Positions 1 to 64,000 of a stretch of 64,000 bases of DNA are shown here, piece by piece. The notes under the pieces were generated by a model. That model saw only the letters and a list, made by a program, of their open reading frames with translations. It made no database searches and was not told the origin of the DNA. Position 1 is the stretch's first letter, and each line of letters opens with the position of its first letter. Source of the DNA: Planctomycetota bacterium (GTDB lineage: Bacteria > Planctomycetota > Planctomycetia > Pirellulales > Lacipirellulaceae); the NCBI GenBank assembly GCA_029259945.1, contig JAJDEF010000030.1, positions 62,001 through 126,000 on the forward strand, given 5' to 3'. The translations under genes and the position numbers were made by a program.

Positions 1-131
1 AGCCGTAGGCTTCGCAATGCGCGGTTGCAGCCATGGAGTTTGCTTGACGGGCAAGGGCCGAATCATTCGGGCAACGCGTTCAGGCGATGTAAACGGCGTG
101 ATCAAGGCATTGCACCGCAATTTGAGGTATC

Positions 132-1358
132 GTGAGAAGCGATAAAAGAATTTTGGATGAAAATGCGGATTATGCGTGGTTAGCAAGCCCTGAGGCAGCT
201 CGTTGGCTGGGTGAGTTTGTGGATTCAGACGAATCGGTCCTGCGCCAACTCGATCGCCTGCGTAAGGAGTTGTCGTCTGAGCGAGCACGACTGATCGTCG
301 ATCAACTTGCGCTTCGTAAAAAGGCGGAGACAAAATTTGGCGCTCTGGCTAATCGCATGTTTTTCAGCGACCTAGCGCTACAACAAGCAACCGACCTCTG
401 GATCGCACGTTACAAGGCAGCACGGTTAGACGATAACACGGTCGCCGTTGACTATTGCTGTGGAATCGGAGGCGACCTGATTGCGATGGCTGAGCGAGGC
501 CCTGTTGTTGGCTGGGATCGCTCTGCGGGACTAGTCAGAATCGCACAAGCCAATCTACAGGCCGTAAAATGCCGGGATACGGCTAAGGTTTGCATTGGAG
601 ATGTCGAGCAACAGACACCTGTGAAGGAAGCAACATGGCACCTCGACCCTGACCGTCGCGTGGATGGTCGTCGATCGACGCAGGTACAGTGGCATTCTCC
701 GGGGCCAGAAGTTGTGGATCGTTGGCGCTCAAGTTGCCCCAACGGCATCTTAAAACTGGCCCCTGGAGCACGAGTTCCAGAACATTGGCAGAAAGAGGCT
801 GAGCTGGAATGGATTTCCCGCGTCCGCGAATGTAAGCAGCTTGTGGTATGGTTTGGCGATCACGCCACCGCCGTCGGTCAACGTCGGGCGACCGTGCTCA
901 TCAAGCCGGAACAAGAGCAAGCCGAGTGGACCCCGCACTCTTTTGTTGGTACGCCCGACCAAATTCCGCCGATAGCCCATCGGATTGCTCGCTATGTCTA
1001 CGATGTGAATCCGGCGGTTCGAGCTGCTGGGCTAGCTGGGGATCTTGCTATTGAGCAAGGTCTTACCGCCATGAGTGCCGGCGTCTCCTACCTGACCTCG
1101 GATCAATCGATCGATCATCCCCTGCTCGCTTGTTTTGAAGTCGTCGAACATCTACCATTCCGCATTGGCCCGCTGAGTAAATACCTCCGTGCGCAAGGCA
1201 TTGGTCGACTAGAAATTAAGAAATTAGGGGTTGAGATTACCCCTGAGCAGCTGCGCGGCAAGCTCAAACTCCGAGGCAGTGGCTCAGCGGCTATACTGAT
1301 TACCAAGTTCGGCACCAGCGAAATTGCGATTCTGGCCAAGCGTTGTAAGCCAGAGTGA
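132..1358 (+). CDS. Class I SAM-dependent methyltransferase with C-terminal THUMP-like domain
   Basis: Predicted AdoMet-dependent methyltransferase of 408 residues, probably acting on RNA, though the substrate cannot be read from sequence. An N-terminal helical region (about 1-95) precedes a Rossmann motif I, VDYCCGIGGD, at 106-115. A DPDRR segment near residue 172 fits the motif IV position. The C-terminal 80 residues, rich in IGPLSKYLRAQGIGRLEIKK-type sequence, match the THUMP-like domain found after such methyltransferases. The start used is GTG at 132, with no better in-frame ATG upstream of the conserved SPEAARWL segment. The 131 bases before it hold no recognisable gene. A TIM-barrel isomerase follows 77 bp downstream on the same strand. 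The family is confident; the target is unknown. Confidence 0.8.
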   Translation: MRSDKRILDENADYAWLASPEAARWLGEFVDSDESVLRQLDRLRKELSSERARLIVDQLALRKKAETKFGALANRMFFSDLALQQATDLWIARYKAARLDDNTVAVDYCCGIGGDLIAMAERGPVVGWDRSAGLVRIAQANLQAVKCRDTAKVCIGDVEQQTPVKEATWHLDPDRRVDGRRSTQVQWHSPGPEVVDRWRSSCPNGILKLAPGARVPEHWQKEAELEWISRVRECKQLVVWFGDHATAVGQRRATVLIKPEQEQAEWTPHSFVGTPDQIPPIAHRIARYVYDVNPAVRAAGLAGDLAIEQGLTAMSAGVSYLTSDQSIDHPLLACFEVVEHLPFRIGPLSKYLRAQGIGRLEIKKLGVEITPEQLRGKLKLRGSGSAAILITKFGTSEIAILAKRCKPE

Positions 1359-1435
1359 TGTCGAGGAACGAAACGCGGTAATAGGCGTTTAACATCCCGT
1401 CTCGAAGAAACGTCTGTCCATTTGGAGCGAACCAC

Positions 1436-2311
1436 GTGAAACTGGCTTTCAGTTCTAACGCCTACATGCAGTTTTCCATCGAGGAAACGATTCGCCGTAT
1501 TGCCAATCTTGGCTACCAGGGGATCGAAGTGTTGGCCGATGTTCCTCATGCGTGGCCGGCGGGACTGCTGCCCGAACGACGCGAGGAAATTCGCCAGTGC
1601 CTCGACAAGCATGGGCTGACCATTTCGAACATCAACGCTTTTATGATGAACGCGGTCGGAGACCCTCGCCAACCCTACTGGCATCCAGGTTGGACCGATC
1701 CCTACCCGCATTATCGAGCCATCCGACGCGAACATACAAAACGCTCGCTACAACTTGCGCACGATTTGGGTGCTCCACATATCACCACTTCACCCGGCGG
1801 GTTGGTTGCGCCAGAGCAGACTTGGCAAGAAGCGGCCGACATTTTCTACGAAGAGCTGATGCCCTGCGTCGAACTCGCAGAACAACTTGGACAAAAGATC
1901 TTGATCGAACCCGAACCAGAGCTTTTGATCGAGCGGTTTGACCAATACCTAGAGTTCGTCGGTCGAATCGATTCGCCAGCGATCGGCTTGAATTTCGACA
2001 TCGGCCACGCCTATTGTGTTGGCGAAGATCCTCAAGATTGGGTCGCCAAAATGGCTGAGCACACGGTGCACTATCATTTAGAAGACATCGCCACGAGCCG
2101 TGTCCACGCCCACTTGATTCCCGGGCACGGCGGAATCGACTTCGCTGCTACCCTAAAAGCCATTTCCGCGACCAACTACGACGGGTGGCTCACGGTGGAA
2201 CTCTATCCGTACATTGACACCCCCGACGAGGCTGCTCGTGAGGCAAAAGAGTTTCTCACCCAAGCTTTATCAACTCCTGGTATTTCAATAAGAACAGCCC
2301 AGCAACCATGA
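1436..2311 (+). CDS. Sugar phosphate isomerase/epimerase-like TIM-barrel protein
   Basis: A 291-residue protein of the xylose-isomerase-like TIM-barrel superfamily (AP endonuclease 2 fold). Expected metal-site segments are visible in order: EPEPELL (about 160), NFDIGHAY (about 183), YHLEDI (about 211), PGHGGIDF (about 226) and a terminal VELYP. These supply the Glu, Asp and His ligands typical of divalent-metal isomerases. The start is ATG at 1436. It follows the methyltransferase gene by 77 bp in the same orientation and may be co-transcribed. The substrate is not deducible; members act on sugars, inositols, hydroxypyruvate or unknown metabolites. Length and fold fit the family. Confidence 0.8.
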   Translation: MKLAFSSNAYMQFSIEETIRRIANLGYQGIEVLADVPHAWPAGLLPERREEIRQCLDKHGLTISNINAFMMNAVGDPRQPYWHPGWTDPYPHYRAIRREHTKRSLQLAHDLGAPHITTSPGGLVAPEQTWQEAADIFYEELMPCVELAEQLGQKILIEPEPELLIERFDQYLEFVGRIDSPAIGLNFDIGHAYCVGEDPQDWVAKMAEHTVHYHLEDIATSRVHAHLIPGHGGIDFAATLKAISATNYDGWLTVELYPYIDTPDEAAREAKEFLTQALSTPGISIRTAQQP

Positions 2312-2741
2312 ATGGCTACTGGACTGTGTGTTGTTGCTTTGAGAACAGGCCCTACGACAAGGTGAAGCAGAACGGGTACTCAGAAGCAGGTGGTGGGTGG
2401 GCATCCCCGTTGGACAACCCGCCGGTGGTCAACGGTTTGCACCACCCATCTGGCGTTTATGATAATCGTTCAACGAACCACCTCCTTCCAATCAAGATCT
2501 TGGCGGCATCGGCATTCTGCCAGAGAACACCTAGCGGCCGAAATAGCCCGTCGTGCTGCGTTGGCACGAACCTTGGCCCCATTATACCCACCAATTCGCA
2601 ATTCGACGCAATAGCGATCCAATGCGAGGAAGTGGGAACCCGCTTGCAAGGCAACTCAAAGAACCACAGGAACAGCACTTAGGTTTGCAAAGCAACGGAC
2701 TAAATTTTTGTATTTTTAAGCTTCGTCGGGACTCTCAGTAT
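2312..2741. other. Intergenic region without a supported gene
   Basis: These 430 bases lie between the isomerase stop and the 3' end of the convergent VKOR gene. Open frames of 60-124 codons exist on both strands, but they overlap one another, are Cys/Trp/Arg rich in an unnatural way and show no recognisable domain. I call none of them. A weak inverted repeat (CTCA...TGAG around 2734-2749) lies at the 3' end of the convergent gene. Nothing else is visible. Confidence 0.5.
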
Positions 2742-4136
2742 TTATTGAGATGGCGTTTCCTCGACAGGCACAAGTCCGAAGTTTTTTTCAAGAACTTTGA
2801 ACCATTCCTGTTCGTTTTCGGGTAAACCGCTGATGATTCCTTTCTTGGTCAGCAGCATAGGTAAACCTGATTTGGCTTTTGCAAAGACGTTGCAATGCTC
2901 AATGATCTTTTGAGCGACATTTTGGCGCAGAACGGTGTCGAGCAAAACCTCTTCGCCAGCGAGGGTCATTGCTTTCCGGCGAGCATCTCCTGCCAAGGGC
3001 GGCTTTTCTGAATCCATCATCCAATTATGAAATTCGATAAACCTATCTGGTGCAATTTTCGAAACTCCCATAGCAAGGCGAGCATAGAGGCACGCATTAC
3101 GTTTCGTGGGATGGGTTTGCTCCATGTTAGGGTTGCACTTTGAATCAAGGGGGACATGGTAGATGGCAAACGCTATTTGATCGCCATATCTCTTGACGGC
3201 CGCATGAATGTAGGGATGCAGATGTCGACAATGTGTGCACGTGTAATCAAGCATTTCGACGAAGATCAAGGGGGCATCAGGATTGCCAAAAACAGGATAC
3301 TTGCGGATATCGATTGCATCTTGCAAACCGTCAACGCGTATTAGTCTTGTCATCGATCTGAAAACTGGATCCCTAGGCAACTCGCTAGACGTTGTTTCTT
3401 CGTGGTTCGTGGTATTCTCCGATTGGGTAAAAGAGAAGGCTTCTGCTTCTTGCTCTTCGAATAAGGTGGATTCGTCGTCTGTCACCTCAAACAGCAAAGT
3501 CGGTGGAGAAAACAGCAGTTGCCCCCCCATTAGCAACGCTATCCCGGCACACGAAACACTGGTGGCAATCCACGGATGAAATCCATCCCAAGCACCATCG
3601 TCCACTTGCGGAGTCGTCTCTTCCGTAGCTCTTACACCAAGCAGCGCGCCCATCTGTTCATAATCAATTTCCGTAGGAGGTCTACGGAGTAGAAAAATAG
3701 TAAGTACCGAAATAGTCAAGCCACAAGTGTGAATGCCCATGCAGTAGAGGCAAAAGCTTTGGATAAAGATCACTTGAACGGCGACAAACCAAACGGCCGA
3801 CCCTGCTGCCAATAGCGAAAGCGCAAGCAGGCAGCTCCCTGCCGACGTAAATGGTTTCTTAGCAGCAGGCCACAAAAAGGCAAGTATCGTGGCGTAGGTC
3901 ATGACCCCAAAGAGACTTACCGGCAGTCCCAGCCATTTCGACCAATAGCTGCCAAGGACTGCATCGCAATTGACAGCGGAATTGCCCGTGCAACCGATGA
4001 CCGTGTCTGCTTGCCACGTGACCCAAGTCAAATAGGCGGAAAGGCCAAATGCGATAAATGCCAGTACGCCGATGGCCGACGCAAGTCGAATCGAGTACTT
4101 TGAAGTTGAGGTGTCTAGCTCTGACGAATCGAACAA
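2742..4136 (-). CDS. Vitamin K epoxide reductase (VKOR)-thioredoxin fusion protein
   Basis: A 464-residue membrane protein likely driving disulfide formation in the periplasm. The N-terminal half (about 15-150) has four hydrophobic helices and the VKOR cysteine pattern: C49 and C57 in the first loop and the CLYC pair C129/C132. A transmembrane segment near 188-208 is followed by an acidic Ser/Thr/Glu-rich linker. A thioredoxin/DsbA-like domain (about 275-455) then carries CTHC at C300-C303. In known VKOR-thioredoxin fusions the VKOR part re-oxidises the thioredoxin part using quinone. The gene is monocistronic; it diverges from the small CPXCG gene and converges with the isomerase. Confidence 0.88.
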   Translation of the reverse strand: MFDSSELDTSTSKYSIRLASAIGVLAFIAFGLSAYLTWVTWQADTVIGCTGNSAVNCDAVLGSYWSKWLGLPVSLFGVMTYATILAFLWPAAKKPFTSAGSCLLALSLLAAGSAVWFVAVQVIFIQSFCLYCMGIHTCGLTISVLTIFLLRRPPTEIDYEQMGALLGVRATEETTPQVDDGAWDGFHPWIATSVSCAGIALLMGGQLLFSPPTLLFEVTDDESTLFEEQEAEAFSFTQSENTTNHEETTSSELPRDPVFRSMTRLIRVDGLQDAIDIRKYPVFGNPDAPLIFVEMLDYTCTHCRHLHPYIHAAVKRYGDQIAFAIYHVPLDSKCNPNMEQTHPTKRNACLYARLAMGVSKIAPDRFIEFHNWMMDSEKPPLAGDARRKAMTLAGEEVLLDTVLRQNVAQKIIEHCNVFAKAKSGLPMLLTKKGIISGLPENEQEWFKVLEKNFGLVPVEETPSQ

Positions 4137-4222
4137 CGAGGTGCCCTCTCACTGGGATTTGTGCTATTCAACTGACCATTGTAACCAAGTTTTGTGCCAA
4201 CATCCCAGAGTTCTCGCTCACG

Positions 4223-4405
4223 ATGCAAGACCAGGCCCCATATATTTGCGATAGTTGCGGGGAAACAATCGTTGTCCCGATCGATCTCACTGCAGGCTTA
4301 TCCCAAGTGTACGTCGAAGATTGTCCTGTGTGCTGTTGCGCCAACATAATTCACGTAGAGATTGACGAAGAAGGGAACGCCGAGGCCTGGGGGGAATTAG
4401 AATAA
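4223..4405 (+). CDS. Small CPXCG-type zinc-ribbon protein
   Basis: A 60-residue protein with two Cys pairs, C9/C12 (CDSC) and C34/C37 (CPVC), plus extra cysteines at 38-39, forming a probable zinc ribbon. It ends in an acidic tail. It matches the short CPXCG cysteine-rich family of unknown function found in proteobacteria and planctomycetes. I chose the ATG at 4223; the longer open frame upstream runs antisense into the 5' end of the VKOR gene and has no conserved sequence. The role is unknown. Confidence 0.75.
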   Translation: MQDQAPYICDSCGETIVVPIDLTAGLSQVYVEDCPVCCCANIIHVEIDEEGNAEAWGELE

Positions 4406-4499
4406 AAGGAACCATCAGCAGAATTTACAGAGCCCAGCCGCAGACGTCAATTAAAACAAGGCTGATCGGGCAACTATTTGCACTCCAAGGATAACCGTC

Positions 4500-5303
4500 A
4501 TGTTTCAATCGCTTACCGCTCCTATTGGCAGCAAGATCGCTTTGGCCGATTTTGACCCCGGCTATGTCGAGGGTGAGTGGACAAAGAAATCGTCAAAAAC
4601 GAAAATCGCAGAAAACACCGCGACAAGTCGTCAACTTGCTTATCGCCTCTATGCTGAAAATCAGCGTGCGATATTATTGGTGCTGCAAGGGATGGATACT
4701 GCCGGCAAAGACGGAACCATTCGCACGGTGATGACGGGTATTAATCCGCAAAGTTGCCAGATTGTGCCGTTTAAACAGCCCAGCCATCAAGAGTTAGATC
4801 ACGATTTTTTATGGCGAATTCACAATGCAGTGCCACGCCGAGGGAATATCGGTATTTTTAACCGCTCGCATTACGAAGATGTGCTGGTGGTGCGTGTCCA
4901 CAATCTTGTGCCAGAAGCCGAATGGCGAGGACGTTATGAGCGGATCAACGATTTTGAAAAACTCTTAGTCGAAGGTGGCATTACGGTAGTCAAGTGCTTT
5001 TTGCATGTCAGCAAAGAAGAACAAAGGGAGCGGCTTCAGGCGAGATTAGACAACCCCGACAAACGTTGGAAGTTCAGTAAGGCGGACATCGAGGAGCGAA
5101 GACTTTGGGAGGATTATCAACGGGCTTATGAAGATGCGTTAACCTATTGCAATACCGTGCATGCACCGTGGCACATTATCCCCTCTGACCGCAAATGGTA
5201 TCGCAACCTGACCGTCAGCGGCATTCTTCTCAAAACACTTCAACAGCTTGACCCACAATTCCCGGTTTGCGAAGAAGGGTTGGACGATCTGGTCGTCGAT
5301 TGA
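4500..5303 (+). CDS. ppk2: Polyphosphate kinase 2 family, polyP:nucleotide phosphotransferase
   Basis: A 267-residue PPK2-family enzyme that transfers phosphate between polyphosphate and nucleoside mono- or diphosphates in the cytoplasm. The Walker A motif GMDTAGKDG sits at 64-72, the Walker B/Asp motif FNRSHYEDV at 120-128 and an Arg-rich lid region follows at about 165-195. The single compact domain of about 270 residues is typical of the one-domain class. The ATG at 4500 gives the family N-terminus. The gene converges with mcsB, with only 13 bp between the stop codons. Class (AMP versus ADP phosphorylating) cannot be settled by eye, although the sequence around Walker A looks most like class III. 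Confidence 0.88.
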   Translation: MFQSLTAPIGSKIALADFDPGYVEGEWTKKSSKTKIAENTATSRQLAYRLYAENQRAILLVLQGMDTAGKDGTIRTVMTGINPQSCQIVPFKQPSHQELDHDFLWRIHNAVPRRGNIGIFNRSHYEDVLVVRVHNLVPEAEWRGRYERINDFEKLLVEGGITVVKCFLHVSKEEQRERLQARLDNPDKRWKFSKADIEERRLWEDYQRAYEDALTYCNTVHAPWHIIPSDRKWYRNLTVSGILLKTLQQLDPQFPVCEEGLDDLVVD

Positions 5304-5316
5304 AATCCAACGTTAG

Positions 5317-6405
5317 CTAATTCTGCGAGGGATCGTTCGGCCCTTTGCCATTCAAATGACGTCGTAGATAAGTCGCCCGTTCGATATTGCGATCCGCTGC
5401 ATCAAGCTCAACCCCAGAGAGTTTCTGTAAATGAGCTGGCTGGGTGTGGACAAACAGCTTATTGACAGTTGGAATCTCTAAATCGCTGATGAGCCCCAGA
5501 TTGATTCCCATGCGAACGCTAGAGAGCAGATGCATGGTTTCTTCGGAACTGATAGTCTGCGCCGTGCGTAAGATACCGTAAGCTCGGCTCACACGATCAT
5601 GAAGAGTTTCTTGGCTTTCGCGAACAAGAAATTCTCGGGCTTGTCGTTCGTAATCGATGAGTACCGGCACCACGTCGGCAACTTTCTTTGTGAGTTCTTC
5701 TTCGGTTAGGCCCAGGGTGATCTGATTGCTGACCTGGTAGAAATCGCCCATGGCCTGTGAACCTTCGCCATAGAGGCCACGGACGGCAAGGTTGATTTTC
5801 TGTAGGCTCTTGAAGACTTTTTCGATCTGACGCGTAATCACCAAGGCGGGAAGGTGGAGCATGACGCTCACGCGTACCCCTGTGCCGACGTTCGTCGGAC
5901 AGGCAGTTAAATAGCCGAGCTTGTCACTGAACGCATAAGTGAGTTGTTCTTCGATCAGGTCGTCGAGGTCATTGATTTTTTCCCACGCCGAAGTAAGGTC
6001 CAATCCGCTTTGCATCACTTGAAAGCGGAGATGATCTTCTTCGTTGATCATCACGCTAAATCGCTCAGAGGGGTCGATCACAGCAGCGCGTGCCCCTTCG
6101 CTTTCTGAAAGCTCTCGGCTGATCAGTTGGCGTTCGACCAGAAACTGGCGATCCACTTCACTGATATCTCCGACGTTGATAAACAGCGTATCGGGAGACA
6201 GCGAGCCTGTTTGCAGTAGCGCATCAATTCTGGTTCGGACACCTTTTTCGATCTCCGCTCGATCGCTTTCCGTAGTACGAGAGATGAAAGGGAAGTCGGC
6301 AAGATTCCGCGCCAAACGAATTCGACTGCTAATGACAATATCCGACTCGGGGCCGGAACCCTTGAGCCACTCGCCGCTCGAGCTTGCAAGATCGTCTAGA
6401 TGCAT
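5317..6405 (-). CDS. mcsB: Protein arginine kinase McsB
   Basis: A 362-residue ATP:guanido phosphotransferase-family enzyme that phosphorylates arginine residues of proteins, marking them for ClpCP degradation in Gram-positive bacteria. Visible landmarks are SSRIRLARNLADFPF at 26-40, the guanido-kinase NEEDHLR motif at 120-126 and CPTNVGTG containing the reactive Cys at 168-175. Length matches McsB rather than eukaryotic arginine kinases. It lies 84 bp downstream of mcsA in the same orientation, the conserved pair order. Neither ctsR nor clpC is adjacent, unlike in Bacillus. Confidence 0.92.
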   Translation of the reverse strand: MHLDDLASSSGEWLKGSGPESDIVISSRIRLARNLADFPFISRTTESDRAEIEKGVRTRIDALLQTGSLSPDTLFINVGDISEVDRQFLVERQLISRELSESEGARAAVIDPSERFSVMINEEDHLRFQVMQSGLDLTSAWEKINDLDDLIEEQLTYAFSDKLGYLTACPTNVGTGVRVSVMLHLPALVITRQIEKVFKSLQKINLAVRGLYGEGSQAMGDFYQVSNQITLGLTEEELTKKVADVVPVLIDYERQAREFLVRESQETLHDRVSRAYGILRTAQTISSEETMHLLSSVRMGINLGLISDLEIPTVNKLFVHTQPAHLQKLSGVELDAADRNIERATYLRRHLNGKGPNDPSQN

Positions 6406-6489
6406 GATGAGATAAACATTTCCAGCGGTTTTATTGCCGATTTTGAAGGACGAATTTTCAGGCGGAGGAATATTTTTTGGTCATCCGAA

Positions 6490-7023
6490 CTAAGGGGATG
6501 TGTCGTCTGAGGTCTGAGAGGAGGTCTCGATCTCACGGATTTGGTCGCGAAGTTGCGAGGCTTGCTCGTAATCTTCGGCGGCGACAGCTTCTTTCATCTC
6601 TCGGCGTAATCGAATGAGCTGCGTTTGCTGATCGGCTCCCTGCGGGCAGCGTTTGGGTACTTTGCCTATGTGATGGACTTCGTCGTGGATATTCATCAAC
6701 AAGGGTTCAAGCTCATCGGCAAAAAAGGCATAGTCGTGTGGGCAGCCTAGGCGGCCTTTTTTTCTGAATTCTAAAAAAGTGATTCCACACATGGGGCAGG
6801 ATCGCTGATCGAGCCTCGCCAACTGATCCGCAGTTTCTCCAACCGCCAGATGCTGTGCTAGCAAGCCTGCCATGGCAGGCATCACCTCTGCCACTTCTTC
6901 TTCGCTTGGACTCAAGAACGATTGGGCGCACTCTTCACAGAGGTGGAGCTCGTTGGGTTTTCCATCGATCAGATCGGTGATATGAAATGTTGCCTGGCGA
7001 TCACATCTTTGGCACTTCATCAC
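6490..7023 (-). CDS. mcsA: McsA-type zinc-finger/UVR-domain activator of McsB
   Basis: A 177-residue protein with two treble-clef-like cysteine sets: C4/C7 with C29/C32, then CPMC near 77-80 with GC near 93. A C-terminal UVR (UvrB/UvrC) motif, LRREMKEAVAAEDYEQASQL, spans about 138-157. This is the McsA architecture; McsA activates McsB and helps it bind substrate. The frame opens with two consecutive ATGs, so the start is 7023 or 7020. A good vegetative promoter lies about 200 bp upstream at 7229-7256. mcsB follows. Confidence 0.88.
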   Translation of the reverse strand: MMKCQRCDRQATFHITDLIDGKPNELHLCEECAQSFLSPSEEEVAEVMPAMAGLLAQHLAVGETADQLARLDQRSCPMCGITFLEFRKKGRLGCPHDYAFFADELEPLLMNIHDEVHHIGKVPKRCPQGADQQTQLIRLRREMKEAVAAEDYEQASQLRDQIREIETSSQTSDDTSP

Positions 7024-7411
7024 ACCACCACTTTCCTATGTCCAGAAAAAAGAACCCGGAGGCGTTCCTAGCAAGGCACATTGGCAAAAAATAGCGCGGT
7101 TCATCAAGTTGAAAACGGAGGCTCCGAACCGACGTTCTCTCTTGCGTGTCTGCGGTCTGGACGGTTGCCACCAACCCTATTTTCTGACCAGCCGGTCCAT
7201 CATCTGTTGACTAAGGCAGACTACGGGGATTCTAGCCTTGCCCCCATAAGTGTCAAGGTGAACGCTGCCCCTAAGCAATTGCCCAGACTAAGGATGGGCG
7301 CATCGAGACATCGACAACACTATCCGTTGTAGGGCATAATTGACACTGTTAAGCTAACCGTATCGTTGCGGCATACACTTCTTCACTAACTTCCTTCGCC
7401 CGGCCAAATTG
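7024..7411. other. Divergent control region between mcsA and trpE
   Basis: This stretch of about 388 bases separates the reverse mcsA-mcsB operon from forward trpE. It contains a strong reverse promoter (7229-7256). A weaker forward candidate has TTGACA at 7340-7345 and TATCGT at 7361-7366, with a short 15-base spacer. I see no Trp-codon-rich leader peptide and no obvious attenuator hairpin before trpE, and no CtsR- or CIRCE-like operator before mcsA. An open frame at 7081-7332 has no recognisable content. Confidence 0.5.
7229..7256 (-). promoter_or_regulatory. Sigma-70-type promoter for mcsA-mcsB
   Basis: On the reverse strand a perfect -35 TTGACA (7256 to 7251) is followed by a 16-base spacer and TAGAAT (7234 to 7229), one mismatch from the -10 consensus. 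The predicted start near 7222 gives an untranslated leader of about 200 bases before mcsA. Confidence 0.5.
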
Positions 7412-8944
7412 ATGCCTTACGCTCCCCGCCTGAAACGATTCCGTGAGTTGGCCCTCGAGGTCGACTTTGTGCCCGTCTATCGCCGACTCGTAAGCGACGC
7501 CCTTACCCCTGTCCAGGCGTTTAAAAAACTCGATGACCCTTCCTCGGCTTGCCTATTTGAAAGTGTGATTGGGGGCGAGAAAGTCGGCCGATACAGTTTT
7601 CTTGCCAGCGAGCCGTTCGTACAAATCGAAGCTTACGGCACCGAAGTTTCAATAGCTCGCCGCATTGCTACGAGTAGCGAACCCGAGAGCTTGTCGGAGT
7701 GGACCTTAGAGACGGTTGAAAGCGAGAATCCTATTGAGGTTCTCCGCGAGCAAGTCAACGCCATCGAAGTTGCCCACTTGCCAGAATTGCCACCCTTTGT
7801 CGGCGGTGCGGTGGGCTACGCTGGCTATGATACGGTGCGCTATGTGGAGCATCTTCCGGATGCTCCTGAAGATGACCGTCAATTGCCAGACTTGTCATTT
7901 GCTTTGTACGACCACATGATCGTTTTCGATCACATTCAAAAGACGGTCATCGTGTTGGCGCTGGCAGATGTGCGCGACAAATCTCCCGAGGCGTTGCAGG
8001 CGGCTTACGACCATGCCGGTGAACGGGTCGATCGTTTGGTCGCGCAGCTTGATTCTTCTAAGCAATCACTAAGGCTTGCAGATATCAAGATCGAGGGCGA
8101 AACCACGCTCGACTACACGTCGAACTTCACGCAGGGGCAGTACGAAGATGCGGTACGTCAATGTATTGAATACATCCGTGCCGGCGACATTTTTCAGGTA
8201 GTAATCAGTCAGCGTTTGCAAGTTCCGTTCAAGCTCCCGCCGTTCGAGTTTTATCGTACGCTTCGCGTAGTGAATCCCAGCCCGTTTATGTTTTACTTGC
8301 GAACTCCTAAGGTTACGTTGGTGGGTAGTTCTCCGGAAATCATGGTCCGAGTCGTGGAGGGTCGAGTCACGGTCCGTCCGTTGGCCGGGACAAGGCGACG
8401 AGGGCAAAGCGAAGAGGAAGATTTGCGGCTAGCCGAAGAACTCCTCACCGACCCCAAAGAACGGGCCGAGCACGTTATGTTAGTCGACTTAGGAAGAAAC
8501 GACGTTGGCAGAGTGGCCCAATATGACACCGTCGAGCTATCCGACGTGATGGTGGTCGAGCGTTATAGCCATGTCATGCACATCAGCTCCAACGTCTGTG
8601 GGCAGCTTCGCGAAGATTGCGATTCGTTCGATGCCTTGGCGGCTTGTTTGCCAGCGGGTACGGTCTCGGGTGCACCTAAGGTTCGAGCGATGGAAATTAT
8701 CGATCAATTAGAACCCCATCGCCGCGGGCCGTATGCCGGTGCCGTTGGTTACATCGATTTCTCAGGGAATATGGATACCTGCATTGCCTTGCGAACCGTT
8801 GTGATCCATGACGAGACGGCCTTCGTCCAGGCAGGTGCTGGAATCGTTGCCGATAGTGTTCCCAAACTCGAATATGAAGAAACTCTGAACAAAGCCCGAG
8901 GCATGCTCAAGGCCATTGAAATCACTCAGCAGCGTATGAGTTAG
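7412..8944 (+). CDS. trpE: Anthranilate synthase component I
   Basis: A 510-residue chorismate-utilising enzyme that makes anthranilate in the first step of tryptophan synthesis, together with a TrpG glutaminase not encoded here. The C-terminal chorismate-binding domain is clear: the GDIFQVVISQR region (about 255-265), FYLRTP and GSSPEIMVRV, then TRRRG, LVDLGRNDVGRV, LPAGTVSGAPKVRAMEII and the terminal AGAGIVADSVPKLEYEET. The N-terminal regulatory half begins FRELALEVDFVPVYRR. An in-frame TTG at 7409 directly precedes ATG 7412; I prefer the ATG. yqgE starts 6 bp after the stop. PabB or other chorismate enzymes are less likely given the TrpE-type N-terminus. Confidence 0.92.
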   Translation: MPYAPRLKRFRELALEVDFVPVYRRLVSDALTPVQAFKKLDDPSSACLFESVIGGEKVGRYSFLASEPFVQIEAYGTEVSIARRIATSSEPESLSEWTLETVESENPIEVLREQVNAIEVAHLPELPPFVGGAVGYAGYDTVRYVEHLPDAPEDDRQLPDLSFALYDHMIVFDHIQKTVIVLALADVRDKSPEALQAAYDHAGERVDRLVAQLDSSKQSLRLADIKIEGETTLDYTSNFTQGQYEDAVRQCIEYIRAGDIFQVVISQRLQVPFKLPPFEFYRTLRVVNPSPFMFYLRTPKVTLVGSSPEIMVRVVEGRVTVRPLAGTRRRGQSEEEDLRLAEELLTDPKERAEHVMLVDLGRNDVGRVAQYDTVELSDVMVVERYSHVMHISSNVCGQLREDCDSFDALAACLPAGTVSGAPKVRAMEIIDQLEPHRRGPYAGAVGYIDFSGNMDTCIALRTVVIHDETAFVQAGAGIVADSVPKLEYEETLNKARGMLKAIEITQQRMS

Positions 8945-8950
8945 CGTGCA

Positions 8951-9502
8951 ATGAAATCCCTCGCTGGAAAATTACTGGTTGCTGCCCCACAGTTGCGAGA
9001 TCCCAATTTCTGTCAGACGGTTGTGTTTATGATTCAACACGAGCCGCAAGGGGCGTTGGGCGTCGTGCTGAATCGACCTAGTGAAAAATCTGTGAATGAA
9101 GTTTGGGAGCTAATCGGCAAAGAGCCCTGTGACGTAGACCAATTGGTTCACCTTGGCGGCCCCGTCCCGGGGCCCTTGCTGGCGCTTCATACGCTGGAAT
9201 CGCAGTCTGACCAAGAAGTATTGTCGGGAATCTATGTGACGGGCCAAGAGAGTGCGTTCCAAGCACTTGTTGAGCACCCTGACGCAAGCTACCGTTTTTT
9301 CAGTGGCCATGCTGGCTGGGAAGGTGGCCAACTGGAAGGCGAACTCAAATCGGGCGGTTGGCTATCGAGTCAAGCCACCATGGAGGATGTGTTCTCCGAC
9401 TACGAGTCTCTTTGGAAACGAGTGACCAGCCGCATCGGGCTACAAATTTCTGCCCCCGGTTTGCGACCAGAACAAATCCCCAAAGACCCAGGTTTAAATT
9501 AG
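8951..9502 (+). CDS. YqgE/AlgH family protein
   Basis: A 183-residue member of the UPF0301/YqgE/AlgH family. Diagnostic segments are AGKLLVAAPQLRDPNFCQTVV near the start (5-25), ALGVVLNRPSEKSV (36-49), HLGGPV (about 67-72) and RFFSGHAGWEGGQLE (about 116-130). The family is widespread but has no agreed biochemical function; AlgH was genetically linked to alginate regulation in Pseudomonas. It lies 6 bp after trpE and is probably co-transcribed. It converges with pyrF, with a 4 bp gap. Confidence 0.88.
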   Translation: MKSLAGKLLVAAPQLRDPNFCQTVVFMIQHEPQGALGVVLNRPSEKSVNEVWELIGKEPCDVDQLVHLGGPVPGPLLALHTLESQSDQEVLSGIYVTGQESAFQALVEHPDASYRFFSGHAGWEGGQLEGELKSGGWLSSQATMEDVFSDYESLWKRVTSRIGLQISAPGLRPEQIPKDPGLN

Positions 9503-9506
9503 TCGG

Positions 9507-10472
9507 CTAATTTACCGATAGATTGCCGGCTGGTGTTTCTGCTCGTAGCTGGGCGATCATTTCTCGAGTCGCTGCTTCGACCGCTTCTTGCCAGCGCTGG
9601 TCGCCAAATCGTTCGCGGTATGCATCGCGGCGATAGGCGAAAATGATTCCTCGTGAATTGTTGACCACCGCGCCTAACCCACGTTGATCGAAAGCCGCGG
9701 CAACGTCTTGCGCGGTACCACCCTGGCTTCCAAAACCTGGCACCAGGAACCAAGTCTGCGGCATCGCCGATCGCAATTCGGCCAGCTGCTCGGGATAGGT
9801 AGCCCCAACAACGGCTCCCACGATGCCGTAGCCCCGATTGCCACGGGTTTGCTCCGACTGTTGCTCGACGTAATCGGCAACCCGACGGTAGAGCGGCTGC
9901 TTGCCTAATAGTTGATCTTGCAGCATGTGGCTGCCAGGGTTCGAGGTTTTGACCAGAACAAACAACCCTGCCCCGCGATCTTTGGCAACGCCAATGAACG
10001 GCTCTAGGCTATCGGCCCCCAGATACGGACTTACGGTGACCGCATCGGCCTCCCAGGCACTTTGACCATCGCGACCCAAGATGCCACGGGCATAGGCTTC
10101 GGCGGTGGAACCAATGTCGTTGCGCTTTCCGTCAAAGAGGGTCAATAGTTTTTTACTTCGGGCGTAGGCAATCACATTACCCAGCGCAACCATCCCGGCT
10201 GGGCCACATTCCTCGAAAAACGCGGCTTGTGGTTTGACGGCTGGTACTAACGGTGCAACGACGTCAATCACGCCTTTGCAAAATTGCTCGTAAGCCTGTG
10301 CCCGGCTGGCAGAATCGTCGTCTCCACCAGTCATGGCAATAGGTAATTGGTCCCATCGCGGGTCTAACCCCACCACCACAGGATTACCTGTTCGCTCAAC
10401 GGCCGACGCTAGGTCGTCTCCAAAATGTCGCACTCGGTTCGGCATCCCTCTCAAGATGCCCTCCTTGTCCAT
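9507..10472 (-). CDS. pyrF: Orotidine 5'-phosphate decarboxylase (long, type 2)
   Basis: Catalyses the last step of UMP synthesis. The 321-residue length and sequence fit the longer PyrF subgroup. VVVGLDPRW lies at about 33-41, the active-site strand TLFDGKRNDIGSTA at about 111-124 carries the catalytic Lys/Asp set, and VSPYLGADSLEPF and LVPGFGSQGG (phosphate loop) follow. The frame begins at 10472; an internal ATG at 10445 (MPNRVRHFGDD) is an equally plausible start because conservation begins there. It is encoded alone, with divergent TIM-barrel gene neighbours. Confidence 0.92.
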   Translation of the reverse strand: MDKEGILRGMPNRVRHFGDDLASAVERTGNPVVVGLDPRWDQLPIAMTGGDDDSASRAQAYEQFCKGVIDVVAPLVPAVKPQAAFFEECGPAGMVALGNVIAYARSKKLLTLFDGKRNDIGSTAEAYARGILGRDGQSAWEADAVTVSPYLGADSLEPFIGVAKDRGAGLFVLVKTSNPGSHMLQDQLLGKQPLYRRVADYVEQQSEQTRGNRGYGIVGAVVGATYPEQLAELRSAMPQTWFLVPGFGSQGGTAQDVAAAFDQRGLGAVVNNSRGIIFAYRRDAYRERFGDQRWQEAVEAATREMIAQLRAETPAGNLSVN

Positions 10473-10754
10473 GTTTTCAGAACCTCGACGCCCATCTTAT
10501 TCCAAGCCCTAACGATTGACTAGCACGCAACATTCCTACAAGAACCCCGACGATTTTTCGCGCCCATCTTGCGACTAGGGTCCTACAAGGGTAGCATGAT
10601 GGGTTCCTTTTCTCGGCTGATGTGGGTACCTCTCTGTGTATCTTCCTGCCGAGTACGCCAATTCAGTTGGCGTGTCCTCCACTTTGCCCGGTTCTCAAAC
10701 GCAAATGGCAGGCACGCAGTCTAATATCTCATTGCAAAAAGGGAGGAATCGAGT

Positions 10755-11600
10755 ATGAGCAAGTGGCCACTTGGTGTCTTTGCGAGTATCGATGCCGGGT
10801 TTGGCGTCGATCTTGATGTTGCCCACCAGCTACAGGTGCCGACGATTCATCTTCATGCTCCTCACAAGGCTTCGCGCACTCCTGATCGTGCGGTGGAGTT
10901 TTTGAAGCAGCTTGCCGAACGCGAAATTCAAATTTCCTGTGTCTTTGCCGGCTTCGAAGGCGAGAGTTATGCCGATATTCCCACGGTGTCTGAAACCGTA
11001 GGCCTCGTCCCTTCCGCCACACGATCAGAACGGGTTGTTGAACTCAAAGAAATTGCAGACTTTGCCAAGTGTCTGGGCGTCGACGTGGTTGGCGTGCATA
11101 TTGGCTTTGTCCCCCACGACACGAGCTCACCTATCTACCAAGAAGTACTCGCCGTCACTCGTGAGGTTTGCGATCACTTGAAAGCCCAGGGCCAAGTCTT
11201 GCATTTAGAGACAGGGCAAGAGCCTGCCGACGCCCTGCTGCAATTTTTGAAGGATACCGGGTGTGACAATCTATTTGTCAATTTCGATCCCGCCAACATG
11301 ATTCTCTACGGGGTCGGCGAGCCGTTGCCAGCACTGGAAGTGTTAGGTTCGTACGTTCGTAGCGTCCATTGCAAAGACGCGACTTGGTCTGACCAACCAG
11401 GCGAAACGTGGGGTGCAGAAATGCCGTTGGGTCAGGGCGACGTCAATATGACCGCCTATCTCCAAACGCTCGACAAGATTGGCTATACCGGTCCGCTGAC
11501 CATCGAACGAGAGATCCCGCAGGATCCCGAACGTCAAAAATCCGAGATCGGTCAAGCCATTCAACTTCTCAACGATCTCAAGCAAGGCGCAACGGCCTAA
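10755..11600 (+). CDS. Sugar phosphate isomerase/epimerase-like TIM-barrel protein
   Basis: A 281-residue xylose-isomerase-like TIM-barrel protein. Candidate metal or substrate residues are in TIHLHAPHK (about 30-38), GVHIGFV (about 114), LHLETGQE (about 151), FVNFDPANM (about 174), VHCKDA (about 202) and the terminal TIEREI (about 255). A strong Shine-Dalgarno (GGGAGG, 10741-10746) sits 8 bases before ATG 10755. It is the first gene of a four-gene forward run with a sugar/nucleoside symporter, a Gfo/Idh/MocA oxidoreductase and a NagB-deacetylase fusion. The context indicates sugar catabolism or interconversion. A small perfect hairpin (10655-10673) lies in its leader. Confidence 0.82.
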   Translation: MSKWPLGVFASIDAGFGVDLDVAHQLQVPTIHLHAPHKASRTPDRAVEFLKQLAEREIQISCVFAGFEGESYADIPTVSETVGLVPSATRSERVVELKEIADFAKCLGVDVVGVHIGFVPHDTSSPIYQEVLAVTREVCDHLKAQGQVLHLETGQEPADALLQFLKDTGCDNLFVNFDPANMILYGVGEPLPALEVLGSYVRSVHCKDATWSDQPGETWGAEMPLGQGDVNMTAYLQTLDKIGYTGPLTIEREIPQDPERQKSEIGQAIQLLNDLKQGATA

Positions 11601-11614
11601 GAAAGGACAGCTTG

Positions 11615-12919
11615 GTGGGTAATGTACGGTTTCGCTTGTCGGTGATGATGTTCCTCCAGTTTTTTGTCTGGGGGGCGTGGTATGTCTCGATGACCGGGTT
11701 CATCAATCGGTCGGGGATGAGTGCCGTGACTGGAGCGGCTTATACCATTGGCCCTCTGGCTGCGATCATCGCCCCGTTTTTTCTAGGGATGGTCGCCGAT
11801 CGGTTTTTTTCGACCGAACGCGTTCTTGGTGTCCTGCATCTTCTGGGTGGCCTGTTTCTTATCGCCGCGCCATTTGCAGTGAATGCTTTTCAGCTAGGAG
11901 CACCACCTGAGGATGCAAGCTTATTTTACAACCTCGTTCTGCATGACCTGCCGGCCTACTCTCAGCCATTTATTCTTCTGCTCTTTGCCCACATGCTTTG
12001 TTACATGCCCACCATTGGCCTAACGACAAGCATTTCGTTTCAAAACCTAGCGAATCAAGAAAAAGAATTTCCGGCCATTCGTGTCATGGGCACCATTGGC
12101 TGGATTGTTGGCAACATTGCCGTCAGCTTTCTTGCTGACAAGGACGAATCAGCCAGCCAATTCTATATGGCTGGTGGTGCGGCTATGCTCTTGGGCCTCT
12201 ACAGCTTTTCGTTGCCTCATACTCCTCCACCGGCCAAGGGCAAGAAGATAACGATGGGGCAGATACTAGGGTTCGACTCCTTACGGCTACTTAAAAACCC
12301 AGCCTACGCCGTGTTTATTCTCTGCTCCTTCTTAATCTGTATTCCACTCGCTGGCTATTACGCACAAGCGCGTAATTTTGTTGAATCGTCGGGCGCTTTA
12401 GTGAATGGTAGCGCGACATTCACCATGAGCTTCGGTCAAATGTCGGAAGTGTTGTTCATGCTGGTCATGCCGTTGTTTTTTGCTCGGCTTGGTGTCAAGA
12501 AGATGCTGGCCATCGGCATGTTGGCGTGGGTGGTTCGCTATGGGTTGTTTGCCATGGCGGCAGACGACAAGATTTTCTGGATGGTGCTCCTGGGCGTCTT
12601 GCTGCACGGGATTTGCTATGACTTTTTCTTCGTCACGGGAATGATCTATGTCGACAAGAAGGCATCGGTCGAAATTCGCAACCAGGCACAAGGGTTCCTT
12701 GTGTTTGTCACGCTAGGATTAGGCTTAGGCATCGGTGCCAAGCTCTTTTTCGCTCATGTGCTGATGAATACGACAGATGGAGTTGAGGATTGGAATAAAA
12801 TATGGATGTCTCCGGCAGTGATGGCGGGAGTCATTCTGCTGCTCTTCTATCTGTTCTTCCACGACAAGACAGTTGACAGCACAGAGCAAAACAACACAGC
12901 TAACGAGGCAAATTCATGA
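11615..12919 (+). CDS. MFS transporter, nucleoside:H+ symporter (NupG/XapB-like)
   Basis: A 434-residue polytopic inner-membrane protein with about 12 hydrophobic segments. It opens with RLSVMMFLQFFVWGAWYVSM, typical of NupG-like nucleoside symporters, and carries the loop motif FFLGMVADRFFSTERVLG near residues 55-72. I use GTG at 11615: a Shine-Dalgarno (AAGGA, 11603-11607) is well spaced from it. The longer open frame overlaps the upstream gene and is not conserved. It starts 14 bp after the TIM-barrel gene, and its stop overlaps the next start (ATGA at 12916). In this operon it may carry a sugar or sugar derivative rather than a nucleoside. Confidence 0.82.
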   Translation: MGNVRFRLSVMMFLQFFVWGAWYVSMTGFINRSGMSAVTGAAYTIGPLAAIIAPFFLGMVADRFFSTERVLGVLHLLGGLFLIAAPFAVNAFQLGAPPEDASLFYNLVLHDLPAYSQPFILLLFAHMLCYMPTIGLTTSISFQNLANQEKEFPAIRVMGTIGWIVGNIAVSFLADKDESASQFYMAGGAAMLLGLYSFSLPHTPPPAKGKKITMGQILGFDSLRLLKNPAYAVFILCSFLICIPLAGYYAQARNFVESSGALVNGSATFTMSFGQMSEVLFMLVMPLFFARLGVKKMLAIGMLAWVVRYGLFAMAADDKIFWMVLLGVLLHGICYDFFFVTGMIYVDKKASVEIRNQAQGFLVFVTLGLGLGIGAKLFFAHVLMNTTDGVEDWNKIWMSPAVMAGVILLLFYLFFHDKTVDSTEQNNTANEANS

Positions 12920-13959
12920 TTCGAGTAGGCATTGCAGGTCTGGGGTTCATGGGGATGGTGCACTACCTGTCCTATCAGAAACTCCGCGGGGTGAAAGTGG
13001 CCGCCCTGGGTGAAACGAATAAAAAACGTCTGCGGGGCGACTGGCGAGATATCCAAGGAAATTTTGGTCCTGCCGGCAAGATGATGGATCTCAGCGGTAT
13101 CAATACCTATACGTCGCTCGACGAGATGCTCGAAGATCCGAATCTGGATATGATCGACATCACTTTGCCCCCCGCGATGCATGCCGACTTGGCAATCCAA
13201 GCGATGAAGGCGGGCAAGCATGTCTTTTGCGAAAAGCCGATGGCGCTCAACGCTGCCGACTGTAGCCGAATGTTACGAACGTCGCAGAAGACGGGCAAAC
13301 ACCTTTTCATTGGTCACGTCTTGCCGTTTTTCCCAGAGTATGCCTGGGCCTTGAAAGTCGCTCGTAGTGGAAAGCACGGCAAGCTTTTGGGAGGTTCTTT
13401 CAAACGAGTGATTTCGGACCCCTCTTGGCTCCGCAATTTTTGGTCTGCTGAACATGTTGGCGGGCCGATGCTCGACCTGCACGTCCACGACGCACATTTC
13501 ATCCGTCTGCTGTTTGGCATGCCCTCTTCGGTCGTTACTCATGGTCGACAACGAGGCGAATTAGCCGAATACTGGAACACCCAATTCTGCTACGAGAAAA
13601 CGCAAACCGCAGTGCATGCCACAAGCGGAACGATCGGGCAGCAAGGCCGTTCGTTCCTGCACGGTTTTGAGATTCACTTCCAGCGTGCCACACTCGCTTT
13701 TGAATTTGCGGTCATGGGTAAAGATGCTAAATATCTCTGCCAGCCGACCCTATTCGATGACAAGGGAAAAGCCAAGCAGGTCAAGCTCCCGGGTGGCGAT
13801 CCCATGGATTCTTTTGCCGCGGAAATCCGCGAGATCCTTGCCTGCCTAAGGCAAGATCGTTCGAGCACAATTCTAAGCTGCGATCTGGCTCGCGATGCGA
13901 TTCTTTTATGCCACAAACAAACCCAAAGCCTTGCCCAAGACCGCAGGGTTAAAGTCTGA
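12916..13959 (+). CDS. Gfo/Idh/MocA family NAD(P)-dependent oxidoreductase
   Basis: A 347-residue oxidoreductase. The N-terminal Rossmann fold has GIAGLGFMGMVHY at 5-17 and the CEKPMALN motif at about 101-108, whose Lys is catalytic in the family. The C-terminal alpha/beta domain has GGPMLDLHVHDAHFIRLLFG, with the usual D...H pair, at about 182-201. Such enzymes oxidise or reduce sugar hydroxyls, often together with TIM-barrel isomerases as seen two genes upstream. Translation is probably coupled to the transporter by the 4-base ATGA overlap. The exact sugar is unknown. Confidence 0.88.
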   Translation: MIRVGIAGLGFMGMVHYLSYQKLRGVKVAALGETNKKRLRGDWRDIQGNFGPAGKMMDLSGINTYTSLDEMLEDPNLDMIDITLPPAMHADLAIQAMKAGKHVFCEKPMALNAADCSRMLRTSQKTGKHLFIGHVLPFFPEYAWALKVARSGKHGKLLGGSFKRVISDPSWLRNFWSAEHVGGPMLDLHVHDAHFIRLLFGMPSSVVTHGRQRGELAEYWNTQFCYEKTQTAVHATSGTIGQQGRSFLHGFEIHFQRATLAFEFAVMGKDAKYLCQPTLFDDKGKAKQVKLPGGDPMDSFAAEIREILACLRQDRSSTILSCDLARDAILLCHKQTQSLAQDRRVKV

Positions 13960-13983
13960 CTCAATTATAGGTACATTACCAAG

Positions 13984-15975
13984 ATGAAGCAGAGCACTCA
14001 GCCGAAGTCCACGTTTTCTGGAGACGAGATGTCCACCCCTTTACTTGACGAAAAAGCAACCTCGCAAATGGAGCGCATGCCCGTCGGCGTTTTTCCACAC
14101 GCCAACGATGCCTGCAGATCGGTGGCAGCGCAAATTGCCGATGCCATTCGCGAGCGTGCATCCGAAGGAAAACAATGTGTGCTAGGGCTTGCCACGGGAA
14201 GCACCCCGATTGGCGTTTACGCCGAATTGGTGCGGTTGCATCAAGAAAAAGGACTCTCTTTCGCCAATGTAGTGACCTTCAACCTCGACGAATACTTCCC
14301 GATGCAATCCGAAGAGTTGCAAAGCTACGTGCGGTTTATGCGAGAGCATTTGTTCGACCTGATAGACATTGCACCCGAAAACATACACATCCCTGATGGT
14401 ACGTTGCCGATCGAGCAAGTGGCCGACTACTGCAAATGTTATGAAGCTGAAATTGAAAAAGCGGGCGGCATCGACATTCAATTGCTCGGCATCGGCCGCA
14501 CAGGCCATATCGGCTTCAATGAGCCAGGTTCCGGGAAAAACAGCCGCACCCGATTGATTACGCTCGATCGGGTGACGCGCACCGACGCGGCAAGTGATTT
14601 CTTTGGCCAAGAGAACGTGCCGCGTCGAGCCATCACCATGGGGGTTGGCACCATTTTAGAGTCTCGCCAGATATTCTTAATGGCGTTTAGCGAAAACAAA
14701 GCGCCTATCGTAGATCGTGCCGTCGAAGGCGATATTAACGCCAGCATCACGGCGAGTTTTTTGCAAGAACATCCCAACGTGAAAGTGGTTCTTGACGAAG
14801 CGGCTGCAAATGAACTCACTCGGTACAACTCGCCTTGGCTGGTTGGCCCGGTGGATTGGGACGAAGAAAAAGTTCGCAAATCGGTAATCTGGCTGGCAAG
14901 GCGACTCAAGAAGCCGATTTTGAAGCTTACCGACGCCGACTACAACGAAGAAGGCCTGCAAGACTTGCTCGCCGAACGAGGGCCAGCTTATGACATCAAC
15001 CTTACGGTGTTCCGCCACTTGCAAGGGACGATTGTAGGTTGGCCCGGCGGAAAACCCGCCAGCGTCCGCCAGCCAGGCGACCGCCCACAAGCACTGGGCG
15101 ACATTTTCCCGAAGCGAATTGTCATTTTTTCGCCACACCCAGACGATGATGTGATTTCGATGGGCGGCACCTTCATCCGCTTGGTCGACCAAGGTCACGA
15201 GGTGCACGTTGCCTATCAAACCTCAGGCAACATCGCGGTTTTTGACGATGACGCCATTCGCTATGCAGAATTTGCCGCCGATTTTAACCGTGGGTTTGAT
15301 GTTGCGCCCGAGCGTACCAATGAGCTTGAAGCGCATGTCGAGCAATATCTAAAAAACAAAGAGGCGGGCCAAGTCGATAGCCCCGAAGTGCAGCACATCA
15401 AGGGGATGATTCGTCGAGGCGAAGCCCGTGCCGCCTGCCGTTGTTGCGGGGCCGACAAAGACCAGCTTCACTTCATGGATATGCCATTCTACGAGACGGG
15501 CCGCGTGAAAAAGGCACCGTTGTCGGAAGAAGATATTCAGATGACAGTCGACCTCCTTCGAGAAATACGCCCTCATCAAATTTATGCCGCCGGCGACCTT
15601 TCTGACCCCCATGGCACGCACCGCACTTGTCTCAACGCAGTGTTGCAAGCTTATGAACGGTGTGTAGACGACGAATGGCGACAACAAAGCGAAGTCTGGC
15701 TCTATCGAGGTGCATGGCACGAGTGGGGCCCGCACGAAATTGAAATGGCTGTCCCGCTGAGCCCCACCGAAGTCGATCGCAAACGGATCGCCATCTTTAA
15801 GCACGAATCGCAAAAAGACCGAGCGCTGTTTCCCGGTGCCGATGTACGCGAATTTTGGAAACGTGCAGAAGACCGAAACCGCGAAACCGCAGAACTCTAC
15901 GACCAACTCGGTATGGCAGAATACGAAGCCATGGAAGGTTTTGTACGCTGGAACCCAGAAAAGCATCGACTGTAA
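13984..15975 (+). CDS. nagB: Glucosamine-6-phosphate deaminase fused to PIG-L/LmbE deacetylase
   Basis: A 663-residue two-domain protein. Residues about 35-300 form a NagB-type deaminase: GLATGSTPIGVY at 68-79, FNLDEYF at 99-105 (catalytic Asp) and LLGIGRTGHIGFNEPGS at 167-183 (catalytic His). Residues about 370-600 form a GlcNAc-PI de-N-acetylase (PIG-L/LmbE) domain with SPHPDDD at about 382-388 and DPHGTHRTC at about 541-549, the zinc-binding set. A Cys-rich insert (ACRCCG) lies near residue 478. NagB converts GlcN-6-P to fructose-6-P and ammonia, so a fused deacetylase could supply GlcN-6-P from GlcNAc-6-P. The start is ATG 13984; ATG 14029 is an alternative. It ends a four-gene sugar operon. 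Confidence 0.9.
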   Translation: MKQSTQPKSTFSGDEMSTPLLDEKATSQMERMPVGVFPHANDACRSVAAQIADAIRERASEGKQCVLGLATGSTPIGVYAELVRLHQEKGLSFANVVTFNLDEYFPMQSEELQSYVRFMREHLFDLIDIAPENIHIPDGTLPIEQVADYCKCYEAEIEKAGGIDIQLLGIGRTGHIGFNEPGSGKNSRTRLITLDRVTRTDAASDFFGQENVPRRAITMGVGTILESRQIFLMAFSENKAPIVDRAVEGDINASITASFLQEHPNVKVVLDEAAANELTRYNSPWLVGPVDWDEEKVRKSVIWLARRLKKPILKLTDADYNEEGLQDLLAERGPAYDINLTVFRHLQGTIVGWPGGKPASVRQPGDRPQALGDIFPKRIVIFSPHPDDDVISMGGTFIRLVDQGHEVHVAYQTSGNIAVFDDDAIRYAEFAADFNRGFDVAPERTNELEAHVEQYLKNKEAGQVDSPEVQHIKGMIRRGEARAACRCCGADKDQLHFMDMPFYETGRVKKAPLSEEDIQMTVDLLREIRPHQIYAAGDLSDPHGTHRTCLNAVLQAYERCVDDEWRQQSEVWLYRGAWHEWGPHEIEMAVPLSPTEVDRKRIAIFKHESQKDRALFPGADVREFWKRAEDRNRETAELYDQLGMAEYEAMEGFVRWNPEKHRL

Positions 15976-16073
15976 GCAGGGCACCAGGGCGCATTGACGA
16001 AATAGCTGTTCCTGCCTAACTTAGTTAGGTAGTAGCGGCGGGAGAATTCTTCCCGCAGATAGAGAAAAAAGTT

Positions 16074-16147
16074 CGGGCCGTGGCGCAGGCTGGTAGCGCG
16101 CCACACTGGGGGTGTGGAGGTCGCTGGTTCGAATCCAGTCGGCCCGA
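16074..16147 (+). tRNA. tRNA-Pro (anticodon GGG)
   Basis: A complete 74-base cloverleaf. The acceptor arms CGGGCCG (16074-16080) and CGGCCCG (16140-16146) pair perfectly. The anticodon stem CCACA/TGTGG encloses the loop CTGGGGG, giving anticodon GGG. The T loop is TTCGAAT. The discriminator is A at 16147; CCA is not encoded. Two small inverted repeats precede it. Confidence 0.97.
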
Positions 16148-16202
16148 CTTTGTTTTCTCGAAAGCTTGCTGGGTTTTCTCGATGGGTTTGCTGCCGGTCT
16201 CT

Positions 16203-16595
16203 TTATCGCAGCATGAGCGAAAAGTACGTTCGCCCATTACGGCTTACGATGGCCGATGCTCCGGCGTAGCGAAACCTGCGTGTTGTTGAATAGCAGGTCT
16301 TAAAGTAGCGGCCGGTTGGGTCGTTGTGGTGGGTATATCCGACGCCTGCGGCTTTCGCCGGGCGAGGCGCGCCGGTGAAATGTCCCATTTGTCCCCGTCG
16401 AACTTGCTGGCTGCTTTCGCGTTCTGCTAGTGCCGTCAATTTGTCATCGCGTTCAAACGGATAAAGCCCCATTCTCACACGCTTTGCATTGACCGCCTCT
16501 AAAACGTCTGCTGCATGGGCTCTCTGACTCCCGGTGACGAGTATCAGAAAACAGAGAAAGAAAAATATGCGCACTAAGGTTACTTGAAGTTTCAT
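16203..16595 (-). CDS. Secreted CAP-domain-like (SCP/PR1) small protein
   Basis: A 130-residue protein with a clear signal peptide (hydrophobic 5-24, AHAA cleavage region). A short CAP-like core follows: VLEAVNAKRVRMGLYPFERDDKLTALAERES, then MGHFTGAP and a C-terminal Arg/Tyr-rich part ending TYFSLMLR. The NAKR..GL....D..L...A spacing is the CAP superfamily start. At about 105 mature residues it is shorter than standard CAP domains, and the last strand pair looks reduced. I chose ATG 16595 because the signal peptide begins there; the longer frame adds an unconserved 25 residues. Function is unknown. Confidence 0.65.
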   Translation of the reverse strand: MKLQVTLVRIFFFLCFLILVTGSQRAHAADVLEAVNAKRVRMGLYPFERDDKLTALAERESSQQVRRGQMGHFTGAPRPAKAAGVGYTHHNDPTGRYFKTCYSTTRRFRYAGASAIVSRNGRTYFSLMLR

Positions 16596-16733
16596 GCCGC
16601 TGCCTCTTCTCTGGGTGTAATACGAATGGTTCGTAAGGCTGTTCCTAGGCCTTTCGACCAGTGTAGCCAATCTCAGCTCGCAGCCAACCCGCTAGCTTTT
16701 TCAGCCAATAGGTGGGTGGCTTTCTCTTTTGCC

Positions 16734-17945
16734 TTAATCCTGCGGACGGAATCCTGCTTTTTTTATGAGGCCGCGAACCTGGTTTTCGCTGACGTTGCCT
16801 TGGACAGTTGCCCGGCCGGGGTTGAGAGTGACGCTCGCAGCAGAAATGCCCGTCGCGTTGGTGAGTGTCTTCTCTAAGTGCGCAACACAACGGCTGCAGG
16901 TCATACCCTCGACAGCAATTTCAATCGCGGGGCCAAGATTTTTGTCTCGGAAAGAAAATTTGCGAGCGTAGAATCGTCGCAAGTCGCAGAAAAAAAACCA
17001 GGCGAACATCGCAAGCAAAATGGCGGCACTGACCGAAGCCCACCAAGTCTGCAAACTGTGAGTATGGATGGCACTATCGGGAGTTGCGTCGATCACAAAT
17101 CCAAATGCCAAGCCACAGCCGATGCTGCCGACGATGACCGTGGCAAGATAGATGAGAAGTGGCCGACGACCAAGGGTTCGATAGACCGCGCCCAGGGTGG
17201 CCACATTGGTGGCTGGGCCTGCCATAAGAAACACCAACGCCGCGCCAGTGGGTAGTCCACCTGCGACCAAAGAGGCAGCGATAGGAACTGAGGCTGTGGC
17301 ACACACATAAAGCGGTAGCGAAATCAGCAGCATCACCAACATCGCGGCGATACCACCGTAGGCAGCCAAGCCTTCGAAGGCATTTTCAGGTAGAAAGACT
17401 TCAATCGCAGCAGAAATGAGAATGCCAAAAACGAGCCAACGCCAGATGGATTGAAGTAGCTCACTGCCATGATGGAAGCCCGTGACGAAGGGGTTTTTCG
17501 CTGCGGCTGTGATTGGTGGTTCGTCGGTCAGATCCGTCGAGGGAGTCGGTGTCTCGCGGAGGTTGGTCAGCCAGCCTCCAACGATGCCGGTGACGGCAGC
17601 GCTAACGACTTTGAAAAGGGCAAAAGGCCAACCGAGTAGCGAGGCGCTCACAAAGATGGAGTCGACGCCTGTTTGGGGGGTGCTGATGAGAAACGCGACC
17701 GTTGCACCGTCGCTGCTGCCACTTTTTTTGAGACTCAACCCCACCGGAACAACACCACAAGAACAGAGAGGAAGCGGGACACCAAAGAGGACGGCTTTCA
17801 CCACGCCCTTCGAACCCGTAAGGTGCCGCTTAAGAAAATCAGCCGGCAGGAGGACGTGCAAAACGCCAGCGACCACAGTGCCTAACAACAACCAAGGAGC
17901 CAGATCGAGCAACACGCTCCAACATGCAATGAGAAAGTTCTCCAT
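16734..17945 (-). CDS. Cu/Zn efflux permease (SO_0444/ArsP-like) with C-terminal HMA domain
   Basis: A 403-residue inner-membrane protein. The N-terminal 310 residues have about eight hydrophobic helices and the permease-family signatures FGVPLPLCSCGVVPVGLSL (about 54-72) and FLISTPQTGVDSI (about 86-98), where the CSCGVVP segment is hallmark. The last 63 residues form a heavy-metal-associated domain with GMTCSRC at about 347-353. Such proteins are reported as Cu/Zn efflux transporters; the HMA domain would bind the metal in the cytoplasm. It is a single gene and I see no adjacent metal-responsive regulator. Confidence 0.88.
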   Translation of the reverse strand: MENFLIACWSVLLDLAPWLLLGTVVAGVLHVLLPADFLKRHLTGSKGVVKAVLFGVPLPLCSCGVVPVGLSLKKSGSSDGATVAFLISTPQTGVDSIFVSASLLGWPFALFKVVSAAVTGIVGGWLTNLRETPTPSTDLTDEPPITAAAKNPFVTGFHHGSELLQSIWRWLVFGILISAAIEVFLPENAFEGLAAYGGIAAMLVMLLISLPLYVCATASVPIAASLVAGGLPTGAALVFLMAGPATNVATLGAVYRTLGRRPLLIYLATVIVGSIGCGLAFGFVIDATPDSAIHTHSLQTWWASVSAAILLAMFAWFFFCDLRRFYARKFSFRDKNLGPAIEIAVEGMTCSRCVAHLEKTLTNATGISAASVTLNPGRATVQGNVSENQVRGLIKKAGFRPQD

Positions 17946-18100
17946 ACGTTCATCATAGGGCGAACCGCAGCTTAGGGGGATTGCAATTGAAGCAAATCAT
18001 GGGGTATTCCACATTTGCAGGGATACGTATAGGTTTTACTTTGGGCGTCTAAATGAATGGAGGATTGTTGTTTGCGACAAGATTAGGTCAAAGAATTTAA

Positions 18101-18235
18101 CCGCAGAGGACGCGGAGAGCGCTGAGGAGGACATTAGCTTCATCGAACCAAAAATATGCACTATTGGAGTTGGTGTGCTATATGGTGACCTCCGTCAAAC
18201 TTCTCTTCACTCGGCGCTCTCTGCGTCCTCTGCGG
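18101..18235. repeat. Inverted repeat in the permease-birA intergenic region
   Basis: Two 26-base arms, 18101-18126 and 18210-18235, match in inverted orientation at 24 of 26 positions, separated by 83 bases. They start CCGCAGAGGACGC and are purine-rich on one strand. The arms occupy most of the 318-base gap between the permease start (17945) and the birA stop (18264); the rest of that gap shows nothing recognisable. This type of GC-rich 'CCGCAGAGGACGC' element is common in intergenic DNA of planctomycetes and other environmental bacteria. The role is unknown. Confidence 0.85.
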
Positions 18236-18263
18236 TGAGAAAATGGAGGTGCATGCTGGGAAT

Positions 18264-19085
18264 TCATGGAGTGTCGAGAAGGGTTACCGAGCCCGAAAAG
18301 CAGCGATGGGTGCCGTTCTCGGTTTGCACTAGGAGAGCACCCGCCGAGTCGATTCCATCACAGACGCCAGACAATGGGCCCGTCGAGGTATCGATTTGAA
18401 CCTGCTTGCCGGCCAGCAGACATCGTTTTTTCCAGAGATCGAGTAGTTCGCTGTCACGTGTGCCAAGCCATGCAAACCGCTTGGCGATTTGGGTGAGAAT
18501 GGCAAGAAGCACTTCGACGAGTCGAAAATCCCGGTGGGCGAGGTCGCAAAGCGATGTGGCGGTTTTGGCGATTTCTGAGGGAGCGTTGGTGAGCGAATTG
18601 TTGACGTTCACACCGACGCCGAGAACGAACTTCGCTTGTTGAGTCGGCGGAGATTCGATCAACAAGCCACAGATTTTACGGCCGTCGGCATAGACATCGT
18701 TGGGCCACTTAAGGCGGACATCGGCGTCGGGGAGAAATCGCTCGAGGGCTTCGCCAATGGCAAGCCCGGCGGTGAGCGACATCTGCGGCCATTGGTTGGA
18801 GGGGAGCCGCTCCGCCTTCGACTCCATCAGCAACGAAAAAGTCAGGGCACCCTCGGCACCCCACCAGCGGTTGGTGCCACGACCACGGCCGGCAGTTTGA
18901 TTTTCGGTCAGCACCAGTAACGGCAATCGGTGCGATGAGGTTGAAGCAACCTGCAAGGCACGGTCATTGGTCGAGTCGAGCGCGGAGTGAAATTCTACCT
19001 GCTCAACAAAGGTCTCTTGTTGCAATCGACGTAAATCGACATCGGTAAAATTACTAGACTGATTTTCTCTCGAAGAATTTTCCAT
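18264..19085 (-). CDS. birA: Biotin--[acetyl-CoA-carboxylase] ligase
   Basis: A 273-residue monofunctional biotin protein ligase that attaches biotin to the carrier protein of acetyl-CoA carboxylase. The biotinyl-AMP loop GRGRGTNRWWGAEGALTFSL lies at about 67-86, followed by LKWPNDVYADGRKICGLLIE at about 123-142 containing the catalytic Lys. A C-terminal BPL domain ends the protein. No N-terminal helix-turn-helix is visible, so it should not act as the biotin-operon repressor. It lies 15 bp downstream of a ferredoxin-like gene and is probably co-transcribed with it. Confidence 0.9.
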   Translation of the reverse strand: MENSSRENQSSNFTDVDLRRLQQETFVEQVEFHSALDSTNDRALQVASTSSHRLPLLVLTENQTAGRGRGTNRWWGAEGALTFSLLMESKAERLPSNQWPQMSLTAGLAIGEALERFLPDADVRLKWPNDVYADGRKICGLLIESPPTQQAKFVLGVGVNVNNSLTNAPSEIAKTATSLCDLAHRDFRLVEVLLAILTQIAKRFAWLGTRDSELLDLWKKRCLLAGKQVQIDTSTGPLSGVCDGIDSAGALLVQTENGTHRCFSGSVTLLDTP

Positions 19086-19100
19086 GAGCGCGGCTGACTT

Positions 19101-20156
19101 TTAGAAGTCCAATTCGTCAAGCGAATCGATTAGCCGATCCAACTCGTCCTTCGGCGGTTCAACATTCTTTATCGTAGCGCGATGCTTGGGCATGCCAACT
19201 TCTTTGCCGACAGACTCTCGACCTGCAAGTAGAAGCTGTTCGTCTCGTTCTCGGGCAGCAACCTCTGCCGCCTTTTCGGCGCCTGGCGCGCCAGGATCGG
19301 GAGCACCAAACAGCAGCGACAAGTCGATTTTCATGCTACCGGCTATTGCTGGGCTGCCAGCAATGGTGGGGGTCTTGTGTTGCGGAAAAATGATCGCATT
19401 TTCTGGACACACGCGGCTACAAGCGGGGCATCCTAGCCGGCAGTTGTCAGGCTGCTCGACCAAGATAGTCTCTTGAGCGTCGATGCCGTAAACGCCGAAT
19501 AAACAAAAATCGATGCACTCCAGACAATTCGTACAACGGCTCATGTCGATCACCGGATACCAACGCCGTGTGGGATCTTCGTCGATGACGATTGGCCCTT
19601 GCAAAGCGGTTTCCGCAGAATCCGAGGCCAAATACCGCTCCATCTGCGCTGGCCTCGGCTTGCCGTTGATCCAGCCTGCCAGTTCTACGGTCGGGGTGGC
19701 AAGTTCCTCAGCAATGCGCTGGATTTCGTCGACATAGATCGAAGCGTCACTATACGCTCGCAAGTCGAGGCAATAGATTCGGCGAGACGGCAGATCGCGA
19801 TGATCGATAACCCGTTCTTGATTGTCTTGTTCAATGTCTTGGTTCTCTTCGCTTTCGTCACTCTCGCCCAACGAATTGAGAAGCGTGGTACCTTCTTGGC
19901 CACGAATCTGATTGCGATCCAAAATCCATCGGGCGGCACGCGGAAACAGCCAACTGCAAACAACCAAATCGCCGGAGATGCCCGACAAGCACAGCATTCC
20001 CGTACCATCCGACTTCAGGTCATAAAGGTTAGGAACGACCGTCACATCAAAGCCGTGCTTGCCCAGTAAACTGGCAACAACTTGCTCTTCTAGCTCCCGC
20101 TTTTTGGGGTTCTGGCTGCGGCTTTGAGAAACAACAACGGTAAGTCGGTGGGCCAT
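19101..20156 (-). CDS. 4Fe-4S dicluster ferredoxin-like protein
   Basis: A 351-residue cytoplasmic protein with two predicted 4Fe-4S clusters: C208/C211/C214/C218 (CTNCLECIDFC) and C239/C243/C246/C250 (CRLGCPACSRVC). The N-terminal 180 residues form an alpha/beta region with CSWLFPRAA near 67-75 and a highly acidic stretch (about 97-118). The C-terminal 90 residues are charged and partly coiled. The first-domain family is not recognised, so partner and pathway are unknown. It precedes birA by 15 bp. It could be an electron carrier for an unidentified reductase. Confidence 0.7.
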   Translation of the reverse strand: MAHRLTVVVSQSRSQNPKKRELEEQVVASLLGKHGFDVTVVPNLYDLKSDGTGMLCLSGISGDLVVCSWLFPRAARWILDRNQIRGQEGTTLLNSLGESDESEENQDIEQDNQERVIDHRDLPSRRIYCLDLRAYSDASIYVDEIQRIAEELATPTVELAGWINGKPRPAQMERYLASDSAETALQGPIVIDEDPTRRWYPVIDMSRCTNCLECIDFCLFGVYGIDAQETILVEQPDNCRLGCPACSRVCPENAIIFPQHKTPTIAGSPAIAGSMKIDLSLLFGAPDPGAPGAEKAAEVAARERDEQLLLAGRESVGKEVGMPKHRATIKNVEPPKDELDRLIDSLDELDF

Positions 20157-20426
20157 GGTAAGCGACGTTAAAAGGATCGTAGATCACAGCGACAGCGGTA
20201 AACGGCAGAACATCGGCTTCGTCTTGCCGGCGCCTGCATTATCGTACCAAATCTTGAACCTCAGCGTCGAAAGTAGGACGAAGTCAATCTGGCCCGGATT
20301 GCAATTGGCCGATAGCACCCCGATTTCGTTCGGCTCACGTTGCCAGCCTGGGAGTTTTGCAAGTACAATGAGGCTGTCAGCAACATTCTCCAGGCAACCA
20401 CACTTCTTTGGCGGACGGCGGCAACC

Positions 20427-22085
20427 ATGCGAATCCGTGCGATTCCGCAAATCTATCGCAATATGAACCGCTGGGGCGAGATCCTCTCGATCCTCAGTAA
20501 ATATGGCTTGGCCGACTGGCTTAGCCGTTTCGAGTTTGGCCTCGCCAAATCGCTTTTCAAGAATCGCAATGGACAGGTTCTCGCTGAAGAAAATCGAGAA
20601 ACACGGATTCGGCTCGCCCTCGAAGAACTAGGCCCAACCTTCATTAAGTTGGGGCAAATCATGAGTACCCGGCCCGACGTGGTCGGAGGCGATCTTGCCA
20701 CCGAACTTGAAAAGCTACAGGCGAATGTCCCGGCCGATGATTTTGATTTGGTCGAAGAGGTTATTCAAGAAGAGTTGGGGCATTCGGTTGACGAGGTCTT
20801 TGAAGAATTCTCTAGGAAGCCGGTAGCCTCGGCCTCGATTGGCCAAGTCCATCGGGCGCGTCTGAAAACGGGCGAAGAAGTTGCGGTTAAAGTTCAGCAT
20901 CATCTGATCCAAGACCAAGTGCGCGTGGATCTCGATATTTTGACTGGCCTAGCACAGCTCGCCGAGCGCCTACCCGAGCTACGGCCCTATCAGCCCCAAA
21001 CCACCGTTGCCGAATTTCAACGGGTCTTGCGACGCGAACTAGATTTTACCCGCGAACGACGTCACCTCGAACAGTTTGCGCTCGCCTTCGAAGAGAGTGA
21101 CCAAATCAAAGTTCCTCGCGCCTATCCAGAGTTTTCCGCCACACGTGTACTCGTGATGGAATGGCTCGAAGGGACTCCATTTTCCAACCTTAGCAGCATC
21201 GACCCTCTAGAGATTGATCTTCGTGCCATTGCCCAACATGGCGCTGAGATTTATCTCGAGATGATTTTTCGTCACGGTCTTTACCACGCCGACCCCCATC
21301 CGGGGAATCTGCTGCTGATGGACGATGGGACGATTGGCCTACTCGATTTTGGCATGGTTGCCCGCCTCGACGAGTCGCTTCGAGAAGACATCGAAGATCT
21401 GTTGCTGGCAATCATCGAGCAGGACGCCCACCGGCTCGTTTCGGTGGTGATACGTGTGGGAGCCGTTCCCACGGGGCTGGATGAAACCGGGTTGGCGCTG
21501 GACCTCTCTGATTTTGTCGCGCACTATGCCTATCAGTCGGTCGAGCAATTTGAGTTGGCGGCAGCGCTGACCGAAATGTTCGACATCATACGGCGGTATG
21601 AGATCGTGTTACCTTCGTCGATGGCACTACTGCTGAAAGTGTTGGTGATGCTTGAAGGAACTGCTCAAAAGCTAGAGCCCTGTTTCAGCTTGATGGAGGT
21701 GCTCAAGCCGTATCAAAGCAAGATCGTCGCCCAGCGTCTGGCCCCGTCGCGTCAATTTCGTAAGGCGCGACGGCTTGCTTACGAAATGCAGCAGCTTGCC
21801 GAGGTGGTTCCGCGTCGACTGCGCGATATTCTCCAGCAGGTGCAGAGCGGTCGCTTCGACGTCCACTTAGATCACCGCGGTTTGGAGCCCTCGGTCAACC
21901 GCCTTGTGTTGGGTATGCTCACCAGTTCGCTCTTCATCGGGTCGGTGCTGCTCGTGACCAACCAAGTCTGGCCTTTCCGTGGAGTCTCGATCCCCGGAAC
22001 TTTAGGAGGGGCCTTGAGCGTGGCACTGGGCTTACGGCTGCTTCGAGCGATCAGCAAGTCGGGGCATCTTGACCGACGTCAGTAA
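20427..22085 (+). CDS. ABC1/UbiB family atypical protein kinase-like protein
   Basis: A 552-residue ABC1 (ADCK/UbiB) family member. Visible landmarks are LGPTFIKLGQIMSTRPDVV (the KxGQ motif region) near 72-90, PVASASIGQVHRARL (Ala-rich loop), AVKVQ (ATP Lys), YHADPHPGNLLL (catalytic-loop analogue) and LLDFGMV (DFG analogue). Two C-terminal hydrophobic segments (about 485-540) suggest membrane association. Bacterial UbiB supports ubiquinone synthesis; the role here is uncertain because no ubi genes are adjacent. I chose ATG 20427; the frame extends to a TTG at 20340 without conserved sequence. Its 3' end overlaps the reverse small gene by 35 bp. Confidence 0.88.
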   Translation: MRIRAIPQIYRNMNRWGEILSILSKYGLADWLSRFEFGLAKSLFKNRNGQVLAEENRETRIRLALEELGPTFIKLGQIMSTRPDVVGGDLATELEKLQANVPADDFDLVEEVIQEELGHSVDEVFEEFSRKPVASASIGQVHRARLKTGEEVAVKVQHHLIQDQVRVDLDILTGLAQLAERLPELRPYQPQTTVAEFQRVLRRELDFTRERRHLEQFALAFEESDQIKVPRAYPEFSATRVLVMEWLEGTPFSNLSSIDPLEIDLRAIAQHGAEIYLEMIFRHGLYHADPHPGNLLLMDDGTIGLLDFGMVARLDESLREDIEDLLLAIIEQDAHRLVSVVIRVGAVPTGLDETGLALDLSDFVAHYAYQSVEQFELAAALTEMFDIIRRYEIVLPSSMALLLKVLVMLEGTAQKLEPCFSLMEVLKPYQSKIVAQRLAPSRQFRKARRLAYEMQQLAEVVPRRLRDILQQVQSGRFDVHLDHRGLEPSVNRLVLGMLTSSLFIGSVLLVTNQVWPFRGVSIPGTLGGALSVALGLRLLRAISKSGHLDRRQ

Positions 22086-22257
22086 TTCCTAGGGTCGGCA
22101 ATTGAACCGCTGTGGGGGCTGACGGTTCGCCCTCTGGTTTGACGAAGCTATTCAATGCCTGCTCCAAACGCTCGTTCAATGCGTCCAGCTCGTCGATCAG
22201 CTGTTCATGGCGTTGCTCAAGGCGCTGAATCGCTTTCTCGGGGGCTATCTCGCTCAT
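22051..22257 (-). CDS. Small coiled-coil protein, unknown function
   Basis: A 68-residue protein beginning MSEIAPEKAIQRLEQRHEQL with a regular heptad pattern to about residue 40 (LIDELDALNERLEQALNSF), then a Pro/Glu-rich tail. The ATG at 22257 fits the coiled-coil start; upstream codons look unconserved. It overlaps the 3' end of the ABC1 gene by 35 bp, tail to tail. It may be a small hypothetical protein; supported only by its coherent coiled-coil composition. Confidence 0.5.
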   Translation of the reverse strand: MSEIAPEKAIQRLEQRHEQLIDELDALNERLEQALNSFVKPEGEPSAPTAVQLPTLGITDVGQDAPTC

Positions 22258-22458
22258 AGACGCGGGGCTCGTAGAGGGGCTGAATCTTTGCCTAAAAAGG
22301 GCAACACCAGTCACATCGGCCCATTTCTAGTCCCAGATCGAGCCTTGCAGCCCCGCAATGGCTTCGGTCGAAATACCAAACAGCCGATCGTAACGGCTGT
22401 AGTGGTCGCAGTAGCAAATATTCTGCGGGAGGCGTTTCCCGCAATTCCTAGCTTTTTT

Positions 22459-22642
22459 GGCCGAAGGCCATTTTCACCGTAGCCTGGGGCAACGCCCCAG
22501 GTCTGATTGTGTGCCATGATTTTCGGCTGAAAGCCGTATTTACTCGTGCTTAAGGTGAATATGACCTTCGGTCAAAAAAATGGATCTGCCTCTCGATTCC
22601 TGGGGCGATGCCCCAGGCTACGGTGAAGTGAGGCCTTCGGCC
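22459..22642. repeat. Composite inverted repeat upstream of rpsU
   Basis: Two arms of 43-44 bases (22459-22501 and 22599-22642) are near-perfect reverse complements, separated by about 97 bases. Each arm itself holds two small palindromes: GGCCGAAGGCC and an 8 bp stem CCTGGGGC/GCCCCAGG. The unit has the look of a REP-like element. It lies within the 514-base gap 22258-22771 between the small coiled-coil gene and rpsU; the remainder of the gap contains related short segments (CGGCTGAAAGCCG, GACCTTCGGTC) but no gene. Confidence 0.88.
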
Positions 22643-22771
22643 AAACGAACGCACTACCCAAATATTCGCGGGGTGGACGGCCTGTAGAGTCGATGTTATC
22701 CTATGTGCTTCGCGGACAATGGGTTACGTAGCCTGTTGGGTAGGATTAGCAGATTATTCGGGAGTTTTGAG

Positions 22772-22966
22772 TTGGTTAAGTTAACACTTCGTGACCGAGA
22801 GACCGCCCAAGAGGCCGTACGTCGATTTCGCAAGCTCGTCGAGCGTAGCGGCATCAAGAAAGAAATCCGAATCCGCGAGTTCTACGAAAAACCGAGCGAA
22901 ACCAAGCGCCGTGCCCGCCTGCGAGCCGCCCGTCGCTCTCGCCGCGACCGGTTGATCGGTCGCTAA
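22772..22966 (+). CDS. rpsU: Small ribosomal subunit protein bS21
   Basis: A 64-residue basic protein with the S21 pattern [44 protein letters not shown] and an Arg-rich tail. The start is taken as TTG at 22772, preceded by GGGAG about 8 bases upstream; it yields MVKLTLRD, the family N-terminus. Frames starting at the upstream ATG (22703) add 23 unconserved residues. A bidirectional terminator follows at 23029-23054. The TTG start for a ribosomal protein is unusual and may limit initiation. Confidence 0.9.
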
Positions 22967-23028
22967 TTCGACACAGTTCGCTGTGTTGAAGTGCTGTCGT
23001 AGAAGATTTTCAAGAAGCCAATAAAAAA

Positions 23029-23054
23029 GGCCAACCCTGTTTCCAAGGTTGGTC
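23029..23054. terminator. Bidirectional Rho-independent terminator
   Basis: A stem GGCCAACC/GGTTGGTC with a 10-base loop is flanked by AAAAAA (23023-23028) on one side and a T-rich tract (TTTATTTTTT) on the other. It sits between the ends of rpsU (forward) and the convergent outer-membrane protein gene (reverse), so it can serve both. Confidence 0.75.
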
Positions 23055-23090
23055 TTTATTTTTTGCATTCACACTTTGGCTAGATTCGCT

Positions 23091-24359
23091 CTAGAAGGCA
23101 AACTCCGTCCGAACAAAGTAGCCATCAAATCCAAGGATGTTGGCATCGTCGAATGTGGGGGTTTGGCCATTGAGTACATCAAAGGTGTCCCGCATTCCCA
23201 AATCGTGCCAGGCAGAGAACAAGTAGCCGGCAGCCACTGTCAGGCGATCGGTGACAAAGAAAGTACCTCCTGCCTCGATATCCAGAACCGGGATGATTTG
23301 ATTACTGCTGAACCGGGTTGTACGGTTCACGCTTGGTGGAACGCCGGCAGGGTTGGTGCCCTCGATAGCCTCGATGTTCACTGTTCCAAGTAACAGCGAG
23401 ATATCCCCTTTTGCGAACACTGCAAAACGTTGTTGGCGACCAATGTATCGCGTTCCCTCCAGGCCAGTGCGAATACCTCCACCCTCAAAATCCATGGTAG
23501 TAGTCCTAAAGTCACCCGTAGTCAGGGTGTTCGTAACATTACGGTCCCAATTGACTTCAGCAAAGCGAATGCCTGCGTACCACTTGATGTCCCAGGCAGG
23601 GCACCAACCGCAGCAACTATCACAGCAGTTGTCATCACAACCGCAGCCGCTACTGGCAGGCGAACCGAGGGGAATCGTCTTTGCAAAACCGAGGTCATAC
23701 GATTTAGCATCGACGTTTGAGTTAACAAAGACTTGGCCCCCTAACTGTGTCACAGCCGCTTCACCGGGGTGAATAATTTCGACCACGTTGTCACCAGGGT
23801 TCACCCCCGGATTGGCCTGTGGGCTGGCAGCAGTCCCACTGATATTGTCGAAGTTAGTAAAAGCAAATCGGACCTCTCCGCCACACTCGCAGAGGCGGTA
23901 GCCACCAAAAATCCGGTAGCTCGACTCATAGTCGTACTCAAGTTCGTGAAAAGTATGGGTCGGTTGTAAGAGAACACCATTGACGGCGGTCCTAGTGCCT
24001 GTGGTAACGACAAAGGCAGTTGACTCGCTGAAGGTCGAACGGACATTGAGATAATCCGCTCCGATAAAGAATTGGCCAGGTCGACTGAGAATGCCGCCCC
24101 CTCCACCAAGGCATCCACCACTACAGGATCCTCCATCACAATCGCAGCTGGCTAGATCACAGCTACCACCACCGGAATCATACTCGAACTCCGAATCATA
24201 CCCCGTGTCATAGCTGTTGTACTCAGCGAATGACGCCGCCGCCATTTCGGCGGCATAGTTGGCCGTACGGTAGTCACCCTGCTGTGCCTGCACAGAGAGT
24301 GTTTGAACTGTGCCTATGCATGCAATGAGCGCAGTTGCCCATCTCAATTGAGCTTTCAT
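23091..24359 (-). CDS. Lpg1974-family pore-forming outer-membrane protein (Cys-rich)
   Basis: A 422-residue secreted protein with a signal peptide (hydrophobic 8-25, VQAQ cleavage). The N-terminal mature part is Gly/Cys/Ser rich (CDGGSCSGGCLGGGGG). From about residue 95 it alternates short beta strands: FIGADYLNVRSTFSES, ESSYRIFGGYRLCECGGEVRFAF, WDIKWYAGIRFAEVNWDRN, and a final YFVRTEFAF, a classic terminal aromatic beta-signal. The family, named after Legionella Lpg1974, is expanded in planctomycetes. A second Cys cluster (about 240-258: CGCDDNCCDSCCGWC) may cross-link at the surface. Confidence 0.78.
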   Translation of the reverse strand: MKAQLRWATALIACIGTVQTLSVQAQQGDYRTANYAAEMAAASFAEYNSYDTGYDSEFEYDSGGGSCDLASCDCDGGSCSGGCLGGGGGILSRPGQFFIGADYLNVRSTFSESTAFVVTTGTRTAVNGVLLQPTHTFHELEYDYESSYRIFGGYRLCECGGEVRFAFTNFDNISGTAASPQANPGVNPGDNVVEIIHPGEAAVTQLGGQVFVNSNVDAKSYDLGFAKTIPLGSPASSGCGCDDNCCDSCCGWCPAWDIKWYAGIRFAEVNWDRNVTNTLTTGDFRTTTMDFEGGGIRTGLEGTRYIGRQQRFAVFAKGDISLLLGTVNIEAIEGTNPAGVPPSVNRTTRFSSNQIIPVLDIEAGGTFFVTDRLTVAAGYLFSAWHDLGMRDTFDVLNGQTPTFDDANILGFDGYFVRTEFAF

Positions 24360-24766
24360 TGTTTAATTCCCCCCTCAAGGAACTGCTAAAGCAATTGGCA
24401 ATTCTGCAGACAACGTGCCTGCATGACGGGTGCGTTCGGGAATGACGGAAAAGGATACCGGAGACTCCGAACAGCCAAAATGCTTTGCTAGAGGGAAAAC
24501 TCGGCAATCTGATGGCCGGCACTTTCGTTAAATCCAGAAAAAACCGTAGAATTGGAATATGCTGCAAGAGTTTCCTAGACGCAACAGTTTGCCACACGTC
24601 AATTTTGCAAGCAGTGCCCAGAAAGGGCGAGATATTCAGGTGCTTTGTTGCAACGAAAAAAATAGGGCTCACTGCATCAGCCGTTTTGGCGCTAACCATG
24701 GTTGCTTGGAAAAAATCGTGGTTAGCGCCAAGACGGCTAATTCAAAAACTAAGCGGTGACGCGATA
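24360..24766. other. Intergenic region with strong inverted repeat
   Basis: These 407 bases separate two reverse genes and serve as the leader of the outer-membrane protein gene. Besides the inverted repeat at 24679-24738 I see no supported gene; frames on the forward strand (for example 24485-24922) run into the antisense of the PEP-CTERM gene and are not protein-like. Confidence 0.5.
24679..24738 (-). terminator. Hairpin / probable terminator after the PEP-CTERM gene
   Basis: Two 22-base arms (24679-24700 and 24717-24738) match in inverted orientation at 20 of 22 positions with a 16-base loop. The hairpin lies 28 bases beyond the stop codon of the reverse PEP-CTERM gene. A T7 tract occurs on the reverse strand some 12-20 bases further on (24657-24665). 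The stem is strong, but the U-tract is not immediately adjacent, so it could also be an mRNA 3'-stabilising structure. Confidence 0.6.
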
Positions 24767-25714
24767 CTAGCCCCTGGTGCAACCAACGATGCGACGTCGA
24801 CGCATAACCAAGAATCCCAAGCCACTACCCAACAAAAAGAGGCTGGCGGGTTCTGGAATAGTATTTCCAATTGTTTGTGGGTTATCAGGATTGAACGTTG
24901 CCACCGAAGACATGAAATGTAAAGTGCCAGGGTTGAGGCCATCTGTTAATTGCCCCATCAGGGCCGTATTAAAGGCACCAATATTACCTATTTGTCCTAG
25001 CGATTTGTCGTCAGTAACCGTTTCTCCCGTAACAGGGTTTTCGTAGAGCACTTTGATTCGAGAGTTTTCGTCTAAGAAATTTTCTAGTTGTATTCCCAGC
25101 GAAGAGTAGACGGTAAACGTTGTTGCGCGTCCTGGTAGGATACCGCCATTCCCAAACGATAACGCTAGACGTTTGCCATTGTCAAAGATATTCGCACTCA
25201 TCGAAACTTGGTCGGGGTCTACATATTCTCTTGTCAGATTCGGTAGGTTTGGAAAGAAGTAGTATTCTCCACTAGCAAAGCTTTCTTGGAAAAACTCGTC
25301 ATCGTCAAATGGCATAAACTCTCCTGAGGAGTTGGATAATAGAATTTCTAAACCCACAATATTCGAGTTGGAGCCGGGCTCGTTGGCTAAAAATACTCCG
25401 GGAAATTCCCTATCCATCACTACATTGGAGGCAGGTCTCCACATGGCCGCCCTTACTAAGTCATCTCCCAGGATGAGTTCAAGAGAATCTTCGAGAGACT
25501 TCTTAAGATCGGTCCCAACAGGGGCCTCTTTGCCTGCGGCGTCCAGATTTTTTCTATTCGCAATGCCATTTAGATAGATAAGATTTTGATCAAAATCAAA
25601 TTGATAACTTCCCGTAATTGCAGCTTCTGCTTGGGTGCATAAGCAAAGTGGCAGAGTAAGTGCCGCTGTAAGAAACACTGCAACGGATAGCCGAATAGGA
25701 AGTAAATTTCTCAT
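24767..25714 (-). CDS. PEP-CTERM sorting domain-containing secreted protein
   Basis: A 315-residue exported protein. The N-terminal signal peptide has a basic start and a hydrophobic core (about 5-30). The C-terminus carries a PEP-CTERM signal: NTIPEPASLF near residue 284, a hydrophobic helix LLGSGLGFLVM and the MRRRR basic cluster, followed by a short tail. Such proteins are recognised by an exosortase and processed at the envelope. The body (about 30-280) is Asp/Asn rich with no recognised enzymatic domain. No exosortase gene is in the window. Its leader is long and contains a perfect 12 bp stem hairpin at 25759-25785. Confidence 0.85.
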   Translation of the reverse strand: MRNLLPIRLSVAVFLTAALTLPLCLCTQAEAAITGSYQFDFDQNLIYLNGIANRKNLDAAGKEAPVGTDLKKSLEDSLELILGDDLVRAAMWRPASNVVMDREFPGVFLANEPGSNSNIVGLEILLSNSSGEFMPFDDDEFFQESFASGEYYFFPNLPNLTREYVDPDQVSMSANIFDNGKRLALSFGNGGILPGRATTFTVYSSLGIQLENFLDENSRIKVLYENPVTGETVTDDKSLGQIGNIGAFNTALMGQLTDGLNPGTLHFMSSVATFNPDNPQTIGNTIPEPASLFLLGSGLGFLVMRRRRIVGCTRG

Positions 25715-25758
25715 AATAAATTCCCGAGTCTTTTCGCCTCTTCATCTCGCGCCTTCCT

Positions 25759-25785
25759 TGGCTTTCGTGTGCGACACGAAAGCCA
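25759..25785 (-). promoter_or_regulatory. Perfect 12-bp stem hairpin in the PEP-CTERM gene leader
   Basis: TGGCTTTCGTGT (25759-25770) and ACACGAAAGCCA (25774-25785) are exact reverse complements separated by GCG. It sits 45-71 bases before the start codon on the transcribed strand. No U-tract follows, so it is more likely a leader structure or protein-binding palindrome than a terminator. Confidence 0.55.
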
Positions 25786-26474
25786 GCGTTGAGATGCGCA
25801 GCAACTGTGGGTTGCGGCGACCGATTTGCGAAACTTGATAACTCTCCTGGTATAGGACAGGGAGTCGACTTCGACAGAGATGAGACCTTTTCGGCCGGTG
25901 ACGATTTGCATTAATCAAATCGCGGCGAATTAGGTCTCCTTCGATCGGCTGGCCGCTGAGGACGTGCGCATCTGCGCAAGACTTCTTCGAGGTTTCCACC
26001 AGTGTTCAGTCACTGGTGGCGCGTCGAACTGGCCGTCTGTCCGTGTACGCGAGAGAAAGCGGGATTTTTCGAACTACTACGCAGCTTGCGTAACGCAGTC
26101 GAGTCGCTTTCTGGTTAGCGGCAGGAGAATTCGTTTGGTGCATTGCCTAGAACTGGCGCAGCAAACTCGGTGTTTATGTGACCACTGGAAACAAACCGAC
26201 CAAGATAACGAGCCCCAATTTTGGGCCGGAGGTCAGTTTGCTAGATGGTATTGCGAACCCGAGCGACCAAAGTCACCTGCTTGGACAACGACGGAGTCAA
26301 TCCGACTCGTCGCCGATCGAAGTCTCATGAGGTCCACTACCAATCGTGTGAAGAAATAGATGAAAAACATTAACGATTACGCAGGCTCTCCCTGCTGTAG
26401 CCGATTCTATTCGCTAAATACACTGCTGTCAAACAAAAAAACGGGAAATATGGGAATTTGGCGTCTTGGCGCAT

Positions 26475-26562
26475 AAAAAAGGACGCGACGGGGTCCCCTC
26501 TCGCTCCCAGCGTGACCCGTCGCGTCGTGACTCAGCACCCCTCCCCAAAGGTACCCAGTCAC
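26475..26562 (-). ncRNA. Candidate structured small RNA with own promoter and terminator
   Basis: Reading the reverse strand from about 26562 to 26475 gives an RNA of about 88 bases. Stem 1 pairs GTGACT with AGTCAC (26557-26562 with 26527-26532) around a G-rich loop. Stem 2 follows immediately: GACGCGACGGGTC (26526-26514) with GACCCCGTCGCGTC (26495-26482), a 13 bp stem with one bulge. Its loop contains a mini-hairpin CGCT-GGG-AGCG. Stem 2 is followed at once by six U (26480-26475), so it doubles as a Rho-independent terminator. A good promoter lies just upstream. It does not resemble 4.5S, 6S, tmRNA or RNase P RNA to me. Alternatively it is simply the nadC terminator, 240 bases after that stop. 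Confidence 0.5.
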
Positions 26563-26566
26563 CGCA

Positions 26567-26594
26567 ACACTAGGTTCGATTACCCACCTGTCAA
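26567..26594 (-). promoter_or_regulatory. Promoter for the candidate small RNA
   Basis: On the reverse strand a perfect -35 TTGACA (26594 to 26589), a 16-base spacer and TAGTGT (26572 to 26567) as a -10 with weaker match. The predicted start near 26560-26562 coincides with the 5' edge of stem 1. Confidence 0.4.
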
Positions 26595-26767
26595 TCATTT
26601 TCCATCGGAAGCGTAAAATTGATGAGATTCTCAGCTCATTCACCTGGACGTTTCCACCCTAGGGTGCTGCCAAAAAACAACCGACTGCAAGAAGAAATCG
26701 CGTCACTCTCGCAACATTTCGATGCAAAACAAACTCGATCGCCTCAAAGATGTGGTGCAGAGACCAC

Positions 26768-27691
26768 CTAAGATACGTTTTCCCAGTCCAAACCGATGTC
26801 GAGTGAACGGGCTGAATGGGTTAGAGCGCCCACGCTGATTCGTTCGACGCCACTACACGCAATTTCCCGCAAAGTTTCTAAACGGACTCCGCCCGAGGCT
26901 TCGAGCTCCACGCTTGGGGCGAGAGAATCACGCAATTTGACGGCTTCGCGCAACGTAGCCGGCGACATGTTGTCGAGCAAAACAATATCTGGAGAGGCCT
27001 GTAGCACGTCTTTCAATTGATCGAGTGTGTCTACTTCGACCTCCACCAGCAGACCATCGATTTTTTCGTTACCGTCATATTCCTTCAAAAAGTCACGAGC
27101 CTGTCGAACCGCCTTGTCGACATCGTTTGGTGAATTTTCCCATTGTGCTAGGTGGTTATCCTTGATCAGGATCGCGTCGAATAACCCTGTTCGGTGATTG
27201 GTAGCTCCACCACAGCGAACGGCATATTTTTCGAGGCGTCGCCACCCGGGAGTTGTTTTTCGCGTGTCATAAACCCTTGCACCAGTGCCTTCTACCCCGT
27301 CCACATAGCGTCGGGCCATCGTGGCAATTCCCATCAGCCGAGCCAAAAGGTTGAGCAGCGGTCTTTCGCAGGTCAGCAAATTCCGCACATTCCCGCTGAG
27401 CGTGGCCAGCCGTGTCCCCGCCTTGGCCGGGTCGCCATCCGCCACCGCAGGCGTAACGACAATATCGACCCCCATCTCCTCCACAAGAGTCTCGATGGCC
27501 CTGATTCCGGCCACCACCCCGGCTTCGCGGGCCACGACGTCGGCAGCCCCCTGCCGATCTGCTGGCACCAACGCCACGGTAGTCCAGTCTTGCTGCCCCT
27601 GCACATCTTCCTGAATCGCCAGTCGGACGAGTGCCCGGCAATCCTGATCCACCTCGTCATTCCATTCAATTTGCTGAAAATCTCGCACCAC
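26768..27691 (-). CDS. nadC: Nicotinate-nucleotide pyrophosphorylase (carboxylating), quinolinate phosphoribosyltransferase
   Basis: A 307-residue enzyme that converts quinolinate and PRPP to nicotinate mononucleotide in de novo NAD synthesis. The signature YDTRKTTPGWRRLEKYAV (about 140-157) with RCGGATNHRTGL carries the substrate-binding Arg, Lys and His residues. KDNHL (about 176), LVEVEVDT, VLLDNMSP and EASGGVRLE follow in the expected order of the barrel. The ATG at 27691 gives the usual length. It diverges from a ComEA-like gene 43 bases away. nadA and nadB are not nearby. Confidence 0.94.
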   Translation of the reverse strand: MVRDFQQIEWNDEVDQDCRALVRLAIQEDVQGQQDWTTVALVPADRQGAADVVAREAGVVAGIRAIETLVEEMGVDIVVTPAVADGDPAKAGTRLATLSGNVRNLLTCERPLLNLLARLMGIATMARRYVDGVEGTGARVYDTRKTTPGWRRLEKYAVRCGGATNHRTGLFDAILIKDNHLAQWENSPNDVDKAVRQARDFLKEYDGNEKIDGLLVEVEVDTLDQLKDVLQASPDIVLLDNMSPATLREAVKLRDSLAPSVELEASGGVRLETLREIACSGVERISVGALTHSARSLDIGLDWENVS

Positions 27692-27734
27692 GTCTTCTTT
27701 CTCCCCAGTTTGGTATACTCAGAGATTCGCCCTC

Positions 27735-28220
27735 ATGGGCCTTGAATCGACCACTACAAATATCCCATCCCCCATGCACGAAAAGCAACCCACGAACAAG
27801 AAATCTTCGCCACGCGATCCGTGGCGTCCTTTGATCAAACCCAGCGATCAAAATACGTTGCTGGTGTTGACCACCTGTTTATTGGTGTTGATGATCGGCC
27901 ATTGGTGGTACCGTGGGGGACACCGGGGCGATCTCATCGAGATTGATCGAGCCCCGCCGTTGCAGGCGAAGTTTCAAGTCGACATCAACAAAGCCGATTG
28001 GCCTGAACTCATTCAGTTGCCCGGTTTGGGCGAAACCCTAGCGAAGCGGCTCTTGGCTGAGCGAGATAATAATGGCCCCTACCGCGATGTTGACGAACTG
28101 GTGCGAGTCCACGGCATCGGCCAGCGGACCCTCGAAAAGCTCCGCCCTTACTTGATTCCCATCCCCAAAGATACCGATTGGGCAGCAACCGACGAGGACC
28201 GAACAAGCTCAATCCCGTAA
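27735..28220 (+). CDS. ComEA-like helix-hairpin-helix membrane protein
   Basis: A 161-residue protein with one N-terminal transmembrane segment (LVLTTCLLVLMIGHWWY, about 43-59) and a C-terminal pair of helix-hairpin-helix motifs: VDINKADWPELIQLPGLGETLAKRL (split about 82-106) and DELVRVHGIGQRTLEKL (about 119-135). This is the ComEA/competence DNA-binding architecture, with the DNA-binding part outside the membrane. An alternative ATG at 27774 would start MHEKQPTNKK. It lies 50 bp before uvrB in the same orientation. A role in DNA uptake is an inference; such proteins also occur without competence. Confidence 0.75.
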   Translation: MGLESTTTNIPSPMHEKQPTNKKSSPRDPWRPLIKPSDQNTLLVLTTCLLVLMIGHWWYRGGHRGDLIEIDRAPPLQAKFQVDINKADWPELIQLPGLGETLAKRLLAERDNNGPYRDVDELVRVHGIGQRTLEKLRPYLIPIPKDTDWAATDEDRTSSIP

Positions 28221-28270
28221 CATGAGAAGAAGCACGTCTTCCAACACAAAATTCATAAGCGAGTGATTTC

Positions 28271-30340
28271 TTGCAATTCGAACTACACAGCCCGTTTCAG
28301 CCCGCTGGCGATCAGCCGGCCGCTATCAAGGCGTTGGTGGCTGGCCTTCGTGAAAAACGTGACGAGCAGGTTCTCATGGGCGTCACCGGCTCGGGCAAGA
28401 CGTTTACGATGGCCAACATTATTCAGCAGGTGCAGCGCCCCACCTTGGTGCTGTCGCACAACAAAACGTTAGCCGCCCAACTCTATTCCGAGTTCAGAGA
28501 ATTCTTTCCGCACAATGCGGTGAGTTACTTTGTAAGCTACTACGACTACTATCAGCCCGAAGCTTACATCCCACAACGTGATATCTACATCGAAAAAGAT
28601 GCCTCGATTAACGAAGGGATCGACCGCATGCGACTTGCAACGACCAGTGCGCTGGTGAGCCGACGTGATGTGATTGTGATCGCAAGCGTATCGTGCATCT
28701 ATGGTTTGGGATCGCCCGAAGACTACAAGGAAATGATGGTTGGCCTTCGTGTGGGGCAAAACCTAGATCGCGACGATGTGCTAAGCCGTCTGATTGATAT
28801 CCAGTACGAGCGAAACGACACCGACCCCTCGCGGGGTAAGTTCCGCGTCCGCGGCGATTGCGTCGAAATTTGGCCTTCCTACGAGGAGTTCTCGTTTCGC
28901 GTGGAATTCTGGGGGGACGAAATCGAAAAGCTCTCGATCATCGACCCTACCTCCGGCGAGGTCATTAACTCGTTAGACGAAGTTTTCGTTTATCCCGCCA
29001 AACATTTCGTTCTGCCAGAAGAACGCATCGAGCGGGCGGTCGGCGATATTCGTAAGGAACTTTCTGGTCGCCTGGAACAGTTTCGCAGCGACGGCCGCAT
29101 GCTAGAGGCCCAACGCATCAACGCCCGCACTCGCTTCGACATCGAAATGATGACGGAGGTTGGCTACTGCCCCGGCATCGAAAACTACAGCCGTATTCTC
29201 GCTGGTCGCTCACCAGGCGACCCACCCTCGACGCTGCTCGACTTCTTTCCCAAAGATTTTTTACTGTTTGTTGATGAGTCGCACGCGACGGTTTCTCAAA
29301 TCGGCGCTATGTATGCAGGCGACCGTAGCCGAAAGGAAACGCTGGTCGAACACGGATTTCGCTTGCCAAGTGCCTTGGACAATCGCCCGCTCAAGTTCGA
29401 CGAATTCGAGCAGCGTACGAATCAGATCATCTATGTTTCTGCGACGCCTGCCAAGTTTGAGCTTGAACGAACGGGTGGCGAAATCGTTGAACAACTTATT
29501 CGTCCTACCGGGCTCCTCGATCCGAAAATCGAGGTGGTTCCAGCGATGGGTCAGGTACCTCACCTGCTTGAACAAATTCGAGAGCGAACCGCCAATAGCG
29601 AACGCGTGTTAGTCACCACTCTCACCAAGCGACTAGCCGAAGAACTTGCCAACTACTTCTGCGAACAAGGCGTTCTTTGCAAGTGGCTGCACAGCGAATT
29701 GGACGCCTTCGAGCGAGTAGAGCTGCTGCGAGACCTTCGGCTAGGGAAATTCGAGGTTCTGGTCGGAATCAATCTGCTTCGCGAAGGCCTCGACCTGCCC
29801 GAAGTTTCGCTCGTTGCGATTCTCGATGCCGACAAAGAAGGGTTCCTACGCAGCGAAACTTCGCTCATGCAAACCATTGGTCGAGCGGCTCGAAACGTGA
29901 ATTCCAAGGTAATTCTCTATGGCGACAAAGTGACCAACTCGATGCAACGGGCAATCGACGAGACCTCACGTCGTCGCAAACTGCAAGAAAAATATAACAA
30001 AAAGCACGGCATCACCCCGGCAACGATTCGCAAGGCCATCCATCGTGGCATCGAAGCCGAGGCGGCTGCCCACGCTCAAGCCAACGCAGCGGTCGGCCGT
30101 AACGACGAGACGCAATATATCACCGAAGAGTATATCGCTGAGTTAGAAACCGAGATGCACGAGGCCGCCGAAGCTCTTGAGTTTGAGCGGGCTGCCGCGA
30201 TCCGCGACCGCATCGAACAAATGCACGACTCGATTGGCCAGCCTGTGGACGTGATCAAAGAACGTTCGTCGAATAAGGGTCGCCGAAGAAAGCACACCAA
30301 GAAAAAGAATGCCGGGAAAGTCCCAAAACCCAATGCTTAG
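28271..30340 (+). CDS. uvrB: Excinuclease ABC subunit B
   Basis: The UvrB helicase-like subunit of nucleotide excision repair, 689 residues. Visible are the start [18 protein letters not shown], Walker [14 protein letters not shown] (about 36-48), the beta-hairpin region [15 protein letters not shown] (about 89-103), the DESH motif (LLFVDESHA), SATPA, HSELD and the helicase motif [13 protein letters not shown]-terminal UVR motif follows (about 630-665), then a Lys-rich tail. The start is TTG at 28271; no ATG gives the conserved N-terminus. Length is normal for the family. Confidence 0.96.
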
Positions 30341-30408
30341 GGTAATCATTGGAGTTCGCTTGGAAGAACTCGAAGAACTCATTCCATGGGGGTGTACATC
30401 CAAGCCAC

Positions 30409-30443
30409 AAAAAAGCCCTGCAGGTCTCGCGAGCTGCAGGGCT
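30409..30443 (-). terminator. Rho-independent terminator of the small lipoprotein gene
   Basis: A perfect 10 bp stem, AGCCCTGCAG (30414-30423) with CTGCAGGGCT (30434-30443), has a 10-base loop and is followed on the reverse strand by a T run (30414-30409). It lies 41 bases past the stop of the reverse lipoprotein gene and 68 bases after uvrB. Confidence 0.85.
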
Positions 30444-30484
30444 GAAGTTACTGATCGTTCGATGAGCAGTGATGCCATTGTCGA

Positions 30485-30682
30485 CTAGCCTTCGTCGGCA
30501 GGAGCTTCTTCTTCGGTCGCACTTTCGGTTGTGCCAGACCCTTCTTCGCTTGCTCCTGAATCTTCAGTGGCTGTAGCTTCGCCACCGCCCTCAGAAGTTG
30601 CTGGTGCGCTGTCATCACTACTGCAGCCGACCAACGCGGTGCAAATGCAGATTACCCAAAATAGTGGCATGAGTGTTTTCAT
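30485..30682 (-). CDS. Small acidic lipoprotein
   Basis: A 65-residue predicted lipoprotein: signal peptide with hydrophobic core LMPLFWVICICTALVG and a lipobox ending at C20 (LVGC). The mature 45 residues are almost entirely Ser, Glu, Gly, Thr and Ala, hence disordered and acidic. No fold or enzymatic motif is visible. It has its own terminator (30409-30443). Short disordered lipoproteins of this kind are common in planctomycetes; the role is unknown. Confidence 0.75.
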   Translation of the reverse strand: MKTLMPLFWVICICTALVGCSSDDSAPATSEGGGEATATEDSGASEEGSGTTESATEEEAPADEG

Positions 30683-31028
30683 CTTACAAATCTCCCGGGA
30701 TGAAGTCTGTTTTCAAAATCTGTTTTCAAAACAGGAACGGTAATGAACGGTGTGCCTCAATGGGTCACCATAGCCCTGCCCCGCCCAACTAGCAATGACC
30801 TACGCCCAACCAGCGGAGAACTTGCTCGGCAGCCGCTTCACATCGCTCTTTTGCTTGACCTCGCCTGCAAAGTCGACCTAGATTGACTTATCACTACCAG
30901 GGCCTTCAATTGCAGCAAAACCCTTAGGGATCAGGCTCATCGACCAACCAATGGGTTGCCGAAATTGGAAGTGAGAGGGCTGCCCTTTCGCCCCTGTCCC
31001 GCCGAAATTTTAATAACGAGAATCTCTC
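30683..31028. other. Divergent intergenic region
   Basis: These 346 bases separate the reverse lipoprotein gene from the forward secreted-protein gene and must carry both promoters. No convincing -35/-10 pair, repeat or structured RNA is visible. Confidence 0.45.
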
Positions 31029-31415
31029 ATGAGTCGATTTCCTCGCCAATCTGCATGGCTTCTCTTTTTGTTTTGCACAGCTAGTTGCCTGATGGGCCAA
31101 CAGGCCTCTGCTCAGCAAGCTCCGCAGTCTGAAACTGCTTCGGCAGACACCTACTACGGCGAAGATTTGGAACAGACCGAAGAAAAGTCCATCGCTCGCC
31201 TGAAATCGATAAAACGTGGCGAGCAGCGTATGGCCCGACTCGAAGCGATGCGTTGGTATGGTTTTTCAGCCTCTCGGCCTACCGCGTCGGCCATGCCATT
31301 CACGACGATGTATAGCCCTGCTTGGACACGCCCCGGCGGCCGTCCCTTTGCATGGTATACAGGTCACCGACAACCTCCCGCCCCGCGTTACGGCTACTAC
31401 TACCGCTATCGCTAG
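31029..31415 (+). CDS. Small secreted Tyr/Pro/Arg-rich protein of unknown function
   Basis: A 128-residue protein with a signal peptide (hydrophobic WLLFLFCTASCLM, cleavage near ASAQQ, residue 29). An acidic stretch (about 38-55) is followed by a short Lys/Arg-rich helix ARLKSIKRGEQRMARLEAMR. The last 60 residues are rich in Pro, Tyr, Trp and Arg and end GYYYRYR. No family is recognised. The composition suggests a cell-surface-associated or matrix component. It is a single gene flanked by reverse-strand genes. Confidence 0.65.
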   Translation: MSRFPRQSAWLLFLFCTASCLMGQQASAQQAPQSETASADTYYGEDLEQTEEKSIARLKSIKRGEQRMARLEAMRWYGFSASRPTASAMPFTTMYSPAWTRPGGRPFAWYTGHRQPPAPRYGYYYRYR

Positions 31416-31444
31416 TCGGTGTGTGGTGCGGAAGTCTAAGAGTG

Positions 31445-31780
31445 TCACTTCGATCGATGTCGAGCGTCACGACAAACGGCTAGTAGATTGGCCAGATGCT
31501 TTGGGGCCTTGAGAGGTTTCGTCCGCATTTTATCTAGCTCTTTGCAGAGGAGACGTGCTTTCTGAATCACGTCTTCGGCGATCTCACTCGGCTTCATTGC
31601 AGCCAACTTGCGAGTCGCTTCGGCAACTGCTTCCCAGTCTTCCGCCGTCGAGGCGACAAACAATTGCTCGATGCCATCAAGTTGTGCATCGATCATCGCT
31701 TCAACACGGCGATTATCCGACGCCAGCCGGGCATGCATCTGTGCCAAATTTGGCATCGAAGGGTAGTCGCTTGTATCCAT
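31445..31780 (-). CDS. Small helical protein of unknown function
   Basis: A 111-residue, probably all-helical cytoplasmic protein. The central part (EAMIDAQLDGIEQLFVASTAEDWEAVAEATRKLAAM, split about 26-62) has a helical-bundle pattern that loosely recalls Hpt-type bundles, but no phospho-acceptor His is present. It lies 18 bp downstream of another unknown reverse gene and is probably co-transcribed with it. No function is assigned. Confidence 0.6.
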   Translation of the reverse strand: MDTSDYPSMPNLAQMHARLASDNRRVEAMIDAQLDGIEQLFVASTAEDWEAVAEATRKLAAMKPSEIAEDVIQKARLLCKELDKMRTKPLKAPKHLANLLAVCRDARHRSK

Positions 31781-31798
31781 GGAATTGATCTCGACGAT

Positions 31799-32230
31799 TT
31801 ACGCTGCCATTAATAGCTCAGGGCGACGTGGTACGCCCACGCCAGCTTGACGCAGGACTGTTGGCAATATTCGCTCAGTAGCGGCACGGACAACCATGTC
31901 TGTGATTGCTTCGCTCGCTTTCGGATGTCGAGAAATCGCCGCTCGTGTCTGTTGCCGTACAATGCAAACTGCTCGTGCTCGAACATACCCACGGGCTTCA
32001 GACAGCGACATCTCTTCGACATGAGTTTCCACGAGCCCGCAAACGCCTTCGACGCTTAGCTCGGCCACTTGACGCACAATCGCGTCGACGACCTCTGAGG
32101 ATGTTTTTCCCAGCAGCTTTGCGATTCCTTCGAACATCCGGGCGATTCCTTCCTTCTCGACTAGAGCAAATACCAAAATGCGGAGCTGCATCATGATGCG
32201 AAGTCCCGGTTGGTGGGACTCTACTTGCAT
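31799..32230 (-). CDS. Helical protein of unknown function
   Basis: A 143-residue predicted helical protein. A hydrophobic N-terminal region, then alternating helices such as SSEVVDAIVRQVAELSVEGV and LSEARGYVRARAVCIVRQQ, and a Pro-ending tail. The start could be 32230 or the ATG pair about 12 codons later (MMQLRI). It precedes the 111-residue gene in an apparent two-gene operon. No recognised domain is visible. Confidence 0.55.
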   Translation of the reverse strand: MQVESHQPGLRIMMQLRILVFALVEKEGIARMFEGIAKLLGKTSSEVVDAIVRQVAELSVEGVCGLVETHVEEMSLSEARGYVRARAVCIVRQQTRAAISRHPKASEAITDMVVRAATERILPTVLRQAGVGVPRRPELLMAA

Positions 32231-32383
32231 CGAATCGTCACAGGTGGAATCTCCAGTAGATCACTCTCGGTAGGCCACATCGGCTCAGTCAGCATTTTCT
32301 TCTCAACTTGCCTAGCATGGCCAGCCGATAGAAAACCTGCACTTGACCGAAATCCTCTGATTGCTTAACTTTTTAGAAGATAG

Positions 32384-32455
32384 GGCGCCGTGGCCAAGTG
32401 GCTAAGGCATCGGATTGCAAATCCGACATCGGCGGTTCGAATCCGCCCGGCGCCT
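32384..32455 (+). tRNA. tRNA-Cys (anticodon GCA)
   Basis: A complete 72-base cloverleaf. The acceptor arms GGCGCCG (32384-32390) and CGGCGCC (32448-32454) pair perfectly. The anticodon stem TCGGA/TCCGA encloses TTGCAAA, giving anticodon GCA. The T loop is TTCGAAT. The discriminator is T, as is usual for tRNA-Cys; CCA is not encoded. Confidence 0.97.
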
Positions 32456-32465
32456 CTAGGAATAT

Positions 32466-32513
32466 AGGCCGTTTGCGTTGTTTTTTCAATGCAAGCGGCC
32501 TGTTTTGTTCTTG
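32466..32513 (+). terminator. Rho-independent terminator of tRNA-Cys
   Basis: Arms AGGCCGTTTGCGTTG (32466-32480) and CAATGCAAGCGGCCT (32487-32501) pair at 13 of 15 positions with GU-compatible mismatches and a short T-rich loop. They are followed by TGTTTTGTTCTT. It starts 10 bases after the tRNA and abuts the end of the convergent GcvH-like gene. Confidence 0.75.
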
Positions 32514-32972
32514 CTACTGGTTCATTTGGCCTTTAATCGTGCGTTGAGTCACCTCCCAAACGGCTTTCAGGTGCTCAAGATAGGCCTCTGCAGGTAATAA
32601 TTCTGAGCCATCGCCCGTGAGCTCAAAGAGCCAGCCCTTGCCGTATTTGTCGACGTTGATTGCCGAAGGGTCTTTTAGCAAGATCTCGTTGAACCGGGTC
32701 AATATCCCTGGCAAAGGAGTGTAGAGCGATGCTTCGGCTTTTTGGCTTTCGATTTGGCCAATTTCTTGCCGCATCGCAAGCATGGTTCCAACGGGAACTT
32801 CCCAGTCCAGAAAGTAAACGTCTTGCAACAGCCGAACCGCGTAGGCTGCAAAACCAAAACGGTAGCGGTCATTGCCCAACGGCAGTGCCCACATATGATT
32901 TCGGGCATAGCGACGGTCGGTCGGAAACTCCGCCTCGTACTCGCCCATCATGAAAGAGATATTTTCAGGCAT
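32514..32972 (-). CDS. GcvH-like lipoyl-carrier protein
   Basis: A 152-residue protein whose residues about 24-120 match glycine cleavage H protein along its whole length. HMWALPLGNDRYRFGFAAYA corresponds to the H-protein THEWV/VGIT start. IESQKAEASLYTPLPG holds the lipoyl lysine K78, and ILLKDPSAINVDKYGKGWLFEL the typical NP..IN.D.YG.GWL end. A 30-residue helical C-terminal tail is extra. The ATG at 32972 lies 19 bp after the radical SAM gene stop; the open frame further upstream is antisense-like. No gcvT or gcvP is present, so it probably serves a different enzyme, perhaps one of its operon partners. It is the last gene of the six-gene reverse run. Confidence 0.78.
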   Translation of the reverse strand: MPENISFMMGEYEAEFPTDRRYARNHMWALPLGNDRYRFGFAAYAVRLLQDVYFLDWEVPVGTMLAMRQEIGQIESQKAEASLYTPLPGILTRFNEILLKDPSAINVDKYGKGWLFELTGDGSELLPAEAYLEHLKAVWEVTQRTIKGQMNQ

Positions 32973-32991
32973 AGGTTGTTGGTAATGTCGG

Positions 32992-34296
32992 CTAGGTGTA
33001 ACGCACGTCGTGGTGCTCGGGTTCGAAGAATGACGGCAGGAGGGCGTCGATACGCAACAGACCTTGCCGTGTGAGCGTGATGCGATTTCCCTCAACGCAA
33101 GCGTAGCCGGCTTGCTGATACTCCTCCCAGATCGATTGCCAGTGCTCGACGATATTAACGCCGAATTTTTCTTGAAAATAGTCGGTCTCAAGATATCCAC
33201 GCTTAAGAAGCAGGATAAGTTCGCGTACCAAGCGTTGGTGTGCTGTAGTTTTTAAGCCGCGACCTAGTGGTAATTTCCCGTCTTCAAGCGAGCCGCAATA
33301 ATCTTCCCAATCCGGCAGGTTTTGGTAGTGGATACCCGAAACGTGGCCAAAGCTGGCAATGCCCGTGGCTAGCAAGTCGCTACCCTTCCAAAGGTTGTCT
33401 CGATAGCTGAAGTTCACACGACCCGGGTCTTTGACCAAGGTGTAGGCACTAGAAACTGAGTAACCCGCTTGTTGGAATTTGTTAAACGCGTAGTCCACCC
33501 AGTTGCGTTTTGTCTCCCAATCGGCAATGGGCGTTTCGATGCGATTGCCGAGAATGTCTTGCGAATAGATGGTGTTAAATGGCAACTCCATCTGGTAAAT
33601 CGTCACGCTGTCGGGCGCCAGGTCGACCGCTTGTTGAACGGTGTTTTGCCAAGTGCTGTCAGAGTCTCCAACCATGCCTGCGATCAGATCGAGGTTGACA
33701 TTCTCGAAATCAGCAGCCTGAATCCAGGGCCATGCTTTGTAGATTTCTTTCGACTCATGGGCTCGCCCGTTTTCGCGAAGAATCGCATCATCAAAATGCT
33801 CGACCCCTAGGCTAAGACGTGTTACGCCGAGTTCTCGCAGCGTGTGAACCTTCGCTTCGCTGAGCGTGCCAGGTTCGCATTCGAACGTGACTTCTTCTGC
33901 CTGATCCCAATGGATGTTGGCACGCAACCGGTCAACCAATCGGGTGAGTTGTTTAGGACTTAAAAACGAAGGCGTCCCGCCGCCAAAGTAAACAAAGCGA
34001 AACGGACGGTCGCCCATCACGGGCAATTTGCTGACCAACTTGATTTCGCGGGAAAGAGCAGCCAGATAACGCTCGACCTCTTGCGAATTTTTTTCGGTGA
34101 ACACCTTGAAGTAGCAAAACTTGCAGCGTTTCCTGCAGAACGGCAGGTGCAGATAGAGGCCCAGGGGCACTTCGGTAGGCGGGGATTCGAGCGATCGCCT
34201 CACCTCGTCACACTGGTCTGCCGACCACTGAGAAAAAGGCGGGTAGTTGCTGATGAAGTAACTGCCCACTTCAGTTTTGGTTGGTTCTGCGGTCAT
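32992..34296 (-). CDS. HemW/coproporphyrinogen dehydrogenase-like radical SAM protein
   Basis: A 434-residue radical SAM protein of the HemN/HemW group. LYLHLPFCRKRCKFCYF (about 47-63) contains the cluster cysteines C54, C58 and C61. YFGGGTPSFLSPKQL (about 105-119) is the SAM-binding GGGTP motif, and a HemW-type C-terminal domain follows (about 350-430). The CxC cysteine after the triad, typical of true HemN, is absent, as in HemW-like proteins. Function in haem handling is possible, but its operon links it to a lipoyl carrier and carboxylate-reduction enzymes. The start is ATG 34296. Spacing is 30 bp to the propeller gene and 19 bp to the GcvH-like gene. Confidence 0.82.
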   Translation of the reverse strand: MTAEPTKTEVGSYFISNYPPFSQWSADQCDEVRRSLESPPTEVPLGLYLHLPFCRKRCKFCYFKVFTEKNSQEVERYLAALSREIKLVSKLPVMGDRPFRFVYFGGGTPSFLSPKQLTRLVDRLRANIHWDQAEEVTFECEPGTLSEAKVHTLRELGVTRLSLGVEHFDDAILRENGRAHESKEIYKAWPWIQAADFENVNLDLIAGMVGDSDSTWQNTVQQAVDLAPDSVTIYQMELPFNTIYSQDILGNRIETPIADWETKRNWVDYAFNKFQQAGYSVSSAYTLVKDPGRVNFSYRDNLWKGSDLLATGIASFGHVSGIHYQNLPDWEDYCGSLEDGKLPLGRGLKTTAHQRLVRELILLLKRGYLETDYFQEKFGVNIVEHWQSIWEEYQQAGYACVEGNRITLTRQGLLRIDALLPSFFEPEHHDVRYT

Positions 34297-34326
34297 GGAG
34301 TTTTTGGTTAGAGACGAAGTTATTCT

Positions 34327-35466
34327 TCACTCTTTCTTACCAAAGCAATACAGGGTGCCATCAAGGTTGCCAATGATTAGCCGACCATCGGCAACGCTGG
34401 GCGAGGCAAGAAAGCTACCCCCGGCCTCGTATTTCCATCCTTCCTTGCCAGTGGTGAGGTTGAGAGCATAGAGACGACCGCGTTTGGTTGCTAATAGCAC
34501 TCGGTCGTCGGAAATAATCGGAGAGCTTTCGACGTTGCTGCGGACGGCATATTTCCATTGAAGCTTACCCGTCGAAGGGTTTAACGCAAAGACTTGCTTG
34601 CCAAGTGAACTGTAGACCAACGTACGATGATCGACTGTTGCGGCAGTGCGAATAGCGTCAAGACTCTTTGGGTTTTGGTACTCCCATCGGATTGCAAGCG
34701 TACTGGTCGAAATCGAATAAAGGGTGCCCATCTCAGTGCCGAAGAAGACATGCCCCTCGAACAAGGCGGGAGTTGAACCCGTGGGCCCATCGATATCGAC
34801 GCCCGCAAGTTCCTTTCCATTGTTGACGTCGACCACATGCAGCCGTTGGTCGCAACCTGCCAGCAGCACCCGATCCTCGACCACCAAAGGCCAACAGCGT
34901 AAGGGGGCTTCGATTTTGAATTGCCAACGACGTTCCCCGGTTTTTGCATCCAACGAATGAAGTTCGCCAGATTCAGTGGTCACCAATACCTGGCCTTCGA
35001 AAACGTTGGGCGCAGCATAAACTTCACCTGCGACAGTTTGCGACCAAATTTCTTCGCCCGAATCGGCCTGCAGCGTGCGAACCACACCGTTGAAGTCGCC
35101 AACGAAAATCCGGCCGTCGACCACTGCCGCAGCGGCAAGAAATCCGCTGTCGGCGAACTTTTTTTCCCAGAGGACTTCACCGTCGGCTAGTCGTAAAGCG
35201 TAGAAGGTGCCATCCACATCACCGACGTAAACAGTGCCATCCACAACAATGGCAGTTGCTTCGAACCCGCTGTCGGCGACCGTGTGCTTCCAAAGAATTT
35301 CCAGCGAATTTGGCAGACGCGAAGAGGCAACCCCAGTGGCTCTTGCATCGCCACGGACAAAAGGCCACTGAGCAAATGTCGGCGTACCTTCGAATAGCAG
35401 CAGAATCAAAACAACGAAATACGCGCCTCGATTTCTGAACACCGTGGTATCACCAAGCAAGTTCAT
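34327..35466 (-). CDS. Secreted PQQ-type beta-propeller repeat protein (BamB-like)
   Basis: A 379-residue exported protein: a signal peptide (hydrophobic AYFVVLILLLFEG, cleavage near TFAQ) followed by seven or so PQQ-like blades. Repeats such as VDGTVYVGDVDGTFYALRLA, VDGRIFVGDFNGVVRTLQ, SDDRVLLATKRGRLYALNLT and ADGRLIIGNLDGTLYCF show the regular G.(V/L)YAL..TG pattern. It lacks a recognisable dehydrogenase active site and may be structural or scaffold-like. I chose ATG 35466, 17 bases inside the 3' end of the Fe-alcohol dehydrogenase gene; the frame extends further upstream antisense-free but unconserved. Confidence 0.8.
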   Translation of the reverse strand: MNLLGDTTVFRNRGAYFVVLILLLFEGTPTFAQWPFVRGDARATGVASSRLPNSLEILWKHTVADSGFEATAIVVDGTVYVGDVDGTFYALRLADGEVLWEKKFADSGFLAAAAVVDGRIFVGDFNGVVRTLQADSGEEIWSQTVAGEVYAAPNVFEGQVLVTTESGELHSLDAKTGERRWQFKIEAPLRCWPLVVEDRVLLAGCDQRLHVVDVNNGKELAGVDIDGPTGSTPALFEGHVFFGTEMGTLYSISTSTLAIRWEYQNPKSLDAIRTAATVDHRTLVYSSLGKQVFALNPSTGKLQWKYAVRSNVESSPIISDDRVLLATKRGRLYALNLTTGKEGWKYEAGGSFLASPSVADGRLIIGNLDGTLYCFGKKE

Positions 35467-36598
35467 AAAGCTGTAATAGTTCGGCATGGGAAACGGGGAT
35501 TGGGTTGAACGAGGCCGTCCACTGCTGGGCTGCGGAGTCCGCAAGTTCAGAAAGGCGATGACGTTCGACCCCACACTTGCTTAGTTTATCAGAGAGCCCT
35601 GCCTCGCTGGCGACGTTTTGTAGAAAATCGGCCAAGGATTCGGCACCACCAGTGGGGCAGTGATCGTGACTCGCGGTGGTTTCTAGTAACTCGCGGTACC
35701 AGGAGTCGCAACGTGCTCCATTAAAACGAACCACATGGGGCAGCATCAGCGCAATCGCTTCGCCGTGGGCAATCCCATAAACGGCCGTTAACGGATTGGC
35801 CAAGGCGTGGGCAGCACCGAGCATCGAGTTTTCTATCGCCAGCCCGGCTAAACAGGCCCCCAGTTGCATTTCTCCGCGGGCGCCGATGTCATCGGGATTT
35901 TGTAACACGCGAAGAAAGTTGGGTGCCAAACGTTTCCAAGCCTCGCGACTGAATTGGGAAGAGGTCTCGCTACGCTTTGTTGTCACATAAGTTTCTACCG
36001 CATGCGACAAAGCGTCGAAGCCAGAGAGAGCCGCTACCCGTGGAGGCTGGGTAAGAGTGAGTTCGGGATCAAGGATCGCCGCGCGAAAAGCGGCCCGAGG
36101 GTCGCCACAGGCCATTTTCTGGTGCGTTTTTGCGTCGGAAATGAGAGCGAAGGATTGCGATTCGCTACCCGTGCCGGCGGTGGTGGGGACGGCGATCATG
36201 GGCAACAGTGGGCCGGTTGCTTTGCCCACGCCCCAATAGTCCTGCATTTTTCCGCCGCAGGAGTAGAGAAAGTTGATTCCCTTAGCGCAATCCATCGAAC
36301 TACCGCCACCCAAACCGACGATCAGGTCGGGCCGAAATTCATTGGCGATGGCGAGCCCAGCCTCGACTTCAACGGTGGTTGGATTTTCTTTGACACCCTC
36401 GAACAATCGCGTGATGATGCCCACCGCTTCGAGAGCAGCGATGCCGCGCGCAGTGTGGCCCGCAGCAATGACTCCTGTGTCGCTAACAACAAGTACGCGC
36501 TGAGCCGACAACTCTTGAGCCTCCTTGCCAAGCTCAACAACTTTGCCAGGCCCAAAGAGGAAACGCGTGGACGATGAGTAATCAAGAATCGTCATCAT
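35450..36598 (-). CDS. Iron-containing alcohol dehydrogenase
   Basis: A 382-residue group III alcohol dehydrogenase. LIVGLGGGSSMDCAKG (about 92-107) is the NAD-binding loop. VPTTAGTGSE (about 137-146), LSGFDALSHAVETY (about 208-221, metal Asp and His) and GAAHALANPL..YGIAHGEAIALMLPH (about 271-296, two more His ligands) follow in order. Two consecutive ATGs open the frame. It could reduce the aldehyde produced by the adjacent aldehyde dehydrogenase, 50 bp upstream. The substrate is unknown. Confidence 0.88.
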   Translation of the reverse strand: MMTILDYSSSTRFLFGPGKVVELGKEAQELSAQRVLVVSDTGVIAAGHTARGIAALEAVGIITRLFEGVKENPTTVEVEAGLAIANEFRPDLIVGLGGGSSMDCAKGINFLYSCGGKMQDYWGVGKATGPLLPMIAVPTTAGTGSESQSFALISDAKTHQKMACGDPRAAFRAAILDPELTLTQPPRVAALSGFDALSHAVETYVTTKRSETSSQFSREAWKRLAPNFLRVLQNPDDIGARGEMQLGACLAGLAIENSMLGAAHALANPLTAVYGIAHGEAIALMLPHVVRFNGARCDSWYRELLETTASHDHCPTGGAESLADFLQNVASEAGLSDKLSKCGVERHRLSELADSAAQQWTASFNPIPVSHAELLQLYELAW

Positions 36599-36649
36599 AG
36601 GGCTGAATGTGGCGTTTTTTGGGGCTGATTATGAAAAGCAACAAATACT

Positions 36650-38092
36650 TTAGGGAGCAATTTGTAACGCTCGGCTGCGATAGAGGAAATCAAATAGGTT
36701 GCCTTCGTGTGGCTGTAGCCAATCGAGCTGGGGTGTTGGGATTTCACCCATATTCAAACGATCGATATCACGGCTTGCAATCAGATCGCGTCGGAAATTT
36801 TCATCGGCGGTGATGGCGGTTGTGACCAACGTAGGACCAATTGCCGACAGCATTTTTTCTTGCGGACATTCGACCACACTGACGGCGGGGAACATGTATT
36901 CTCGATTGGCGGCAGGAGCCGTTGGGCTCCCACAATGCAGTACTACGGGACGCAGGTAGGCAACCGGAGGATTTTCGACTAGTCGCTCGCCGTAATTTGC
37001 GGTTATGTGGGTTGTTTGCGGATCTTCGATATCTCGTTCCAGTGCATCCCAGATACTGGCGGCTGCGCCTTCCGTAGTAAAGGCAGCCAGTCCGGCGCGG
37101 GGATCGTCGGGGGGAAACACATCGATGGGCCCAAGTTTTGCGGCCAGCGCTTGGGCGATTTCTTTCGTGTGGCGCGAAGCATAGATACTGCCGCAATTAA
37201 TACAACTTCGACCGCCGTTACGATAGACGCTGTCGACCATCAGACCGACGTACCGCTGCCAATCGTCGACACAATCGTCCCCTAGCAAAATCTTACTGAA
37301 ACCGGGGCCATGCACTTGGACTTTTGGATTGCCGGCATATTGTTCGACCGTCTGCGATCCGCCAAAGATCATGCTACGTCGACAGCTTACTAGAATCGCA
37401 CCGCCGATATCCGCTCCCGCCCCTGGGTAAAGGCAAAATGCTTCGACAGGAATACCTGCTTCGACCATCGCGGCAAAGATTCGATACGGGGTCCAAGGCT
37501 CGCTACTGCCTGGCTTAAGCACCAAGCCCATCTGCAGTGCGATTACGGGCAACCAAAGTGTGTGGACACCGGGCGAATTATTAGGGAGCACCGCTCCGAG
37601 TGCATCGCATTGGGCTTGGTAACTGACGGTCACGCCACGGCCTTCTTCGCCGTAGCCACGAGCCAACGTGTCAAGATTCAGTCCGCGAGTGAGACAATCA
37701 AGTATTTGCCCCATATTTTTCAGAACAAACGCGTTCTTCGTCATATTGGCTTGGCACATCGAGAGGGGCATACCCGTGGTTGCCGATTGCTGTCCGATGA
37801 AATCGGTGGGCGACTGCTGCGAATCGCCCACCGAAAGAGTGCCATTTTCGAAAAGTTCGCCGGCAGCTTTGCATTTCTCGATCAACTCGGCTGGCGGCAT
37901 TGCCAGTAGCGCTTGTCGTGCTCGTTTGGCCTTATGAGCATCGCGTCGAATAATACCTGCACCAACCACATGGACACGGGCGACTAGTTCACCGGTTTCG
38001 AAGTGGACAATTTCGTCGACGTCGAGTGATCGATAGGGCTCGCCCCAGCGGATGGCAGGTAATTCGATCATGCAAGTTGCCGAGGAAGACAA
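36650..38092 (-). CDS. Aldehyde dehydrogenase-superfamily protein (possible acyl reductase)
   Basis: A 480-residue member of the ALDH superfamily. LVLKPGSSEPWTPYRI (about 190-205) fits the NAD-binding loop and MIFGGSQTVEQYAGNP (about 240-255) the cofactor strand. NGGRSCINCGSIYASR (about 294-309) holds the catalytic Cys in place of the usual NAGQxC. It lacks an obvious ExxGKxP-type general-base motif at the expected place, which fits acyl-reducing members better than oxidising ones. Gene order, after an acyl-activating enzyme and before an alcohol dehydrogenase, suggests acyl-to-aldehyde reduction as done by LuxC. This is an inference. Confidence 0.75.
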   Translation of the reverse strand: MSSSATCMIELPAIRWGEPYRSLDVDEIVHFETGELVARVHVVGAGIIRRDAHKAKRARQALLAMPPAELIEKCKAAGELFENGTLSVGDSQQSPTDFIGQQSATTGMPLSMCQANMTKNAFVLKNMGQILDCLTRGLNLDTLARGYGEEGRGVTVSYQAQCDALGAVLPNNSPGVHTLWLPVIALQMGLVLKPGSSEPWTPYRIFAAMVEAGIPVEAFCLYPGAGADIGGAILVSCRRSMIFGGSQTVEQYAGNPKVQVHGPGFSKILLGDDCVDDWQRYVGLMVDSVYRNGGRSCINCGSIYASRHTKEIAQALAAKLGPIDVFPPDDPRAGLAAFTTEGAAASIWDALERDIEDPQTTHITANYGERLVENPPVAYLRPVVLHCGSPTAPAANREYMFPAVSVVECPQEKMLSAIGPTLVTTAITADENFRRDLIASRDIDRLNMGEIPTPQLDWLQPHEGNLFDFLYRSRALQIAP

Positions 38093-38099
38093 AAATTAG

Positions 38100-38237
38100 C
38101 CACGGATGGACACAGATAAACACGGATGGTTGGAGACGTATCTAGAACGGTACTGTTGGAACCCTATTTGAACATTTATTGCTTTTCCCTGTGATTTCGT
38201 TTTCTGAATATCTGCGTTCATCCGTGTTCATCTGTGG
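38100..38237. repeat. Inverted repeat between acyl-activating enzyme and ALDH genes
   Basis: Arm 1 (38100-38127, starting CCACGGATGGACACAGAT) and arm 2 (38210-38237) are reverse complements at about 22 of 28 positions. All differences are A/G transitions. They fill most of the 161-base gap between two genes of the same operon. Elements of the CCACAGATGAACACGGATG type are common in environmental bacterial genomes. As transcribed they would form a long hairpin inside the mRNA. Confidence 0.75.
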
Positions 38238-38253
38238 TTTCTTTAACGGCCTC

Positions 38254-39378
38254 TTAATAAACGCCAACCGTTGTAGCGGAAGCTAGGCGGTGGAAGGGTC
38301 GCACTTCACTGATGCCGTCCCAGGGGTATTTTTCGTAGGGTTGTTCGCGTTCGCCTTCGTCGCGTTCGAGAAAACCGGGGACGAAGAATTCTTTGGTCAG
38401 GGTGGTTAATTTTGCTCGACCAGTTTGGCCATATCCAACGACGCGATCCGTATCGTCAAAATCGACCACTTCGATCACGGCGCGAGGCTGTGGGGCATAG
38501 TAAGTAATTTTGTAGTTATTCGCAGCATGACAAGGCCCCGAAGCAGCCAACCCCATCAAGGTGTTGCCATAGGTCGGCGTCATGTAGATACCACTCTCTT
38601 CAGGCGGCCCGCCAAAAAGTTCCTCGACACAAAATCTAGTCCACTGCGGAGTGAACTCCGTACCGCCCGAGAAAATTCCAGTGACACCTTGTTCAGCAAG
38701 GCTGGTGCCACGTTCCTCCAGCGCAAGGCAAAGCGATTCGATCAGTTTGGGAGTACCAAACATACACCGGATGTCGTGCCCCGCGCTAAGAATGGTAATC
38801 GCCTGATCGATGCAATGTTTTTTGTATTCTTCGAGATGCTCCATCCAACCTTTCTGAATGAGCTTGACCACCCAGCGTGGGTCGAGGTCGATGCAAAAAG
38901 AAATCCCCCCACGATGTTGGGCCAGATGCTCGACCGCCAATCGCAAACGACGTGGCCCCGAAGGGCCTAACATGAGCCAATTGGCACCGCGCGGAAAGTA
39001 CTTGTCAGGCAACGTTTCGCTGAAAAGCGAATAGTCGGTACGAAAATCGTCGAGGGCGATCCGGCTTTTAGGAATTCCGGTGGTACCGCCCGTTTCAAAA
39101 ACATAGACAGGCTTGTCGGCGAGACCTTTGGGAACCCAACGGCGAACAGGGCCCCCTCGCAACCATTCATCCTCGAAGGGGTCAAATTTTTTGAGGTCGT
39201 CGAACGACCGAATCTCTTGGAGTGGATCGAACTTCATCTCCGACTTTTTTTCGAGCCAGAAGGGGCAGCCTGTGGATTCGTGAAAATGCCAAGCCACCAT
39301 CTCGACGGCATGTGCGTCGAGTAACGCACGCGCTGCGGCGATCTCTTTCTCCGAAGCGATTTGAGCCGTGTCGTTCAC
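38254..39378 (-). CDS. LuxE/phenylacetate-CoA ligase-like adenylate-forming enzyme
   Basis: A 374-residue protein of the acyl-activating superfamily, shorter than full AMP ligases and similar in size to LuxE acyl-protein synthetases. YVFETGGTTGIPKSR (92-106) is the phosphate-binding loop. IFSGGTEFTPQWTRF (about 234-248) and MTPTYGNTLMG (about 266-276, A5-type motif) follow, and a VVGYGQTGRAKLTTLTKEF segment resembles the A7-A8 region. A LuxE-like enzyme activates a carboxylic acid as acyl-AMP and passes it to a thiol. It opens the six-gene reverse run. The natural acid and thiol acceptor are unknown. Confidence 0.75.
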   Translation of the reverse strand: MNDTAQIASEKEIAAARALLDAHAVEMVAWHFHESTGCPFWLEKKSEMKFDPLQEIRSFDDLKKFDPFEDEWLRGGPVRRWVPKGLADKPVYVFETGGTTGIPKSRIALDDFRTDYSLFSETLPDKYFPRGANWLMLGPSGPRRLRLAVEHLAQHRGGISFCIDLDPRWVVKLIQKGWMEHLEEYKKHCIDQAITILSAGHDIRCMFGTPKLIESLCLALEERGTSLAEQGVTGIFSGGTEFTPQWTRFCVEELFGGPPEESGIYMTPTYGNTLMGLAASGPCHAANNYKITYYAPQPRAVIEVVDFDDTDRVVGYGQTGRAKLTTLTKEFFVPGFLERDEGEREQPYEKYPWDGISEVRPFHRLASATTVGVY

Positions 39379-39454
39379 GATTTTTCTACACCCATTGTCG
39401 GCAATAGGCGTACGCCTACTAGGTAACTAGTGACAGGGTATCAAACGCGACAAG

Positions 39455-39910
39455 CTAGGAATTCGTTGAGGGGGTGCTGCCAAGCTGGGCGAGCACCTGA
39501 ATCACACCGTTAAGATGTGCTAGCCGAGGGCCGAACCGATCGACAAATTCGTTTAACATGAATTCGCCACCCTCCATGTCGTCGGCGGTTTCGGCAATTT
39601 CGTCCGTCAGCCGCTCTAGGTACTCAATCTGCACTTGGCTCAACGATTCGGCGGCCTGACGACAAGAGTTGGCAAGACGCGGATTCGCATTGCGCCATTG
39701 ATGAAGTTCTTGGGAGCGTTGTTTGTGGGTGGTCGCCATCACACCGACCAACTCCTCCAGTATCTCGTTCGTTCGATCCTGAGCGGCTAATACCTCGCGT
39801 AGCAGTTCAGACTGTTCTATATGCAAGTTGTTAGAAAGCTCGTTAGTGCTCCCTGCAGTTACGTCCACTTGAGAAAACATTGCAGGTGTCGGCTGATGGC
39901 TTTGGGACAT
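39455..39910 (-). CDS. Helical protein of unknown function
   Basis: A 151-residue protein (ATG 39910; the frame extends 10 codons more). A disordered Ser/Thr/Gln-rich start is followed by helices: EQSELLREVLAAQDRTNEILEEL (about 33-55, split), then SCRQAAESLSQVQIEYLERL and a Leu-rich end before TPSTNS. The pattern suggests a coiled coil. No family is recognised, and it is transcribed just upstream of the acyl-activating gene (76 bp gap), perhaps in the same direction by chance. Confidence 0.6.
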   Translation of the reverse strand: MSQSHQPTPAMFSQVDVTAGSTNELSNNLHIEQSELLREVLAAQDRTNEILEELVGVMATTHKQRSQELHQWRNANPRLANSCRQAAESLSQVQIEYLERLTDEIAETADDMEGGEFMLNEFVDRFGPRLAHLNGVIQVLAQLGSTPSTNS

Positions 39911-40308
39911 CGAACGATCGTTCCTTTCTCTATGGGTCAAAGTCCGAACGCAGAAAAATTCTGTCGCTGAACTAGGTAGGTTTATCTACAATCAGTTTCA
40001 TCAACATCTTGGAATGCCAGCCCATCGCATTCTCTCGGCGCTGGCTGGTTACTCGAAGCCTTGCTAGCACGCGGATAATGCAAAGCACGCTAGCTAGTAG
40101 AGCTAGTAGAGCGAGGGCTGCCTCTCCTATCCCCATTCTAATAAAACTTGGACAAATTCATAGCATTGGGCCGGAGCTTTCATTACAGATCTCTGAGCTA
40201 AAGTTAGCACCGGATTGCGCTCGATTGAGGGGGTACAGGCCCATGATTTTGCACTGAGCGACCAACCCCCACCCGGCCTACTTTTCTGGATCGATAGAGA
40301 TACCCCTG
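39911..40308. other. Divergent intergenic region
   Basis: These 398 bases hold an imperfect 9-mer tandem repeat (GAGCTAGTA-like, 40088-40112) and AT-rich stretches, but no supported gene or clear promoter pair. It separates the reverse helical-protein gene from the forward pair encoding an unknown protein and an SNF2 helicase. Confidence 0.45.
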
Positions 40309-40884
40309 ATGGGCATAAATGAAGCTAACCCCTTGCCAGCCTTCGGCTTCCTAACGGTACTGGAGGATACGCAGCATGGTTTTTTCGGCGGCTATCTGCT
40401 GCTTTCCGAGCTGGGGCGACCCCTGGAATTCCACTGTAGTACGCCCGTGCTACCCAATGATGCTCAGCAGATTCTCTATGGTGCTAGCTTGCGACCTTAC
40501 GTATTAGGCGAGCTAATCGGACAGACGTTGATCGAGAAAGCCAAGCTATCAGCGCAAATTGTGCTCACCGATCAGCAAGAAATGCTAAGCCTCACACTGC
40601 TGAGAGAAGAGCCCATCGCTTGCCTTGCCGAAGTTGACTCCAGGTCAACGAATCGAGCAGACAGCTTATTAGTGCCCGAGTTTGTGGTTGGCATTTATCG
40701 CCTGCATGGCACCGCGGCCTGTGATTGGCTGCCTGAGCAACTGCACACAGCGATTGCTCCGTTGGCTGCACACATCGATCTTGCAGAACCATTTGATCGC
40801 ATTCGCGAAGCAATTCGAGAAGCACAACGCATCACCGAAGCCCCAAGCGATCAGGACGATCATGAATCTTCCGCAGCCGCCTGA
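40309..40884 (+). CDS. Unknown protein paired with SNF2 helicase
   Basis: A 191-residue soluble protein with alternating strands and helices: AFGFLTVLEDTQHGFFGGYLL, PLEFHCSTPVLPNDAQQILYG and LRPYVLGELIGQTLIEKA. No motif is recognised. Its 3' end overlaps the SNF2-helicase start (40862) by 23 bases, so translation may be coupled and the two proteins may work together. It could be a helicase partner of a lineage-restricted family. Confidence 0.65.
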   Translation: MGINEANPLPAFGFLTVLEDTQHGFFGGYLLLSELGRPLEFHCSTPVLPNDAQQILYGASLRPYVLGELIGQTLIEKAKLSAQIVLTDQQEMLSLTLLREEPIACLAEVDSRSTNRADSLLVPEFVVGIYRLHGTAACDWLPEQLHTAIAPLAAHIDLAEPFDRIREAIREAQRITEAPSDQDDHESSAAA

Positions 40885-42661
40885 ACCGTGGCCGAGTTCC
40901 CATCGCCGTCCGAGGGTTCATTCTTCCAGCACTGAAGAACTTGGTATCGCTCCCTTGGCGCCCTTGCCTTTTGCTTGGCAAATTGACCAACCGTATGCGG
41001 TTGCTGTACCGCTGCAATCCTTAGAGATACAGACCGTAGGCTGTCTGTTTCCTGAGGGGGCCGCTACGCTTCGTGGAGACGAACTCTCGACTAGTGCTCT
41101 CTCCATGACTACTCAAGCGAAGACCGACAATCCACCAAGCAATCCCCCTTCGCAACAAGCCGCCCAGAGAAGTCCCCTCGCCGATTTTAAAATCAAGACT
41201 TGCACGCGGGTTCGGCCACCACGCGACGTGGTGAAACTCGAAGATCGGCTGTTTTATTTATTGCAGCCACCTTTAGAAAATATCTTTTTTTCCGAATCAC
41301 TATCATTTCCCTTTCGCCCTTTTCCGTATCAGTACGATGGGGTCGCTTTTCTCTACCCGCGACACGAAGCGGTGTTGGCCGATGAGATGGGGTTGGGCAA
41401 GACCATGCAAGCGATCGTTGCCATGCGATTGCTGGCCCATCAAGGGCATCTGCGTCGGGCATTGATAGTCTGCCCGAAACCCTTAATCACGAATTGGCAG
41501 CGCGAGATCTCGATGTGGGCGCCTGAGTTACCCGTCACGGTCATCGAAGGCAAGCAATCGCGTCGTGAGTGGTTGTGGCAAAATGCCATGACGGGGGTTT
41601 TACTTGCCAATTACGAGTCGCTTGTCCGCGATCAGCAGTATGCGGTCACCGATCAAGAGCCTTATGACCTGATGATTACGGACGAATCGCAGAGGATCAA
41701 GAATCGCTTGAGCACGACGAACCAAGTAGTTTGCTCGATCCCCCGACGCCGTAGCTGGGCACTGACCGGGACGCCCATCGAAAATAGTGTGGACGATCTC
41801 GTGGGCATCTTCCAGTTCGTCTCGCCAGGATGCCTCAGACCGCAGATGAAAACCGCGTCGATACGCAGGGCGGTCGAAGACTATGTCATTCGCAGAACGA
41901 AAGACCTCGTACTAACCGACCTCCCCCCCAAATTATTTCGCGATGCCGACGTAATCCTCACCCCCGAACAACAGCTAGCCTACGATTTAGCAGAGACAGA
42001 AGGTGTGGTTCGACTAACTGCGTTGCAAAAAGAGCTGACCATTCAGCATGTATTTGAATTAGTATTACGGCTAAAGCAAATCTGCAATTTCGATCCCGTC
42101 ACTGGCGCCAGCGCAAAATTTGATCGACTGGAAGCTGATCTAGAAGAGTGTGCGGCAAGTGGGCGTAAGGCGATCGTTTTTAGCCAATGGGTCGGCACCA
42201 TCGAGAAATTGACCAGTCGACTCGAACGGTTCCATCCTCTGGAGTATCACGGAAAGATCCCGTCGAAACATCGCGATGGGGTAATCGAAAGTTTCCGAAA
42301 TAATCCAGATCATCACGTTCTGCTGATGAGTTACGGGGCTGGCAGCGTCGGGCTGAATCTGCAATTCGCGGGATACGTCTTTCTATTTGACCGCTGGTGG
42401 AACCCCGCTGTCGAAGATCAAGCGATCAACCGGGCCCACCGCATTGGCTCAGCCGGGCCTGTCACGGTAACTCGATTTCTTGCTTCGGGGACGATTGAAG
42501 ACCGTATTAACTCGGTCCTGGAAGAAAAACGCGAGCTATTCAACTCGGTATTCGATCCCGAGACAGCCCCTAAAAAGTTAGGCTTGTCGCGAGAAGAAAT
42601 TTTTGGGCTATTCAAGCTGCAATTTCCAGACGACAACGAAGCTGCCGATGCTGCTGCTTAA
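40862..42661 (+). CDS. SNF2-family DEAD/DEAH-box helicase (DESQ variant)
   Basis: A 599-residue SWI2/SNF2-type ATPase. The N-terminal 150 residues are unusual and Pro-rich. Helicase motifs follow: Walker A ADEMGLGKTMQ (about 170-180), motif Ia, motif II as DESQ (274-277) in place of DEAH/DEAQ, SWALTGTPIEN (motif III), IVFSQWV, MSYGAGSVGLNLQFA (motif V) and RWWNPAVEDQAINRAHRIG (motif VI). It probably translocates on double-stranded DNA or remodels protein-DNA complexes. I chose ATG 40862, which overlaps the upstream gene; a start further downstream (41105) would remove 81 unconserved residues. Confidence 0.85.
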   Translation: MNLPQPPEPWPSSHRRPRVHSSSTEELGIAPLAPLPFAWQIDQPYAVAVPLQSLEIQTVGCLFPEGAATLRGDELSTSALSMTTQAKTDNPPSNPPSQQAAQRSPLADFKIKTCTRVRPPRDVVKLEDRLFYLLQPPLENIFFSESLSFPFRPFPYQYDGVAFLYPRHEAVLADEMGLGKTMQAIVAMRLLAHQGHLRRALIVCPKPLITNWQREISMWAPELPVTVIEGKQSRREWLWQNAMTGVLLANYESLVRDQQYAVTDQEPYDLMITDESQRIKNRLSTTNQVVCSIPRRRSWALTGTPIENSVDDLVGIFQFVSPGCLRPQMKTASIRRAVEDYVIRRTKDLVLTDLPPKLFRDADVILTPEQQLAYDLAETEGVVRLTALQKELTIQHVFELVLRLKQICNFDPVTGASAKFDRLEADLEECAASGRKAIVFSQWVGTIEKLTSRLERFHPLEYHGKIPSKHRDGVIESFRNNPDHHVLLMSYGAGSVGLNLQFAGYVFLFDRWWNPAVEDQAINRAHRIGSAGPVTVTRFLASGTIEDRINSVLEEKRELFNSVFDPETAPKKLGLSREEIFGLFKLQFPDDNEAADAAA

Positions 42662-42722
42662 CGAGAGTCGTCTATGCCGTATTGCGACCGTTATTCGAGC
42701 TTCGTAGATTTCACAGTTTTCT

Positions 42723-44396
42723 ATGCCTAGTTCTCTACTAAAAATTTCGCAAGGCACGGTTTACGACCCCGCCAATGGGATCGATGGCGAAGTGCGCGAC
42801 CTTTGGGTTGCAGACGGCAGGATCGTTAGCGCCCCGACGGATCTGGCAGTAAAACCGACTCGCACGATCGATGCGCGCGGTTTGGTGGTGATGCCGGGCG
42901 GCATCGATATGCATTGTCATATTGCCGGACCGAAGGCAAACACTGCGAGAAAGATGTGCCCCGAAGAAAAACGCTCGCCGGAGGTGGTTTATCGCACAGC
43001 CAAAACACGTAGTGGCACGATGGGAAGTGTGCCGAGCACCTTTGCCACCGGTTATAAGTACGCCGGCATGGGATACACCACCGCGTTTGATGCGGCGATT
43101 CCGCCGTTGATGGCCCGCCATGCCCATGAGGAATTTGCCGACACGCCCTGCCTCGACAAAGGCTTCTACGTGTTGATGGGCAACAATCACTTTGTGATGC
43201 AGTCGATCCAGCAAAACGAGCCGCAAAAGCTCAAGGCATTTATTGCCTGGTTACTTTCGGCGACAAAAGGGTTTGCTCCGAAGTTGGTGAATCCGGGCGG
43301 AGTCGAAGTTTGGAAACACCGTCAGGCAGGCAATGTCCACGGGCTGGATACTGCGGTCGATCACTTTGGCGTGACGCCCCGACAAATCATCAGCCAAGTC
43401 GCCCAGGCCGCCGCAGAACTTGTTTTGCCTCACCCAGTACATATCCATTGCAACAATCTGGGCATGCCGGGCAACTGGGAAACCACGCTAGCGACGATGC
43501 AAGCTTTAGAAGGTCGCCGTGGGCATCTCACGCATATTCAGTTTCATAGCTACGGCGGCGGCGAAGGTGACGAGAACTCGATGAACAGCAAGGTGGTGCC
43601 GTTGGCCGAGTATGTCAATTCGCACCCCAACGTGACCATCGACGTCGGACAAGTGCTGTTTGGCGAAACGATTGCCATGACCGGCGACAGCCCGTTGGCC
43701 TATTTCTTGTCGAACATCTATGGCGGCAAGTGGTTTAGCAGCGATATCGAAATGGAAGCCGGTTGTGGCGTGACCCCGATTAAGTACAAGAACAAGTCGC
43801 TGGTGCATGCTCTGCAGTGGGCCATCGGCTTGGAATGGTACCTACTGGTGAACGACCCGTGGCAAGTGGTGATGAGCACCGACCACCCCAACGGCGGGTC
43901 GTTTTTGGCCTACCCGCAAATCATTCGATTGTTGATGGACCGTACTTATCGCAAAGATGTATTGAAAACATGCCACCCGCTGGTCGGCGAGCGGTCGACA
44001 CTGGCCGATTTAGATCGTGAATATACCCTCTCCGAAATTGCGATCATCACCCGCGCAGGCCCAGCCCGTATCTTGGGGCTAAAAAACAAAGGGCACCTAG
44101 CCGTCGGAGCCGATGCCGATATTACGGTCTACACGCCGCACGAGAATAAAGAGGTCATGTTCGAATTGCCAAGGCTAGTGATCAAGTCGGGAGAGGTGAT
44201 TGTCGAGCAAGGCGAACTGCGCGAATCGCGTATCGGTCGAACTCTGCATGTCATGCCCGAATACGATGTCGAGGTCGAACCGCACATTCAAAATTGGTTT
44301 GAAAAATACTATTCCATCCAGTGGCGCAATTACCCGGTGGAGGCTCGCTATATGTATGCGCCCGAAGTGGTTGGCTGTGGTTCCGGCGATCTGTAA
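42723..44396 (+). CDS. fhcA: Formylmethanofuran dehydrogenase/formyltransferase-hydrolase subunit A
   Basis: A 557-residue amidohydrolase-family protein matching FmdA/FhcA. PGGIDMHCHIAGPK (about 58-71) supplies the first metal-binding His pair, and HIHCNNLGMPGNW and THIQFHSYGGGEGDENS follow with further ligands. The C-terminal GHLAVGADADITVYTPHENK is the amidohydrolase hallmark. In methylotrophs this is the hydrolytic subunit of a complex that releases formate from formyl-methanofuran; planctomycetes carry the H4MPT-linked C1 genes. No fhcB, fhcC, fhcD, mch or mtdB lies in the window, so the subunit is encoded apart from its partners. Confidence 0.92.
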   Translation: MPSSLLKISQGTVYDPANGIDGEVRDLWVADGRIVSAPTDLAVKPTRTIDARGLVVMPGGIDMHCHIAGPKANTARKMCPEEKRSPEVVYRTAKTRSGTMGSVPSTFATGYKYAGMGYTTAFDAAIPPLMARHAHEEFADTPCLDKGFYVLMGNNHFVMQSIQQNEPQKLKAFIAWLLSATKGFAPKLVNPGGVEVWKHRQAGNVHGLDTAVDHFGVTPRQIISQVAQAAAELVLPHPVHIHCNNLGMPGNWETTLATMQALEGRRGHLTHIQFHSYGGGEGDENSMNSKVVPLAEYVNSHPNVTIDVGQVLFGETIAMTGDSPLAYFLSNIYGGKWFSSDIEMEAGCGVTPIKYKNKSLVHALQWAIGLEWYLLVNDPWQVVMSTDHPNGGSFLAYPQIIRLLMDRTYRKDVLKTCHPLVGERSTLADLDREYTLSEIAIITRAGPARILGLKNKGHLAVGADADITVYTPHENKEVMFELPRLVIKSGEVIVEQGELRESRIGRTLHVMPEYDVEVEPHIQNWFEKYYSIQWRNYPVEARYMYAPEVVGCGSGDL

Positions 44397-44929
44397 GATC
44401 GCGGCTATTCAAAATCTCTCGAATAAGGGCGGAGGGGGGAGAGTTGAAGAATTCAAAAGGGTGGCGCCGACACTTGTCCGCAAGCAGCACTGCCATTCGT
44501 TCGGCATTGTTCGGACATGTGTCGGTGTGCAGCAGCACAAGAGGCATTCAGAATATCCACTCCAGCGGTGCCACCGAAGGCCCCATCTAACAAGTAACGG
44601 CGAGCAGAGTTCCAGCACCGATTGACCTCCTGTGCTATGCACACCGACAGTCGTTCGAAAACACCTACACAGTGGCAACGTCAACTCCGAACGACTGTCG
44701 CTGCCACCCGCGAATGCCCGTCGGCGGAAATTCGGGCTTGTAGGCCTGATAGTATTAGTGCTTGGTGGTAATCTTCAGGCCGGTTGCAGTTGACTAGCGA
44801 AGCTAGGTTGGGGTCGACGGGGCGAAGCGCGTCGACGGCGACTTCGTGCGTTGCAAAGAACGCGGAAAGACCCCGCGGGCGGACGCGGTGAGGTAGCTAC
44901 ACTGATGCACCTTAAAACAGAGCGATCGT
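44397..44929. other. Intergenic region downstream of fhcA and pyk
   Basis: 533 bases between convergent genes. It contains the 13-base inverted repeat at 44645-44700 and, nearer pyk, a GC-rich block (about 44775-44925) with GTCGACGGGGCGAAGCGCGT-type palindromic pieces that could fold strongly. No ORF here has protein-like content; the frame at 44775-45074 is antisense to pyk. Confidence 0.5.
44645..44700. repeat. Perfect 13-bp inverted repeat
   Basis: CGACAGTCGTTCG (44645-44657) and CGAACGACTGTCG (44688-44700) are exact reverse complements with a 30-base spacer. They lie between convergent fhcA and pyk. Without a T-tract this is not a classical terminator. Confidence 0.7.
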
Positions 44930-46483
44930 TTACCCTGCCTTGCCTTCGACTTCGTGCACGATGACGATGTCGTGGATGCCGCTGGCCATTTGGGTATCGT
45001 TGGGACCAGCCGTCAGGTGCGAGCCGCCGACGATGACGATTCGGTCGCCTCGGGTAGCCAGGCCATTTTGACATGCCCAGCGATCAGTGAATTTTATCAG
45101 TTGCTCGACATCGCTCGCCGGGGCGTTACGCAACGGGGTGACACCCCAGTAGAGCGACATTTGGCGTAGGGTGGTCTCTTCGGTGCTGATACCAATAGTC
45201 GGCACAAAGCTGCGCTGCTGCGAGAGCCCCAAAGCGGTCCGTCCCGAGTGGCTAGCGACGACTACCAGCTTGGCCTCCAAAACCTGGGCCATCGCTCCAG
45301 CACCATGGACGACCGCACTTGTAACTTCGTGCAGCCCGTCGGCACGTTTTTTCCCGATCGCTCGCAGTGGTTGGCCGATCATGCTTTTTTCGGTGGCCAA
45401 CGCAATGCGGTTCATCATTTCGACCGCTTCCTGCGGGTGTTTGCCGATCGCGGTTTCTCCAGAGAGCATACAAGCATCGGCTCCGTCGAGAATGGCATTC
45501 GCGACGTCGGTCACTTCGGCACGGGTTGGCCGGAGCGATTCGTGCATGCTGTCGAGCATTTGCGTGGCGATAATAACCGGCTTGTGAAACTTTTGGCAAA
45601 CTCGAATGATTCGCTTTTGCTCTAGCGGCATCTGCGCGACGTCGATTTCGACGCCCAGGTCGCCACGGGCGACCATGATGCCATCGGCCTCGTCTACAAT
45701 TTCATCGAGGCGATCAAGCGCTTCTCGCTTTTCAATTTTGGCGATAACGTTTGCCGCCGAGCCGCTTGAGCGGACGATGTCTTTGAGCGTACGTACTTCG
45801 TCTGGCGAGCGAACAAAGCTCAAGCTCACGAAGTCAACCCCGGCCTTGGCAGCCCAGATGGCGTGTTTGTGATCGTCGACACTAATCGCGGGAACACTCA
45901 AACGAATCCCAGGAAGATTGATGCCCTGCTTGCTACGTATGGTGCCTCGTTGTACGACTCGCATGCGGGCGCGATCAGACCGAACCTCTTCAACCTGCAT
46001 CGAAACGGTTCCGTCGGCGAGCATCACTAGGTCGCCTACCGAAAGTTCATTGACTAGCGGTTCGTAGCTTGCCACCAATTCGTTGGGTGCATTCGATTCT
46101 CCTTTTACAAAGAAGAATTCATCGCCTCGTGCACAGGTAATAAAATCGCCATCAAGCACGCCAAGTCGAAACTTGGGCCCGGCCAAGTCGACGAGAATTC
46201 CGACGGGCGCATTCAGCTCGTCGCTTACCTGTCGAATTCGATCGACATAGATCTGCTGATCTTCAGGTGAGCCGTGGGCCATGTTCAGCCGGAAGACGTT
46301 TACTCCCGATCGCAATAACTGGGCCAATTGGTCTGGTTCGCCACACGAAGGGCCTACAGTAGCGACAATTTTTGTGCGCGCGGTTTGAACGTAATCCAGC
46401 GGAGATTGATACTCATCCATAAGTGCTTCAATGCGACTGAAATTGCCGGTATCTGAGGTCGGAGTGGTCAAGACAGAAGTCAT
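44930..46483 (-). CDS. pyk: Pyruvate kinase
   Basis: A 517-residue glycolytic enzyme converting phosphoenolpyruvate and ADP to pyruvate and ATP. TKIVATVGPSC starts the barrel (about 37-47), then FRLNMAHG, IAKIEKREALD (catalytic Lys), DGIMVARGDLGVEI (metal-binding Glu and Asp) and IATQMLDSM. The C-terminal domain ends GPNDTQMASGIHDIVIV. The N-terminus is about 35 residues longer than usual. It is a single gene with a 224-base leader to the divergent SDR gene. Confidence 0.94.
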   Translation of the reverse strand: MTSVLTTPTSDTGNFSRIEALMDEYQSPLDYVQTARTKIVATVGPSCGEPDQLAQLLRSGVNVFRLNMAHGSPEDQQIYVDRIRQVSDELNAPVGILVDLAGPKFRLGVLDGDFITCARGDEFFFVKGESNAPNELVASYEPLVNELSVGDLVMLADGTVSMQVEEVRSDRARMRVVQRGTIRSKQGINLPGIRLSVPAISVDDHKHAIWAAKAGVDFVSLSFVRSPDEVRTLKDIVRSSGSAANVIAKIEKREALDRLDEIVDEADGIMVARGDLGVEIDVAQMPLEQKRIIRVCQKFHKPVIIATQMLDSMHESLRPTRAEVTDVANAILDGADACMLSGETAIGKHPQEAVEMMNRIALATEKSMIGQPLRAIGKKRADGLHEVTSAVVHGAGAMAQVLEAKLVVVASHSGRTALGLSQQRSFVPTIGISTEETTLRQMSLYWGVTPLRNAPASDVEQLIKFTDRWACQNGLATRGDRIVIVGGSHLTAGPNDTQMASGIHDIVIVHEVEGKAG

Positions 46484-46707
46484 CTATTGTTGCCCCTAAT
46501 AGGTAGATTGGGAATATGGCGTCGAAAACCAGCTACATCCGCCGAAGTAAGGCGAGGTCCTTGCCCGGTGAGACACCTTCAACCATACTTCCCTACTAGT
46601 ACCCAAGAGAGAGAGGTAGCGGCTTTTCTCTGCCTTTTACAACGTGTTTAATCTAACAAGAAACTCACATAAACGTCAGGACCGGCTTAATTGGCCGCCA
46701 ACAGGAG

Positions 46708-47523
46708 ATGCAATCAGGCTACTGGCATAACAAGGTCTGCGTCATCACCGGTGCTTCGGCGGGGCTGGGATTAAATATCTCGACGCTTTTGGCGAGTCGT
46801 AAGACGCGATTAATTCTGGTAGCTCGTCGCGAAGGGCCCCTTCGACAGGCCGCTGGCATGCTGGAAGCCAGCGGGACGGAAGTGTCCCCTTTTGTTGCTG
46901 ACGTCACCCAGCAACAAGACGTGGATCGCCTTGCTGCGATGGTCGCCGATAAGTATGGTCGGGTCGATCTCCTCTGTAATTGCGCGGGCAGTTCGACTCG
47001 CGGGGCGATACTCGATACCAAGCCTGAAGATTTTCAGCAGTTGCTCGAAGTGAACTTTCTTGCCGCAGTACGAACGACACGAGCATTCGCACCGTTGTTG
47101 CTTGAGCAACGCGGCCATCTCGTGAATATTGGGTCGCTGGCCAGTAAAGTCGCTCCGAGATTTCTGGGGGCCTACCCTGCCAGCAAATTTGCGTTGGCGG
47201 CTTACTCGCAGCAATTGCGTTTAGAGCTTGGCCCTCAAGGGTTGCATACCTTGCTTGTCTGTCCGGGGCCGATCGCTCGACAACACGACGACCCGCGTTA
47301 CACCGAGCAGTCACGCGACTTACCTGACGAGGCAAAACGACCAGGAGCTGGCGCAAAATTAAAAGGTATCGACCCCGATTGGCTAGCAGGGAAAATCCTG
47401 GACGCTTGCGAGCAACGCAAGCCAGAACTTGTAGTGCCTCGGAAGGTTCGATTGCTGCTCAGCGTGGCGCAGCTCTCGCCGCGGCTAGGCGACTGGCTGC
47501 TTCTCAAGGCGACATCCGGTTAG
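46708..47523 (+). CDS. Short-chain dehydrogenase/reductase
   Basis: A 271-residue classical SDR. The cofactor-binding TGASAGLG is at 14-21, NCAGSSTRG near 90-98, the catalytic Ser in NIGSLASK (about 142) and YPASK (about 155-159). Arg residues after the second strand (ARRE) suggest NADP(H). The C-terminal 80 residues carry a hydrophobic end resembling membrane-associated sphingolipid-type SDRs. The substrate is unknown. The gene is divergent from pyk. Confidence 0.88.
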   Translation: MQSGYWHNKVCVITGASAGLGLNISTLLASRKTRLILVARREGPLRQAAGMLEASGTEVSPFVADVTQQQDVDRLAAMVADKYGRVDLLCNCAGSSTRGAILDTKPEDFQQLLEVNFLAAVRTTRAFAPLLLEQRGHLVNIGSLASKVAPRFLGAYPASKFALAAYSQQLRLELGPQGLHTLLVCPGPIARQHDDPRYTEQSRDLPDEAKRPGAGAKLKGIDPDWLAGKILDACEQRKPELVVPRKVRLLLSVAQLSPRLGDWLLLKATSG

Positions 47524-47559
47524 AAACCTGTCGGACTTCAGTTTGGCATTAGCCGTTTT

Positions 47560-47639
<80 letters not shown>

Positions 47640-47662
47640 CTCAATTCAGCTGTGTCGGTCCT

Positions 47663-48718
47663 CTAGAGTTCGGGCATACCGAATGCGGCGATGCTAATTG
47701 CTATTGCCGCTATGTAAACAAACAACAACACCGCCCCAAAGGGACGTTGCAGCCGTTCTTTCGAGAAGGTGACCCCAATGCGAAATACGATAAGCACGAT
47801 CAGCATCGAAGGAAAATAGACTTGAAAGAGCGACTCGTGCGCTTTGAGGCCACCTGGGGTGACGGCCGCCGACATGCCGGCAACAAACAACACGTTGAGA
47901 ATATCGGCACCGATAATGTTGCCGATCGCCAAATCGCCGTGGTCTTTTCTTGCCGCGGTGACGGCAGTAACCAACTCGGGCAACGAGGTGCCAAACGCGA
48001 CGAGTGTCGCCGCCACAATCGTGCTAGGGACACCCATCCGCTCGGCGATTTCGGTGATAGCAAAAATCAGAACGTGGCTGCTGCAGACCACCATCGCGAC
48101 GGCAACCAACAGTTTACTTACGATATAGGGCATCGATGCCGCCGCATCGTGTTCAAATTCTTCGAGTTCGGTCGTGCCGCCGGCCCCTTTGGCCCAACGC
48201 ACTGAGAGATATAAATAGCCGACTAACAACACCAGGAAAACTATCCCTAGCCACTGAGGGAGCACACCGCCCGACTGAAATGGGTTGCCACCATCCTGCC
48301 AAGGCCAGCAAGCGGCTACTAACAACCCTCCGGCGGCCAATTGTAACCAACCTTGTCGACTAACCATTTGACGTGGCAACTTCAAGGGGAGAATTAAACA
48401 GGCAATACCAAGAATCAATCCGGTATCACAAATAATCGAACCCGTGGCATTGCCCAACGCGACATCCGGGTTGCCTTGGAGCGCAGCCAAGACCGAAACA
48501 GCCGCCTCGGGCGCCGTGGTGCCCAAGCTGACCACCGTCGCTCCGATAATCACTTTGGGAAGCCCAGACCGTTCAGAAAGCACAACCGCCTCGCCCACTA
48601 GCCAGTCCGCCGCTTTGCCAAGCACGGCCAAGATAGCGATCATTTCAACAGCCAGTGCCCAACCAGATTGATTGGCAAAAAACTGTCCGAGTGCTTCGTC
48701 CATAATTCTGTCGGGCAA
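47663..48718 (-). CDS. Calcium/sodium antiporter (YrbG/CaxA-like)
   Basis: A 351-residue inner-membrane cation exchanger with about ten hydrophobic segments and an internal two-fold repeat. The first alpha repeat holds ATVVSLGTTAPEAAVSVLAA and GNATGSIICDTGLILG (about 62-110), and the second ATLVAFGTSLPELVTAVTAA and GNIIGADILNVLFVAG (about 237-285). The (S/G)LGT(T/S)xPE and GNxxG(S/A) motifs are the ion-binding sites. It likely exports Ca2+ against Na+. The start is ATG 48718. Confidence 0.88.
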   Translation of the reverse strand: MPDRIMDEALGQFFANQSGWALAVEMIAILAVLGKAADWLVGEAVVLSERSGLPKVIIGATVVSLGTTAPEAAVSVLAALQGNPDVALGNATGSIICDTGLILGIACLILPLKLPRQMVSRQGWLQLAAGGLLVAACWPWQDGGNPFQSGGVLPQWLGIVFLVLLVGYLYLSVRWAKGAGGTTELEEFEHDAAASMPYIVSKLLVAVAMVVCSSHVLIFAITEIAERMGVPSTIVAATLVAFGTSLPELVTAVTAARKDHGDLAIGNIIGADILNVLFVAGMSAAVTPGGLKAHESLFQVYFPSMLIVLIVFRIGVTFSKERLQRPFGAVLLFVYIAAIAISIAAFGMPEL

Positions 48719-48932
48719 GAACCGGGGCGGTGGGGTTGTTGACTGGGCCCGATTCTAACAAAGACAGCGTCAAAGGGGAAAGGCGGAAAGACGAAACGGG
48801 AATTTTGGCCTGGACGGTCGGTTAGGGGGAGTGATGGATATCTTAAAATGGACAGTTACGTTGAAAGGCGTTGCCGCCTCACCACTGCAATCCAGATTTC
48901 AACTCCCCGCCGTAGTAGTCGAAGTCGTCGGC

Positions 48933-50264
48933 CTAGGGAAGACTACCAGAAACTTTTATTCCAACTTCGGCTGCCATCTCTCTCATCCGGGCGTACAATT
49001 CGGCGACCTTTTCCGGTTCGGCCTCGGCGCGATTGAAACGTTCGAAGGGGTCGGTGACCATATCGAAAAGTTCGGGCTTGCCGGTGGTCATGCACAGCTT
49101 CCAGTCCCCGGAACGCAGCGCATCGAGCGTATTTCGGAAATAGAAGTATTCCTCGCGTGGGGCGTTCTCGGTTTTGCCGGCAAGAAACGGTACGAGGTCA
49201 TGTCCATCGATCTTGTGCTCGAGAGGTTTGCCGCCGGCAGCGCTGATGAGAGTGCGGTAAATATCGGGCATTCCCACGAGGTCGGCCGAAACGCGGCCCG
49301 GCTCAATCTTGCCGGGCCAGCGCAGCATGGCGGGCACCCGGGCGCCGCCCTCGTAGGTCTGTCCTTTGCATCCGCGCAGCGGTCCGGCGGAACCGGCGTG
49401 CCATCGTTCGTTGCCGGCCTGCCGCATGCGAGGCGGCATGTTGATCCATGGACCGTTGTCGGAAGCGAAGAAAACGAGGGTGTTGCCGGAGACGCCCTTT
49501 TTCTCCAGTGCCGCCAAGACCATGCCAACACTCCAGTCGACTTCCTCAATCACGTCGCCGTAAAGTCCGGCCTGTGATTTCCCGCGAAACGCGTCCGAAA
49601 CGTGGATCGGCAGGTGCGGCATGGCATAGGCTAGGTAGAGAAAGAAAGGGCGGTCGTCAGCCGCCTCGATTCGCTTGATCGCTTCGACCGTGTAACGCGT
49701 AGTCAACAAGTCCTGATCGAAGGGATGCTCCACCATGTCCTCCCCACGATAGAGGCCGAGCGGTTCGTCGGTCTGCACCCACGGCCTCATGTAGTCATTC
49801 GAGTAGGGCAGGCCGAACCAGGTGTCGAAGCCCTGGTTAACCGGTAGAAAGCGTTTTTCCTTGTAGCCGAGGTGCCACTTCCCGATCATGTGGGTCTGGT
49901 AGCCAGCGTCTTTGAGAGCTTCGGGTAATGTCCATTCGGAGTCGGGAAGTCCGCCCTTGCCGTCGGCGCCGGTGGAGCCGCGAAATTTCACCCGCGGCAT
50001 GTAACGGCCAGTGATGAGCTGCGTCCGTGAAGGATTGCACCACGATCCGGTGACGAAGGACGTCAGTCGTATCCCTTCGCGTGCAAGTTGATCTAGATGA
50101 GGGGTTCTGATACGTGGATGACCGTAGCAGGACAGATCGCCGTACCCCATGTCGTCAGCGAAAAGGACGACGATATTGGGTACCGCTGCAGAGCAGGCAA
50201 GCGGTACGAATGACGTGATGAGGAAAGAGAAGACAAAGATCAGGCTGGTGTGGGTCTCTTTCAT
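48933..50264 (-). CDS. Exported sulfatase (arylsulfatase family)
   Basis: A 443-residue type I sulfatase with signal peptide (hydrophobic 7-26). ADDMGYGDLSCYG at 36-48 holds the Ca2+ Asp pair, and WCNPSRTQLITGRY has the CxPSR sulfatase signature with Cys76 as the formylglycine precursor, so a formylglycine-generating enzyme is needed. GKWHLGYKE (about 124) and ASDNGPW (about 241) supply further active-site residues. Such enzymes desulfate polysaccharides and are expanded in planctomycetes. No sulfatase-maturing enzyme or other polysaccharide gene is adjacent. The coding GC looks higher than in flanking genes, which may point to acquisition. Confidence 0.9.
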   Translation of the reverse strand: MKETHTSLIFVFSFLITSFVPLACSAAVPNIVVLFADDMGYGDLSCYGHPRIRTPHLDQLAREGIRLTSFVTGSWCNPSRTQLITGRYMPRVKFRGSTGADGKGGLPDSEWTLPEALKDAGYQTHMIGKWHLGYKEKRFLPVNQGFDTWFGLPYSNDYMRPWVQTDEPLGLYRGEDMVEHPFDQDLLTTRYTVEAIKRIEAADDRPFFLYLAYAMPHLPIHVSDAFRGKSQAGLYGDVIEEVDWSVGMVLAALEKKGVSGNTLVFFASDNGPWINMPPRMRQAGNERWHAGSAGPLRGCKGQTYEGGARVPAMLRWPGKIEPGRVSADLVGMPDIYRTLISAAGGKPLEHKIDGHDLVPFLAGKTENAPREEYFYFRNTLDALRSGDWKLCMTTGKPELFDMVTDPFERFNRAEAEPEKVAELYARMREMAAEVGIKVSGSLP

Positions 50265-50490
50265 GATGCCTTATGGAGAAAAGAGAAAAATGTGGAATTG
50301 CGAATAGGTTATGTCGCCTCTCCAGTGATTTTAATGGCTAAATGACACATGGGAATACGCCTCCTCGTCAAAATCGTGAAACCAAGCAGTTCCGCGAAGA
50401 CTTGATCAAACTGTACGGTGGGTAGCGTGGCATAGCTGTCCAGTATACCGTGGTTGGCGACTCGCCGCCTGTAAGGCTGCCAGAGATCGA

Positions 50491-50925
50491 TTAGTGGAGG
50501 AATTGGAAGAAGCTGCGCACCTTCTGTTCGCTGTGGTTGTTTAGAAAGCCTATTGGAATAGTTGAAGTGGTTCCGCCTGCAGTCGTCATTTGCACAGCGT
50601 TCTCACTGTTTGAGCTTCGGTCAACGAGCCACAGCTGGCCGCCGGCATCCATCTCGAAACCCTGCGGAATCGATACGGCCCTGTTCACACGTGTGCCAGG
50701 CACCTCGTTGCCAAACAGGTCGATCTGAGTAAATTGGCCCGTCCCGGTTCTTTTACTGATCCAGGCATGCGTCCCGTCGTTGTCCATGCCAATGCCATAG
50801 GTCCACACGCCCAAAGGCGATGCGAACGATCGAACAATCGTGCCATCAATCGTAGCGGCAGAGGAAAATTGGCAGATTCCAAGTACTAACAAGGCCGTGA
50901 ATACGGCCGAATTTTTCGCAGCCAT
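50491..50925 (-). CDS. Short secreted propeller-like protein, possibly truncated
   Basis: A 144-residue protein with a signal peptide (hydrophobic 8-23) and two blade-like repeats: WTYGIGMDNDGTHAWISKRTG and IPQGFEMDAGGQLWLVDRSS resemble NHL/SMP-30 propeller blades. A functional propeller would need several more blades, and the frame ends in unrelated-looking NNHSEQKVRSFFQFLH. It lacks the PEP-CTERM signal of its operon neighbours. This suggests a truncated or frame-disrupted copy, though a small domain is possible. It follows the PEP-CTERM gene by 21 bp. Confidence 0.5.
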   Translation of the reverse strand: MAAKNSAVFTALLVLGICQFSSAATIDGTIVRSFASPLGVWTYGIGMDNDGTHAWISKRTGTGQFTQIDLFGNEVPGTRVNRAVSIPQGFEMDAGGQLWLVDRSSNSENAVQMTTAGGTTSTIPIGFLNNHSEQKVRSFFQFLH

Positions 50926-50946
50926 AAGCGAGCCCCATTTTCGGTG

Positions 50947-51693
50947 TTACATGTTTTTAGAACTGACCTGGGTGATGCGTCTCCGGCGACTTGCAACTAT
51001 CACCCCACCTAGGGCGAGCAGTGGCAACGCGGCTGGCTCGGGGATGTCGACAAGGGGAGGGGGCGGGTTTGGATCATGTATCCCAACTAGTATGAAGTCT
51101 ACCCTCCCGATGTTCGGGTCGTTCTTCCAGGACAGGCTGTAAAAGTCTTTGTGATCCGGATTAGCAATGTGGTCTGTAGCTATCGTGCCCATTAGCTCCA
51201 TTACCGCAGCACCTCCGCCCGCAGGAACCGTCGATTTGATGTCTACAACGCACCCCGTGCACACCGGGTTCGGGAGATTATTACCGGGGGATGTACTCGC
51301 TGTAAGCGGAAGACTAAAGAAACCTCTTTTCCCAAATAATGTTTCGCCGTGCGGGTTTGCCAAGTGCTTTCCGGCGATGACGACAGAGAAAAGTGTCTGA
51401 CTGTTCAGACGGATATCTGGATCCCAAAATTGCGTAGGAAAGCCGTCATCAGGCGGCCTCTCGACTTCAGTCGTCGGGAAGCCAACGATTTTTTTATCCC
51501 AGAAGAATTTCCAGGTGAACTCTGTTAGTTGTTCGTTGTAATCAGTTGTTGTGACATGGGTTGTTGCCGCCTGAGTAGTTCCGATCACCCCAGTAGCGAC
51601 TAACAACAGCGAAGCGATTGCAACCCGTTTAAAATCAAAGAGGAAATTGGGGCATGCCATTTTTTGCAGCCAAAGTTTCAATGGTTGATTCAT
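50947..51693 (-). CDS. PEP-CTERM sorting domain-containing secreted protein
   Basis: A 248-residue exported protein with a signal peptide (about 20-45) and a C-terminal PEP-CTERM signal: DIPEPAALP near residue 217, hydrophobic LLALGGVIVAS, then RRRR. A Ser/Asn-rich body carries a Cys pair (CTGC) near 143-146. It lies 43 bp downstream of a second PEP-CTERM gene, so the two likely form a transcription unit with the truncated propeller gene. The exosortase is not in the window. Confidence 0.82.
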   Translation of the reverse strand: MNQPLKLWLQKMACPNFLFDFKRVAIASLLLVATGVIGTTQAATTHVTTTDYNEQLTEFTWKFFWDKKIVGFPTTEVERPPDDGFPTQFWDPDIRLNSQTLFSVVIAGKHLANPHGETLFGKRGFFSLPLTASTSPGNNLPNPVCTGCVVDIKSTVPAGGGAAVMELMGTIATDHIANPDHKDFYSLSWKNDPNIGRVDFILVGIHDPNPPPPLVDIPEPAALPLLALGGVIVASRRRRITQVSSKNM

Positions 51694-51736
51694 GTATTAT
51701 ATCCTTTCTATGGAAATGAGCAGCTTAAGCAAACGA

Positions 51737-52552
51737 TCAGTATCGCCGGCGGCGAATCGTAAGCATTAGCATTACCCCGCTAAGGGCGAGTAGCTGCAGC
51801 GTACCCGGCTCAGGGATGAAAATCGGGAATGCGGTTTGGACGGAATGGTTAGCGCCGGCGGGGTGAACCTCGGTGAAGGATTTGATGCCGGTGATTGGAT
51901 CGATAAATCCAGGGTGAAAATCAGTGCTGTTGTCCACCCCGCTGAGCAGATGATTCACACTCGGAATCAGGAGAGAGCCGGGAGGTGCAACACGATCCCA
52001 GGGGGTACCGGTAGAAGTGAGTTGAAGAATATCGGAGAAGACGATCGGGCCGGTGAGCGATCCAAAGCGGATATCGAAATCAACATCAAGGAACGAGCTG
52101 AAAGTTCCGCCGCCAGCACTATCGAATGCGATGTCCATCTGTCCGGTGCTTGGATTGAACAGGTCCAGGGTGATAACGTGAAACCCGAATGGACTGGGGC
52201 CAGGGCCGTCCAGATCGATCGGAACGGAACTTACGAGTTGCAGCGCCACAAGCTCGATGTCGATGGTCCCCGCCAGGTCTGGAAAAGCGATGCCAGGCAC
52301 GGTCGCCTGACCGAGTCGCTCGACAATGGTATCGGTCGTGCCGACATCCACGGGGCCATTGCCAAAATCAAAGGTGCCTAACGGCAGGCCTTCCCATGGG
52401 GCTCCACCAAACAGGGTGGGCTGAATACTCTCGAACAAATCAAATCCCGGATCGACGGCCACCAGGGCTTGAGTCGTCGCTGGGGTGACCGCAGCAGCCA
52501 AAACAGTCACTAAACCAAAAATCACCATTCGTTTGATTGATCTAAAAAACAT
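51737..52552 (-). CDS. PEP-CTERM sorting domain-containing secreted protein
   Basis: A 271-residue exported protein: signal peptide (hydrophobic FGLVTVLAAAVTPA) and a C-terminal PEP-CTERM tail, IPEPGTLQLLALSGVMLML then IRRRRY at the end. The body is rich in Gly, Asp, Phe and Val and has no recognised enzymatic motif. A GTG (52555) sits just before ATG 52552, and the upstream small gene's stop overlaps it, suggesting coupling. It is the first of two adjacent PEP-CTERM genes. Confidence 0.82.
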   Translation of the reverse strand: MFFRSIKRMVIFGLVTVLAAAVTPATTQALVAVDPGFDLFESIQPTLFGGAPWEGLPLGTFDFGNGPVDVGTTDTIVERLGQATVPGIAFPDLAGTIDIELVALQLVSSVPIDLDGPGPSPFGFHVITLDLFNPSTGQMDIAFDSAGGGTFSSFLDVDFDIRFGSLTGPIVFSDILQLTSTGTPWDRVAPPGSLLIPSVNHLLSGVDNSTDFHPGFIDPITGIKSFTEVHPAGANHSVQTAFPIFIPEPGTLQLLALSGVMLMLTIRRRRY

Positions 52553-52554
52553 CA

Positions 52555-52794
52555 CTAGCGCCCCCCAGTTCGGTTGAGAGTCTTTGAAGTGCTATCCGCC
52601 ATGGCGATGGCGAGTGTTAAGCATGAGGCTGCAACGAGCGAATTGCCCAGCAGTTGATCATTTGAGTGGAATACAGAGGTAAGCGGGCTGGCTGAAGAGG
52701 TTGCCACCAGCAGAGAGACGCTAACGCCTACGGCAAGAAGGGCGAATTTCGCCAGTAAAGAACGACTTAGAGAAACGGAATTTTTCGCACTCAT
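52555..52794 (-). CDS. Small membrane protein of unknown function
   Basis: A 79-residue protein starting MSAKNSVSL with two hydrophobic stretches (about 11-35 and about 50-64) and a polar Thr/Arg end. It might be a signal-anchored or two-span membrane protein. Its stop overlaps the start region of the downstream PEP-CTERM gene, indicating co-transcription. The frame upstream of ATG 52794 is unconserved. No family is recognised. Confidence 0.55.
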   Translation of the reverse strand: MSAKNSVSLSRSLLAKFALLAVGVSVSLLVATSSASPLTSVFHSNDQLLGNSLVAASCLTLAIAMADSTSKTLNRTGGR

Positions 52795-53462
52795 GAGCGG
52801 TCCTCCCCTTCTCAGAAAGGTAAACCTGAGTACTCCAGATGGTCTGACGACCACCAATCACTGGGAGTAGAGCGTGTCGCTTCAAGAGCGTCAAGCATTT
52901 TTTACGAAAACTTTTTTACCCTAACGACTCGTTTGCAAGATTTTTCACCGCAGTGTATTTAACGCAATTAGTGGTGTTTTAAGTTTTAATGCGAAGCACG
53001 TAACGATTGCTACTTTGTATCAAGAGTAGATTGGGTAGTGTGCTGAATCGCACAGGCGTTTAGACCCCATCCGCTGTGGATAAACAGGTTTGGCTCGTAA
53101 CTACCGAAGCGACTCGCTCGTCTGGGTTGATAGTCACCTTCGCTTGGCAAAATTGATAATTTGCAAGTCGGCGCTACTGCCAAGACGTCGCCCAATGCCT
53201 CATGCAGCTTCGGTTGGGAGCAACCGAGGCTACTCACTAGTTGTCAGTGCGACGTAATTGCTTTGCATGTGTAAGTCGACCAGGATGGTCGGGCTATGTG
53301 AGGTGGAGATGGTTGCGTTGTGCGAGGGTATCTTGGGCAGGGTGTAAACGGGCGCGAAGCGATCGAAAGACAGCTCTCCTTGCGGCCAGGGCTCGAAAAA
53401 ATCTCGATAAAACAGGGGCTAGATGCACCTCGGTGCGATCCGCTACAATGCTGCGTAAATCA
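52795..53462. other. Intergenic region before tRNA-Lys
   Basis: About 670 bases without a supported gene. It includes an AT-rich run (52890-53000) that may carry the promoter of the reverse PEP-CTERM unit. A frame at 53010-53237 (reverse) and one at 53241-53507 (forward) are not protein-like, and the latter runs into the tRNA. Confidence 0.5.
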
Positions 53463-53535
53463 GCTCCCTTAGCTCAATTGGCAGAGCAATTGACTCTTAA
53501 TCAATAGGTTCTAGGTTCGAGTCCTAGAGGGAGCA
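53463..53535 (+). tRNA. tRNA-Lys (anticodon CTT)
   Basis: A complete 73-base cloverleaf. The acceptor arms GCTCCCT (53463-53469) and AGGGAGC (53528-53534) pair perfectly. The anticodon stem ATTGA/TCAAT encloses CTCTTAA, giving anticodon CTT. The T loop is TTCGAGT. The discriminator is A; CCA is not encoded. It marks the boundary of the PEP-CTERM/sulfatase block. Confidence 0.97.
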
Positions 53536-53708
53536 CTGTATAGATGGTCCGTAGTTATCCTGCGTTGTCAGTGTGTAAAAACACCGACGATTGCAGGGTT
53601 TCTTGTTTCTGCTGTCCATCGCTGACGCCCTTGTCATGCACCCCGATTGCCTCACTTAGGCTGGCACTGAGAGCGGGGAAGGGTCAATAACCGCATTGTT
53701 GGGCTGGG

Positions 53709-56090
53709 CTACCTCGCTACTTCTGTCCAGCAGAAACGACGTGCTAGTGCGGCTTCGCAATAGTCCAGAACTTGCCGAGTATTATTGCCGCGACCAGCAA
53801 GACGTGTGCTCAGATAGATATGACGAACGAGCGTTAGGGTTGTATAGACATCGATTACATCCGATTTGCAATCTTTCTGCTGAGTACAAAATCGCTCGAC
53901 CATTGTGTTCTGAATCGCTGCAAAAACGTTGGGATGCCCTTGTTGCCGTAGGCTTTGCTCGATCAAATGGCCGCAAAAGTTTCCGATATCAAGGCAAGGA
54001 TCACCCATGCAGTAGAGGTCGTGGTCGAGCACATAAAGATGGTCGCCGTCGATCAGTAGCTGATCGGGATAAAAGTCTCGATGAATTCCCTTCGGCTCCG
54101 TCGACGGAACGGATGCCACTAGTTCACGACAAGCGGTGAGTACTGTACTAATACGAGACCTGAGTTGAGGGATTTGACGGGCGACGAGCGGTAATTTCTC
54201 TTCTAGTATTTGCAACTCATCCTGGATCGTATGGACTCGATCTGTGAAAATATCTGCTTGATGTAACTTCGTCGCAGCATCGGCAATTCGAGCGGCGATG
54301 CCCTCTCCCCCTGGAGCTAAGAGGGCGTCCCAACAGCGAACTCCTGAAACTCGCTCTTGCAACCACATCTGACACTCAGGAACGATCCCCAGGGGGCGAG
54401 CGACTGAGATTCCATCGGGGCTATCGTCGTGAAAGTCACTCTGCCATAGCTCCTGCTGCAGGCGATCGCTTCTCTCATGCCGGCTCTTGGCATGTAGCTT
54501 GCCAAGAGCTGTCACGTCGCTCTTGCCTGCGGTGCTCATGCACGAATATTCGATCAGGCAGCGCCGACCGGGTTTGTGTCGCAGCACCCGAATGGAACGT
54601 AATTCCAACGACTCGTCATGAAAAGCTTGCTTCAGGATGGGGACAATGTATTGGCAAGCGAGGCGAGGGTCGATTGCAGTGTCTGCGTTTTCCAGAGCAG
54701 TATCATCGCCCACAGAGAACAGATCGACGACTTCAATTTCCCAGTCCCGACCTTTAGCCCCCACTGTATTTTTAGGCTGTTTCGAGGAAACGACTGGCAG
54801 CTGGCCAGCTGCGTCGAGAAGATCGGCGGCCCGTTCGATCATTTTTTCTGTTTCATGATGCCAGTTTGGTTGCCGATATCGGAAGGGTTCGTGGGCCAAA
54901 CGCAATAACCCCGCCGCTCGATAAGTTTGAACGGCACGAGGATCGATGGTTGCTGTCTTTTCAGCGTATCCTGAGAGCAGTTCCGCAGAGATTTTGTCGC
55001 AAAGCCCTCGATCCATTCTTCTTTGCAACACTTCGCGTTCCAAGTGAGCTAAAAAATTACCAAGATCGCTTGCTGGGTGCCCGAGCGCGGCGCTATCTAG
55101 GTCGATGATGGCGACTTCGGATTTGTTGACAACAAACTGCTGCGGATGGCAATCACCATGAATCGGTACCTCGACCTGTGGGAACTCGGCTAATAAGGCG
55201 GTGCATCCCTGCGAAACCTCGTGCAGTGGCTCCTTCATCGAAGGTAAGATCGCCGCGAGGTCGTTGGTAACGCGATGAAGTTCTTGTGCCTCGCTCTCAG
55301 ACGAACGGTATGGAAGCTTGGTGATGTGCTGGTCGTGTAGTCGGGCAAGAATGCGTCCCATCTCTCGGGCGGCACTCGGAGGTAGCTGATCGCTAGCGAT
55401 TAAGCTTGCAAAAGACTCTCCAGGAAGCCATTCAAGCAGGATCGCATGATGCCGATCGGAATGCCCGATGGGGCGAGCGATGTTGATTTCAGACAGCGAT
55501 CCTAGCGACTTAGTGGCCCTGCGAGATTGGTCGTAGACCTGCTCTGAGTGAAGTTTGAGAACTGCCTGAGGGCGATTGTCGATGTCGAGTCGAGTGACAT
55601 ACCTGCGTCCAGGTTTATAGCGAAGCGGGTTCCAGTCGGCAGCAAACAATCGATTGTCTTCCTCAGGAGAAAGTCGTGAAAGCAACTGAAGTTGTCCGTC
55701 ACGCGTTGCTGTCCATTCGAGCGCCGGTAGCTCGCTATCGTAAGGAAAAGGCGAGATGACCATCGACAATTTATTGACTACGATTGGCGATGGAGATAGC
55801 GAATCGCATGTCTGGTTGCCGCGACTGACCTTTATCAACTTTTTGTTGGCGTCGACCCTGTGGGCGATAACGTGAACGGTCTGCTTGCCCTCACGAGTAT
55901 CAAGAACAAAGGTCGCCAAGCAGCTAGTGTGCGGTTTGTATCGCAAGTAGGTGCAACGGGTCGCCGTGACCTGAAGACCGGGAAGATGCTTTGCGAATAA
56001 TGCCAGGGCAGCGTCATCGTCAAGGATGATCTTGAGCGCCGGCAACTCGGGGTCGGCCGCAACGACTTTTGCATCAATAAAATTAAGCAT
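53709..56090 (-). CDS. Large protein with two tandem APH-type kinase domains
   Basis: A 793-residue protein with two aminoglycoside-phosphotransferase-fold domains. The first has the catalytic loop IHGDCHPQQ at about 310-318 and IIDLDSA at about 328-334. The second has IHRDFYPDQ at about 669-677 and VLDHDLY at about 687-693. An (Y/H)KPG(R)-type motif occurs three times, near 50 (LRYKPHTSC), 157 (LRYKPGRRY) and 504 (LRHKPGRRC), so the N-terminal 130 residues may be a third, lone N-lobe. The start is ATG 56090, with AAGGA 5 bases upstream; the longer frame overlaps the sulfotransferase gene. The last gene of the glycoconjugate operon; it may phosphorylate a sugar or lipid carrier. Confidence 0.78.
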   Translation of the reverse strand: MLNFIDAKVVAADPELPALKIILDDDAALALFAKHLPGLQVTATRCTYLRYKPHTSCLATFVLDTREGKQTVHVIAHRVDANKKLIKVSRGNQTCDSLSPSPIVVNKLSMVISPFPYDSELPALEWTATRDGQLQLLSRLSPEEDNRLFAADWNPLRYKPGRRYVTRLDIDNRPQAVLKLHSEQVYDQSRRATKSLGSLSEINIARPIGHSDRHHAILLEWLPGESFASLIASDQLPPSAAREMGRILARLHDQHITKLPYRSSESEAQELHRVTNDLAAILPSMKEPLHEVSQGCTALLAEFPQVEVPIHGDCHPQQFVVNKSEVAIIDLDSAALGHPASDLGNFLAHLEREVLQRRMDRGLCDKISAELLSGYAEKTATIDPRAVQTYRAAGLLRLAHEPFRYRQPNWHHETEKMIERAADLLDAAGQLPVVSSKQPKNTVGAKGRDWEIEVVDLFSVGDDTALENADTAIDPRLACQYIVPILKQAFHDESLELRSIRVLRHKPGRRCLIEYSCMSTAGKSDVTALGKLHAKSRHERSDRLQQELWQSDFHDDSPDGISVARPLGIVPECQMWLQERVSGVRCWDALLAPGGEGIAARIADAATKLHQADIFTDRVHTIQDELQILEEKLPLVARQIPQLRSRISTVLTACRELVASVPSTEPKGIHRDFYPDQLLIDGDHLYVLDHDLYCMGDPCLDIGNFCGHLIEQSLRQQGHPNVFAAIQNTMVERFCTQQKDCKSDVIDVYTTLTLVRHIYLSTRLAGRGNNTRQVLDYCEAALARRFCWTEVAR

Positions 56091-56130
56091 CGTCCTTGTA
56101 ACCCTTTGCAGGATGCGGCTAGAAGAATAT

Positions 56131-57147
56131 CTACCAAGGTTCTGGTAATCGCCAGCGCCCGGCGACGGCTTCTGCAAACTCGCGTTTGATGCGATCGACT
56201 TCTTTGCGGACTTCGAGGGAGATGACAGGGTATCTCCGCTCGTAACCTAAATTTTCGAGCAAATCACCAGCGGCGGCCTCAAACTTTTCGACGTCTTCGG
56301 CTTCCATTTGCGTTCGCCAATCTCGCTGGCCTGGAGTGGGAGGCAGCCAAGCAGCATTCGTCGAAAGCGATTTGCCGGTTTGTGTTCTTCCCTCGTAGTA
56401 GTGCTCCATCGCTTCGACATGCGGTATCCCTAGAAAATACGCAAGCTTTCTACATTCCACCCCTGGCTGAGCGACGAGTTCTTCGTACTTGAGTTCCTGA
56501 TACTGATCTTCGCCGATCACCTTCCCGTCACGACAGCCCATTCCAACGAGTGCTTTCCACCAAAGCGCCGTGGTGACCAGCGGATCAACGCTCCAAGATT
56601 TGAATTGCCCTACTGCTTTCGATGCCATCCGCCAGTTTTGCATCGACAGCCAAACATCACGCCCATCGCGAATCAAATGGACGATTCGCGCTTTTGGCCA
56701 GAGCTGATGCAAAACAGGAAGTTTACGCACATAAGTAGGTGTTTTATCACCCACAAGCGGCTTCTTTTTACGCCGGCCGTAGTTGTCGAATATCTGCCCA
56801 ACTAGACTGGCATACGTTAGATCAGGTTGGTTGCTCATTATTTTGAGTAGCGAGCTTCGTTTGATCTTCATTTGCTCGAAACGATGATGCTCGAATAGAT
56901 AATCGACCAAATTTTCGTTCACATGCCCATCCTGCGTGACGCCCTTTCGCTTTTCGTAATACCGAGGAATCCAGTGTGTTTCGCGGGTAATGGCTACCAG
57001 CGGATGGGCGTTAACCATGCGTTTGAGCATCGTAGTGCCCGACCGCGGAGACCCCACAAGAAAAACGTACGGATTGCAAGTTCCCTGCGCCGAAACGTCA
57101 AAATCCAGTTGACTGCTGGTATCCATAAGACTAGGTGGAGATGCCAT
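56131..57147 (-). CDS. PAPS-dependent sulfotransferase
   Basis: A 338-residue sulfotransferase. The 5'-phosphosulfate-binding loop VGSPRSGTTMLKRM lies at 31-44, and the 3'-phosphate-binding strand with RIVHLIRDGRDVWLS at about 153-167. PAPS is the sulfate donor and a hydroxyl of a glycan, lipid or peptide the acceptor. The ATG at 57147 has a good Shine-Dalgarno (AAGGGAAG) and overlaps the ABC transporter stop by 17 bases, so translation is coupled. It probably sulfates the exported product of the operon. Confidence 0.88.
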   Translation of the reverse strand: MASPPSLMDTSSQLDFDVSAQGTCNPYVFLVGSPRSGTTMLKRMVNAHPLVAITRETHWIPRYYEKRKGVTQDGHVNENLVDYLFEHHRFEQMKIKRSSLLKIMSNQPDLTYASLVGQIFDNYGRRKKKPLVGDKTPTYVRKLPVLHQLWPKARIVHLIRDGRDVWLSMQNWRMASKAVGQFKSWSVDPLVTTALWWKALVGMGCRDGKVIGEDQYQELKYEELVAQPGVECRKLAYFLGIPHVEAMEHYYEGRTQTGKSLSTNAAWLPPTPGQRDWRTQMEAEDVEKFEAAAGDLLENLGYERRYPVISLEVRKEVDRIKREFAEAVAGRWRLPEPW

Positions 57148-58978
57148 GAGGCTTCCCTTGGGTTAGATTTCCATTGTTCGTTTGCAGATGATAGAGTTCG
57201 GCATACCGGCCTGCGAGACGAACCAGTTCGTCGTGAGAGCCCGTTTCACAAATGCATCCGCTTTCGATGTAGAGAATCTCGTCGGCATCGGCTGCTTGTA
57301 GCAAATCGTGAGTGACGAGCAGCGTCGTGCGACCAGCAGCCAATCGCTTGAGCGATGCGCGGACTTCGCGTTCGTTCTTCTCGTCAAGACCGGTCGTTGG
57401 TTCGTCCAGCAATAGGAAGGGGGCATTGCGAACGGCCGCACGCGCGATGGCAAGGCGTTGACGTTGGCCGTGCGATAGATTCACCGCTCGCTCTCCTAAC
57501 ATGGTCTCGTATCCTTGCGGCAGAGATTCAATAAAGTCATGAGCATTGGCGAGTTTGGCTGCTTCAACAATTTCTTCTAGCCCGACATCAGTGGCGCCTA
57601 ATGCGACGTTTTCGTACACGTTTCCGGCAAAGAGGATAGTGTCTTGCAAGACGACGCTGATTTGTCCGCGAAGCGAAGCGAGTGTCCACTGGCGAGTGTC
57701 TTGCTCATCAATCCGAATTTGCCCCTCTTGCGGATCGTAAAGACGTAGCAGGAGGCTCAGTAGGGTCGACTTTCCTACACCCGAATCACCGACGATGGAA
57801 ACAAACTGTCCCGCCTCGACCGTAAACGAAAGGTTGTCGTAGACGCAGACCGCTGGTTCGTATCCAAAGGTGATATCCGAGAATTGCAGTTTCCCTCGAA
57901 ATGGCGGCGCCTCCTCAGCATCGGGCGCATCTTGGACGTCGGGAGTTTCTTCGAGCAGCTCGACGATCCGCTCGCCAGCAGCCGTAGCCTTCGCCAACCG
58001 CCCGGCGTACTTGGCGAAATCCTGCATCGGGCGAAATGCGAGTTTGAGATAGAAAGCGAAGGGAACCAAGGCAGTGGCTTGCAGTTCACCCGCAATGGCC
58101 AACTTGGCTCCGTACCAAAGCACAGAAGCCATGGCTACCGCCGTAAGGATGTCGGTCGTTCGTTCTAAACGGGCCGCGAGTCGACGTGTCTTCACGCCCT
58201 CCGACAAGCTACGTTTATTCTCCTTGGAAAAGCTTTTATCGAAATGACTCTCTAGCGAGAGGGCCTGAACCACCTTGACCGAGGCAATCGCTTCAGATGC
58301 TGTGACAGCCATCGCGCCTTCTCGCTGACGTTGCTTTCGAGCGGCAGAATGAATGCGACGTCCTAAGTGTACTGTCGACAGAGCAAATAAGGGCACGACA
58401 ATCATCGACAGTAGCGCGAGTTCCCAATTCACCGCAAACATCACGCTCACCATTCCGACCAGCACTAGCACGCTACCCATCAGTGGCAGTAGTGCAGAGA
58501 CCGCCACGTCTCGCATTAGTTTGATATCACCAATCATGCGCACCAAGAGATCGCCGCTACGTGCCTTATCGTGAAACGAAAGCGATAACGATTGCAAATG
58601 GCGGTATAACTTCCCACGGATACGAGTCATTACGCGATTGCCTATCAGTGCGAAACTCACAGTTTTGCAGTAGTCGCTGGTAGCGCGTAGCGCGACGATG
58701 ACGACCAGACTCATGGCCGTTAGTGCTAACAGTGTCGTCGGGTTGATATGGCTAAACCGCTCGAGCAGCTCGGTTTTTTGGGGTTGGTCCCAAGTGAGAG
58801 CTTGATCCAAAACCAACTTGAGGGGCCAAGGCTCTAAGAGTCGAAAGGCAACGCTTAATAATAGGGCCACCATCGAGCCGGCAATCAGCGGTTTCTCCTT
58901 ACGCAATTCGGGCGTAAAGTGGCGCATCACTTGCCGGAAGCGAGAGAAACTGTCGTTGACTGTTTTTGGTCGACCCAT
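57131..58978 (-). CDS. ABC transporter, fused permease-ATPase (MsbA/exporter type)
   Basis: A 615-residue exporter half-transporter. About six transmembrane helices (20-320) are followed by a nucleotide-binding domain with Walker A GDSGVGKST (397-405), signature LSHGQ (502-506), Walker B FLLLDEP (521-527) and H-loop VTHD (about 554-557). It probably works as a homodimer and moves lipids, glycolipids or other hydrophobic products. The start is ATG 58978, 8 bp after the glycosyltransferase stop; the longer frame is antisense-like. It sits between the glycosyltransferases and the sulfotransferase. Confidence 0.9.
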   Translation of the reverse strand: MGRPKTVNDSFSRFRQVMRHFTPELRKEKPLIAGSMVALLLSVAFRLLEPWPLKLVLDQALTWDQPQKTELLERFSHINPTTLLALTAMSLVVIVALRATSDYCKTVSFALIGNRVMTRIRGKLYRHLQSLSLSFHDKARSGDLLVRMIGDIKLMRDVAVSALLPLMGSVLVLVGMVSVMFAVNWELALLSMIVVPLFALSTVHLGRRIHSAARKQRQREGAMAVTASEAIASVKVVQALSLESHFDKSFSKENKRSLSEGVKTRRLAARLERTTDILTAVAMASVLWYGAKLAIAGELQATALVPFAFYLKLAFRPMQDFAKYAGRLAKATAAGERIVELLEETPDVQDAPDAEEAPPFRGKLQFSDITFGYEPAVCVYDNLSFTVEAGQFVSIVGDSGVGKSTLLSLLLRLYDPQEGQIRIDEQDTRQWTLASLRGQISVVLQDTILFAGNVYENVALGATDVGLEEIVEAAKLANAHDFIESLPQGYETMLGERAVNLSHGQRQRLAIARAAVRNAPFLLLDEPTTGLDEKNEREVRASLKRLAAGRTTLLVTHDLLQAADADEILYIESGCICETGSHDELVRLAGRYAELYHLQTNNGNLTQGKPHGIST

Positions 58979-58986
58979 AATTTGCG

Positions 58987-60222
58987 TTAGTAGGTTGGAC
59001 GTTTTGTGGTGTTTGATGCGTGAAGCAGAAAGTGGGGTGGAGGAATCGCGGGGCCGCGTCTGCCCAACTCGGTTGCAATATTCAGAATCCGTGTGACCAC
59101 CGATTTCCAAGTATACTGACCGACCGCAACATCCCTGGCGGCGTTTCCCATACGAGCACGGTGCTCTGGTTGCCGGCAAAGCTTGATCAAGCCCTGAGCG
59201 AGAGCTGAAGTATCTCCAGCCGGCACAAGCAACCCTGTTTCTGCGTCTTTGATAATCTCAGGGATTTGCCCGATTTCACTAGCGACCGTCGGCAATCCAG
59301 CAGCCATGTATTCAAACAACTTCAACGGCGAGAAATAGAATCCATCTTTCGGTAGATACGGCGCGACAGCCACATCCATCGACTTGAGTAACGCAGGTAT
59401 CGCGTCGGGTGACACGGCTCCCGTGAAGTGGATATGTCGCCCCGTATCACCAGGCAGTTCCGACGCTTGCTCTTCCAACCTTTTGCGTTCCGGCCCATCA
59501 CCTACAATCACTAGCCTCGCTGTCGATTCCTCAGCCGCGAGTGTGCCAAAAGCTTCTACGAGACTAGCCACTCCATGCCAAGGTTTTAGTGTCCCGACAA
59601 ATCCAACCGTAAAATCGCCTCGATGGCGAGGCGAACTAGATTCTGCGTCACTCTGAAAGCGGGACGTGTCCACCCCATTAGGAATGACGTAAACATCGTC
59701 GGAACCCTGTCGGTATCGAAGGATATAATCGGCAACCATCTGAGAGACTGCTATTGCCGCTCCCGCCGCAGACATCGCGCGAAGTGTGCTCTGCTCCGCA
59801 CGATCCCGATCGACTAGCGTACGGTATTGGGCCTGCTCTTCGATGAGAGGAGAGTTGACTTCTAATAGGCCTGGTAAATTGTGGTCACGAGCGTACTCCA
59901 TTCCTGCATAAGAGCAGAGTGAATAGCGTTCGTAAACAAGATCGTAGGGCCCGTTGCTTTCTAAGGCTTTCTTCAGGGTGTCATTTGCCGCCAAAAGGGA
60001 CTCTTCCCTTGAGTTGGCGTCAGTGCTTTTAGCCAAATCAATCGAGTGTATCTGGACATCCAGTAGATTTTCTGGAGGAGGCCCACCAAGTCGGGTCGTA
60101 AAGAGATCAACCTCGACGCCGCGACGCAAAAACTCGCGTAGTACTTCTTGTACATGAACCGAGCAGCCTTTGCATCCAAAAACAGGGACGCCTGGATCGC
60201 AACATAGATAAGCAATGCGCAT
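58987..60222 (-). CDS. Glycosyltransferase family 4
   Basis: A 411-residue GT-B glycosyltransferase. The N-terminal domain starts MRIAYLCCDPGVPVFGCKG and has a Cys-rich loop. The C-terminal domain has VGFVGTLKPWHGV (about 193-205), RLVIVGDGPERKRLEE (about 225-240) and the donor-binding KLFEYMAAGLPTVASEIGQIPEII (about 293-316, split; E-x7-E style Glu). The start ATG 60222 overlaps the preceding gene stop by one base (TGATG). Donor and acceptor sugars are not deducible. Confidence 0.9.
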   Translation of the reverse strand: MRIAYLCCDPGVPVFGCKGCSVHVQEVLREFLRRGVEVDLFTTRLGGPPPENLLDVQIHSIDLAKSTDANSREESLLAANDTLKKALESNGPYDLVYERYSLCSYAGMEYARDHNLPGLLEVNSPLIEEQAQYRTLVDRDRAEQSTLRAMSAAGAAIAVSQMVADYILRYRQGSDDVYVIPNGVDTSRFQSDAESSSPRHRGDFTVGFVGTLKPWHGVASLVEAFGTLAAEESTARLVIVGDGPERKRLEEQASELPGDTGRHIHFTGAVSPDAIPALLKSMDVAVAPYLPKDGFYFSPLKLFEYMAAGLPTVASEIGQIPEIIKDAETGLLVPAGDTSALAQGLIKLCRQPEHRARMGNAARDVAVGQYTWKSVVTRILNIATELGRRGPAIPPPHFLLHASNTTKRPTY

Positions 60223-61487
60223 CACCCAACTCCTGCCAGCGTTCGCTGCGGTACTGGTGACTGACAATTAGAGAAAACTGCCCGCATTTTTTTAGTATTC
60301 GTGTGGATCGAAAACTCGCTCTCGATTAACTGCCGTGCAGCTTTCGAGAGGTTGACCCGCAGCTGGGCGTCTGTCAGTAGCTGTTGCATCGCTTGAGCTA
60401 GTTTTTCTGGCTGCTGCTCGGGAACGAGCAGCCCTGTTTCGCCATGTCGCACCACTTCTGGAACTCCTGTAACACTGGTCGAAAGGCAAGGCGTTCCTAA
60501 GGCCATCGATTCAAGAAGTACGGTCGGCAGACCATCGCGATCACCTGTCGAGGCGGTAATGCAGGGCGCTACGAACATGGTCGCTTCGTGTATTGCTCGA
60601 TGGACTTCCTTTTGGGGGCGCGGCCCTGTCAAGATAACACGCTCTTCTAGTCCCAAGTGTTCAATCTGAGATCGCAGCGAGTTTTCCAGGTCTCCGCCGC
60701 CGATAATCGTACACTCAAATTCAACTTGCGAATTCGCAAGCAAGGCACAAGCATCGATCAAATCCGAAAATCCTTTCTTTTCGACTAAACGCCCGACCGC
60801 CACGATTTTAGGCAATCGCTCTTTGGGAACCGAATAAGGAAAGGCCTCAAGATCTAATCCGTTATAAATTCGTTTAATCTTTGATCTCGATTCGGGGAAA
60901 CGTTTGCCAAGATCCTCAACGTTAAAATCACTGACCGTGACGACCGTTGCCGCATCGGCAATCTTTCGACCAAGTTGCTGCTCGTCGACTCCCTCATGAA
61001 AAATATCCTTGGCATGGGCTGTAAAAGTGTAAGGAATTTCCGTAAGTAGAGAAGTCAGCCGAGCGACCGAAGCCGAGGTCGTACCAAAATGTGCATGCAG
61101 ATGGTCAATGCCTCGTTTTTCGACTTGTCGTGCTAAGAGTAGCGACTGATAGACCTCGATTGCCGAATAACCGCCCGTTTCTTTGAGAACGGCCCATTTA
61201 TGCGGATAGTCACGCCCAAAAGCTTCGATCTCTCGCCACATGGTTTCCGCTTTGATACCACCATATCGCAAGTGAACGACCGGCGCACGCACATCGGCAA
61301 TCGCATGTTGAAAATGCGTGTCTGACGTGGGTCGCAGGGCAAAAATATTGATGTCCATGCCCGCCTTTTCATGAGCCAGAATTTCGTTGACCACAAAGGT
61401 CTCTGAAAAACGCGGGTAACGCTTCACGACGTACCCAATGCGTCGAGGTCGAAGCAAGGCAGGCTCATCAGAGTAATTTACTTTCAT
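60222..61487 (-). CDS. Glycosyltransferase family 4
   Basis: A 421-residue GT-B glycosyltransferase. IGYVVKRYPRFSETFVVNEI (17-36) is a start often seen in exopolysaccharide enzymes. HLHAHFGTTSASVARL (about 130-145), PYTFTAHAKDIF, IVAVGRLVEKKGFSDLI (about 229-245) and GLPTVLLESMALGTPCLSTSV (about 319-339, split) follow. The ATG at 61487 overlaps the upstream gene's stop. Together with its neighbour it would add two sugars in succession. Specificity is unknown. Confidence 0.9.
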   Translation of the reverse strand: MKVNYSDEPALLRPRRIGYVVKRYPRFSETFVVNEILAHEKAGMDINIFALRPTSDTHFQHAIADVRAPVVHLRYGGIKAETMWREIEAFGRDYPHKWAVLKETGGYSAIEVYQSLLLARQVEKRGIDHLHAHFGTTSASVARLTSLLTEIPYTFTAHAKDIFHEGVDEQQLGRKIADAATVVTVSDFNVEDLGKRFPESRSKIKRIYNGLDLEAFPYSVPKERLPKIVAVGRLVEKKGFSDLIDACALLANSQVEFECTIIGGGDLENSLRSQIEHLGLEERVILTGPRPQKEVHRAIHEATMFVAPCITASTGDRDGLPTVLLESMALGTPCLSTSVTGVPEVVRHGETGLLVPEQQPEKLAQAMQQLLTDAQLRVNLSKAARQLIESEFSIHTNTKKMRAVFSNCQSPVPQRTLAGVG

Positions 61488-62941
61488 ACGACTTCTCGCG
61501 TGTGGAAAGAATGTTTAGGAGATCGTTTTATAACTAGATCACGACATAACTCTTTAATGCGAGCTAAGCCATTAAGATCAATGAGATCGGAAGATTTTGT
61601 TGGAACCGAGGATTTACTAACCATCCACTGTTGAAGTGCCGTGGACGAAAGGCTGCCGGGGTGCAATATGTCGACCAATCCCAACTGCTGCAGCTTTTGA
61701 GCACGAATCCATTGTTCGGTCCTGGGAAAAACTCGTGGAACTAGTAACGCCTTTTTCTGAAAAGAGAGGATCGAACAGACGGTGTTGTAGCCGCCCATGG
61801 TAATCACGCGATCGGCCCGGCTAATGAGCTGATCGGCCTCAGTAGAAAACTTCAGGACGCATAGGTTGGGGCAATTTGTCGCACTTTCTTGCAGCGAACG
61901 CAGTTGCTCTTCTGGCATGAACGGGCCCGTCAACAACACCCCGCGAAATCCTGACTCTGGCAGACTGTCGATAAAAGCTCGGGCCAGTGGGTATCCATCC
62001 TGACCACCGCCGAGAGTGCAAACGATGAATTGGCCCTTATCATCCTCGAATTTCACCTCTTCGCTTCCTGTGGTTGCCAATCGTGAGGACTGATTCAAAT
62101 AGCCCGTGTACCGAATTTTATGGATGCTTTCCGAAGGCCAACAATATTCCGAAGCGGTGTCATAAACTTGTGGATCACCATAGACCCAAATTTCGTCAAA
62201 AAATGCTTCAATGGCTTGGTGACTTTCTGAATCTTTCCATTCGGCAAGTACCGTCTCAGGATCATCCAAAACATCACGTATACCCAACACACACTTCCGA
62301 TTAAATTGCTGCTTCATGAATCGCAGTGCAGGAAGCAGTTCGCCAAATGCGCCGGTAGGTACCTTATCAACAATAAACACATCGGGCTGGAAAACCTTCA
62401 TCGCAGAGCAGATCGACTCGGCACGCAATCGCACAAGATCGTGGACCGAGATCCCAAGTTGTCCCGAGACATAATTGCCGTTTGTATCTTTTTGAAGACG
62501 TGGCAGAGTTATGCAGTCGGCTCCAGGAGGGAGTGAAAAGAAATTTGCCTCGTGGGCACCCGTAATGAGTAGTGACGTGGCCCCAAGTTCAGATTCCGCC
62601 AACGACTGTGCGATTAAGAGATTCCGTCGAAAGTGCCCTAGCCCCATGGTGTCGTGTGAATAAAGGGCTATTCGAGGCCGCCTACTTTTACTCGGTCCTG
62701 CAGCAGCCTGGTCAAGTCGCAGGCTGTTACTCGGATCGTTAGAATCTCTCGCCCGCTGGTCTTCTCGCATCGTCGCGTTCCCGCTTTCTGCCTGATGAGA
62801 GAACCCAGGCGACCCATTTGCCATACACATCTCCGGCAAGGGAATCGCTGCGGAGCATGCTATTTGGTTCAACGATGATTGAATTCGATGCATTTTTGTA
62901 AAGCTAGTTCGTAATGGGTATGAATAGACCAACGGTATCAT
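61484..62941 (-). CDS. GT28/MurG-like glycosyltransferase
   Basis: A predicted glycosyltransferase of up to 485 residues, resembling the MurG-type GT28 family in its C-terminal half. RIALYSHDTMGLGHFRRN (about 89-106) is the N-terminal GHxxR loop. FIVCTLGGGQDGYPLA (about 315-330) and ADRVITMGGYNTVCSILSF (about 383-401) are donor-site landmarks. The first 85 residues are low in conservation; the ATG at 62941 overlaps the previous stop (ATGA) but starts at 62821 or 62770 are plausible. The probable role is glycosylation of a lipid or polymer in the operon's pathway. Confidence 0.8.
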   Translation of the reverse strand: MIPLVYSYPLRTSFTKMHRIQSSLNQIACSAAIPLPEMCMANGSPGFSHQAESGNATMREDQRARDSNDPSNSLRLDQAAAGPSKSRRPRIALYSHDTMGLGHFRRNLLIAQSLAESELGATSLLITGAHEANFFSLPPGADCITLPRLQKDTNGNYVSGQLGISVHDLVRLRAESICSAMKVFQPDVFIVDKVPTGAFGELLPALRFMKQQFNRKCVLGIRDVLDDPETVLAEWKDSESHQAIEAFFDEIWVYGDPQVYDTASEYCWPSESIHKIRYTGYLNQSSRLATTGSEEVKFEDDKGQFIVCTLGGGQDGYPLARAFIDSLPESGFRGVLLTGPFMPEEQLRSLQESATNCPNLCVLKFSTEADQLISRADRVITMGGYNTVCSILSFQKKALLVPRVFPRTEQWIRAQKLQQLGLVDILHPGSLSSTALQQWMVSKSSVPTKSSDLIDLNGLARIKELCRDLVIKRSPKHSFHTREVV

Positions 62942-63507
62942 CGCTTGATTTTTTCTAACGCTTCGTTGGCGGCTCTTCTCACTTTTTCGTCGACATCCTT
63001 GGTCGTTTTTTCTAAGGCAGGTATTGCCGCCTGAGCTTGGTTCCCGATCTTGCCAAGTGCCTTTGCGGCGTAATATCGTATTCTCGCTTCGTCATCATCT
63101 TCGATAATTTCGGTAAGCTCCTCGACCGCAACCACTGCTGCGTCTTCAACGTTGGCCAACGCTTTGACCACGTAGTAGCGCATCTCAGACTCTGCCTGTT
63201 GAAGCGAATTTTTGAGCGCCACGGCGGCTGGCGCCGCTCCAATACCAATTTTGCTAAGCGCTTTTGCACTTCGATATCGAACTTTCTCGGACGGGTCTGC
63301 TAGTGCAACTGCCAATGCGTCGACGGCCTCAATACTTTCCGGCCCATACGCTTCAAGTTTCTTGACTGCGTCGTATCGCACGGAGTGATCATCATGTTCC
63401 AGCTGCTTGGCCAATTCACTCACGGGAGTTCCCCCGCAACCGGTGGTTATCACACCCAGGCTAAGCAGTAGTCCAGCGAAGACTGTCTTTCTACAACAAA
63501 AGATCAT
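62938..63507 (-). CDS. HEAT-repeat lipoprotein
   Basis: A 189-residue predicted lipoprotein: hydrophobic VFAGLLLSLGVI then the lipobox TTGC at C24. The mature part has about five HEAT/PBS-lyase-type repeats, each with a VRY.(A/S)(A/V)KAL..IG core: SVRYDAVKKLEAYG, KVRYRSAKALSKIG, EMRYYVVKALANVE, RIRYYAAKALGKIG and KVRRAANEALEKI. Such repeats bind proteins. It may act as a periplasmic scaffold for the operon. I chose ATG 63507; the frame upstream belongs to the overlap with the DUF1559 gene. Confidence 0.82.
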   Translation of the reverse strand: MIFCCRKTVFAGLLLSLGVITTGCGGTPVSELAKQLEHDDHSVRYDAVKKLEAYGPESIEAVDALAVALADPSEKVRYRSAKALSKIGIGAAPAAVALKNSLQQAESEMRYYVVKALANVEDAAVVAVEELTEIIEDDDEARIRYYAAKALGKIGNQAQAAIPALEKTTKDVDEKVRRAANEALEKIKR

Positions 63508-64000
63508 CGACCGACTCTCCATCAGAAATGTTGCCAAGCCTTTGAAACAAATCTTTGTCGACATCCATCGACACGGTCCGTACGGAACCATCAACAAACA
63601 CCGCGTTAATAACTTCAGGGTGTGAGGAGCCAAATAGACGGTCGCCGTCGCCATTGCCGATATGGTCGGGTGAGGGAGACGCATCCGTCCGTCGGATTGT
63701 GTCTTCATTCCATCCCGCGGTATATCCTTCGTTGTCGTCGTCTTGCCATTCCCCTAGGAGAGCAACATTCATTCGCTTGTCTGCTGCGAGGAGTGTATGG
63801 GATGAGCCGTCGGTAACTTGAGCTAAGCGAACTGGAACTTGTGGACTCAGCGAATCCGGGGTTCCGTCGGTTGAGGTAACAATCGCACGTCGAACGACGC
63901 CCGTCATTTCACGATTGGCAGCAGCGTAGTCGCACAGCGCATGCTTAATTTGTCCACCGGTAATCGGAGGACTGTAATTATCTTGATGCATTACCGTTTG
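63491..64000 (-). CDS. DUF1559 prepilin-like protein (3' part, cut by window edge)
   Basis: The frame is open to the window edge, so only the C-terminal 169 residues are visible (an internal ATG lies at 63991). It carries the H-X9-DG motif typical of DUF1559 proteins: HPEVINAVFVDGSV. The preceding DGSSHTLLAADKRMNVAL and the GEWQDDDNEGYTAGWNED segments fit the family. Full members start with a prepilin-type N-terminal methylation motif, which would lie outside this window. The stop overlaps the HEAT-lipoprotein start (63507) by 17 bases. The family is almost confined to planctomycetes and supports the lineage call. Confidence 0.85.
   Translation of the reverse strand, partial: QTVMHQDNYSPPITGGQIKHALCDYAAANREMTGVVRRAIVTSTDGTPDSLSPQVPVRLAQVTDGSSHTLLAADKRMNVALLGEWQDDDNEGYTAGWNEDTIRRTDASPSPDHIGNGDGDRLFGSSHPEVINAVFVDGSVRTVSMDVDKDLFQRLGNISDGESVDDLLL

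Follow-up and report, generated by a model that had tools for sequence, protein, structure and literature searches.

The six genes described here, which occupy one strand of a 64,000-nucleotide stretch of planctomycete DNA (the window), are probably part of a widely conserved, apparently undescribed pathway reducing an aromatic acid to an alcohol. By gene order, homology and co-occurrence, the run is the end of one conserved module (A) joined to the start of another (B), and it is with moderate confidence that module A is read as an aryl-acid reductase pathway and module B as a lipoyl/Fe-S/terpenoid module joined to it. No description of such a cluster was found in the open-licence literature.

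Gene order and co-occurrence

The six ORFs (table 1) were confirmed open on the minus strand between window positions 32514 and 39378, as the first-pass annotation had placed them, in the order: EhpF-type (‘LuxE-like’) enzyme, ALDH-superfamily protein, iron-containing alcohol dehydrogenase (Fe-ADH), beta-propeller protein, radical SAM (rSAM) enzyme and GcvH-like protein. The recomputed intergenic gaps of 161, -17 (assuming ATG 35466), 30 and 19 bp (assuming ATG 32972) agree with those given before, while the second is 51 and not 50 bp.

Table 1. Genes of the run and the co-inherited ferredoxin gene (window coordinates).
Feature	Position	Strand	Basis
EhpF-type aryl-adenylating enzyme (‘LuxE-like’), 374 aa, putative	38254..39378	-	profile match to EhpF, Pfam
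ALDH-superfamily acyl reductase, putative	36650..38092	-	Pfam Aldedh 5.7e-19; alignment to solved ALDHs
Iron-containing alcohol dehydrogenase	35450..36598	-	Pfam Fe-ADH 3.9e-46
BamB/PQQ-type beta-propeller protein	34327..35466	-	Pfam PQQ_2 1.5e-61
HemN-like radical SAM enzyme	32992..34296	-	Pfam Radical_SAM 2.4e-20
GcvH-like protein, module B	32514..32972	-	Pfam GCV_H 2.7e-17
Dicluster 4Fe-4S protein, co-inherited with GcvH-like	19101..20156	-	Fer4 domains

Conservation of the neighbourhood in relatives had been set beforehand as the mark of a genuine linkage. The complete set recurs in window order in 6 of 40 fetched loci of the class, so that the linkage is not accidental, and in 77 of 80 named loci the ALDH gene comes after the LuxE-like gene in the same orientation, a count for the best 80 of 577 confirmed stretches from Pirellulales and no measure of wider spread. 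One locus survey comprised 100 loci, each of at least 12 kb. In a search by terms, the main text of an essentiality study of Planctopirus limnophila gave none of these genes (PMC10632474).

Co-occurrence was assessed in 198 genomes of the class, whose family groups are labelled f1-f17. The LuxE-like gene is found in 147 of them, nearly always as a single close copy with 62-86% identity to that of the window, the rSAM gene in 148 (E<=1e-60) and the Fe-ADH gene in 143 (E<=1e-100); the LuxE-like and rSAM genes are shared by 146 genomes, with 2 carrying the rSAM gene only and 1 the LuxE-like gene only. Four f12 genomes without the rSAM orthologue still give 17-22 radical SAM matches and, therefore, its absence is not a search failure. 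The GcvH-like (E<=1e-25) and dicluster ferredoxin (E<=1e-40) genes are each detected in 114 genomes, 112 of them in common, and their association holds within the 148 rSAM-positive genomes (Fisher p 1.9e-31). The absences of module A are concentrated in two family groups, f12 and f3, so that p-values overstate independence. Such clustering, along with the large distance between modules in many genomes, is also expected if co-occurrence reflects only common descent, the modules being functionally unrelated sets of core genes that a few clades have jointly lost. This explanation is nevertheless unlikely, given that the genes travel as blocks when dispersed and that the absences of the GcvH-like and ferredoxin genes, although spread over many families, are matched.

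The putative reductase pair, its probable substrate and the radical SAM enzyme

The first two gene products had been likened to LuxE and LuxC, a likeness not supported by Pfam: their matches are AMP-binding (9.8e-5) and Aldedh only, and filing them as a LuxE/LuxC fatty acid reductase is rejected or at least weakened. The LuxE-like protein is, by homology, an EhpF-type adenylating enzyme, its profile (A1) matching EhpF (3l2k/3hgu) with E 1.5e-49 over positions 15-357 of 365. No AMP-binding C-terminal domain is present among its Pfam matches, and EhpF itself is not known to have this domain. In the ALDH-superfamily protein, which likely starts at an ATG at about 38071 (the start point in relatives), C297 falls on the catalytic Cys in an alignment to solved ALDHs, confirming the earlier assignment, and the position of the general-base Glu is occupied by His261. 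Both residues are kept in at least 97% of 119 aligned copies (out of 129, 10 having been dropped for length, identity or duplication; 4 of 141 LuxE-like and 3 of 81 Fe-ADH rows were dropped on the same grounds). Two features of two-component aryl carboxylic acid reductases are found, namely an ANL enzyme without the C-terminal domain and an adjoining ALDH with the catalytic Cys and no hydrolytic Glu. By analogy with these systems, the pair is predicted to carry out, probably, an ATP- and NAD(P)H-dependent reduction of an aryl acid.

The GriC/GriD (grixazone) and EhpF/ALDH (D-alanylgriseoluteic acid) systems likewise pair an ALDH-like protein with a directly adjoining AMP-forming enzyme in which no C-terminal domain is recognised. 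The AMP-binding/ALDH pair of the Pantoea phenazine (AGA-type) cluster is homologous to the pair described here (30% and 25% identity), with Gln, instead of His, at the general-base position of the ALDH; the identities refer to the Pantoea pair only, GriC/GriD being likened by description. For GriC/GriD, it is reportedly the partner protein that reduces the acyl-AMP, and the text on the GriC/GriD and AGA systems, as far as it bears on these steps, names no carrier protein (PMC10179220). Unlike in these systems, here the pair is followed by the Fe-ADH, the propeller and a HemN-like rSAM enzyme, and it is conserved across most of the class sample (147 of 198). Homologous AMP-binding and ALDH genes are also adjacent in Burkholderia, and homologues in Streptomyces are labelled ‘arylcarboxylate reductase’. 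Not every member of the family is paired in this way, since 28 plasmid records carry a LuxE-like homologue and an ALDH match (E<=1e-20) is found in only 6 records of the collection, and since the one Streptomyces copy examined is followed by a polyketide synthase, not an ALDH.

The acid-to-aldehyde-to-alcohol logic proposed earlier for the first three genes is supported. The best NCBIfam match of the Fe-ADH is the regulator-like ErcA, below cut-off, and the enzyme could run as an oxidant instead. The propeller gene, which lies between the Fe-ADH and rSAM genes in many loci, encodes a protein that is probably exported, judging by eye from its hydrophobic N-terminus; it had been left undiscussed in the first-pass annotation, and the pathway proposed here does not account for it.

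The nature of the substrate is suggested by a gene of relatives encoding a chorismate-lyase-like protein, which is shared with the LuxE-like gene in 145 of the 198 genomes (2 and 2 being unshared) and lies within 5 kb of the rSAM gene in 40 of 146; it is absent from the six-gene run and was not found in the assembly containing the window (92% complete). Its predicted model (pLDDT 90.7) matches in Foldseek the DUF98 protein 2nwi (E 2.8e-8) and UbiC (1jd3, E 3.6e-5), hhalign relates it to Escherichia coli UbiC (E 1.2e-5), and four product-contact residues of UbiC align. The protein shares its fold and these contact residues with the UbiC/DUF98 chorismate lyases but matches no curated model, and the same fold is found in GntR/HutC-type effector domains, which account for many of the highest-ranking Foldseek matches. 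The copies of loci L176 and L161 gave no Pfam or NCBIfam match, and one copy of L041 matched only DUF4388 (0.096). The co-occurrence suggests a hydroxybenzoate substrate for the reductase, and a cyanobacterial cluster with ubiC, ubiA and terpenoid genes is a possible parallel, as a lead only (PMC8073705). An aryl-polyene or flexirubin synthase cluster was also considered and rejected, no ketosynthase or ACP being recognised in a non-exhaustive inspection by eye of the ORFs around the chorismate-lyase-like gene. A PaaK/FlxY-like CoA ligase does occur in L179 and L067, as does, in 4 loci, an ORF judged by eye to be FabZ-like.

The same order of steps and the terpenoid/lipid genes found close by in relatives would suit a LuxE/LuxC-type conversion of an aliphatic fatty acid into a fatty alcohol (for a wax, an ether lipid or a membrane alcohol), but this is improbable in the light of the Pfam matches, of a best solved relative that belongs to a phenazine pathway and of the chorismate-lyase-like partner.

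The fifth gene had been described as encoding a HemW-like radical SAM protein. Membership of the superfamily stands, with a CX3CX2C motif (C54/C58/C61) whose cysteines are present in at least 97% of 54 copies (out of 63, 9 having been dropped for length, identity or duplication), whereas the HemW label does not, the protein scoring higher with HutW (199 bits, cut-off 400) and HemN (184, cut-off 324.95) than with HemW (161, cut-off 205.4). Its profile (A2) matches HemN (1olt, E 4.3e-54) and the methyltransferase 9p2u (E 2.6e-33), named NocN in the PDB, which acts on indolyl substrates; the protein thus has the HemN-like core and motif of HemN and the class C rSAM methyltransferases (NocN, HutW), while falling below every curated cut-off tested. 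That module A alters a tetrapyrrole, with a porphyrin derivative as the substrate of the HemN/HutW-like enzyme and a propionate side chain reduced by the reductase pair, is in keeping with these nearest models and with a second rSAM protein of module B that scores with NirJ/AhbD models among others (all below curated cut-offs), but it is very unlikely when the missed cut-offs, the methyltransferases among HemN-like proteins and the chorismate-lyase-like partner are considered.

The GcvH-like protein and its ferredoxin partner

With GcvH of the glycine cleavage system, the last protein of the run shares the Pfam family and the ES.KA lipoyl-type lysine; it differs from that GcvH in scoring below curated cut-offs (64.8 vs 115.85 and 76.8 vs 117 bits), in an extended C-terminus and in being partnered with a dicluster ferredoxin protein, no P/T/L partners being seen beside the gene. 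The lysine is K78 as annotated (start ATG 32972; residue 79 in alignments beginning one codon earlier), and it is found in 7 of 7 aligned proteins including that of the window and in at least 97% of 36 copies (no rows dropped, as for the 27 rows of the ferredoxin alignment). The statement that glycine cleavage partners are lacking is borne out for the neighbouring ORFs run through Pfam; elsewhere in the genome, a separate contig carries a further GcvH (122 bits). LbpA of sHdr sulfur oxidation is likewise of the GcvH type and associated with a redox system (PMC6067878), but in the loci examined here Hdr or sulfur-oxidation genes were not recognised, only a dicluster ferredoxin protein being seen, with terpenoid genes instead.

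The GcvH-like and ferredoxin genes are within 5 kb of each other in 93 of the 112 genomes carrying both, being 12 kb apart in the window; the predicted structure of the ferredoxin partner (pLDDT 63.7) gave no Foldseek match at E<=0.001. The tie to module A is looser. Of 114 genomes with the GcvH-like gene, 63 have it within 5 kb of the rSAM gene (63 of the 69 outside family f13, while 0 of 45 f13 genomes have it beside the rSAM gene), and it is undetected (E<=1e-25) in 34 of the 148 rSAM-positive genomes. Outside the class, 11 loci with the LuxE-ALDH-FeADH-rSAM order have no GcvH-like match within the 18-20 kb examined, an exception being L227, where the gene lies between the rSAM and ferredoxin genes, and the best match is within 50 kb of the LuxE-like gene in only 5 of 33 genomes with a LuxE-like orthologue. 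In 8 of these 33 the ferredoxin partner was not found (E<=1e-20), from which modules A and B are separable. In other planctomycete lineages the GcvH-like and ferredoxin genes form a separate operon with genes for a CobW-like GTPase, the second rSAM protein, a DUF116-polyprenyl synthase and squalene-cyclase-like proteins; in L223, as in some other lineages, the modules are neighbours. In the run, the GcvH-like gene appears to open a second, terpenoid-like operon attached to the reductase genes, and its candidacy as a core reductase partner is weakened by the rSAM-positive genomes and non-class loci without it. That the LuxE-like enzyme loads the acyl group on the lipoyl thiol for presentation to the ALDH, with the rSAM enzyme modifying substrate or carrier, as the first-pass annotation had proposed, draws on the conserved lysine and on the proximity of the genes in part of the class and in lineages such as L223, but is most improbable and is not supported, given the separate operons, the f13 arrangement, the genomes lacking the gene, the homology to the Pantoea pair and the acyl-AMP reduction by the partner protein reported for GriC/GriD (PMC10179220).

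Proposed pathway and its meaning

In the two-module reading favoured here, module A (adenylating enzyme, ALDH, Fe-ADH, propeller and HemN-like rSAM enzyme, joined in relatives by the chorismate-lyase-like protein and a Trp-halogenase/CmlS-like flavoprotein) would make and reduce an aromatic acid. The chorismate-lyase-like protein would provide hydroxybenzoate, to be converted to aryl-AMP by the EhpF-like enzyme; the ALDH would bind the acyl group through a cysteine of its own and use NAD(P)H to form the aryl aldehyde, and the Fe-ADH would yield a benzyl-type alcohol, with the rSAM enzyme and the flavoprotein possibly tailoring the compound. Module B would consist of the GcvH-like protein and the dicluster ferredoxin, elsewhere also of the CobW-like GTPase, the second rSAM protein, the DUF116-polyprenyl synthase and toroid/SHC-like cyclases, and its lipoyl arm would more likely act together with the ferredoxin protein in redox or sulfur chemistry than receive an acyl group from the adenylating enzyme. 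Substrate, direction and product, as well as the role of the lipoyl arm, are inferred, and perhaps the two modules act in one meroterpenoid-like pathway. More tentatively, an undescribed aromatic-terpenoid compound might be formed from chorismate and polyprenyl diphosphate, with the GcvH-like protein, aided by the dicluster ferredoxin and the CobW-like GTPase, as a dedicated dithiol redox or sulfur carrier for radical SAM/terpenoid chemistry.

The split into modules yields two directly testable units, namely a putative aryl-acid reductase that needs no carrier, and a protein of lipoyl type linked by inheritance to a ferredoxin and to terpenoid genes. Should the lipoyl protein act in module B, this would be a new context for lipoate and, if the dithiol-carrier reading is true, a use of the lipoyl arm outside the 2-oxoacid, glycine and sulfur-oxidation enzymes. 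The presence of the LuxE-like gene, nearly always as one close copy, in so large a part of the class sample is not what is usual for secondary metabolism; it is a hint that a core component of the cell may be involved in this group.

The six-gene run and its conservation

The window covers positions 62001-126000 of contig C23 in assembly G000. The six open reading frames, when recomputed together with their gaps, agreed in position and strand to within one base with the first-pass annotation (table). Upstream of the LuxE-like gene, a small gene (window 39455-39940, reverse strand), whose sole Pfam match is a weak DUF6809, is kept in relatives, its cluster covering 35 of 100 loci.

Features of the window and of one relative
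Feature	Position	Remark
LuxE-like gene	first of six	Pfam AMP-binding, weak, under cut-off
ALDH gene	second of six	Pfam Aldedh
Fe-ADH gene	third of six	Pfam Fe-ADH
Beta-propeller gene	fourth of six	Pfam PQQ_2/BamB-like propeller; left uninterpreted in the first-pass annotation
Radical SAM (rSAM) gene	fifth of six	Pfam Radical_SAM
GcvH-like gene	sixth of six	Pfam GCV_H
Dicluster ferredoxin protein gene	window 19101-20156	window's copy
Second GcvH-like gene and DGC-domain protein, L067	L067:9825-10274 and L067:5731-6840	

The first five genes form what is here called module A. In the class-level sample (198 genomes), 147 genomes carry the LuxE-like gene, 148 the rSAM orthologue and 143 Fe-ADH, and the first two genes differ in presence in only three genomes (G071, LuxE-like without rSAM; G146 and G157, the reverse). 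Among the matches listed, each genome holds one close LuxE-like copy, 62-86% identical to the window's, with additional distant matches in a few genomes (31-32% identity in the three listed). The Fisher p of 7e-43 overstates independence, because family groups f12 and f3 lack all three genes among the genomes listed, that is, all but the last 30-35 negatives of each search.

The full six-gene order is kept in 6 of 40 fetched class loci, where LuxE-ALDH adjacency is far wider. Among the named loci (the best 80 of 577 confirmed stretches), 77 have ALDH after the LuxE-like gene and in the same orientation. Contig ends truncate many loci; 23 extend as far as the rSAM gene, and in 17 of these the module gene that comes next is GcvH-like. 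Beyond the class, the order LuxE-ALDH-FeADH-(propeller)-rSAM is kept in 11 of 20 loci, and the stretches read from the other nine lack one or more of these genes. The gene linkage noted in the window is thus real.

Of the nine incomplete loci, three (L190, L191 and L192, from family f58 genomes) carry only a distant homologue of LuxE-like (31-33%); the 19.5 kb covered there showed no further module A gene. Identity of 72-77% to the LuxE-like gene of the window was seen in L106, L134, L147 and L150. Their records bear the titles Gammaproteobacteria, Candidatus Kuenenia (two) and Thermoanaerobaculia, and they are possibly misassigned or mixed MAGs.

The LuxE-like/ALDH pair and its putative substrate

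A profile built from 20 LuxE-like sequences matches EhpF (3hgu, 3l2k) over almost the entire length (E 1.5e-49). Homologues were found in 28 plasmid records, labelled (20 listed) AMP-binding protein, arylcarboxylate reductase or phenazine biosynthesis protein, or unnamed. In a Pantoea phenazine cluster an ALDH gene directly follows the AMP-binding gene, and the products share 30% (AMP-binding) and 25% (ALDH) identity with their counterparts in the window; an adjacent pair is also present in Burkholderia; against such pairing, an ALDH match at E<=1e-20 occurs in only 6 plasmid records, and a polyketide synthase follows the one Streptomyces homologue examined. The window's ALDH retains the catalytic Cys and carries His at the hydrolytic Glu position; the Pantoea partner has Gln there. 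For grixazone GriC/GriD, adenylation and subsequent reduction of 3-amino-4-hydroxybenzoate have been reported (PMC10179220). On the EhpF match, the Pantoea and Burkholderia pairs, the GriC/GriD chemistry and the Cys/His residues, the pair is filed, purely by homology, as a putative further, new two-component aryl carboxylic acid reductase. An EhpF-like gene and an ALDH gene also lie adjacent, unannotated, on Halomarina plasmid NZ_CP119993.1 (95390-97757).

Downstream of rSAM, other lineages and some class members encode a protein of ~180 aa, near genes for a CmlS/Trp-halogenase-like flavoprotein, a glycosyltransferase and a 4HBT thioesterase. The best structural match of its AlphaFold model (pLDDT 90.7) is the DUF98 protein 2nwi; chorismate lyase UbiC follows at E about 4e-5, many ranks above it being occupied by GntR/HutC effector domains of the same fold. 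By hhalign it matches E. coli UbiC (E 1.2e-5, probability 81%), and four UbiC positions, which we take to be product contacts, are aligned in it. Of the 198 class genomes, 147 carry this chorismate-lyase-like gene, which co-occurs with LuxE-like in 145 and lies <=5 kb from rSAM in 40 of 146. The search did not recover it from the assembly that holds the window (3.48 Mb, 44 contigs, 92% complete), so hydroxybenzoate is a putative module A substrate.

The GcvH-like gene and module B

The first-pass annotation centred its chemistry on a lipoyl arm accepting the activated acyl group. This central point finds no support, and such a role is disfavoured: the reductase genes are retained where GcvH-like is undetected (34 rSAM-positive class genomes at E<=1e-25), and the available passages on homologous systems name no carrier. 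At that threshold GcvH-like occurs in 114 class genomes, all rSAM-positive, and lies <=5 kb from rSAM in 63, including none of the 45 f13 genomes. Its partner in what we call module B, a dicluster ferredoxin protein, is likewise found in 114 (E<=1e-40), 112 of them shared (G096 and G117 have GcvH-like only, G043 and G174 ferredoxin only), and the two genes lie <=5 kb apart in 93 of the 112. Directly 3' of the window's ferredoxin gene is a biotin protein ligase family gene (18264-19085, reverse strand). In L067, from an f17 genome, a second, divergent GcvH-like gene lies between the propeller and Fe-ADH genes, and the DGC-domain protein is encoded beside the first.

Of 33 genomes from outside the class that carry a LuxE-like orthologue, 25 hold a ferredoxin relative (E<=1e-20) and 30 a GcvH-like match (E<=1e-10), the weak ones perhaps ordinary GcvH; in five, the best GcvH-like match lies <=50 kb from LuxE-like. 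In 15 stretches surveyed from 14 of these genomes, GcvH-like adjoins a CobW-like GTPase gene in 10, followed, variably complete, by ferredoxin, HpnH/NirJ-like rSAM, DUF116-polyprenyl synthase fusion, alpha-alpha toroid and SHC-like genes. The L224 stretch covers module A only; L227 has GcvH-like between its rSAM and ferredoxin genes, and modules A and B of L223 adjoin each other in divergent orientation. The fusion of DUF116 to polyprenyl diphosphate synthase recurs in module B (L221:3486-5261, L193:118-1968). At E<=1e-90, 122 of the 198 class genomes carry an SHC-like gene, the window's assembly (G000) not being among them; in 32 of 37 genomes hand-picked, non-randomly, from the 122, it lies <=6 kb from the chorismate-lyase-like gene.

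A candidate pathway

No description of the wider gene system was found in the open-licence literature searched. Read from gene order, homology, co-inheritance and residues, all directly observed, the chemistry would lead from chorismate to hydroxybenzoate, and on through aryl-AMP and aryl aldehyde to a benzyl-type alcohol, which rSAM and the flavoprotein may tailor; module B would be a lipoyl/Fe-S/terpenoid unit, possibly yielding a meroterpenoid.
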